IMG/VR virus record: IMGVR_UViG_3300025625_000040 | Location: 1 to 26,879 of that record | Length of the DNA stretch: 26,879 nucleotides | Reading direction: 5' to 3' (one strand) | Source of the DNA: a virus | Shown: positions 1 to 26,879 of the stretch, piece by piece | Layout of the letters: each line of letters starts with the position of its first letter | Position numbering within the stretch: position 1 is the stretch's first letter | The notes under the pieces: model-generated | Told to the model about the DNA's origin: nothing | Databases searched by the model: none | Seen by the model: the letters and a program-made list of their open reading frames with translations, nothing else | Made by a program: the position numbers and the translations under genes

Positions 1-1371
1 AGCGTTGGAGTCGCGTTGGTAAGCCCGCCACAACTCGCGCTTGACCCAGAGCCCTTCCGGGTTCTCCTCGGTCGCCCGGTCCAACCAGACCGCGAGCGGA
101 TCGGTGGCTTCGCGCAATTCCGTCCATGCCTGCCGCATGGTTTCTGATTCCGTGAACCCGGACCGGCGCAGACCGGAAAGCACGCGCATCGCCTCATTCA
201 GGATGCCTGACTGTTCCACCGGGTCAGAAAGGCGCCGGTCCATCTCGACGCGGGGCACTGCGTCAGTTCCCTCAAAGAGCCTTGTGAACGGCACCACGAG
301 CCAGCGCCGGAAGAAAGCCGGCGAAGAGTCCGCACTGTGAGGCGGGTGGTTAGCCGAGAAGACCAGCCGGCAGAAGGGAATGAAGTCGAAACCCTCCCGG
401 TGCTTGTATTCAGCAGAGATCATGTCTCCGCCGGTGATCGCCTTGAACATGCTCGTGTCCTCCAGGTGAGTCGAAGGAAGGTCCGGACAGATGTTCGCAA
501 GCTTCCCCACTAACCGAGCCGGCATGAACCTCTCGGTCTCCAGCTTCTGCAGCGACAGACTGACGACGTTGGCGCGCCCCAGATAGGCAGCCAATGCGGC
601 AAGGAAGGTACTCTTTCCGTTCGCTCCTTCACCCGTAAAGAGCACGGCTTTTTGAATGGACGTGTCCGGACGCATCAGCCAGGCGAATATCTCCCAGGCC
701 AGTTCCTGCGCGTCCTCGGGAAAGGTAGTCCGGACGAACTCACGAGTCAACGGACAGTCGGCCGCCTCGTCGTAATTCACAGGAATCTGAACCGGCGAGA
801 GATAGCGCTCCGAGTGAGACCGAAGACGTCCGGTCTCCAGATCGAGCAGGCCGTTAGCCACGTTCACCGTCGAAAGCTTTGGCCGATCCCAGAGCAGGGG
901 GGCATCGATCCGGATATACTCCACCACCTCCCGGCCGCGATGCTGCGTCCATTCCTTCCCCCATTCCTTCAGGAGCGCCTTGACCCTGGACTCAATCCGC
1001 GCCTCACCGTCGGCCGCGTAGACGCCCCGCCGATAGGCGTAGAGCTTGCCTCCCCCATCGCGCGCGAAATAGTCGTTTTCCATGAGCGCCAGCGCCAACT
1101 GCTCCGTGAGCTGTTTATCGGAAAGCCGGGGTTCCGGCCGGGCGCCGTTCCGAGGCGCATGTTGGGCTTCCCAAAGCACGGAGGCAGCGGCGAGAACCTC
1201 GTCCAGCCCGCACCGGCAGCGCAGGCTAACATCTTCCCCGCCCCCGTCCAGGGGCTTGATGACCATCTGCTCGGCTGTATGGCAAAGCGGGCATGAGCCC
1301 CGTTCCTCAAGCCCCTCGTGATGCAGATCCGGCGCGGCGGCGCGCAGTAACTTGATGTCGTCCGCTTTCAT
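1..1371 (-). CDS. D5/P4-type phage primase-helicase, C-terminus cut by window edge
   Basis: The 457 visible codons start at an ATG at 1371 and run off the left edge, so the C-terminus is missing. The N-terminus has paired cysteines, CPLC (residues 27-30) and CRC (52-54), a likely zinc ribbon. The motif NVANGLLDLETG (170-181) is typical of the D5_N region of phage/plasmid primases. A superfamily 3 helicase core follows: Walker A GEGANGKST (247-255), a Walker B-like segment ending NICPDLP (293-299), and a sensor-like SANHPP (339-344). Proteins of this family unwind the replication origin and prime phage DNA synthesis in the cytoplasm. It is the most distal gene of the leftward early operon seen here, separated from the gene before it by 155 bases. 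The Shine-Dalgarno before 1371 is weak. The family call is firm; separate primase activity is inferred from the family. Confidence 0.9.
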   Translation of the reverse strand, partial: MKADDIKLLRAAAPDLHHEGLEERGSCPLCHTAEQMVIKPLDGGGEDVSLRCRCGLDEVLAAASVLWEAQHAPRNGARPEPRLSDKQLTEQLALALMENDYFARDGGGKLYAYRRGVYAADGEARIESRVKALLKEWGKEWTQHRGREVVEYIRIDAPLLWDRPKLSTVNVANGLLDLETGRLRSHSERYLSPVQIPVNYDEAADCPLTREFVRTTFPEDAQELAWEIFAWLMRPDTSIQKAVLFTGEGANGKSTFLAALAAYLGRANVVSLSLQKLETERFMPARLVGKLANICPDLPSTHLEDTSMFKAITGGDMISAEYKHREGFDFIPFCRLVFSANHPPHSADSSPAFFRRWLVVPFTRLFEGTDAVPRVEMDRRLSDPVEQSGILNEAMRVLSGLRRSGFTESETMRQAWTELREATDPLAVWLDRATEENPEGLWVKRELWRAYQRDSNA

Positions 1372-1526
1372 CGCCGGCTACCCCGGCCCCGCGCAAGCGC
1401 CCTGCCCTCCTCTCCCCCGTCGTCTATTGCTTCCTGTCATTGCTTCGTGTCTTCATACTCACCTGACACCCGCTGGTTGAGCGGGCAACAAATCGGGGCC
1501 AAGAGGCTCAGTGGCTCAGTGAGAAA
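1372..1526. other. Intergenic leader before the primase gene
   Basis: This is the only sizeable gap in the leftward operon. It contains ATTGCTTC twice in direct orientation (about 1425-1446) and an imperfect inverted pair GTGTC/GACAC just beside it. I see no convincing promoter. It may be an operator or a processing site. Confidence 0.3.
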
Positions 1527-1709
1527 TCAGGCGCCGGAGCGCGGCGGCTCCGGTTCTCCCTCAAGGAATGCCTGGATCGCGGGCGAGAGCGGGCGGGTGG
1601 CCGCGTACTTCTCCGGGCGGCAGTCGGGGCAGGGGCGCGTCCAGCCGTCCGGGGCGATCAGGCCAGCGCCGCCGCAGCGGCGACAGCGGGCTTCGCGGTC
1701 ATTCGTCAT
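1527..1709 (-). CDS. Small zinc-ribbon protein (60 aa)
   Basis: The start ATG at 1709 overlaps the end of the preceding gene (CATGACGAATGA), so translation is probably coupled. The protein carries CRRCGGAG near residues 9-16 and CPDC near 27-30, a CxxC...CxxC pattern like half of a DnaJ-type zinc finger, and a proline-rich tail. A second protein of this operon (2599-2928) has the same CxxCxGxG style. It is likely a small zinc-binding phage protein made early. No more specific function can be read from the sequence. A longer frame extends upstream of 1709, but the overlap start is the more economical choice. Confidence 0.65.
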   Translation of the reverse strand: MTNDREARCRRCGGAGLIAPDGWTRPCPDCRPEKYAATRPLSPAIQAFLEGEPEPPRSGA

Positions 1710-1902
1710 GGATGCTCTCCTTGATCTCGCGCACCAACTCCGGGCGGCCTCCGGAAGCGGCCAGAGCCGCGGCCCGGCTGGCGTAGACGGGAAGGAAGCC
1801 GATTTGGCCGTCAGTGGGTTGGATCTTTCCTGACGGCATTGGATAGTTGGTCGCCGCCAGCTCAAGCGCTTCCCAAGGCGTATAGGTCATCAGGATGAAC
1901 AT
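1699..1902 (-). CDS. Small hypothetical early protein (67 aa)
   Basis: I do not recognise the family. The protein starts MFILMTYTPWEALELAATN and ends in a charged stretch with IHDE. The ATG at 1902 is chosen because the reading frame upstream looks like a shadow of the neighbouring gene. An internal ATG at 1890 (MTYTPWEALEL) is the alternative. It overlaps the downstream zinc-ribbon gene by 11 bases and follows the 1928-2176 gene with a short gap, which fits a co-transcribed operon of small early genes. The composition is soluble, with no membrane segment. Confidence 0.55.
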   Translation of the reverse strand: MFILMTYTPWEALELAATNYPMPSGKIQPTDGQIGFLPVYASRAAALAASGGRPELVREIKESIHDE

Positions 1903-1927
1903 GTTTCCGCTGCCTGCCTCTGTGCCA

Positions 1928-2176
1928 TTAACCCACTTCCTCGCCCGCGCCGCGCTCCGGCGCCGCCGATTGCTCCCGGAGACGAACGGCCAGGCCCCGC
2001 AGGTCGGCCAGGGTCGCCTCACCGATCACCAGCGCGACCACTTCCTCATCTCCGGGGCGAGACAGTACCAGGATTTTGCTGCCGCCAAGCCAGCCTTCCA
2101 TCGTATCGAGAGCGATGCCGTAGATCACTACGCTCGTGCCGTCTGGGAACCGTCCCCTCACTCGGTTGCAGTTCAC
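1928..2176 (-). CDS. Small hypothetical early protein (82 aa)
   Basis: Family not recognised. The preferred start is GTG at 2176: an AGGAGG ribosome binding site lies about 8 bases upstream, and GTG overlaps the upstream stop as GTGA. An ATG at 2182 in the same frame sits too close to that ribosome binding site. The middle of the protein (IYGIALDTMEGWLGGSKILVL) looks like a compact beta-rich fold, and the C-terminal third is a charged helix. It belongs to the leftward operon driven from 3222. Role unknown. Confidence 0.6.
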   Translation of the reverse strand: MNCNRVRGRFPDGTSVVIYGIALDTMEGWLGGSKILVLSRPGDEEVVALVIGEATLADLRGLAVRLREQSAAPERGAGEEVG

Positions 2177-2406
2177 TCCCATACCTCCTCGCCCACGCCG
2201 CGCTCCAGCAGGTCGCGCAAAGCGATCAGGCTGATGCGCGTCTTCCGCAGCGCGTCCCCCGTCTGCGAGGCGGCGAGATACTCCGGATGCGAAGAGAGCA
2301 GCACCGCCGCCCGCAACAGCGACCGCATCCCCCGCTCGAACTCCGTGCGGCTACAGAACGCCGTGCCGATCAGGATGGCGTCGGCTGGTTCATTGGTTGA
2401 CGACAT
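2173..2406 (-). CDS. Small hypothetical early protein (77 aa)
   Basis: The start ATG at 2406 is preceded by a good ribosome binding site (AGGAGA, 5 bases before the ATG). A longer frame to 2436 has no such signal. The protein is mostly helical (ERGMRSLLRAAVLLSSHPEYLAAS and a second helix RISLIALRDLLERG). I do not recognise a family. It overlaps both neighbours (the 78-aa gene upstream and the GTG-start gene downstream), consistent with a compact phage operon. Confidence 0.6.
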   Translation of the reverse strand: MSSTNEPADAILIGTAFCSRTEFERGMRSLLRAAVLLSSHPEYLAASQTGDALRKTRISLIALRDLLERGVGEEVWE

Positions 2407-2606
2407 AGCGTCTCCTGTGGTAGAATAGACTTGCAACCGTCCGCTCGTTCCGAGGGCTTTGCTGTGCCGGCAGAGCCCTCTTTGTTTGGCTCTGAAGCAA
2501 GCCCTTGTTCGCCGGTATCACGTTCGGCTTGCCGCCGCCGGACGTGCTCGATCCAGGCGCAGAGCCCCTCGACCTGCGCATGAGTGAGCGGCTGGCGGTC
2601 AGCCAT
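2370..2606 (-). CDS. Small hypothetical early protein (78 aa)
   Basis: The ATG at 2606 overlaps the stop of the SWIM-type gene (ATGGCTGA), so it is probably translationally coupled. The N-terminus MADRQPLTHAQVEGLCAWI followed by a basic helix resembles small phage regulators, but I cannot assign a family. The C-terminal 25-30 residues are low in complexity. They are read through a hairpin (2452-2480) and across the next gene's ribosome binding site, so the true functional part may be only the first 50 residues. Confidence 0.5.
   Translation of the reverse strand: MADRQPLTHAQVEGLCAWIEHVRRRQAERDTGEQGLASEPNKEGSAGTAKPSERADGCKSILPQETLCRQPMNQPTPS
2452..2487 (+). terminator. Hairpin with T-rich tail on the plus strand
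   Basis: GAGGGCT (2452-2458) pairs with AGCCCTC (2474-2480) and is followed on the plus strand by TTTGTTT. The genes here run on the minus strand, so this would stop antisense transcription, or it may act as an RNA structure inside the minus-strand message. Confidence 0.35.
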
Positions 2607-2928
2607 CGGCCCGCTCTCGGAGCCCGCTGCCGCCGCACCCGACACAAGGCAGCGGGCGGTTGTCCAGGTAACGAGCGCGGGGCACGAGCAGACCGCGGCC
2701 GTCACAGACCGGGCACTCTCGCTGTTTGTCGAGGTAGGCCGCGAGTGCTTCACCGTGCTTGCACAAGGCCCCGGGAGTTCTGGACAGGCGATGCTCCCAG
2801 AACGGACAGGTACATTGACCGTCCAGAGAGACCGCGTACGTACCGCCGCCACAGCACACCTCATACCAGCCCGTGTGCCCCGGCACCGGGGCAATCTGCA
2901 CCGCTGGCGCGCCCACCGGCGCGCTCAT
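2599..2928 (-). CDS. SWIM-type zinc finger plus zinc-ribbon protein (109 aa)
   Basis: The ATG at 2928 overlaps the preceding gene's stop (ATGA). Two metal-binding patterns are visible. CTC followed by CKH (about residues 39-60) fits the SWIM signature CxCx(n)CxH. Further on, CPVCDGRG and CVGCGGSG resemble a DnaJ-type zinc finger. SWIM domains bind DNA or protein in many phage, plasmid and transposon proteins. The position right after the HTH gene at the head of the early operon suggests a role in regulation or early DNA metabolism, but this is inference. A longer frame to 3015 is rejected because it overlaps the HTH gene too far. Confidence 0.7.
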   Translation of the reverse strand: MSAPVGAPAVQIAPVPGHTGWYEVCCGGGTYAVSLDGQCTCPFWEHRLSRTPGALCKHGEALAAYLDKQRECPVCDGRGLLVPRARYLDNRPLPCVGCGGSGLRERADG

Positions 2929-3158
2929 GGCTGCTGGAACGGCCCGACGGGCTCGCCCGTGTCGAACCGCACGGTGCGGCGCATCTCGACCCGTCCCCCC
3001 ATACGCCGCGTCCAATCCCGGAGGGTCAGCCGCGTGACGCCCAGATCATACGCGATCTCATCCCACGTCCGCCCCGCTTCAATGCCGTCCCGGATCAGGT
3101 CCTCCAGGCGCGTCCCGCGTTCTTGTTCCAGCAAACGCATCTGCGGTGTCTTCATCAT
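2925..3158 (-). CDS. Small HTH DNA-binding protein, first gene of early operon
   Basis: This 77-aa protein contains a helix-turn-helix-like stretch, RTWDEIAYDLGVTRLTLRDW (residues 30-49), of the kind found in transposase-like and sigma-like HTH domains. It is the first gene behind the strong leftward promoter and is divergent from the repressor, the position of a Cro-like or early regulator. An AGGAG ribosome binding site lies 12 bases before ATG 3158; a second in-frame ATG follows at once (3155). It could equally be a small terminase-like or transposase-derived HTH protein. Regulation by the divergent repressor is likely because operator-like repeats overlap its promoter. Confidence 0.7.
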   Translation of the reverse strand: MMKTPQMRLLEQERGTRLEDLIRDGIEAGRTWDEIAYDLGVTRLTLRDWTRRMGGRVEMRRTVRFDTGEPVGPFQQP

Positions 3159-3183
3159 GGCCCCTCAGTCCTCCTTATCAACC

Positions 3184-3243
3184 ACGTTAACCTATATTAA
3201 CAATAATGGTAAGTTTTGTCAACCCAGGCGCGTAGCGTTAACG
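3184..3243. promoter_or_regulatory. Operator-like GTTAAC repeats between the divergent regulators
   Basis: Four related hexamers lie between the two divergent genes: GTTAAC (3186-3191), ATTAAC (3196-3201), GTCAAC (3218-3223) and GTTAAC (3237-3242). The last is the centre of the palindrome CGTTAACG (3236-3243). Two of them overlap the -10 and -35 of the leftward promoter, as expected for repressor operators. The same CGTTAACG occurs at 7323-7330. Confidence 0.55.
3194..3222 (-). promoter_or_regulatory. Strong sigma-70-type promoter of the leftward early operon
   Basis: On the minus strand TTGACA (3222-3217) and TAATAT (3199-3194) are separated by exactly 17 bases. This is the best housekeeping-type promoter in the window. 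It points into the HTH gene starting at 3158, leaving a short leader with an AGGAGG ribosome binding site. Confidence 0.8.
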
Positions 3244-3294
3244 AACCTGGCTATTACCTATCCATCATGGTAAGATCAAGGGGGAGGCGGAAGG

Positions 3295-3738
3295 GTGCCG
3301 GAAGTGACAGAATGGGACGATCTCGGAGCGCGCGTGAAGCAGGCGATCCAGCGGGCCGGGAAGACGCAAGCGGCCGTAGCCAAGGATCTGGGCGTGGAGC
3401 CTTCGGCGCTGAACCGCCTCCTCAAACAGGGCCGCAATCTACGGCTGGCTCAGCTGCAGCGCATCGCCGCCTTCTGCGGGGTCGATCTGGGGAACCTGAT
3501 TGGCGAGCCGCCGCGGGAAGCCTCCTCGATCTGGAGGCTGTTCCTCGAGCTCGTCCGTCTTGGAGTGCCGCCCGTCGTGGCCTACGACCTTTCGACCGGC
3601 CGCGCGGCGCTCTTGTCACCCGCTGACCGGGAACGGCTCAACGCTCTGGGGCCTCGGCTTCTCGAAACGTTCGCTTCCGGCAGCGCGGCGCCCGCGCTGA
3701 AGGATCTCTTTCCCCCGGATGATTCTCCGGGGCCGTAG
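3295..3738 (+). CDS. XRE-family phage repressor-like regulator
   Basis: The 147-aa protein has an N-terminal XRE/lambda-repressor type HTH: GARVKQAIQRAGKTQAAVAKDLGVEPSALNRLLKQG (residues 11-46 approx.), followed by a helical C-terminal part. The start is GTG at 3295, with a purine-rich ribosome binding site (GGGGAGGCGGAAGG) directly upstream. It is transcribed divergently from the early operon, with operator-like repeats between them, which is the classic arrangement of a lysogeny repressor. There is no recognisable LexA-like peptidase part, so SOS self-cleavage is not expected. The rightward promoter is not obvious; a TAAGAT at 3271-3276 with a poor -35 is the best candidate. Confidence 0.8.
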   Translation: MPEVTEWDDLGARVKQAIQRAGKTQAAVAKDLGVEPSALNRLLKQGRNLRLAQLQRIAAFCGVDLGNLIGEPPREASSIWRLFLELVRLGVPPVVAYDLSTGRAALLSPADRERLNALGPRLLETFASGSAAPALKDLFPPDDSPGP

Positions 3739-3799
3739 CGGCTCGCCGGATCAGCGAAGCGAGCCATCGCCATTCTTCACGCGTCAACCGGTCAGCCAT
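3638..3799 (-). CDS. Possible small minus-strand ORF (53 aa)
   Basis: An ATG at 3799 with AAAGGAGC just upstream opens a 53-aa frame beginning MADRLTREEWRWLASLIRR, whose start looks like that of a genuine small phage protein. Its second half runs antisense to the end of the repressor gene and turns arginine-rich, which looks like shadow sequence. It could be a true short gene, antisense control of the repressor, or chance. Confidence 0.3.
   Translation of the reverse strand: MADRLTREEWRWLASLIRRAATAPENHPGERDPSARAPRCRKRTFREAEAPER
3740..3765 (+). terminator. Hairpin just after the repressor gene
   Basis: GGCTCGC (3740-3746) pairs with GCGAGCC (3759-3765), starting two bases after the repressor stop. 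There is no T-run, so it is a weak or factor-assisted terminator at best. It would separate the repressor from the integrase. Confidence 0.35.
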
Positions 3800-3838
3800 C
3801 TTGCTCCTTTTATAAAACAGGTGTTTGCGTTTCAAGGG

Positions 3839-3846
3839 TAGTATAC
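3839..3846 (+). promoter_or_regulatory. -10-like TAGTAT with AGTATAC motif before the integrase
   Basis: TAGTAT (3839-3844) ends 7 bases before the integrase ATG at 3852, the spacing expected for a leaderless transcript. No matching -35 was found. The overlapping AGTATAC (3840-3846) recurs twice upstream of the excisionase-like gene. Confidence 0.35.
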
Positions 3847-3851
3847 GGCAC

Positions 3852-5408
3852 ATGGGCACCGACGGGCAACCGCTGATGGAGATCAATCCGCACCACCTAT
3901 GGATGCACGCTCGTAAGTCGAGGCACCTCGGCGATCCGGACGACCCGGCCCTCCTCCTGACCCATCTCGCCATCCTGCGGCGCCTGGCCGCCGCCGATGG
4001 CGTGACGGTCCCGCCGGAGTGCGTCATCACCGAGGTCGAGTCGGGGGAGTACCTGGGCCAGCGCCCGGCTTTTCTCGGGTTTCTCGAAGCCGTCGAGCGG
4101 CTGCCGCCGCAGGCGGGCGGCGTCCTCTACTGCATGGCGTTCGACCGGCTCTCGCGCGGCGACGCGCTGGAGCGGGCCCGAGTCCGCGTCGCGCTGTGCC
4201 GCGCCGGCATCCTCATCCGCACCCCCGGCGGCTGGATCGACCTGGCCGACCCGGATCAGGCGCTGCTGGCTGGGGTCCGCAGCGAATTGGCCGAACACGA
4301 GCTGGCGCGCTTCAAGCGCCGGGTCGCGCTCGCCCGCGCCGAGAAGCTGCGCCGGGGCGAGATCACCAACGGCGCCGTGCCGTTCGGCTACCGCTGGGAC
4401 CGGAACGCCCGCCGCCCGGTGCCGCACCCGGAGGAGTTCCGGGTCCTCGTCGCCTGCTGCCGCGCGGCGCTGACTGACTCGCTCGCCCGGCTGGCCGCCC
4501 GCTATCAGGTCCCGGAGTCGGTGCTGGCCCGCGCGCTGCATTGCCCGACCATCTGCGGCTGGGCCGCGCGCCGCTATGGGCTGCGCCGGGGCGCGGACGG
4601 CCGCGCGGCCGACTTCATTCTCCCGCGTGCCGAATGGCTCTGGGCGGAAGCGCCGGGCCGTTGGGAGGCAGCCTGCACGCGAGAGGAGTGGGAAGCGATC
4701 CAGCGCGCCCTCGGGGAGCGCGACCGCCGGCCGCTCTGGACCGGCGCCCCGGATGGCTGGTGCCGGGACGTGGTGCGGTTCCGCGAGGCCGCGCCCGGGT
4801 CGTGGGTGCGGCTGCAGAATTATGGACGGCTCCCGTGTTACGCGGCCGTGGGGCCGGAACCGGGCCGCGTCTCCGCGTTCGTCCGGCGCGCCGCGGTCCA
4901 TGCGGAGGTGACTCCGGCGCTGCTGCGGGTGCTGGCGAAGCCGGAGCTGCTCGCGCGCGTGCTGGCGGCGCAGGCGGCGCGGACCGCCGCCGAAACGCGC
5001 GGTCCCGCGCGAGAAGCGCTCGCCGCCGAACTGGAAGCGAAGCGCGCCGAACTGGACCGGGCCACCCGCGCGCAGTTAACCCTGCCCCCAGGAGAGGGGG
5101 CCGACTCACAAGCGCGTGTCCTGCGGGCCCTGGAGGGTGAAGCGCGCGCCCTCGCCGCGCGGCTGCACCAATCACCGGCCCCCCGTGATACGACCTGGCA
5201 CGCGCCGCTGCTGGCCGAGCTGGCCCGCGCCGCTCCCTTGACCGGGAGCGACTGGGAAGCGGCGCCGCCCGCGCTGAAGCGGGCCATCGTGCAGGTCCTC
5301 CTCGCCGCCGTGCCCGTCGAGATCGACCGGAAGCCCGGGCAGCGCCAGCCGCCGCGCCGCGTGCTGCCCGTCATCTGGCAGCCGGAGATCGCGGACCTCG
5401 GAGTTTAG
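3852..5408 (+). CDS. int: Large serine recombinase (phage integrase)
   Basis: This 518-aa protein is a large serine integrase, which recombines attP with attB through a covalent phospho-serine DNA intermediate. The N-terminal resolvase domain shows the catalytic arginine and serine in ARKS (S23), and DRLSR (98-102). The recombinase domain starts with the linker helix and a GAVPFGYRW motif (174-182). Residues about 385-460 form a heptad-rich coiled coil (REALAAELEAKRAELDRA), as expected for the control of integration versus excision. A typical C-terminal end (KRAIVQVLLAAVPVEI) follows. The CxxC pairs of the usual zinc ribbon are not visible. ATG 3852 is preferred; a TTG at 3825 adds 9 residues. 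The gene lies just downstream of the repressor and ends at a hairpin shared with the convergent neighbour. Confidence 0.92.
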   Translation: MGTDGQPLMEINPHHLWMHARKSRHLGDPDDPALLLTHLAILRRLAAADGVTVPPECVITEVESGEYLGQRPAFLGFLEAVERLPPQAGGVLYCMAFDRLSRGDALERARVRVALCRAGILIRTPGGWIDLADPDQALLAGVRSELAEHELARFKRRVALARAEKLRRGEITNGAVPFGYRWDRNARRPVPHPEEFRVLVACCRAALTDSLARLAARYQVPESVLARALHCPTICGWAARRYGLRRGADGRAADFILPRAEWLWAEAPGRWEAACTREEWEAIQRALGERDRRPLWTGAPDGWCRDVVRFREAAPGSWVRLQNYGRLPCYAAVGPEPGRVSAFVRRAAVHAEVTPALLRVLAKPELLARVLAAQAARTAAETRGPAREALAAELEAKRAELDRATRAQLTLPPGEGADSQARVLRALEGEARALAARLHQSPAPRDTTWHAPLLAELARAAPLTGSDWEAAPPALKRAIVQVLLAAVPVEIDRKPGQRQPPRRVLPVIWQPEIADLGV

Positions 5409-5434
5409 ACCCCGCCGGAGTACCAGGACGCGGA

Positions 5435-5454
5435 AGGGCTTTAAGCTCAGCCCT
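5435..5454. terminator. Bidirectional hairpin between integrase and FxLYD gene
   Basis: AGGGCT (5435-5440) and AGCCCT (5449-5454) form a 6-bp stem with an 8-base loop between two convergent genes. There is no clear T-run on either strand, so terminator strength is uncertain. Confidence 0.4.
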
Positions 5455-5948
5455 CAATAGCCGGTCATGGCCGGCGGCGAGATGTGGAGCGCGCCTTCCC
5501 CTGTCCCGATCGCGTCGAATGTCCAGCGAGCGCCGGCCGGAAGGTCCGCCGTGTTGGCGACGGCCGTTCCCACCTGGGCGCCCTCCCGGTCCAGCAGCCG
5601 GAAGGTGGCCTGGGCATACGACAGGTCATGGCCGGTGTTGTTGATCGCCGTGCCGCGGACGTGGTGAATCCCGATCGCATCGGTCGTCGCTTTGCCCCAC
5701 TTCACGAGATGCAAAGTCGGCGGGTAGGCCTGCGGATCGACGCTGGCGACGGGGGTGCGCGCATGCCGGCGGCGGGGGCGGCGTGACCTGGCGACAAGCG
5801 GGAGGGCCGGGCGACGGGGACGGCGGGTAACTGCCAGGGCCGGGACACCCGCGGCGCCGCCGGGCACCGGGCCCGCGATGGCGCCGAGTAACGTGATAAA
5901 GAGCAGCAAACCGCCCAGCAAGCTGCCGATCAATACGATCACCTTCAT
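5454..5948 (-). CDS. Membrane-anchored FxLYD-domain protein
   Basis: The 164-aa protein begins with a strong hydrophobic segment (VIVLIGSLLGGLLLFITLLGAI), a signal anchor or signal peptide without a lipobox cysteine. An arginine/proline-rich linker follows, then a C-terminal domain of about 85 residues. Its pattern VRGTAINNTGHDLSYAQATFRLLDREGAQVG matches FxLYD domains, beta-sandwich folds often exposed at the cell surface. The ATG at 5948 has a perfect AGGAGG ribosome binding site. It sits next to the integrase and away from the structural genes, so it is probably expressed from the prophage and alters the host envelope. That role is an inference from position. Confidence 0.7.
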   Translation of the reverse strand: MKVIVLIGSLLGGLLLFITLLGAIAGPVPGGAAGVPALAVTRRPRRPALPLVARSRRPRRRHARTPVASVDPQAYPPTLHLVKWGKATTDAIGIHHVRGTAINNTGHDLSYAQATFRLLDREGAQVGTAVANTADLPAGARWTFDAIGTGEGALHISPPAMTGY

Positions 5949-6038
5949 CTTTTCCTCCTCATCGCTGTTGCCTTGTCCTACAATCTTTCAGACGCTTGTA
6001 TCGGGGGAGAGTTCCGCCGGGAGGGGATGAAAAGCCGG

Positions 6039-6052
6039 TCATACCGGTATGA
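6039..6052. repeat. Perfect 14-bp palindrome near the integrase
   Basis: TCATACCGGTATGA is a perfect palindrome in the 225-base gap between two minus-strand genes. It may be an operator, or part of the crossover region of attP. The wider flanks show only weak symmetry. A 16-codon plus-strand frame starting at 6027 overlaps it but looks like chance. Confidence 0.45.
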
Positions 6053-6147
6053 GCGAACGGCGCTGGACCGATTGTGAGGCGTTTCTCGGGGCTGAAAGGG
6101 CCGGAGGCGGGCAAGTGTCAGGGGTAGGGCCTGGAAGCGCGGGTTGA

Positions 6148-6169
6148 CCGGCTGAAGCGGCTCAGCCGG
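6148..6169 (-). terminator. Hairpin after the 169-aa gene
   Basis: CCGGCTG (6148-6154) pairs with CAGCCGG (6163-6169), beginning four bases downstream of the TAA stop of the minus-strand gene. It has no T-run. Confidence 0.35.
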
Positions 6170-6173
6170 GCTC

Positions 6174-6683
6174 TTAGGGCGCTTCCAGGAGCAACGCTGC
6201 CGCGAAGCAGGTAGCGAAGTCGCTGGCGACCATGACGAGGTGCGGGGTCAGACCGGCCAGCGGCACGAGCGCCGTCGCCAGTAGCGGGGCTAGGTCGCGC
6301 AGCGGCTCGACCCTCTCCTCCAGCTCGGCCGGCGACATCGCATCCGCCAGCGAGAGACCGAGGAGCGTCGTCAGTCCCCACCGCGCCGCGGCTGCTGGAA
6401 CGTCCGCCGGCAGGACGAGGTTGTATTGGAACGGCACGCTGCCTACGGCGCCGACGCAGAAGAAGGGGTCGTTCCCCGGGGCTGCCGGATATTGCTCCGG
6501 CAGCCCCAAGCGCACCGCGAAGTCGAGCCCGGGAAAATCGACGGACACCAGCCGCTCGCCGGCCTTGAGCTGCCGCAGGTAGCCACGGCACTCCTCGACG
6601 GCGCTGGTAGACAGCTCGCGGGTGTCCTGCTGGCGGCGCGAATGGACGCGGCCGGCGACGAGGGTGAGATCGTGGAAGATCAA
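6174..6683 (-). CDS. Hypothetical protein (169 aa), translationally coupled
   Basis: Family not recognised. The start appears to be TTG at 6683, which overlaps the stop codon of the 29-codon gene upstream as TTGA, so initiation is probably by coupling. The N-terminal half looks like a small alpha/beta domain (DLTLVAGRVHSRRQQDT, then LVSVDFPGLDFAVRLGLPEQY). The C-terminal half is helical and hydrophobic (LAPLLATALVPLAGLTPHLVMVASDFATCFAAALL), possibly membrane-associated or packed in an oligomer. It lies with the excisionase-like gene in a region likely expressed from the prophage. Confidence 0.55.
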   Translation of the reverse strand: MIFHDLTLVAGRVHSRRQQDTRELSTSAVEECRGYLRQLKAGERLVSVDFPGLDFAVRLGLPEQYPAAPGNDPFFCVGAVGSVPFQYNLVLPADVPAAAARWGLTTLLGLSLADAMSPAELEERVEPLRDLAPLLATALVPLAGLTPHLVMVASDFATCFAAALLLEAP

Positions 6684-6769
6684 CGCTCCGCCTCGCTGAA
6701 GAGGATATCACGCAGTGACTTGATCCGGTGCTCAAGTTTGAGCGTATCGACAACCGCAAATTCTTTCAT
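6680..6769 (-). CDS. 29-residue mini-gene coupled to the next gene
   Basis: ATG 6769 has a strong ribosome binding site (AAGGAGA, about 6 bases upstream). The frame encodes a short amphipathic peptide (MKEFAVVDTLKLEHRIKSL and 10 more residues) that ends in TTGA, overlapping the next start codon. It could be a genuine small protein or a leader that delivers ribosomes to the TTG start. The ribosome binding site and the overlap are the support; the protein itself has no recognisable family. Confidence 0.5.
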   Translation of the reverse strand: MKEFAVVDTLKLEHRIKSLRDILFSEAER

Positions 6770-6820
6770 CTCTTCTCCTTCTAGCTTCCTTGGCTTACTG
6801 ACAAGCGTAAGACGTTCCAG

Positions 6821-7063
6821 CTACTCGGACTGTTCCAAGTGTCTTCGCCCATCCCGCGGCTGCGGTCCCCGCGGCTGCGGCTGCCACGCTTCGACCTCCC
6901 ACTCGGACAGCACGAGGATCGCTCCTACCCTCTGCGCGTGCAGCTTCCCTGCTTCAATCGCGTTGTAGATCGCGGTCCGCGAAACGCCTTTCCTCTCGGC
7001 GGCCTGCTTGATGCTCATCAATCCGGGCACCGCCCGCCCTGGCCTGGTTGGTTTCCTACTCAT
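6821..7063 (-). CDS. Excisionase-like winged HTH protein
   Basis: The 80-aa protein carries a MerR/excisionase-type HTH (HTH_17-like): GLMSIKQAAERKGVSRTAIYNAIEAGKLHAQRVG... with a following WEVEAW segment (residues 14-60). A basic proline-rich tail follows. Such proteins act as recombination directionality factors or small regulators. With a serine integrase nearby this is a reasonable candidate partner, although factors for serine integrases are diverse. ATG 7063 is chosen because a promoter (TTGAAT-N17-TATACT) ends 6 bases before it, giving a leaderless message. A longer form from ATG 7105 also has a ribosome binding site (GGGAGGG), so two forms are possible. Confidence 0.7.
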   Translation of the reverse strand: MSRKPTRPGRAVPGLMSIKQAAERKGVSRTAIYNAIEAGKLHAQRVGAILVLSEWEVEAWQPQPRGPQPRDGRRHLEQSE

Positions 7064-7069
7064 AGAGCG

Positions 7070-7098
7070 AGTATACCTGTTTAGTTCGACTGATTCAA
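7070..7098 (-). promoter_or_regulatory. Promoter giving a leaderless excisionase-like mRNA
   Basis: On the minus strand TTGAAT (7098-7093), a 17-base spacer and TATACT (7075-7070) end 6 bases before ATG 7063. Transcription would begin at or next to the A of the start codon. The -10 overlaps an AGTATAC motif that also occurs at 7121-7127. Confidence 0.6.
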
Positions 7099-7277
7099 GT
7101 GGCATCACTGTCCCTCCCCGAGTATACGACGGGCGCTCCCGATCAAAAGTTTCCAATATTTCCCTTGTCAGCCCGTCAGACGCCCGCCTGCTGTGTGCCA
7201 TTCTGAGACTCGGGCGGGGCTCAGGGTGGAACTCTCTCGCATGCGTACGGGCGCCCATGCGTCAAGGCCTTTGACTT

Positions 7278-7330
7278 TTGATGCTTATGCATCAACGTTA
7301 GAGACGTTGGAAACGTTAAAGGCGTTAACG
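7278..7330. repeat. Inverted repeat followed by four 9-bp direct repeats
   Basis: TTGATGC (7278-7284) and GCATCAA (7289-7295) form a perfect inverted repeat with a TTAT loop. It runs directly into four 9-base units (7295-7303, 7304-7312, 7313-7321, 7322-7330) of the form RCGTTRRMR. The last contains the palindrome CGTTAACG, also found beside the repressor. Such an array could be an operator or iteron-type binding site. Confidence 0.65.
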
Positions 7331-7439
7331 CTATCCACCGCACGCTACTGGCTCAAAATAGTTGAAACCTTTTTCCGTTTACGAACGTCATAACTGGTGA
7401 ACCAACCGCGAGGTTCCCCGGAAGAGAAAGGCAACGAAA

Positions 7440-7490
7440 ATGAGCACTGCCACCCAGACCCAGACCGACCAGGAACTGGTCCTAGGCTAA
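7440..7490 (+). CDS. Possible 16-residue leader peptide
   Basis: ATG 7440 is preceded by GAGAAAGG at good spacing and opens a 16-codon frame (MSTATQTQTDQELVLG) just before the GGAACC promoter-like element. It may be a leader or the remnant of a truncated gene. Nothing else supports it. Confidence 0.3.
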   Translation: MSTATQTQTDQELVLG

Positions 7491-7502
7491 TTTTCCTCTA
7501 TT

Positions 7503-7531
7503 GGAACCTTTAAAGTAATCGGTTAGTCTAT
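7503..7531 (+). promoter_or_regulatory. Promoter-like element GGAACC-N17-GTCTAT, copy 1
   Basis: GGAACC (7503-7508), 17 bases, GTCTAT (7526-7531), 46 bases before the start at 7578. The -35-like GGAAC and -10-like GTC resemble ECF-sigma promoters. The arrangement, spacing and surrounding bases recur at 9709-9737. Confidence 0.5.
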
Positions 7532-7577
7532 ACTACTGTAAGCAAACAGCTTACTCCCGACCGAAAGGAGCCTTCCG

Positions 7578-7763
7578 ATGAACGACTTCTCCCGAAAGAC
7601 AATCCGCTCCCTGGCCCGCCAGGGCATCAGCCTGATCAGCCTGACGGTCATCCCAGACAGCGGCGCCATGCCGTTTGCCACGGGAGAGCGGGGCTATATC
7701 CTCGACGATAACGGAACCCAGCGAGTGCTGCTCTTCTCACAGGTTCTGGAACTCGCCGGATAG
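7578..7763 (+). CDS. Small hypothetical phage protein (61 aa)
   Basis: The ATG at 7578 has a clear AAAGGAG ribosome binding site. The 61-aa product (MNDFSRKTIRSLARQGISL... GERGYILDDNGTQRVLLFSQVLELAG) looks like one compact alpha/beta domain. Short proteins with a similar 'GERGY..DDNG' centre accompany DUF932-type genes in phages, but I cannot name a function. It is the first substantial gene behind copy 1 of the GGAACC element and is followed by two hairpins before the DUF932-like gene. Confidence 0.65.
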   Translation: MNDFSRKTIRSLARQGISLISLTVIPDSGAMPFATGERGYILDDNGTQRVLLFSQVLELAG

Positions 7764-7809
7764 GGCTTCGGCCCCTTCCCTTCTTCAAGCAATGGGCTGG
7801 AAACAGCCC
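7763..7809 (+). terminator. Two short hairpins between the 61-aa gene and DUF932-like gene
   Basis: GGGC-TTCG-GCCC (7763-7774) begins in the stop codon and is followed by a pyrimidine-rich tract. A second stem, GGGCT/AGCCC (7794-7809), lies 19 bases further on. They may attenuate or stabilise the message. T-runs are poor. Confidence 0.4.
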
Positions 7810-7838
7810 CAAACCGTACCAGGTAAGGAGAAACGACA

Positions 7839-8933
7839 ATGACCGCTGCAATTATCCCGCTCAACGATCAGCTCACAGAAACCGAAGCCGCCGCCCGACG
7901 CCGCCCGGCTGACCTCCCCTGGACGACCTGGGAGAAGCTGGAAGTAATGCCCGCCGATCTGGCGCTCTTGCGAATGGAATGCCTGGATGGACAGTTGACC
8001 GCGAAGCTGCCGGGGCAGGCGCCCTACCGGGTGGCGCAGTCCTTCCTCGAAGGTCTCGGCGGGGAAACGACGTTCCCCCCGGAGTTCGTCGGGAAGCTCT
8101 CGCCGGCTCTCCAGGCGCAAATCATTAACGAGCGGCTGGACAAGACGCCGCCCCGGCTCATGTCGCTCGTGATGAACGGCGAGACGTGCGTCCGGTTCCT
8201 GCCGGGAGATCGAGCGGTGCTGCCCGCTCCCGCCGTGGCAGACCGGATTTACGACCGGCTCCTCGATCTCTATGGGGGCGTCGAAATCGACGAAGCGAAG
8301 GCGTACAACGGGGAGCACTGGCTCCGGTTCACCACCCCGTTCACGAAGGCGCTGACTGGCGAGCGGGTCCAGCTCGACCCCCAGCGCCACGAGATGCTCA
8401 AAGAGGACGTCCTCGCGCTGGGCGTGCAGGTGCGGCACGAGTTCCGGGATGGGCTGGCCGTCGAACTGCACGTCAAGCGCCTCCTCTGCTACAACTCGGC
8501 CACCTCAGTCCGGCACGCGTACTCCTGGCGCGTCAAAGAGGATCGCTCGGAAGGCGCACAGCTCGCCTGGCTTGATGACGTGATCGCCGGGCTGCCGGCG
8601 GAGTTCGACCGCTTCTTGGAGCACGGCCGCATGATGGAAGCGGAGAAGTTCGAGGGGCATCCCCGGACGGCATTACAAGCAGCAGCAAAAGCGATGAAGC
8701 TGCCGAAGCGGCTGCTGCCGGGATTGTTCGCTGCCTTCGACCAGGAGCCAGGAGACAATCATTGGGCGATCTTGCAAGCCCTGACCCGGATGGGAACGCA
8801 CGGGGATTTAGCGCCGGGGCTGCGCCGAGATCTGTGCAGGACCGCCGGAGAGTGGGTGCAAGATTTCGACATGACGACGGCTCGTTTGCCTCGCGCTCTG
8901 GCTAATAGCATTGGCGCACAAATCCTCGAATGA
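7839..8933 (+). CDS. DUF932-like phage/plasmid protein (364 aa)
   Basis: The 364-aa soluble protein has the layout of DUF932 phage/plasmid-like proteins: an N-terminal part predicted to be beta-rich (residues about 60-160, with RLMSLVMNGETCVRFLPGD), a middle region where gene-specific antigens vary, and a conserved-style C-terminal helix block NHWAILQALTRMGTHGDLAPGLRRDLCRTAGEW (about 310-343). In the family these are abundant early proteins of unknown biochemical role. TAAGGAG stands 10 bases before ATG 7839. It overlaps the homing endonuclease start by 4 bases (ATGA). The family call rests on pattern memory and could be wrong. Confidence 0.5.
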   Translation: MTAAIIPLNDQLTETEAAARRRPADLPWTTWEKLEVMPADLALLRMECLDGQLTAKLPGQAPYRVAQSFLEGLGGETTFPPEFVGKLSPALQAQIINERLDKTPPRLMSLVMNGETCVRFLPGDRAVLPAPAVADRIYDRLLDLYGGVEIDEAKAYNGEHWLRFTTPFTKALTGERVQLDPQRHEMLKEDVLALGVQVRHEFRDGLAVELHVKRLLCYNSATSVRHAYSWRVKEDRSEGAQLAWLDDVIAGLPAEFDRFLEHGRMMEAEKFEGHPRTALQAAAKAMKLPKRLLPGLFAAFDQEPGDNHWAILQALTRMGTHGDLAPGLRRDLCRTAGEWVQDFDMTTARLPRALANSIGAQILE

Positions 8934-9724
8934 ACCGGATTTATATTCTGGTGGACCCACGGACTGCCTCCGGGCGGTACGTGGGTATTACCTGTCAGAC
9001 TCTAGCGAACCGGCTCCTGGGACATATCTGCGACGCCAAGGGCAAGTGCCGCACTTACTGCAGCCGCTGGATCAGGCAGCTTCAGCAAGCGGGATGGGAG
9101 CCGGTAATGATCCTGATCGAAGAGACAGAAGATCGAAGTCGCGAGTGCTTCTGGATCGCTCATTATCGCCAGGCAGGGTTGCCGCTTACTAATCTTACTG
9201 ACGGCGGTGAAGGCACTCCGGGGTCTGTCAGGACCCCGGAGATGCGGCTTCAAATGAGCCTTGCTCGTCGGGGGCGCAAAAGACCCCCCGCCAGTGAAGC
9301 GAGAAAAGCGAAAGCTGCCCAAGGAAATAGAATCGCCTGGGCAAGGCCGGAAATGGCGGCTGTGCGAGCCCGAGTTGCTGAAGCGGCTGCTGCCCCTCGT
9401 CGCGGCAAACCCCTCTCGGAAGCGCACCGGAAAGCGATTGGAGACGCTCAACGGGGGAAGCTGGGGCATCCTTGCAGTGAAGCCACGAAACAGATTCTCT
9501 CCGAGAAAGCAAAGCATCGCCCGTTCCCAAGCGAAGAGACGCGTATCAAACTATCCGAAGCGAGCAAAAGAAAAGTGGTCACTGCTGAAATGCGCGAGAA
9601 ATGCAGAGCCGCAGCTCTTCGGTCCTGGCAGACAAGAGATCGGCCCCGCCACCGGCCAGACGGCAGTTTTGCACCAAAGGAAAAAGCCCCTCCCGGCGGT
9701 TTCATCTTGGAACCTTTTAAGTAG
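8930..9724 (+). CDS. GIY-YIG homing endonuclease with NUMOD3 repeats
   Basis: The 264-aa protein begins with a GIY-YIG nuclease domain: YIL (5-7), YVG (18-20), then the metal-binding glutamate E72 in ECFWIAHYRQAG and the family ending NLTDGGEG. It is followed by repeated NUMOD3-type DNA-binding motifs (about 110-130, 158-178, 182-216; pattern S-E-x(2)-x-K-x-S-E-A). Free-standing enzymes of this kind nick a homologous allele and copy themselves in by recombination. It starts inside the stop of the DUF932-like gene. Its last codons overlap copy 2 of the GGAACC element, so it is well embedded in the operon. No intron boundaries are visible around it. Confidence 0.9.
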   Translation: MNRIYILVDPRTASGRYVGITCQTLANRLLGHICDAKGKCRTYCSRWIRQLQQAGWEPVMILIEETEDRSRECFWIAHYRQAGLPLTNLTDGGEGTPGSVRTPEMRLQMSLARRGRKRPPASEARKAKAAQGNRIAWARPEMAAVRARVAEAAAAPRRGKPLSEAHRKAIGDAQRGKLGHPCSEATKQILSEKAKHRPFPSEETRIKLSEASKRKVVTAEMREKCRAAALRSWQTRDRPRHRPDGSFAPKEKAPPGGFILEPFK

Positions 9725-9737
9725 AGGGTCGGTCTAT
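9709..9737 (+). promoter_or_regulatory. Promoter-like element GGAACC-N17-GTCTAT, copy 2
   Basis: GGAACC (9709-9714), 17 bases, GTCTAT (9732-9737), 42 bases before the start at 9780. It shares TTGGAACCTTT and AAGTA with copy 1 and begins inside the 3' end of the homing endonuclease gene. Confidence 0.5.
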
Positions 9738-9779
9738 TACTATGGAAGCAGACGAGAGACAGCGAAAAGGAGAAACGAG

Positions 9780-10010
9780 ATGAACCACAGCATCACCGCC
9801 GTCGCGATAGCCAACGCCCTCGGGCGGGGAGCTGCGGAACCGGCTTTCGAGAGTGGCGGCGAGTTCTGGATGGAGGAAGAGACCGTGGAACAGGCCCGCG
9901 AGCGGATGACGCCGGCCGAGCGCGCCGCCGACCTTGCGGTTGAGTTCTGCCACGTCCGCCATGCCGGCCTGCCCTTCGGCAGCAGTTGCCCGGCCTGCGG
10001 GGAGGAGTGA
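9780..10010 (+). CDS. Small acidic protein with C-terminal CxxC (76 aa)
   Basis: ATG 9780 follows an AAAAGGAG ribosome binding site. The protein has an N-terminal helix (SITAVAIANALGRG), an acidic motif GEFWMEEE (about 26-33) and ends with CPACGEE, preceded by CHVRHAG, a possible zinc site. The first half is clearly related to the next gene (10076-10261), which shares A-x-ALG-x-G and FWMEEE. Family and function are unknown. It is under copy 2 of the GGAACC element. Confidence 0.6.
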   Translation: MNHSITAVAIANALGRGAAEPAFESGGEFWMEEETVEQARERMTPAERAADLAVEFCHVRHAGLPFGSSCPACGEE

Positions 10011-10075
10011 CGATGCCGAGCATCACCTAATACTCTGGATCGGATGATCAACGCTGCGCGAGGAGAGGGGAAACG

Positions 10076-10261
10076 ATGAACAACGGCTTGATCGCTGCCG
10101 GCACGGCGCACGCTCTCGGCCTCGGCCCTGACCCGGCTGACTGCGAGTTCCGGGTTGAGGATGACTTTTGGATGGAAGAGGAGAGTGAGGCAGAATCGAG
10201 CAGGAGGCGTTCCGTTGACAGGTTTATTGGAGTTCCGGAGAGAGGAAGTCGCAGTGATTAA
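10076..10261 (+). CDS. Small acidic protein, paralogue of 9780-10010 (61 aa)
   Basis: ATG 10076 has a good ribosome binding site (GAGGAGAGGGG). The sequence IAAGTAHALGLGPDPADCEF followed by DDFWMEEESE aligns with the previous gene, so the two look like a tandem duplication that has diverged at the C-terminus; here the cysteine pair is lost. The end of the gene overlaps the start region of the pentapeptide-repeat protein. Function unknown. Confidence 0.55.
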   Translation: MNNGLIAAGTAHALGLGPDPADCEFRVEDDFWMEEESEAESSRRRSVDRFIGVPERGSRSD

Positions 10262-10862
10262 TCGTGACAAGATACAGCCGTATGCCGATCTGCGCGGCGC
10301 CGACCTGCGCTGCGCCGACCTGAACGACGCCGACCTGCGCTGCGCCAACCTGGGCGGCGCCAATCTGGGCGGCGCCGACCTGCGCGGCGCCGCCCTGCGC
10401 GGCGCCGACCTGCGCTGCGCCAACCTGGGCGGCGCCAATCTGGGCGGCGCCGACCTGCGCGGCGCCGACCTGCGCTGCGCCGACCTGCGCTGCGCCAACC
10501 TGGGCGGCGCCAACCTGGGCGACGCCGCCCTGAACGGCGCTCGCCTGAACGGCGCTCACCTGGATGTTGGCACCACCCTGGAGAGCGGTGAGACGTGGGG
10601 CATGTATCTCGCCGGGGAAGTGGCCGCCTTGCTCACTGCCGGCGGCCGCCCGCTGTCAGAGGTGGCGCAAAGACGCCACTGGGAGTGCCACTCGTGGTAT
10701 GACTGCCCCATGGCGGCGGCGTTTTCGGCAAGCGGCGTGGAGGAGACGCCCCTCCGGCTGCGGCCCCGCGTCGAGCAGTTCATCCGCTTTTTCGACGCGG
10801 GCTTGATCCCCATGCCGGCGTGCGATCCGGGGCGCGGGAGGGGTGCCGGCGATGAGTGCTGA
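10215..10862 (+). CDS. Pentapeptide-repeat protein with extra C-terminal domain
   Basis: About 18 consecutive pentapeptides of the form A(D/N)Lxx (residues roughly 31-122) predict a right-handed quadrilateral beta-helix. In the family this fold can mimic DNA (for example gyrase-binding proteins), but that function is not shown here. A C-terminal domain of about 90 residues follows, with HWECHSWYDCPMAAAF and a final FIRFFDAGLIP segment. TTG 10215 is preferred because AGGAGG sits 7 bases upstream; GTG 10254 is an alternative 13 residues shorter. At the DNA level two 75-base units (from 10331 and 10406) share about 62 identical bases, a sign of recent expansion. Confidence 0.8.
   Translation: MTGLLEFRREEVAVINRDKIQPYADLRGADLRCADLNDADLRCANLGGANLGGADLRGAALRGADLRCANLGGANLGGADLRGADLRCADLRCANLGGANLGDAALNGARLNGAHLDVGTTLESGETWGMYLAGEVAALLTAGGRPLSEVAQRRHWECHSWYDCPMAAAFSASGVEETPLRLRPRVEQFIRFFDAGLIPMPACDPGRGRGAGDEC
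10331..10480 (+). repeat. 75-base tandem duplication within the pentapeptide gene
   Basis: The sequence from 10331 repeats from 10406 with about 62 identical consecutive bases. The unit equals five pentapeptides, so length changes keep the reading frame and the beta-helix register. Confidence 0.7.
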
Positions 10863-11070
10863 TCTCACCGCGAACGACGTGCCTATCAGGATACGACCGT
10901 TTCCGCTATTCAGTCTTGAACCGAGTAAGAAGGAAATCGCCTGCCTGATGGTGAACATGTTCCCGGTCTTGCAGATTAACATACTCAAGGCTGCTGCTTC
11001 CTCGAAGCAGGCGCACCTTGCTAGACAGCGATGTTCGCCGGGTTCTGCCGGGCAATCCGCCGGCAGGTAA
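10852..11070 (+). CDS. Hypothetical small protein, possibly a fusion with tnpB 3' end
   Basis: ATG 10852 overlaps the stop of the pentapeptide gene (ATGAGTGCTGA), so coupled translation is plausible. The 72-aa frame has an N-terminal part (MSADLTANDVPIRIRPFPLF) of no known family. From about residue 43 (NILKAAASSKQ) the sequence enters the structured region described next. 'NILKAA' recalls the extreme C-terminal helix of TnpB proteins, but the cysteine pairs and the catalytic aspartate that should precede it are absent. It may be a truncated gene joined to a deletion remnant. Confidence 0.4.
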   Translation: MSADLTANDVPIRIRPFPLFSLEPSKKEIACLMVNMFPVLQINILKAAASSKQAHLARQRCSPGSAGQSAGR

Positions 11071-11178
11071 AACGTCGTCGGTAGCGTCGTAACGGTGCAA
11101 ACCATAGATTGCCGTGGGGCTGCACGGCAGAGGTGCGATACCTCGGATGCCCCTCCCTTGAGGGACGGGGAGCAGTCA
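10978..11178 (+). ncRNA. Orphan omega-RNA-like right end of an IS200/IS605 (TnpB) element
   Basis: Five hairpins follow one another: CTGCTTC/GAAGCAG (10994-11010), CTGCCGG/CCGGCAG (11045-11066), TGCCGTG/CACGGCA (11110-11129), GAGGT/ACCTC (11130-11144) and CCCCTCCCT/AGGGACGGGG (11150-11170). The 3' end reads GATGCCCCTCCC... GGGGAGCAGTCAC. It closely resembles the common right end of TnpB transposons, a purine-rich GAxGCCCC stem followed by GAGGATGTCA. In those elements the tnpB 3' end and right end are transcribed as the guide (omega/right-end) RNA of the nuclease. Length (about 200 bases), structure and 3' end fit. No tnpB or tnpA is present, and no left end was identified. It may instead be an unrelated structured RNA or terminator complex. 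Confidence 0.5.
11150..11170. terminator. GC-rich hairpin at the meeting point of convergent operons
   Basis: CCCC+TCCCT pairs with AGGGA+C+GGGG (one bulged C, tiny loop). It lies six bases past the end of the minus-strand fibre gene, between two convergent transcription units, so it could act as a bidirectional terminator whatever its origin. There is no T-run. Confidence 0.4.
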
Positions 11179-11769
11179 CTGCACCGCTAACCAGGTGCAG
11201 CCATAGACGGTATTCGCCTGCGAAGCGGCCGGCGCCGTCTGGAACCCGAGGGTGAAGCTCGTCGTCCCCACCGCGGCCAGGTACGGGTTCAGCGCCGCCG
11301 TGAGCGCGTTGTTCGGGGTGATGAGCACGAACGGCGCCGTCCCGAACGCCGCGTGGAACGTCACCACCGCCGCGTTCCCCGCCGCCGGGCTGGTGCCCGT
11401 TCCGAAGGTCAGGCTGCCCCGGCTATCGTCCGCCGCGGCCGCCACCACCGGCGCCGGAGGGCTCGTGCCCGCGTTGCTGCCCGCCGCTGCTGTCGGAGCC
11501 GTGCCGCCGCCGAGGTTCAGGTGCGCGCCGCCGGACAGGAGTGAGACCCAGGCGCTGCCCGTGTCCCGGTACAACGCTTCGTTCCCCACGTCGGTAGCCA
11601 GGTAGAGCCGGCCTGCCCAGCCCGCCGCCGGCCGGGCTGCCAGCGTGCCGGTGAGGATGCCCGAAGCCAGCATGGCGTCGATGAGGGTGGCGTTATTGTT
11701 CAGAGTGACACTTTTTTGCGCCTGGGATTCGACCAGCAGACTCAGGCCGAGGTTCGGGGTGATTGCCAT
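11176..11769 (-). CDS. DUF2793-like phage tail fibre protein
   Basis: The 197-aa protein starts MAITPNLGLSLLVESQAQKSVTLNNN at ATG 11769, with a GAGG-type ribosome binding site after the upstream stop. This opening is typical of DUF2793 tail proteins. The middle repeats a short beta-rich segment (RLYLATDVGNEALYRDTGSAWV), characteristic of fibre heads attached to a receptor-binding tip. The C-terminal about 85 residues (SLTFGTGTSPAAGNAAVVTFH... GCTWLAVQ) look like a small beta-sandwich tip domain. It is the last gene of the late operon, just after the megatron-like protein, the usual place for the receptor-binding protein. Its stop abuts the omega-RNA-like sequence. Confidence 0.8.
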   Translation of the reverse strand: MAITPNLGLSLLVESQAQKSVTLNNNATLIDAMLASGILTGTLAARPAAGWAGRLYLATDVGNEALYRDTGSAWVSLLSGGAHLNLGGGTAPTAAAGSNAGTSPPAPVVAAAADDSRGSLTFGTGTSPAAGNAAVVTFHAAFGTAPFVLITPNNALTAALNPYLAAVGTTSFTLGFQTAPAASQANTVYGCTWLAVQ

Positions 11770-11782
11770 AACAAATGCCTCG

Positions 11783-14700
11783 CTACTGGGAGACGAGCGT
11801 CGACGCGTAGCCGGGGCCATAGAGCCCGATCTGCTGCACCCACCAGCGGACCGGGTTCTGCGCGGCGCCGAAGTCCGTGGTTTGCGCGGCGGCGGTATAG
11901 GAAGCGGTGGGGCTGCTGACGGTGATCTGCCGCATGACCCGCTCCGCCGTGCCGGTCCCCGCGGCATAGACGCCGAAATACTGGGTCGCCATGCCGATGG
12001 TGAACGTGTTCGCCGTCACGTTCCCCACCGTGAAGACTTGCCCGTTCACGGGCGTCATCCCTTTGATGCCGGAGAGCGCGACCTGCTGACCATTCGCGAA
12101 GCCGTGGGCGGCCGCCGTCACGACGCCGCTGCTGGGATCATTGGTGATGCTGCTGATGCTGGCCGGCAGCCCTTGCATGACGGACAGGACGTACGACTCG
12201 ACGAGTTCTGAGAGGGGGACATCGCCGCCATCGACGAGCTCCCCGGCAATTCGCGTCCGGCGCACCCACGTAAACGTGATATTATGGCTCCCATCCCGGC
12301 TGGTCGCCTGCTGAACGGGCGAGTAGGTTTTGAGTTCCTGTCCTTCGATGTAAACGGCGACTGCCGCCGCGGCGGACAACGGCTCCCCGAGCGTGATGGC
12401 TTTCAAAAGCACGGTTCCTCCGCGCATGTCCGGCGTCAGCGGGACGTGCGTCACGGAAACGGTGTCCAGCAGCGCGAACGCCTCCCCGATGACGTGCTCA
12501 TTCTGGTGCGGCTCTGTTCCTCTCCTGCCCCGCAGCAGCCGCGACAGCCGGTAGACGTTCCCGCCCTGGGGGATGACCGTCCCGAACTGCAGAATCTCCG
12601 TCCCTAGATAACAGGCGTTCCCGCCGGCCAGCACGGCCGCATCCGAGGTCGAGACAGGCGCGCTGCCGGAGGTGATGAGAATGTCCACCGTATGGGTGGT
12701 GTCCCAGAGATCGGCCCCGCCGTCGTTCAGGCCGCTGCCCGGCGCCAGCAGGGTGTTCGCGGTGCCCAGCACCGCTCCCGCCGTCTGGGTCGCCACTTCC
12801 TGATAGGAAGCCCCACCGTCGCGGGAGGCGTAGAGCGCGCCGCCCAGCCAATTCTGCCCCGCCGGGCCGTTCATCGCGGAGTAGTAGCCCACGCCAGCGG
12901 CGTCCGCGTCCCGCAGCGCGTTACTGTTCCACGCGGCCAGGATCGTGGCAGTGGCGGGGATCAGGTCCGAGGCCGGCACGGCTGCCGCCCCTAATGCCGT
13001 CTGCGTCAGCAGCGAGGCGTCGTCTTCCACCGCCGTGATCGCCAGGGGGCCGACGAGCGCCGCGTCCAGGTCGACGATCCGGCAGCGCTTCGTCTGGCCG
13101 GCCACCGGAATGTTGAGGACGTCTCCCGCGGCGAGCTGGAGGTACTTCGGCGGCAGGCTGAATTGATACTGCTGCCGCTCCGTCCACTGCTTGTAGAGCT
13201 CTTTCTGCGCTAACTGCCGCGCCGAGTTGGCGCCGAAGACCATGGTCGTGTGCAGCGTGACCGGCTCCTGAACCGTGTCCTTGGTGAACCGGGTCGCCCC
13301 CTGGAGGCCGAGCTGGTAGTTCGTCGCTTTGTCGTAGTAGGTGAGGTCGATCCGAAACGGCAGTTCAAAGTCCTGCAGGCGCTTCGTCTGCACCTTGGGC
13401 GGTGGATCGGTTTCCGCACCGGCGGAGACGTGGGCCGCCAGATCGCCCACCGGCACGGTCAGGACGGGGGCGCTGCCGCGCTTCTTGGCGACGATCTTCC
13501 CGTCCACCTCCACCAGGTCGGTGTCGTAGGCCATCAGCAGGTACTGGAGCACCGCGCGGGCGTCTTGCCGGGTGTGTTGGATGAACCCCTGCACGTAATC
13601 GCCGGCCTGCGAGACGTCATACTGCGCCGGGGTGAGCCCGGCCTGATCGAACACGTCCGCGAGAATCGTCCCGACGGTCGAGCCTTTGCCCTGGTAATGC
13701 GCCTCGACGGTAGACGCGGAGAGGAGGGTGTTGTAGAACGCGCACTCGTCGAGATAGACCTGGGAGGCGGAAGTCGTGTTCCCCTCGTCGATTTCCACCT
13801 CATTCGCGGCGTCGGGAGTGATGGTGATCGGCGCCACCGGCGCGATCGTCTGCTGCACCGGGAGGCCGTCAACGTAGAGGATGGCCATGCCGGCGCTGTC
13901 ATAAGTGGCGACGACGTGATGCCAGAAATTATCGGTCAGGCCGGTATTGTAGGTAAACACGTCCACCACGCCGGAGGTGTTCGTGAAGATGCGGAGATCG
14001 ATAAAGACTTGACCGGTGAAGATATTCGGCTCGATCCAGAGCCGCCAGGCCAGTTCGGCGGTCGTGGGGTTGTGATACTCGAACTGCGCCGTCGTGCCGT
14101 TGGGAGACAGGCCCCCCTGATAGGCGTACCAGAGCTCTGCGGAGAACTGCGCCGGCTGGAGATCGAGGTCATTACCGGAGACGTGGAACACCTTTGTTGA
14201 TACCGGCAGTACCAGGGCCTGATTCGCGTGGCCGCCGGTGGAAGTCGGCGCGCCTCCTGAATAAGACAGGTTGTAACCCTTAGGACCAGAATCGGTGAAC
14301 CAGCCCGGCGTGGTGTCGAAGCGGTAGTAGACCTGCAAGCCCCCGGTGTTCTCGATGATCGTATGATACGGAACGACGTTGGTCACCTCGTAGGTGATGG
14401 AGGGGATGCGGTTCCCCCAGCGCTGCAGGTCCAGGTTATCGAAGACGACGTACGCCAGGCCCCGATAAGCCGGGCTGCCGTTGGCGCCCAGCACCGCCGC
14501 GATGAGGCTGTCCACCGTCTGCGCTTCGTCCCCCAGGTAGATCCGGATCGTGTCGTTGGCCAGCGCCGCCGGGCTCTGGGAACCGTCATAGATCAACAGG
14601 TCCTCGGCCCAGATGCGATCGATGGACGTGATCGGCCCCCGGCAGACGCCGATGGCCAGATCGACGACGTAGTGCGTCTTGCTGGTCGCCTGCAGGTTCC

Positions 14701-14974
14701 CGCCGGAGCCGCCGGAGTTCTGCGTGATCGGCACGAGGTCGGTGGCCCAGATGATATTACCGGCAATGAGAAACTGGCCGAAGATAACGGGAATCATTCC
14801 GCCGTACCCCGACCCGTGTACTTTTAAATCTGCTAGCCTATTGGCTTGTTGAGGCTGCGAGCGTGCAGGAAACAAAACCCCTGCTGCCAGGGTTCCGGCG
14901 CTCCACCCCAAAGCCGGAGCGCCCGCCAAACTTCCAATCGCGGCTCCGACCCCGCCCAATATTAAGGTCGCCAA
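11783..14974 (-). CDS. GTA megatron/gpJ-type tail tip protein with LamG and FCCH domains
   Basis: The 1063-aa protein has the N-terminus of GTA-type giant tail proteins: a hydrophobic glycine/alanine segment (1-35), then ADLKVHGSGYGGMIPVIFGQ and NLQATSKTHYVVDLAIGVCRGPITSIDRIWAEDLLIYDG. Residues about 211-435 form a LamG/concanavalin-like lectin domain (YYRFDTTPG... FWHHVVATYDSAGMAILYVDG). Typical tail-hub sequence then resumes (PAQYDVSQAGDYVQGFI, QPPKYLQL-like region). A domain at about 941-1013 (VTAAAHGFANGQQVALSGIKGMTPVNG) is of the FCCH type. It forms the tail tip and contacts the host surface. The start is TTG 14974, with AAAGG about 9 bases upstream; no ATG fits. Confidence 0.9.
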   Translation of the reverse strand: MATLILGGVGAAIGSLAGAPALGWSAGTLAAGVLFPARSQPQQANRLADLKVHGSGYGGMIPVIFGQFLIAGNIIWATDLVPITQNSGGSGGNLQATSKTHYVVDLAIGVCRGPITSIDRIWAEDLLIYDGSQSPAALANDTIRIYLGDEAQTVDSLIAAVLGANGSPAYRGLAYVVFDNLDLQRWGNRIPSITYEVTNVVPYHTIIENTGGLQVYYRFDTTPGWFTDSGPKGYNLSYSGGAPTSTGGHANQALVLPVSTKVFHVSGNDLDLQPAQFSAELWYAYQGGLSPNGTTAQFEYHNPTTAELAWRLWIEPNIFTGQVFIDLRIFTNTSGVVDVFTYNTGLTDNFWHHVVATYDSAGMAILYVDGLPVQQTIAPVAPITITPDAANEVEIDEGNTTSASQVYLDECAFYNTLLSASTVEAHYQGKGSTVGTILADVFDQAGLTPAQYDVSQAGDYVQGFIQHTRQDARAVLQYLLMAYDTDLVEVDGKIVAKKRGSAPVLTVPVGDLAAHVSAGAETDPPPKVQTKRLQDFELPFRIDLTYYDKATNYQLGLQGATRFTKDTVQEPVTLHTTMVFGANSARQLAQKELYKQWTERQQYQFSLPPKYLQLAAGDVLNIPVAGQTKRCRIVDLDAALVGPLAITAVEDDASLLTQTALGAAAVPASDLIPATATILAAWNSNALRDADAAGVGYYSAMNGPAGQNWLGGALYASRDGGASYQEVATQTAGAVLGTANTLLAPGSGLNDGGADLWDTTHTVDILITSGSAPVSTSDAAVLAGGNACYLGTEILQFGTVIPQGGNVYRLSRLLRGRRGTEPHQNEHVIGEAFALLDTVSVTHVPLTPDMRGGTVLLKAITLGEPLSAAAAVAVYIEGQELKTYSPVQQATSRDGSHNITFTWVRRTRIAGELVDGGDVPLSELVESYVLSVMQGLPASISSITNDPSSGVVTAAAHGFANGQQVALSGIKGMTPVNGQVFTVGNVTANTFTIGMATQYFGVYAAGTGTAERVMRQITVSSPTASYTAAAQTTDFGAAQNPVRWWVQQIGLYGPGYASTLVSQ

Positions 14975-15033
14975 AAAATGAACCTTTCGTTTGGTTGAAT
15001 GGCGCGGCGTGGCAAGGCGTGGCGTGGCAAGGG

Positions 15034-15069
15034 CTGGGCAGGAGAGATCATCGTTCCTCTCCTGCCCAG
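15034..15069 (-). terminator. 13-bp hairpin across the NlpC stop codon
   Basis: CTGGGCAGGAGAG (15034-15046) and CTCTCCTGCCCAG (15057-15069) pair perfectly with a 10-base loop that contains the NlpC stop region. No T-run follows. GGCGT/GGCAA pentamers repeat just beyond (15006-15030). It may attenuate, protect the mRNA, or slow translation into the next gene. Confidence 0.5.
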
Positions 15070-15506
15070 CGGTACACAGCGACCACCCTCCTTTGCCAGT
15101 GATGATCGAACAGGTGTTCCACGACCCGATTAGCTGACTGGTAGCAGTGGATCAGCGTCCGCTCCCCGCTGCTCTCCACCCCCACAATGCCCACGTGCCG
15201 CGTCACGCGCCCGATCTCGAAGAGGCAGAAGTCTCCCGGTACTGGCAGCGCCACTTCGACACAGAACCGCTCCAACTCGGCTCTCAACAGCGCGGGGTCC
15301 TCTTCCGGGGAATAGCTCCGGTTGTCATAGGACAGCCGGCCTATTTCCCGCAGGGCCCCGATGATGAGCCCGATACAATCGACGGCGATGCCCTTCTCGC
15401 GGCAGGCGTGCCCGTACGGCGTGCCCAGCCATTCCCGCGCCTCGGTGAGGAGCGAGTGAACGAACGGCGCGGGCAGCGCCGGCGCTGTTTCTCCTACCGC
15501 CTCCAA
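15048..15506 (-). CDS. NlpC/P60 cell-wall peptidase of the tail tip
   Basis: The 152-aa protein is an NlpC/P60 cysteine peptidase, like GTA gp14, cutting peptidoglycan peptides as the tail penetrates the wall. The catalytic triad is visible: C44 in GIAVDCIGLIIGA, H104 in TRHVGIV and H120 in TLIHCYQ. The family opening AREWLGTPYGHACREKG precedes the cysteine. The start is TTG 15506, about 10 bases after GGGAGG and overlapping the end of the mini membrane ORF. It sits between the hub and megatron genes, exactly as in GTAs. Confidence 0.9.
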   Translation of the reverse strand: MEAVGETAPALPAPFVHSLLTEAREWLGTPYGHACREKGIAVDCIGLIIGALREIGRLSYDNRSYSPEEDPALLRAELERFCVEVALPVPGDFCLFEIGRVTRHVGIVGVESSGERTLIHCYQSANRVVEHLFDHHWQRRVVAVYRWAGEER

Positions 15507-15565
15507 TAGTACCCACCCCCTCCCAGAATCAAGACGAGCACGATGACGATGATGATGAGTTCGAT
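15494..15565 (-). CDS. Possible 23-residue membrane peptide without a canonical start codon
   Basis: A strong ribosome binding site, AAGGAAGG (15581-15574), stands 8 bases before an ATC codon at 15565. From there the frame encodes a single hydrophobic helix, IELIIIVIVLVLILGGGG, ending YYWRR. Tiny one-helix proteins of this look are common in phage tail operons and normally begin with ATG. Here the start would be the very rare ATC, or the gene is decayed, or there is a sequence error. It overlaps the NlpC start. Confidence 0.4.
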   Translation of the reverse strand: MELIIIVIVLVLILGGGGYYWRR

Positions 15566-15623
15566 GGCTTTACCCTTCCTTTCAAAAAGGAATGCTGCTT
15601 CAAGCTGAATTGTGGTGATGATT

Positions 15624-16514
15624 TTATCTACGACCCCAGCGCACCAAACGACTATTCCCCGGGAGGAACGGCTCAGCCCGGTGATTCCCGAGGTTCTGAA
15701 ATTTGGCCGCACACGTCAAAAAGGTCCGGTCGCAGCCCTGCTCCAGTGTCGCGGTATCCCCCACCGCCACGGTAAACGGCCACGCCAGCTCGAACTGCAG
15801 CCGCATATTCGAGCCGCCGGAAGTGAAGCTATTCTTGCACTCCAGCGGCAGGTTCGCGTTCGCGCCGGTCAAGAAGGTGATCTGTCCCTGGTCGTAGACG
15901 CCGCTCGCATAGACGCCGCCGGAGAAAATGACATCCGCCTGATTGTTCACCGTAACGACCGTTCCTACCGCGCGGAAGTCGGCGGGAACGTGAGTGGCCT
16001 GGTAATTGACGCCGCCCACGAAACACTGCGCGTCGAACAACTGCCGCACGCGGCACGTCTGTGAGGTCAGGCTGCCGATCCGCTGCTGCAGCCGCTGCGA
16101 GAGGCTGCGGAGCTCGGCTTGATACGTTCCCTCCGAGAACGTCACCTCTCCGAACGTCCCGGTCAAGAGCAGCACGCGATGGACGAGGGGATTGTCGTTG
16201 ACGTTGACCACGAACAACTCGATCGCGGCGCCGTCGTAGCGGCCGACCAGCAGATCGGCGTCAGTGATCCGGCTGCTCTGCAGCACCCCGACCACCTCCA
16301 GGTTGTCGATCCCGGAGGCGGTCGTCTGGCGCATCTCGGAGGCGGTCATCGAATCTAAGGGCTCGTAGACGGTGCCCGCGAAGGTCAAGGACTGGTTCGT
16401 CGAGGTGAGGCCCAGCACTGTGCCGTCCGTGCGAGTGAGCTTCACGCAGGTGGCGAGGTTGAGAACGGGCAATTGGAGCGCGGCTTCCAGCGCGGGGTCG
16501 ATGGTTCGCGGCAT
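15624..16514 (-). CDS. DUF2163/BR0599 tail hub protein (GTA gp13-like)
   Basis: The 296-aa protein matches the TIGR02218/DUF2163 tail hub family. The N-terminal TCVKLTRTDGTVLGLTSTNQSL opening and the C-terminal GCDRTFLTCAAKFQNLGNHRAEPFLPG are diagnostic. Four cysteines in family positions (C154, C164, C261, C268) are all present; in the Rhodobacter GTA hub the equivalent residues hold an iron-sulfur cluster, so one is expected here. The protein bridges the distal tail ring and the megatron. It begins at ATG 16514, four bases after the DUF2460 gene stop. Confidence 0.92.
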   Translation of the reverse strand: MPRTIDPALEAALQLPVLNLATCVKLTRTDGTVLGLTSTNQSLTFAGTVYEPLDSMTASEMRQTTASGIDNLEVVGVLQSSRITDADLLVGRYDGAAIELFVVNVNDNPLVHRVLLLTGTFGEVTFSEGTYQAELRSLSQRLQQRIGSLTSQTCRVRQLFDAQCFVGGVNYQATHVPADFRAVGTVVTVNNQADVIFSGGVYASGVYDQGQITFLTGANANLPLECKNSFTSGGSNMRLQFELAWPFTVAVGDTATLEQGCDRTFLTCAAKFQNLGNHRAEPFLPGNSRLVRWGRR

Positions 16515-16517
16515 CGG

Positions 16518-17366
16518 CTAAAGGACCTCGAAGATCGTCATGTTCTGCAGATCGAGGATGGCGACGTCCGTGTGCACGACGTCGAGAGAGTCGAGATCGA
16601 AGCGGACCGGCACCTCGAAGTTCCCGGACCAGGACATGAGATCGGCGCTCGCCAGGTACTTCGTCGCATTGCCTCCTGACGTATAGGCTGGCATCGCGCT
16701 GGAGTTGATCGAAGTGGTAATCGACGTGGTCGTGTGGGCTGAAACGGTCCCGACCAGGCCGTTGATCGGCGTCATGCCCCCGACGCTGCTCAGGGTGATT
16801 AAATCGCCGGTGGTGAAGGGCTGCGTCGCCGTCAGGGAGATAACGGCGTTGGCCGCCTGCGTGATGCCCGTCACGGTGTCTGTCGCCACGGGGTTCAGGG
16901 TGACAATGCCGGTGGTGTTATCCAACGCGTACGCGCCAAACGCCCCCCCATTTTTTAGCAGCACCGTCGGCACCGTCAGGCTGGGAGCGTAGATGTTCCG
17001 GACGTAGGGAAGCAAGCCGTCGGTGTAGGTCTTGAGGAGCTGCAGGGTCGGCCCGCCGACGACCGGATTGACGGCCGGCTGCGGGATGAGCGGCTCATTC
17101 ACCGCCGTATAGTCCGACCAATCCTTGAACCGGAAAGCCCGGGCGCGGCCGGCCCGGGCCAGAAAGAAGGCCTTCAGCGCCGCGTATTGGGCCGGGGTGC
17201 GGTTCTCCAGCGAGATGGTGCCGTGATGCCGGGCCACCACCCATTGCTGTACCCGCTGCTCCGTGCCGGCCGTCGTCGTCACCACGATCGTGGAGAAGCT
17301 CGGGCCGAACTGCGCGCCGCGGGAAATGTCAGCCGGGAAAAGCACGTTATCGTAGGCGACCGCCAT
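16518..17366 (-). CDS. DUF2460 distal tail protein (GTA gp12-like) with inserted FCCH-type domain
   Basis: The 282-aa protein has the hallmark DUF2460/TIGR02217 N-terminus: NVLFPADISRGAQFGPSFSTIVVTTTAGTEQRVQQW, and FFLARAGRARAFRFKDWSDY. It ends with the family C-terminus (VPVRFDLDSLDVV). Between these, residues about 167-237 carry an extra domain with FTTGDLITLSSVGGMTPINGLVGTV, the FCCH-like pattern also seen in the megatron protein. The protein forms the distal tail ring. Its ATG overlaps the tape measure stop (TGATG), so translation is coupled. Confidence 0.9.
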   Translation of the reverse strand: MAVAYDNVLFPADISRGAQFGPSFSTIVVTTTAGTEQRVQQWVVARHHGTISLENRTPAQYAALKAFFLARAGRARAFRFKDWSDYTAVNEPLIPQPAVNPVVGGPTLQLLKTYTDGLLPYVRNIYAPSLTVPTVLLKNGGAFGAYALDNTTGIVTLNPVATDTVTGITQAANAVISLTATQPFTTGDLITLSSVGGMTPINGLVGTVSAHTTTSITTSINSSAMPAYTSGGNATKYLASADLMSWSGNFEVPVRFDLDSLDVVHTDVAILDLQNMTIFEVL

Positions 17367-20300
17367 CAGGTGCTGTCCTGACTGTTATTGCGGGTATCCC
17401 ACAACTTCGCACTCCGGGATAAGTCGCTCATGAGATTACCCTGTGCTTTTTGGAATGCCTGCGGATTGGGGGTCGTGACGTTGATGTTGAAGGTATGGCC
17501 GCTCACCATCTGCCGGCTCTGCGCGTTTGACATGACGTGTGCCCCCTGCGTCGGCATCAGCAGTTCCGGCCCTTTCTCGCCCACCCACGCGGCCTGACCG
17601 GGAAACAGATTGCCGCCGGACGCCAGGCCGGGGATAGCGCCGAACACGCTATCCGTGGCGCCCGGTCCGGAGAACGCCTGCCCGAGCGCCCCCGCGTTCA
17701 GGGCCGGCGTCAGCCCGGCCCCCAGGCCGGCGACGCCGCCGCCGCCCAGACTGCTCCCGCCGCCGCCAAAGAGGCTGCCGATGAGGCCGCCGATCCCCGT
17801 CACCAGCCCCCCGAGCAGGCCGCCCAGCCCGCCCTGGCCGCCGGAGGAGCTGGCCGCGCCGCCGATGGCGCCCGTCGCGGAGCCGAGCAGCCCGCCGGTG
17901 CGCTGCCCCTGGCTGTTCGGATCGCCGAAGAAGAGGTTGGTCAAGTCCGCCGCCAGAATCTTCGCCGCCATCTGCGTCAGGAGTTGATCCAGGCCCGTGA
18001 GCATGTTACTGAAGAAGTGCTGGAAGCCGCCCTTGCTGACGTTCTCGAACGCTTTCGTGAACTGACCTTCGAGTGCGTTGGCCACCTGGTTGATCCCCTT
18101 GTTGTATTCGCTTTGCGCTTTCACGCCGTCCTTGTGCGCCACCGTCAGCGCGTCAGCCGCCTGCGCCGCCGCCAGCGTGGACCGGGCCTGCGCGATGAGC
18201 GCCGCGTCGCCGTCTGCCAGCGCCTTGCTCAAATCTTCCTGTGCTTTCGCGGTCAGGGTGATCTTCGCGCCGTACTGGGCGATGGTTTCCTGTGCCTGCG
18301 TCAGAAGCGCGTTCATCTGCGCTTGCAAGGGCTTGATAGCTTTCAGGTGTGCCTCGCGGTCGGCGTCGTTTTGCGCGACGACGATACTGGCCAGCCCGAA
18401 GTTCTGCAGCAGCGGAATGCCCGTCTTCAGCGAGTCGTCGTAGGCGTCCGTCGCCTTCTGGACTTCATGAGTGATTCCAAACAGGGCCTCGTGATGGCCG
18501 GTTACGGTATCCAGGGCTTTCACTGTTGCCTGGACGGCGGTGTATTGGCCGTCGAAGGCCGCGGTCAGCTTGTGGTTGGCTGCGGCCAGGGCGTCGTTCG
18601 CTCGCGAGAGATCGAGCACCTTCCGCGCGGCAGCCACGGTCAGCACATTATTGCTGGCGACCGCTTGGGTGAACAACTCCTCGGCCGAAGCGGTGCTCTT
18701 CGTCGTGCCGGTCAGCTCCGCGTGGCGCTCCTGCTGTCCTTTCAACGCCTCTGATAACTGCTTCTGGAAAGCGGCGCTTTTCGTGGCGGCTTCGTCCAGT
18801 GCCTTCAGGCGCTGCCGCTGGTCTTCCAGCATCTTGATCTGCGCCGGTGACACCCCCGGCCCGAAGTTGGCTCCGACCGCCGCGCCGGGCTTCACGCCGT
18901 CCTGGATCTCCCGGATCTTCTGCTCGGTGGACTCCAGTTCCTGACGGAACCGCGCCGCACCGTCCAAGCGCTTCGTTTCTTTCGCGATATTCTGATCGAG
19001 CAGCACGAGCCGGGCGCGCAGGCCGGCGGCGTCGGCGGTGTGCAGGTTCCCGAACTCGCGCGCGACCTTGCCGGCGATAGTGCTGCTCTGATCCAACAGC
19101 GCGTTGTACTGCTCCTGCGCGGCGTTCACGGCCGCCTGCAGCCGCTCCTCCTCGCGGTCTTCGGGGGAGAGCTTAACCTTCTTCGGCTTCGTCATATCAG
19201 GCGGCGCCCCGGTCCCCGGCTGGAAGGCCCCCTTCATCGCCTCGGCCAGACTGCGCCGCTGTTCGGCCGCCGCGGCCGCGTTCGCGGCCTTCTGGGCCGC
19301 CGCCGCCTCGGCATTCGCTTGCGCGATGGCGCCCTTTCCGGCGTCGATGATCGTGTTCCAGCCCGCCTTCAGCTCCTGGACGCCCGCGTCGAACCCGGCC
19401 TTGTTGAACCAGTGGGCGAAGAAGCCGCCGACTTTGGCCACCGCGTCGAACAGGCCCGGCGCGGCGTCGTGGATGTACTTGCCGATCGTCGCGAACGCCG
19501 TCTGGATGACGTGTCCGACGCCTTCGAAGATCGTCCCCACGAACGGCGGCAGATTGGAGAACGCGGCGCGGAACGGCGCGGTGATCGCGCCCCAGCCGCC
19601 CGTCAGCAGTGCGCGAATGCGCTCGATCCCCGCGGTGAACCCGGCCGTGATCGACGCCCAGCCGGAGGCGGCCCCGTCGGCGATGAACCGCATGCCCGCC
19701 TGGAAGTTCTCCACGTCCGCGGCCCAGTCTTTCGCGAGCAGGCTGCCGATGACCGCCATTCCCTGGTTCCAGAGCACGGTCATTCCTGCCCAGAACTCCG
19801 TGGCCGTCGTCCGCACGCCTCCCAGATCACGCGTCCACGCGGTCGCCAATAAGGCCGTCGCGCCGGCCGCGAGTGCCAGGACGGGCAGCAGCGCGGTAAA
19901 GGTGGCCCCGAGCGCGGTGACTGCTGGCCCGAACGTCGCGGTGGCGTACGTGGCGACGGCTTCCCAGCCGGCAATGATCCCCGGCACCTGCGCGATCAGG
20001 AAGCCCCCGGCCATCAGGACCGGCCCCATCGACGCCGCCAGGGCCGCCAGCGCCACGGCGAGCGCCTTGACGGGCAGCGGCAGCGCCAGGAAGGCGGTCC
20101 CGAGCTCTTGCACGCGCTGCAGCACCGGCACCATGAAGTCGGCGAGCTTCGCCAGCACCTGCCCGAACGCTTGCCCCAGGGGAGCCAGCGCCAACTCGAC
20201 GTTGTTGCGCAGGCGCTGGAACGTCTGCGAGAACGTTTCCGTCTCCTGGCCGGTGCTCTGGATCGTCTGCCGGCCGCCGGCGATCTGCGCCACGAACTTC

Positions 20301-21295
20301 TGGAACTCCAGGCCGCCCGCGCGGACGATGTTCACGAACGCCGCCCCGCCCCGGCCGCCCATCCCCGCCTCAGTCGCCACCTGCAGCGCCTTCATCGGCG
20401 TCGGCGCTTTCTCAATGGCAGTGATCAGATTGGAAAGCGCGCCGTGGGCGTCGGTGATCCCCGCCTTCGCCCACTTGGTGAACGTCGTATTCAGCCCCTG
20501 CATGATCTTGTCGGTCGTCCCCGTATCGCGACCGAACGCACCTAACAGCGCTTCACTGTCCGCCAATGACAGGCCGGCATTCTTCAGCGAAGGGGTGAAC
20601 CGGTCGATCTGCTGAAGGAGCTGCTGCACGGCGATGCCGGTGGCCTGATGAGCGCGCAAGAACTGATCGAGCGCGCCGCTCTGGTCCTTGACGCTGACGC
20701 CCCACTGCTGGAAGACGCGGGTGCTTTGCGTGATCAAGGGGTTCACGTCGCTGCCGGTCAGCCGCGCCAGCGTCAGGAATTGCGTGGAGAGCTGGTTCAG
20801 CGGCGCGCCCAGGAGCCCGGTGCGCTGTGACAGGGTGGCAATCGCCTGCCCGACCTGTCCCAGGCTGTTCGGCACCGAAGCGCCCACCTGCTTGAACGAG
20901 TCGGAAAGCATGGCGGCCCGCGCGCCGGTCGCCCCCGTCTGTGCTTCGATCTGGATGAGGGCTTTGTTCACGTCGGCCGCGGCCGCGAGCGAGCCCGCGC
21001 CCAGCGCCGCCAAGGGGGCGGTGATCCCCCCGCTCATGAGCCGCCCCACACCGGCCACCGCGCCGCCCAACTGCTGCATGGAAATCTTCGCGTCCGCGAG
21101 CCGTTCTTTGAAGACGCCCAGCGTGCCCGAAGCGGCGTTCGCGCTTTTTTCGAACGCGGTCAGGTCGGCGGCGCCCTGCGTCCCGGCAGCACTGGTGAAG
21201 GCGGTGAGCTGCTGCTTCGCGTTGAGGAGGGCGGCCTTCAACGGGTCGAGGTTGATATTTAAGGTCGCTTCAAGATCAGCCACGGAAAGCGGCAT
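17366..21295 (-). CDS. Tail tape measure protein (1309 aa)
   Basis: The protein is a TP901-type tape measure. The N-terminal third (about 20-330) has SMQQLGGAVAGVGRLMSGG, the ADVNKALIQIEAQTGAT... pattern and MGGRGGAAFVNIVRAGG. Long hydrophobic helices lie at about 395-490, followed by extended coiled coil (600-1120) rich in alanine, glutamine and lysine. The glycine-rich C-terminal end contains AAWVGEKGPELLMPTQGAHV, as in lambda gpH-like proteins. It sets tail length and is ejected with the DNA. At roughly 1.5 angstrom per residue the tail would be near 200 nm (a family rule of thumb). Its ATG directly follows the chaperone stop (TAGATG). Confidence 0.95.
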   Translation of the reverse strand: MPLSVADLEATLNINLDPLKAALLNAKQQLTAFTSAAGTQGAADLTAFEKSANAASGTLGVFKERLADAKISMQQLGGAVAGVGRLMSGGITAPLAALGAGSLAAAADVNKALIQIEAQTGATGARAAMLSDSFKQVGASVPNSLGQVGQAIATLSQRTGLLGAPLNQLSTQFLTLARLTGSDVNPLITQSTRVFQQWGVSVKDQSGALDQFLRAHQATGIAVQQLLQQIDRFTPSLKNAGLSLADSEALLGAFGRDTGTTDKIMQGLNTTFTKWAKAGITDAHGALSNLITAIEKAPTPMKALQVATEAGMGGRGGAAFVNIVRAGGLEFQKFVAQIAGGRQTIQSTGQETETFSQTFQRLRNNVELALAPLGQAFGQVLAKLADFMVPVLQRVQELGTAFLALPLPVKALAVALAALAASMGPVLMAGGFLIAQVPGIIAGWEAVATYATATFGPAVTALGATFTALLPVLALAAGATALLATAWTRDLGGVRTTATEFWAGMTVLWNQGMAVIGSLLAKDWAADVENFQAGMRFIADGAASGWASITAGFTAGIERIRALLTGGWGAITAPFRAAFSNLPPFVGTIFEGVGHVIQTAFATIGKYIHDAAPGLFDAVAKVGGFFAHWFNKAGFDAGVQELKAGWNTIIDAGKGAIAQANAEAAAAQKAANAAAAAEQRRSLAEAMKGAFQPGTGAPPDMTKPKKVKLSPEDREEERLQAAVNAAQEQYNALLDQSSTIAGKVAREFGNLHTADAAGLRARLVLLDQNIAKETKRLDGAARFRQELESTEQKIREIQDGVKPGAAVGANFGPGVSPAQIKMLEDQRQRLKALDEAATKSAAFQKQLSEALKGQQERHAELTGTTKSTASAEELFTQAVASNNVLTVAAARKVLDLSRANDALAAANHKLTAAFDGQYTAVQATVKALDTVTGHHEALFGITHEVQKATDAYDDSLKTGIPLLQNFGLASIVVAQNDADREAHLKAIKPLQAQMNALLTQAQETIAQYGAKITLTAKAQEDLSKALADGDAALIAQARSTLAAAQAADALTVAHKDGVKAQSEYNKGINQVANALEGQFTKAFENVSKGGFQHFFSNMLTGLDQLLTQMAAKILAADLTNLFFGDPNSQGQRTGGLLGSATGAIGGAASSSGGQGGLGGLLGGLVTGIGGLIGSLFGGGGSSLGGGGVAGLGAGLTPALNAGALGQAFSGPGATDSVFGAIPGLASGGNLFPGQAAWVGEKGPELLMPTQGAHVMSNAQSRQMVSGHTFNINVTTPNPQAFQKAQGNLMSDLSRSAKLWDTRNNSQDST

Positions 21296-21499
21296 CTAAC
21301 GGCCTCGCCCTCGGGCCGCTGCGCTGGCGTGCGCCATCTGCTCATCCGTCGCCCAATTTTCGGCAGAGAGGGATAAAAGGGCCCGCTCCCGCCAGTAGAA
21401 CGGCATGGCCTCTAACTCCACGACGCTGACCCCCAGGACCTGCGCGGCCCGGATATCGCCGTACCATTCCGGACACGCGCCGCGCCGGCCGCCACTCAA
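21296..21499 (-). CDS. Second tail assembly chaperone ORF, probably made by -1 frameshift
   Basis: This 67-codon frame (GGRRGACPEWYGDIRAAQVLGVSV...) lies between the chaperone gene and the tape measure, the location of the gpT extension of gpG-gpGT systems. It overlaps the end of the first ORF in the -1 frame. There is no ATG; only TTG at 21499 within TCTTGAGTGG. The likely product is the first ORF fused to this one by ribosomal slippage near GATCTTTCTCTTGA, which lets TTC re-pair as TTT. Independent initiation at TTG is the alternative. Confidence 0.7.
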   Translation of the reverse strand: MSGGRRGACPEWYGDIRAAQVLGVSVVELEAMPFYWRERALLSLSAENWATDEQMAHASAAARGRGR

Positions 21500-21858
21500 G
21501 AGAAAGATCCCGAGCTGGCTGCCGGCGCCGTCCCATTTGGGACGAGCTCACCCCAGATCGTCTCGAGGATCTTCAAGAGGAATAAGGGCGGCAGGTTGTC
21601 CAGCGCCTCTTCCGTGATCGGCACCGTCTTCCCGCGCGCGTCCAGTAAATCCCACTTCACCAACAGCGCCGTCAGCGCCAGCACGATCCAATCCGCGTCG
21701 GGGTTGTCAGGGTCGCTCGCGTCGATCTGCCGGCGCAAGCGGCGCCACTCCCGCATGGAGATGGCGTTCCGGTTGTAGGTGATCGACAGCTCTTTGTCGT
21801 TCCAGGGCACTTTCGCGGCTGAGTTCTCGCCGCGAATATCGTCTAGTGTGAAGGGCAT
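21496..21858 (-). CDS. Tail assembly chaperone (gpG-like)
   Basis: The 120-aa protein lies between the tail tube module and the tape measure, where tail chaperones are found. It has a helical core (SMREWRRLRRQIDASDP, WIVLALTALLVKWDLLDARG) and the 'WDL.D..G..vPit.e.l..LP' style often seen in these proteins. It ends APAASSGSFS at a TGA where a -1 frame continues. The role would be to coat the tape measure during tail assembly. The ribosome binding site is weak (AGAAAGCGACGG). Confidence 0.75.
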   Translation of the reverse strand: MPFTLDDIRGENSAAKVPWNDKELSITYNRNAISMREWRRLRRQIDASDPDNPDADWIVLALTALLVKWDLLDARGKTVPITEEALDNLPPLFLLKILETIWGELVPNGTAPAASSGSFS

Positions 21859-21868
21859 CCGTCGCTTT

Positions 21869-22549
21869 CTATTTCAAGGCGGTGTGGACCCAGGCGGCCG
21901 CGGCCGATAAGGCCGAGAACAGGACGGCGATGATCGCAATGACGAGCGTGCTGGCGCTGTGCGTGTCGCGCTGAGAGGTCTGGCTCCCCAGATTCATTGA
22001 TTCTATCGCCGTCAAGCGTCGATCCAACGTGTTGCAGATATCCCGCAAAGCCCGCGTCTCCGTTTGATAGAGAGCCGCCTGCTGGTCGATCTGTTTGACC
22101 GTGGCCGCTTCCGCCTTCGCCGCCGCTTGCCCCGCTGACTCTGCCTGACTGGTTCTCGCCTTCTCCGCGGCGGCGAGCGCGGCATCGACGGCCGTCCGCG
22201 TCGCTAAGGCAACTTCAGAAACTTTTTGGTCGCGTTCCGCTAATTGGGTTTGAACGGCGTCGAACTTCACCCCCACCCCCTCAAACCTAACTTCGTGAAG
22301 CGCCTGGAGATTTCCTACCGCCTTCTCGACGTCGGTCGGCACGCGGGTGTAATCATCAGCCGCTTTGGTGATCGACTTTTCGAGCGCCTCAAGCTGCGCG
22401 CTCAGTACCTTGATTTCGCCATCGACCCGGATTTCCATCCGCTCGGAGAGCGAAGCAATTTCGCGCAAGAGCTGTGCGGTCGTCAGGGCGCTCGGATCGG
22501 GACCGCTCCCCCAGTTATGGGCATCGCTTCGCGTCTCGTCTTGAGGCAT
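21869..22549 (-). CDS. Tail-anchored coiled-coil protein (226 aa)
   Basis: Residues about 25-195 are one long amphipathic coil (REIASLSERMEIRV..., AALAAAEKARTSQAESAGQ AAAKAEAATVKQIDQ). A single hydrophobic segment at the C-terminus (TLVIAIIAVLFSALSAAAAWV) marks a tail anchor. The block 'RFEGVGVKFDAVQTQLAERDQKV...AALAAAEKA...ATVKQIDQ' is widespread in phages of GC-rich hosts, usually near the lysis genes. Function unknown; a holin or spanin-like role is possible. It sits between two more membrane proteins and the chaperone. Confidence 0.75.
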   Translation of the reverse strand: MPQDETRSDAHNWGSGPDPSALTTAQLLREIASLSERMEIRVDGEIKVLSAQLEALEKSITKAADDYTRVPTDVEKAVGNLQALHEVRFEGVGVKFDAVQTQLAERDQKVSEVALATRTAVDAALAAAEKARTSQAESAGQAAAKAEAATVKQIDQQAALYQTETRALRDICNTLDRRLTAIESMNLGSQTSQRDTHSASTLVIAIIAVLFSALSAAAAWVHTALK

Positions 22550-22558
22550 AGCGCGACT

Positions 22559-22816
22559 TTATGCTGAGCCGAGCGGGGCGTCGTTTCCGGTGCGTGGCGG
22601 CGAGCGGACGCTGTCGATGCCTTCTTGCCGGCCCTCGGAGCGGCTGGCAATCCCTTTTTGCCGCAGCAAGTCGTCCATGCGGCCGTTCAACGCGATGCGC
22701 AGCCCTTCCAGCCGGGCTTCATTCTCCCGGCCCTTGATGTAGGCGAGCAAGGCGAAGAGCCCGGCGGGCAGTCCTCCGGCGATCGACAGCAGCAGGTACT
22801 GACCCATCGCAGACAT
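22559..22816 (-). CDS. Small single-span membrane protein (85 aa)
   Basis: ATG 22816 follows AAAGG by 8 bases. The N-terminus holds one hydrophobic helix (YLLLSIAGGLPAGLFALLAYI, residues 6-26), followed by a charged, partly helical tail. The size and topology fit a class III-like holin or a small tail-operon membrane protein. No family was recognised. An in-frame ATG at 22843 (MRKVRKVRAM) inside the previous gene is an alternative start. Confidence 0.6.
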   Translation of the reverse strand: MSAMGQYLLLSIAGGLPAGLFALLAYIKGRENEARLEGLRIALNGRMDDLLRQKGIASRSEGRQEGIDSVRSPPRTGNDAPLGSA

Positions 22817-22820
22817 GGCC

Positions 22821-23321
22821 CTAACCTTTCTCACCTTCCTCATGCCCGTGATGGTGTATCCGCTCCTGGGAGGCGCTGTCGCGTTCCTGCGAGGCGCTCT
22901 CGCGCTCGGCGGAAGCGGCGCGGCGCTCGGGGGAGGCGCTGGTTCGGGCCAGCGCCTCGCGCTGCAGATCCTGCACCAACAGCTTACTGGCTTCGAGTTG
23001 ACGCTGGAGGTCGACGTTGCGCCGCGCCGTGTCGGACTCATTGCGCTCCAATTGCGCGACGGTCCCCCGCAGGGCTTCGATGGAGACCATCAGGGTATCG
23101 ATCTGGTTCTCATAATTGCGATGTTTCGCCGCCGTCTCCTCGGCATAGCGCCGTTGATCGACTTCCATCACCGCGATGCGCTCGCCGCGCGCCTCGGAAA
23201 GCTTCTCGTATTCTTCCAGGGCCCGCCAGCGAAACTTGCCGACGACCGCGAGGCCCACCAGCGCCAGCACGATCATGTTGACCAGGCCGCCCGCCAGCGG
23301 TATCCATGGCGACATCGACAT
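22821..23321 (-). CDS. Membrane-anchored coiled-coil protein with heptad repeats (166 aa)
   Basis: ATG 23321 has a strong ribosome binding site (GGAGGATATCGC). An N-terminal hydrophobic helix (GGLVNMIVLALVGLAVVG) is followed by a long coiled coil (RALEEYEKLSEARGERIAVM...). The C-terminus has a seven-residue repeat A-S-x-E-R-x-x in four copies (about residues 130-158), then HHHGHEEGEKG. The topology resembles i-spanins or other membrane-bound coiled-coil phage proteins. A GTG at 23372 would extend it by 17 residues but lacks a ribosome binding site. Confidence 0.65.
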   Translation of the reverse strand: MSMSPWIPLAGGLVNMIVLALVGLAVVGKFRWRALEEYEKLSEARGERIAVMEVDQRRYAEETAAKHRNYENQIDTLMVSIEALRGTVAQLERNESDTARRNVDLQRQLEASKLLVQDLQREALARTSASPERRAASAERESASQERDSASQERIHHHGHEEGEKG

Positions 23322-23375
23322 GCGATATCCTCCGGGCAAGAACTGCGGGTTGCGCGCCCTGACGTGCTCCACGGT

Positions 23376-24665
23376 CTAGAGCGCCGTGAGCAGCGTGTCA
23401 ACGTCGGCTTGCATGAAGCCCCCGAAGGTCGAGTCGTACATCACCCCGAGTTTCCAGCTCGAACTATAGACATTATCGACGTCAGACCGCGACGCTTCCA
23501 GAAACTTGAACGGAAACTGCAGTTTCAGGGTGTAGGCGAACCCCGCCTCCGTCGCCGGTCCGCGCGCGAGCAGCGTGAAGTAATTCGTGGTCCTGGCCCG
23601 CAAGGTGGCCATGTACGCCGCCGATACCGAATCATGCTCCAGGACCAGGGTCGCCGCCGGTTCGATGCCCATGTTGACAAAATAACTCCAGCTCGGGAGG
23701 CCGTCGTCCAGGGTGTAGCCGTAGGCGTAGCGGGTCGGAATCGCGAACTCGAAGGAGCTGGCGCGCAGGAGCTTCGTCTGGCTGCCCGGCGTCGTCTTCA
23801 CCACCGTCACCGTGGGTGACGCACCGCCGGTGAGCAGGGCGGAATTCGCGGTCATCAGGTCGACGTCCAGGCCTGCCAGTGAGCCGCCGCCCGTGATGAC
23901 AAAGGGACCGCCGGCTGACCCCGTCACCGTCACGCCGTTGGTGTTGATATTGGACAGCGCCTGCAGTGCCGTCTGCACCGTCGCGCCCGTCGCGTTCCAG
24001 GCTAGCGGCGCGGTGGTTTGCGTGTCGAGGCTCAGGGTGAACGTGCCGCCGGTGGGTGTGCCGGTGATCGTCGCGGTCTGCACGAAGTTGGTGGCCAGCG
24101 TGCTCCCGACGTAGAGCCCGACCGACTTGGGGTCGATGGGTAACGGCTGAATGTCGGTGGGGCTGGGCGTCAGGGTGATCTGCTCTTGCATCGGGCCCAG
24201 GGCCGTGAACTGGCCCGTGAGGTTCGCCTCGGTGCGCGTCCAGCGCTGCGTCAGGCTCTCCACCAGCGCGCCCGTCACGCGCTCGGCGCCGGCCTGTGAC
24301 CCGTGTTCGACGGTGAAGGTCACCGGCGCGTCCGGCGTGAATTGGGACGGCTTATAGGTGAACCGGCGGGTGTTCGTGGCGCCGGCCGGCGTGCTGATGA
24401 CGGCCTGTTTCAGCAGGCCGCTGTACAGGTAGTTAAGATCAGTGTAGGACTGGGCGCCGCTGAGGGCGGCTTGCACGAATTCCTTCTGTTGGACGGCGGT
24501 GACCGGGCTGACCGCGCCCTGGGCGCGAAAAGGAATGGTCGGTACCATCGGGGTCGGATCGGCCTGCGTTGCCAACAGCCTTTTGAGCGCCGCCACCTGA
24601 ACCCCTACGGTCGCCTCGGCTCCCACCTGTAAAACATTATAGACAGAGGCTCTCTCGCCAGCCAT
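23376..24665 (-). CDS. Major tail tube protein with an inserted Ig-like domain
   Basis: The 429-aa protein is probably the major tail tube subunit. It precedes the chaperone/tape measure block and its outer parts carry tube-type sequence (ANLTGQFTALGPM, then TLKLQFPFKFLEASRSDVDNVYSSSWKLGVMYDSTFGG). Residues about 196-294 are an insertion rich in T, G and N (TATITGTPTGGTFTLSL... ALQALSNINTNGVTVTGS). This is a beta-sandwich repeat pattern seen in many phage and surface proteins and probably decorates the tail outside. ATG 24665 follows GGAAGGAAATACG. The alternative call is a minor tail protein. Confidence 0.75.
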   Translation of the reverse strand: MAGERASVYNVLQVGAEATVGVQVAALKRLLATQADPTPMVPTIPFRAQGAVSPVTAVQQKEFVQAALSGAQSYTDLNYLYSGLLKQAVISTPAGATNTRRFTYKPSQFTPDAPVTFTVEHGSQAGAERVTGALVESLTQRWTRTEANLTGQFTALGPMQEQITLTPSPTDIQPLPIDPKSVGLYVGSTLATNFVQTATITGTPTGGTFTLSLDTQTTAPLAWNATGATVQTALQALSNINTNGVTVTGSAGGPFVITGGGSLAGLDVDLMTANSALLTGGASPTVTVVKTTPGSQTKLLRASSFEFAIPTRYAYGYTLDDGLPSWSYFVNMGIEPAATLVLEHDSVSAAYMATLRARTTNYFTLLARGPATEAGFAYTLKLQFPFKFLEASRSDVDNVYSSSWKLGVMYDSTFGGFMQADVDTLLTAL

Positions 24666-24768
24666 CGTATTTCCTTCCTGGAATAGGAACGACTCCTCGG
24701 TGTTTCATGGCTAACCGTAGAGGAGGGCCCTATTCGTGACATGGGTCAGTGACCGACTTCAAGTCTAG

Positions 24769-25215
24769 CTAGAGCGCCGAGACCATCGAGCGCCAGCGGC
24801 CGCCCACGTGGTTCCAGCGAACTCCCTCCAGCACTTCCGTGTAGCGCACCATTTCTTCTCGGAACAGGGGTCCCACCAGGATGTTCGCGGTCGGGACCGG
24901 TCCGGTTTGGCCGAGGAGGGCGGCGTCCACGGCGGCAGCCATCTGCTCTCCCGGCACGACCGAATTACCGGCGGTGATCGCTTTCACCAGGTACAAAACG
25001 CGCACGAACAGCCGGGCATCTGCCCCGATCGCATTGACGTCCGGAGCGGACAGCATTTGATAGGTGACGAACGGCGGCGGTTGGCTCTCCGGCGCCAGCT
25101 CGGCGAACACGAACGGGCCGCCGAGGAGCGCCAGCAGGGACGCGGAAGCCAGGAGGTGCGTCTCCAGGAAGAGATCGACCCCGGAGAGCTCGTGTCCCGC
25201 ATAGGGAAACGGCAT
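24769..25215 (-). CDS. Tail terminator protein (DUF3168-like)
   Basis: From ATG 25215 the 148-aa protein (VDLFLETHLLASASLLALLGGPFVFAELAPESQPPPFVTYQML...) has the size and pattern of DUF3168 tail terminators: an N-terminal helix, then a beta-meander with 'PPFVTYQ' and a C-terminal strand/helix pair. It caps the tail tube at the head-proximal end. It lies between the gp10-like gene and the tail tube, the standard order. A longer frame from TTG 25275 would include an intrinsic-terminator hairpin, so ATG 25215 is chosen although no ribosome binding site is visible. Confidence 0.7.
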   Translation of the reverse strand: MPFPYAGHELSGVDLFLETHLLASASLLALLGGPFVFAELAPESQPPPFVTYQMLSAPDVNAIGADARLFVRVLYLVKAITAGNSVVPGEQMAAAVDAALLGQTGPVPTANILVGPLFREEMVRYTEVLEGVRWNHVGGRWRSMVSAL

Positions 25216-25220
25216 ACGCG

Positions 25221-25258
25221 AAAAGAGCCCTTCTGAACGCGGCGGCTCAGAAGGGCTC
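25221..25258 (-). terminator. Strong 12-bp hairpin with T4 directly before the tail terminator gene
   Basis: GAGCCCTTCTGA (25225-25236) pairs perfectly with TCAGAAGGGCTC (25247-25258), loop 10. On the minus strand TTTT follows (25224-25221), and the ATG at 25215 is only six bases on. This looks like an intrinsic terminator or attenuator. A 12-bp palindrome CCCGATATCGGG lies upstream (25305-25316). Confidence 0.65.
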
Positions 25259-25331
25259 AGCACAGGGAAGATCAATCAGTCGCGGTAGGTACGCCTCTAT
25301 TCTACCCGATATCGGGCCGCGGCGCTAGGTT

Positions 25332-25694
25332 CTAGGCTTCACCGGCGGCGGCGCGCAGCGCCGCCGTGCCCACGTCCGCCAGCTTCTCCCGGGCCTGATC
25401 CAATGCCGGCGTAAAATAGGGGTGCCCCGGTTGGTAACGGGTGCCCAGATCGACAAATCCTGCGTAGGGCGCCGCGGCCACGATCTGCACGCCCAGGGTG
25501 CCCGCCGGCACGTCACCCGCCACTCCCCAGTTGATCGAAGCCCGCAGCGTCCCGGTCTTCACGGGGCAGCGGGTCTGCGCGTCGACCACCGTCTCGTGGG
25601 CGAGCACCGCCAGCCGGTGCAGCACTTCCGCCTCCAGCCGGTCAGCGAGTGGGTCCAGGCCGGAGAGGTCCACTTTCTTCCACTCAAAGCTCAT
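25332..25694 (-). CDS. HK97 gp10-like head-tail/minor tail protein
   Basis: The 120-aa protein shows the HK97-gp10 pattern: VLAHETVVDAQTRCPVKTGTLRASI (residues 28-52) and the conserved ending YAGFVDLGTRYQPGHPYFTPALDQAREKL (76-104). These proteins act at the head-tail joint. The ATG at 25694 overlaps the previous gene's stop. It is the first clear connector gene in the window, placing terminase, portal and capsid further right. Confidence 0.88.
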   Translation of the reverse strand: MSFEWKKVDLSGLDPLADRLEAEVLHRLAVLAHETVVDAQTRCPVKTGTLRASINWGVAGDVPAGTLGVQIVAAAPYAGFVDLGTRYQPGHPYFTPALDQAREKLADVGTAALRAAAGEA

Positions 25695-25884
25695 CGCGGT
25701 CCGCCTCCGTCGGCTCCCGGTCTTCCCCGGTCGTCTCGTCGTAGATCAGCATCAGCTTTCTCCACCCGCACTGCATCTGGCAGACGAGGAACGTCAGAAT
25801 ATGGGGCGCGATCCGCTGGCGGACGTGGCGGAGTTCGCCGCCGCAGCAAATGCAGAACCGCTCATCATTCGGAATAGAAGGCAT
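25684..25884 (-). CDS. Small zinc-binding protein (66 aa)
   Basis: The 66-aa product has CICCGG (residues 11-16) and a second cysteine pair CQMQC (35-39), a four-cysteine zinc site, followed by an acidic C-terminus (DETTGEDREPTEADRDEL). It starts at ATG 25884, three bases after the preceding stop, and overlaps the gp10-like gene at its end. Small zinc proteins of this type occur in phage connector regions. The role is unknown. Confidence 0.6.
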   Translation of the reverse strand: MPSIPNDERFCICCGGELRHVRQRIAPHILTFLVCQMQCGWRKLMLIYDETTGEDREPTEADRDEL

Positions 25885-25887
25885 CGG

Positions 25888-26091
25888 CTACTGGCCGCCC
25901 GGCAGCGGCGCCGGGTTCGGCCACGGATTGTACGCTGCCTCCGGGACCGCTTTCAGCGAGGGGGGCGCGGTCGCGTCCCCGGCGAACTCATCGGGCAGCG
26001 TGCCGTCGCCGAACAGGTTCACCGGCGTCAATTCGCTCTTCAAGCTCGGCTGCGCCGCGAGGGGCGGCGCCGGCATGGACAAGTCAGTCAT
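25888..26091 (-). CDS. Proline-rich hypothetical, paralogue of 26613-26879 (67 aa)
   Basis: ATG 26091 has GGAGAAACACGCG upstream and overlaps the previous stop (CGATGA). The sequence LTPVNLFGDGTLPDEFAGDATAPPSLKAVPE matches LVPATPFSSATLTDEFVGQVTAPGLAQAQE of the gene at the right edge in order and spacing, so they share ancestry. Both are short, proline-rich and low in charge, likely extended or disordered. Their place beside the connector genes suggests a small structural or decoration protein. This is speculative. Confidence 0.55.
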   Translation of the reverse strand: MTDLSMPAPPLAAQPSLKSELTPVNLFGDGTLPDEFAGDATAPPSLKAVPEAAYNPWPNPAPLPGGQ

Positions 26092-26350
26092 CGCGTGTTT
26101 CTCCAGAGCGCCGCGCGTATTCAGTCATCGCCTCGGCGATACATTCGGTGCAGAGAAAAACGTCCTCCCCGGCGCCGCGGACGGGAGCACAGTCGAGGGC
26201 CGTCGAGAAGAGGCCGCGGACGGCGCAGCGGAAGGGAGGGCCGGTGTGGAGGGCGAGGGGAACGCCGGTGTCCCGCGCCGGCCTCGCTCCGTCAGGCGGG
26301 TCATCGGCGGCCCGGTAGCCGCCGCGCTCCCCGCTGTCCCGCGCCGCCAC
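26084..26350 (-). CDS. Small protein with degenerate zinc ribbon (88 aa)
   Basis: The start is GTG 26350, overlapping the previous TAG (TAGTG). The N-terminal 35 residues are arginine/proline-rich. The C-terminal part FRCAVRGLFSTALDCAPVRGAGEDVFLCTECIAEAMTEYA follows a phage zinc-ribbon pattern, CxxCG...C..C, but the second cysteine is arginine here (CAVRG). Zinc binding may be altered. It belongs to the tightly overlapped block around the Acb2-like gene. Function unknown. Confidence 0.55.
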   Translation of the reverse strand: MAARDSGERGGYRAADDPPDGARPARDTGVPLALHTGPPFRCAVRGLFSTALDCAPVRGAGEDVFLCTECIAEAMTEYARRSGETRDD

Positions 26351-26613
26351 TAGTCGACCACCTCCGCCTCCGGGTCGGTCAGCGCAATGGCCGCGTTGGA
26401 GAACATCGCCGCCTCTTGCAAACTGTCCAACGCCCGGCTCATCTCCTTCGTCTGCGGTAGCTCCAGCAGATAGTCGCGCAGGTCGCGGAACCGCTTCCGG
26501 TTCTCGGCCAGCCGCTTACTGCCGGACTCGCCCGGCTTGTGATAATGGAAACTGTCGCCTCTCACCCCCGTATGCCTCCTGCCGGGCCGCTCGCCCGTGG
26601 TCTCCGCGCGCAT
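26350..26613 (-). CDS. Acb2/Tad1-hairpin-like protein, candidate anti-CBASS sponge
   Basis: The 87-aa protein has the layout of the Acb2/Tad1 hairpin family of phage proteins: FHYHKPGESGSKR (residues 22-34), a long helix (ENRKRFRDLRDYLLELPQ), then TKEMSRALDSLQEAAMFSNAAIAL, where the typical motif is A-L-x-x-L-x-E-A-x-M-W-x-N-A-A-I-A. Acb2 forms hexamers that sequester the cyclic di- and trinucleotides that activate CBASS, and related proteins bind Thoeris signals. All core features appear in order. The ATG overlaps the upstream stop (TGATG) and the stop overlaps the next GTG. Small size and position among late genes suit a phage counter-defence protein. Binding is inferred. Confidence 0.7.
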   Translation of the reverse strand: MRAETTGERPGRRHTGVRGDSFHYHKPGESGSKRLAENRKRFRDLRDYLLELPQTKEMSRALDSLQEAAMFSNAAIALTDPEAEVVD

Positions 26614-26879
26614 CAGTGTTTCCCCAGCGCCGCCGTGATCGCGGCCGGCACCGGGCTCTGAAAGGGGCCGTAGGAAAGCTCTTGTTCCTGGGCCTGGGCC
26701 AGGCCGGGCGCCGTGACCTGCCCCACGAACTCATCGGTCAACGTGGCGCTGCTGAACGGCGTGGCGGGGACCAGCTCCTGCTCCACCGGCGCGTGGGGCA
26801 GGAGCGGCGGCACTTGAAAGGGGAACTCACCGGAGACGGTCCCCGTTCCCGGCTCCGGCAGCCAGTTCGGCCATGCCAT
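26613..26879 (-). CDS. Proline-rich hypothetical at the right edge, possibly partial (88 aa)
   Basis: The visible frame begins with an ATG in the last three bases of the window, so the real start may lie further right. The 88 residues (MAWPNWLPEPGTGTVSG...) are proline-rich. The C-terminal half is related to the 67-aa protein encoded at 25888-26091. Its stop overlaps the Acb2-like start. Function unknown; low-complexity structural or decoration proteins of this style occur between capsid and connector genes. Confidence 0.55.
   Translation of the reverse strand: MAWPNWLPEPGTGTVSGEFPFQVPPLLPHAPVEQELVPATPFSSATLTDEFVGQVTAPGLAQAQEQELSYGPFQSPVPAAITAALGKH

Follow-up and report, generated by a model that had tools for sequence, protein, structure and literature searches.

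Can the guide RNA of TnpB, the ancestor of Cas12, persist in a phage that lacks the tnpB gene? This question is raised by a hairpin-rich block with the terminus GATGCCCCTCCCTTGAGGGACGGGGAGCAGTCAC in a viral contig (IMG/VR record IMGVR_UViG_3300025625_000040; the whole analysed stretch of 26,879 nt is referred to as the window). An earlier note, made from the letters alone, had described a series of hairpins at 10978-11178 that ends like an IS200/IS605 TnpB element. Hairpins and terminus are indeed present, and the RNA 10978-11178 folds with -88.9 kcal/mol (z -2.9); of 200 dinucleotide shuffles, 198 fold less well. The proposed bounds locate the block properly but are too narrow, as homology to a second viral copy (L001; IMGVR_UViG_3300036851_000385, 70 kb) starts at about 10920; likewise, the last base of the right end is C11179 and not position 11178. 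The structured RNA block thus comprises window positions 10920-11179 (+), 260 nt, with an IS200/IS605-type right end at its terminus. On its left it is flanked by a pentapeptide-repeat gene (10155-10862, +), and on its right by a convergent tail-fibre-like ORF (11176-11967, -) with weak matches to PHROGs of unknown function. Block and flank comprise the following features:

10920..11179 (+): whole omega-RNA-like block, tnpB-less, delimited by homology to L001 (2211-2470) and the consensus fold
10978..10995 (+): codons reading NILKAA, not a TnpB remnant (wrong register; frame absent in L001)
10994..11010 (+): 5' hairpin CTGCTTC-CTC-GAAGCAG, from single-sequence folds
11045..11074 (+): module of a 7-bp hairpin (CTGCCGG/CCGGCAG) abutting GTAAAACG; the same module has unrelated stems in relatives
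11110..11129 (+): hairpin H1, stem TGCCGTG/CACGGCA, loop GGGCTG; 7/7 pairs covary in alignment A5
11118..11122 (+): 5' half (GGCTG) of the loop-tail pairing, partner 11173-11177; paired in 30/30 sequences
11130..11144 (+): hairpin H2, GAGGT/ACCTC, from covariation
11146..11179 (+): IS200/IS605-type right end, GATG, hairpin H3 (11150-11170) and AGCAGTCAC; matches TnpB 3' ends
11173..11177 (+): 3' half (CAGTC) of the loop-tail pairing, directly 5' of the guide position, from covariation
11180..11199 (+): would-be guide position, TGCACCGCTAACCAGGTGCA, formed by right-flank DNA that is antisense to the last part of the fibre ORF
11176..11967 (-): tail-fibre-like flanking ORF, stop codon within the right-end TCAC, from the ORF list

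The right end follows the scheme GATGCCCC-hairpin-GGGGAGCAGTCAC, that is, a subterminal hairpin and a conserved terminal cleavage-site sequence are both present. Blastn matches among phage and plasmid records were confined to the right-end hairpin. Only seven plasmid records were retrieved, each aligning the 35-nt terminus to the 3' end of an annotated TnpB gene; identity to the enterobacterial plasmid TnpB 3' ends is 88.6% over 35 nt (E 0.3, weak by itself). Scanning ~85,000 species genomes with the pattern GATGCCCC-N9..17-GGGGAGNAGTCAC yielded 107 stretches in genome contigs, many of which lie at the tnpB 3' end in Methanoculleus, Methanosarcina, Methanothrix and relatives. In these archaea, the tnpB codons for NI(L/M)-R-L-G-L-Q-S form the hairpin GAGATTG-GGGCTG-CAATCTC, which is the counterpart of TGCCGTG-GGGCTG-CACGGCA in the window, followed by a second hairpin and then the right-end hairpin in the same order as in the window. 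Accordingly, the last ~74 nt of the block (H1, H2, the right-end hairpin H3 and the loop-tail pairing) have the architecture of a TnpB-linked 3' end. A covariance model of 72 positions (R1), built from 23 archaeal 3' ends with the window and L001 left out, retrieved both viral copies in a search of 418 kb: L001 scored E 8e-7, and the window aligned along all 72 positions with E 0.0018; the right-end part of the match is expected from the selection of the archaeal set, the H1 and H2 parts are not. Together with the plasmid and archaeal TnpB 3' ends, this match bears out the proposed resemblance of the terminus to TnpB element right ends. A search against Rfam, including IscB/HEARO-type RNAs, yielded no family, whether judged by gathering score or by E <= 1, and no tRNA was found in the window.

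Given its location between convergent ORFs, the block could also be a bidirectional transcription terminator, or its hairpins could be due to chance. We consider both very improbable, in view of the specific homology to and covariation with TnpB 3' ends. An intrinsic terminator would in addition call for a G+C-rich stem followed by a T run, which is missing, and 0 terminator-like sites were found as compared to 0.7 expected. Thus, neither of the two outcomes that the earlier note had named as speaking against its idea was obtained: a covariance match exists, and no terminator-like site is present at the block.

Profile searches revealed TnpB (PF07282) and the Y1 transposase TnpA (PF01797) in neither of the two viral records, both of which may be fragments, and tblastn with five full TnpB proteins returned nothing in the window or at the L001 locus. 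The peptide NILKAA had been likened to the last helix of TnpB. Its codons are located 185-202 nt upstream of the right end as compared to about 70-75 nt expected, the distance at which the NIL/NIM codons of the TnpB-linked relatives overlap H1, and L001 has not preserved the frame; we therefore regard this similarity as coincidence. The central claim, an omega-RNA-like right end without tnpB, holds on the strength of covariance models that match in both directions, the covariation described below and the negative PF07282 and tblastn searches.

L001 is the one true relative among 2.9 million viral contigs scanned for the terminus. About 260 nt are homologous between window 10920-11179 and L001 2211-2470 (66% identity, E 3e-18). 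In the consensus fold of this two-sequence alignment, 22 of 58 pairs are changed on both sides, as compared to 11.5 +/- 3.0 in column shuffles preserving the conservation pattern, none of which (0/200) reached the observed number (energy z -5.3). Taken by themselves, the last 72 columns contain 5 compensatory pairs versus 0.7 +/- 0.8 in shuffles. In the first 188 columns alone, the energy z is -2.8 and compensatory pairs are not in excess (12 versus 10.3; reached by 66/200 shuffles), perhaps because of poor ungapped alignment in this part. The constraint on the 5' structure is therefore less secure than that on the 3' structure. At about the place of the hairpin 10994..11010, single-sequence folds of L001 contain a different hairpin, CGCCT...AGGCG. 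Other candidates were set aside: blastn matches H8 and H9 of L001 cover ~10%, none of 15 further viral-contig loci matching the 5'-motif pattern is a full relative, two viral-contig hits of a stem pattern scan (L222, L223) are chance matches, and so is L057, where the terminal pattern falls within a coding ORF and the other hairpins are missing. As a separate observation, L001 (856-1035, -) and an ORF of the window encode small proteins with a common Cys/His pattern (CxCPxWxHR...CKH, SWIM-like) that are 42% identical over 62 aa.

Conservation of the 3' structure was assessed in 30 aligned 3' ends, two of them viral, twelve from Chloroflexota and sixteen archaeal. The named structure is 90.9% paired as compared to 70.2% in shuffles, and both partners vary in 19 of 24 pairs. 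Covariation amounts to 0.573 versus 0.195 in shuffles, which ignore relatedness, and drops to at most 0.10 when the partners are slid, a control that keeps relatedness. The window itself is paired at 24/24 positions. In all 30 sequences, the H1 loop pairs with the tail segment that directly precedes the guide (150/150 cells paired); this pairing occurs in the variants CTG/CAG, CTA/TAG, TTA/TAG, CGG/CCG, CGA/TCG and CAA/TTG, variation in part of this pairing being limited by selection of the archaeal sequences with the fixed tail AGTCAC.

The omega-RNA of ISDra2 and Cas12 guide RNAs likewise have a pseudoknot just before the guide (PMC10097598), a role that the covarying loop-tail pairing appears to fill in the block. 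Similar to the ISDra2 omega-RNA, the block would be a right-end RNA in which stems and a pseudoknot precede a flank-derived guide (PMC8612924, PMC10097598). The pairing partner differs, being the H1 loop about 55-60 nt upstream in the block and a segment about 100 nt upstream in ISDra2. Moreover, the ISDra2 RNA overlaps the tnpB 3' end of the same element, whereas the window block is devoid of tnpB. Thus, judged by the putative pseudoknot and the statistical match to models of TnpB-linked 3' ends (R1, and R2 below), the block looks like a TnpB omega-RNA; tnpB in cis was detected in neither viral record by PF07282 or tblastn, and therefore we describe the block as resembling an omega-RNA and do not class it as an ordinary TnpB element.

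To place the block among cellular relatives, a second covariance model (R2), made from the two viral copies only, was run on whole genomes, with rough E-values. R2 matched TnpB 3' ends in one Chloroflexota MAG and two Methanoculleus genomes (E about 1e-10 per genome) and gave no match in six other genomes. At E <= 1e-6, it detected 6 of 251 genomes of the phylum of the Chloroflexota MAG; matches were further obtained in 8 of 158 genomes of one class, and in 0/294 and 0/398 genomes of the phyla of a Planctomycetia MAG and an Azospirillum MAG, respectively. Four matches (L200, L208, L219, L220) have tnpB directly upstream. At least six Chloroflexota copies are tnpB-less, meaning that TnpB is absent within ~1.5 kb or the available flank: L209 (genome G166), L210 and L213 (G256) and L211 (G071), and further L216 and L221 (G1011), L217 (G982) and L218 (G963). 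Genome G002 contains short deletion elements consisting of left and right end (L203, L206, L215). L210, L211 and L213 share 98-99% identity across 174 nt and reside at different sites with different flanks; this RNA has therefore moved recently and obtained a new would-be guide each time. Sigma70-like promoters (10-11 of 12 matches; at most 3/300 shuffles) precede L210, L211, L213 and L218; none was found in the window or L001. By eye, left-end-like hairpins are discernible upstream in L001 (about 2173-2204), L203, L209, L211 and L218, and no recognisable left end is present in window 10780-10925, so that the window copy may have lost mobility and become fixed in the phage. It may be added that the similarity of L210 to L211/L213 begins at TACCTGATAG, beside the predicted transcription start, and no left end is shared, a 5' junction that is odd for an IS605-type element.

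The 5' part of these RNAs contains a 6-7 bp hairpin abutting GTAAAA, which is present in the window, L001, L209, L210/L211/L213, L216 and L221, with one ATAAAA and one GTAAAG, and missing in L217 and L218. The stems are mostly unrelated in sequence and the loops are similar; taken singly, each hairpin is met by 6-20% of shuffles, and direct abutment is seen in all. None of 13 TnpB-linked 3' regions examined has this module. Given this distribution, the tnpB-less RNAs resemble a separate family more than recent deletions of the sampled tnpB elements. The idea of a deletion derivative thus survives in part: the block has the makings of a tnpB-less IS200/IS605 derivative, but it is not simply a recent deletion product of a known tnpB element. 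This bears on the rather unlikely alternative that the block is an inert remnant, that is, a tnpB-less derivative moved by TnpA in trans, whose inherited RNA structure is functionless in the phage. Apart from the 5' module confined to tnpB-less copies, the complete pairing of the 3' structure in the window and the 22 compensatory changes between the viral copies speak against inertness, as does conservation extending far past the end hairpin needed by TnpA. An inert element would nonetheless agree with the window having no visible promoter or left end, with the deletion elements in G002 and with the fact that palindrome-associated transposable elements (PATEs) arising from core deletion are well described (PMC3119063, PMC7290912).

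Could a TnpB encoded elsewhere use such an RNA, as had been suggested? TnpB is encoded in all six genomes that carry long tnpB-less copies (G166, G256, G071, G1011, G982, G963), the base rate in the class being 66/158 genomes; five of five genomes of this class would occur by chance with a probability of about 0.01 if the genomes were independent. Moreover, tnpB-less copies share the CGG/CCG pairing with a TnpB element within G256 and within G071, and the CAA/TTG pairing within G166; both variants are uncommon in the set. In G982 and G1011, the pairing variants of tnpB-less copies and recovered TnpB elements differ. Matching variants would fit use of the resident TnpB, recent origin from a TnpB element, or shared tail requirements of TnpA. 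The putative retention of the RNA for a TnpB supplied in trans fits the six genomes and three variant matches. The two G1011 copies, L216 and L221, are 76% identical over 257 nt and differ in their H1 stems; their loop-tail variants are CTG/CAG and CAA/TTG, and the one TnpB element found in this genome has CTA/TAG.

On balance, and with moderate confidence, we interpret the block as a non-autonomous (PATE/MITE-like) IS200/IS605 element with a full, elaborated omega-RNA (reRNA) and neither tnpB nor tnpA; this RNA is probably served by a TnpB in trans. Arguing for this interpretation are the full-length viral homologue, the R1 and R2 matches, the covariation and the invariable loop-tail pairing, as well as the mobile tnpB-less copies, the promoters on four of them, the presence of TnpB in every genome concerned and the variant matches. 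It is weakened by the failure to find a promoter and a left end in the window, and by the differing variants in G982 and G1011. In keeping with a PATE, protein genes are lacking and the right end is present in the window; movement is seen for the relatives L210/L211/L213. Absence of tnpA is expected of a non-autonomous derivative, and therefore the element is classed as an IS200/IS605 derivative and not as an autonomous member. Mechanistically, the RNA would be transcribed through the right end, its last ~16-20 nt representing a flank-derived guide, and would load into host-supplied TnpB. The RNP may then cleave element-free alleles of the insertion site, and repair would restore the element. 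Cutting of element-free alleles to keep or restore the element has been proposed for TnpB acting in cis (PMC8612924). More tentatively, one may envisage a subfamily of stand-alone omega-RNA genes that spreads protein-free via TnpB (and TnpA) in trans, equipped with its own promoter in host copies, its own 5' domain and a loop-tail pairing tuned to the TnpB of the same genome; phages would be among its carriers, where it might serve as a fixed guide or as a decoy directed at the host TnpB.

The phage context bears on the latter aspect. The window encodes a 527 aa protein (3825-5408, +) with a resolvase N-terminal domain and a size sufficient for a serine integrase. It is possibly a large serine integrase, which would make a temperate lifestyle likely and a lysogenic stage beside a host TnpB plausible. 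The nearest phage relatives infect Microcystis, Sphingobium, Caulobacter and Rhodobacter, at about 30-34% identity, and the window tail protein was not found in the 158 genomes of the class at E <= 1e-10. A GIY-YIG/NUMOD3 homing-endonuclease-like gene (8930-9724, +) is located about 1.2 kb from the block, so that mobile elements gather in this region, and the pentapeptide-repeat gene consists of near-identical GCGCCGACCTG-type repeats. The would-be guide had been described as antisense to the fibre gene, which is correct as to position and orientation; it is merely the right flank, as in any IS200/IS605 insertion. At up to 3 mismatches, guide 11180..11199 has no second match in the window, and 11170-11230 has none in phage records. 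Relatives of the fibre gene provided no alignable empty site, as the shared protein part is mostly a ~40-residue core.

Improbably, in our view, the block could be a domesticated phage RNA, either a decoy occupying host TnpB or a guide for cutting element-free competitor phages at the fibre locus. Only two viral copies are available, and the guide is ordinary flank for which no second target was found in the window or phage records. What domestication would explain is that two viral contigs with unrelated tail genes (nothing in the L001 record matches the tail protein of the window) share a longer 5' domain (10920-11040), which was not seen in the shorter Chloroflexota copies, and that mobility may have been lost along with the left end. 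There is also a parallel in a halovirus, as the 3' end of the HRTV-DL1 PATE, an element of 489 bp with a near-identical host copy, is described as strongly transcribed during infection (PMC10544981). Like the window block, this element is virus-borne; it is archaeal, and the description on which our comparison relies does not extend to omega-RNA architecture or TnpB matching (PMC10544981).

Returning to the non-autonomous element as the preferred interpretation, its closest known counterparts are PATEs, first of all those of Haloquadratum and other haloarchaea, some of which are deletion products (PMC3119063). Similar to these, the block is non-coding, IS605-derived and presumably moved in trans, and has near-terminal palindromes in common with tnpB elements (PMC3119063). 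In contrast to haloarchaeal PATEs, the block family consists of a 170-260 nt RNA with covarying structure, its own 5' module and a promoter in host copies, and the present set resides in bacterial hosts and a tailed-phage contig. A likewise non-coding PATE-like element of Halanaerobium hydrogeniformans has a left and a right end and no intact tnpA/tnpB (PMC7290912). It keeps the last 58 nt of tnpB, indicative of a plain internal deletion, whereas the phage block has no recognisable tnpB codons. PATEs, one of them in a halovirus, are thus already known; what appears to be new is a long RNA in a phage and Chloroflexota that keeps the covarying structure of a TnpB guide RNA without tnpB, in some cases with variants matching those of the same genome. 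Meers et al. 2023 (Nature 622:863) reportedly describe PATEs of Geobacillus, IS605-type elements devoid of protein genes that accompany TnpB elements within a single genome. Should guide RNAs persist and spread independently of their nuclease, guide and effector could become separated in systems other than CRISPR, and a single TnpB might be shared by many non-coding elements, phage-borne ones among them. The matched pairing variants in single genomes make use in trans directly testable, and the tnpB-less set provides natural omega-RNA scaffolds free of coding constraint. Finally, right ends of the same type are numerous in Deltaproteobacterial/Myxococcota genomes (L066-L070, L105-L108, L133-L137), where, if upstream sequence is available, they are accompanied by short ORFs resembling an IS200 transposase, i.e. 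TnpA rather than TnpB.

Follow-up and report, generated by a model that had tools for sequence, protein, structure and literature searches.

A divergent Acb2/Tad1 hairpin-family protein encoded in a phage contig, a candidate sponge for a host nucleotide messenger

Tested members of the widespread Acb2/Tad1 hairpin family sequester small cyclic-nucleotide signals employed by bacteria as an alarm in their defence against phages. Known Acb2 hexamers accommodate cyclic dinucleotides in pockets lying between protomers, and trinucleotides close to the central channel (PMC12043709; PMC10419184), while Tad1, whose protomer is composed of beta1-beta4 and two helices (PMC12043709), holds gcADPR as well (PMC12043709; PMC10419184). 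In the Acb2 protein of phage T4, the Y8A substitution reportedly disrupts binding of cyclic dinucleotides, and the bound base has F82 stacked on it (PMC12657218). Proteins of cluster E mycobacteriophages have been reported as "CBASS antagonist", their role being unknown there (PMC11953737). The direct subfamily of the protein described below is made up of phrog_1454/FxYHxP-type proteins of Mycobacterium, Gordonia and Paenibacillus phages (e.g., Lily gp72), with which it has the invariant F/H/R/N/A positions in common; in the literature searched, we found no published binding test of any member of this FxYHxP branch.

The protein is encoded in a 26,879-nucleotide stretch of viral DNA (IMG/VR record IMGVR_UViG_3300025625_000040, positions 1 to 26,879; hereafter, the window), which is probably a fragment. 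An open frame for 87 amino acids, with an ATG start and a TAG stop, runs on the minus strand from 26613 to 26350. The locus contains the following features:

26613..26879, minus strand: upstream ORF, proline-rich, with a one-base overlap with the sponge start (TGATG)
26350..26613, minus strand: 87-aa Acb2/Tad1-hairpin protein, putative cyclic-nucleotide sponge (PF24729, phrog_1454, coding frame, AlphaFold2 model, VIA-align match to 9PTQ)
26530..26550, minus strand: N-terminal F22-H-Y24-H25-K-P-G28 motif, Y24 aligned with T4 Acb2 Y8
26497..26499, minus strand: R39, branch-invariant, aligned with T4 Acb2 K23
26377..26448, minus strand: helix 2, residues 56-79, with the conserved E.S.A...LQEAAMFSNAAIA segment; K56 and D63 instead of the usual R and T
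26084..26350, minus strand: downstream ORF, GTG start, with a one-base overlap with the sponge stop (TAGTG)

The FHYHKP sequence constitutes residues 22-27 of the 87-aa protein, and ALDSLQEAAMFSNAAIA constitutes residues 61-77. At the upstream junction the TGA stop and the ATG have their A in common, and one base is likewise common to the sponge ORF and the downstream GTG ORF. A GGGGA stretch is present 5′ of the sponge ATG. Ten other genes of the window served to train a codon model, in which the sponge reading frame scored +24.7 bits, with the remaining five frames of the same stretch at −17 to −84 bits; the ORF carries the same coding signature as the genes of the phage itself. The downstream ORF has a weak coding score in the same model (+2.8 bits), and the upstream ORF is possibly cut by the contig end; profile searches found no family match for either of them. 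Further genes located downstream of the sponge on the same strand include three more small ORFs, an HK97-gp10-like connector, a tail-completion gp17-like protein and a major-tail-protein-like gene. An earlier note, made from the sequence alone, had placed an ORF at exactly the coordinates found here and described it as nested by overlapping codons among late genes; both one-base overlaps and the connector, tail-completion and major-tail-like genes bear this description out.

Residues 24-77 of the protein match the Pfam family PF24729 (Acb2_Tad1_hairpin) with 33.9 bits and E 3.6e-8 (the curated cut-off is 27), and the PHROGs family phrog_1454 is matched with E 9e-11. An alignment of 61 sequences, the window protein and 60 relatives, was built from two viral-contig scans and tblastn matches. 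When a profile was made from the 60 viral relatives with the window protein left out, the latter scored 48.6 bits, and the best of 2,000 shuffles scored 8.2 bits; the family resemblance is, therefore, not due to chance. The profile of the 61-sequence alignment was compared with all PDB sequences and retrieved "Acb2 homolog 43" (9PTQ) with E 2.2e-8, Tad1 with E 0.0045 and T4 Vs.4 (Acb2) with E 0.6. The single window protein had no significant match in the PDB by phmmer, and NCBIfam and PADLOC yielded no useful match. A PilO match (Pfam E 0.029, under its cut-off) was rejected as chance. Judging by these sequence comparisons, we firmly assign the window protein to the known and widespread Acb2/Tad1 hairpin family as a divergent new member.

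In the AlphaFold2 model obtained with the 61-sequence alignment, helices 29-50 and 56-79 form a hairpin; pLDDT is 86 overall and ca. 98 in the core. Residues 1-20 (pLDDT ca. 56) are modelled without strands, short isolated strands being present only at 24-26 and 84-86, and the N-terminal four-stranded beta domain that corresponds to Tad1 beta1-beta4 is absent from the model. The top VIA-align match is 9PTQ (Z 8.7, rmsd 1.8, 68 of 72 chain residues); the next match, an unrelated one, is ca. 2 Z units lower. Since helical hairpins are a common shape, a Z of 8.7 is weak by itself; Acb2 8H2X (Z 6.0), Vs.4 7UQ2 (Z 5.7) and Tad1 7UAV (Z 5.2) all fall inside the background of such hairpins. Foldseek found no match in the PDB at E <= 0.001, with Vs.4, Acb2 and Tad1 among its weak matches, and 17 of the 20 best BFVD matches are named Acb2/Tad1 hairpin proteins. 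The predicted fold agrees with the sequence evidence and would be weak evidence if taken alone. The assignment to the Acb2/Tad1 hairpin family proposed in the earlier note is thus supported at the level of both family (PF24729) and fold: neither of the two computational outcomes named there as refuting it arose, since a search with the hairpin profile gave the significant Pfam match, and structure prediction gave a two-helix hairpin that, among solved structures, matches an Acb2 homolog best. The more specific term "Acb2-type" fits the size and the architecture, a lone hairpin without the Tad1 beta domain, but by sequence the protein falls in the FxYHxP branch, a distant relative of the tested PaMx and T4 Acb2 proteins.

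The FxYHxP branch is very large. With the family alignment, at least 501 relatives were confirmed among 600 scanned stretches of viral contigs, and tblastn with Lily gp72, the nearest annotated phage protein, retrieved 326 phage records, mainly from Mycobacterium, Paenibacillus and Gordonia phages. A tblastn match in Aeromonas phage D9 was dropped, since the gene annotated there is on the other strand. The ca. 68-aa FxYHxP hairpins of Brevibacillus phage Jenst (gp90; L017:1001-1207) and of several Paenibacillus phages are labelled "putative phosphomannomutase", which is evidently an annotation error. The window protein is 30-52% identical to its relatives over matched segments, and merely 23-35% over the 61-sequence alignment. 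With the single window protein as a query, no close relatives were found in viral contigs, nor were any found there for the downstream ORF or the tail-completion protein. In the alignment, none of the 60 relatives deviates at H25, R39, N73 or A77, position 24 is aromatic throughout, and the window protein keeps Y24, H25, R39, N73 and A77. It departs from the branch at four near-constant positions (A46->R, R56->K, T63->D and R78->L), each constant in 51 to 60 of the 60 relatives.

Profile-profile comparison of the FxYHxP branch with eight classical Acb2 proteins aligned the whole hairpin (P 5.2e-6, probability 86%). In this alignment, Y24 is placed opposite T4 Y8, and R39 is placed opposite T4 K23, which is invariant in the eight classical proteins; the aromatic residue and the cation lining up with residues of the Acb2 dinucleotide pocket are conserved. 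The T4 F82 position is occupied by A77 in the window protein. R67 of the PaMx protein, which we take to be part of the cyclic-trinucleotide site, is aligned with the arginine of the SRE/GRE sequence of the branch, i.e., with K56 of the window protein. Compared as single sequences, the window protein and T4 Vs.4 are not more similar than shuffles (292 of 2,000 as good). As in the window protein, two long antiparallel helices are present in Acb2 of Pseudomonas PaMx phages (p26, 8H2J/8IXZ) and in T4 Vs.4 (7UQ2), but the window protein is devoid of their "IKGY" N-terminal motif, and its inter-helix loop is much shorter. Tad1 (7UAV, 8KBE) shares with the family profile the hairpin and an SRE..ALT..EEA.MW.N segment; unlike Tad1, the window protein has no N-terminal beta domain. 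The best match by both sequence profile and VIA-align, 9PTQ, which contains 3'cADPR, has the same short lone hairpin, with an F..H motif followed by helix 1, and its helix 2, reading PEGREKS...LEEAMFF, has a counterpart in helix 2 of the window protein. The identity between the two is only ca. 21%, TKEMSRALD of the window protein corresponds to GREKSVFKT of 9PTQ, and the window protein has an extra disordered N-terminus.

We consider it probable that the gene encodes a stand-alone Acb2/Tad1 hairpin protein that acts, most likely, as an oligomeric stoichiometric sponge for a host nucleotide second messenger. The protein would form an oligomer (solved relatives are hexamers), which would bind a second messenger made by the host on infection, either a CBASS cyclic di- or trinucleotide or a Thoeris cyclic-ADP-ribose signal. 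With the messenger removed, the effector would not kill or arrest the cell, giving the protein an anti-defence role. Since the crystals of 9PTQ, the closest solved relative, contained 3'cADPR, a Thoeris-type signal appears as plausible a ligand as a CBASS signal.

The departures from the branch at positions 46, 56, 63 and 78 make the ligand preference unpredictable, and they are also the basis of two other readings. Judging by the sequence, the changes at R46, K56, D63 and L78 may have altered a pocket or led to its loss. It is conceivable, though unlikely, that the hairpin has been kept while drift at these sites removed one pocket (e.g., the trinucleotide site) or all ligand binding; that the affected positions are constant in nearly all or all relatives speaks for this, but Y24, H25, R39, N73 and A77 are retained, K56 preserves the charge, and codon usage resembles that of a working gene. 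Somewhat more doubtful is the possibility that the changed helix-2 ligand motif (R56->K, T63->D), together with A46->R in helix 1, marks a divergent branch of hairpin sponges which sequesters a signal unlike the known ligands of Acb2 and Tad1.

Location among late genes, beside connector and tail genes, would suit a small protein with a structural or assembly role in the head-tail module, its hairpin shape being coincidental. We regard this as improbable, since the match is one of sequence profile and not of shape alone, and since relatives from the FxYHxP branch occupy no fixed structural slot: their neighbours vary and include a serine recombinase with HicAB, a lysin, terminase, tRNAs, ThyX, a ClpP-like protease and RecA. 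Such scattered neighbourhoods are expected of an accessory gene and fit a structural component less well. The position in a late operon also has a precedent, since in Pseudomonas phage JBD67 the Acb2 homologue, gp34, has the major head protein on one side and the head-tail adaptor on the other. Least probable is a true Tad1, i.e., an anti-Thoeris protein with an N-terminal beta domain: the helix-2 segment is indeed common to Tad1, which the family profile retrieves, but the 20 N-terminal residues are predicted with low confidence and form no four-stranded sheet in the model.

With this window, a phage that is very divergent from sequenced isolates joins the many phages with an Acb2/Tad1-type hairpin gene. 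Assays of a few FxYHxP members would reveal which signals this branch removes.

The window also encodes a serine integrase and a repressor-like HTH protein, which suggest that the phage is temperate. A host search among genome contigs was carried out with two tail proteins. The first had no relative there, and the second had distant matches only, in Roseomonas, in a contig labelled as Anaplasma and in a Verrucomicrobiota MAG. In contig NZ_AFMS01000102.1, labelled Anaplasma marginale, there is a gene for a DUF2460-type phage tail protein, which is unexpected in this organism; the contig is possibly a contaminant.

Several other ORFs of the window deserve mention. A 364-aa ORF at 7839-8933 (plus strand) has no match in Pfam, PHROGs or PADLOC. 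The ORF at 8930-9724 (plus strand) is homing-endonuclease-like, with NUMOD3 over the Pfam cut-off, GIY-YIG just under it and a PHROGs homing endonuclease match with E 6.5e-15. A pentapeptide-repeat protein (Pfam E 1.4e-29) is encoded at 10155-10862 (plus strand). Finally, the proline-rich ORFs at 26613-26879 and 25888-26091 (both minus strand) are mutual paralogues (39% over 56 aa, with none of 2,000 shuffles scoring as high). They flank the sponge and the Cys-containing ORF next to it, an arrangement that looks like duplication of a block or like insertion of the sponge pair between two copies.
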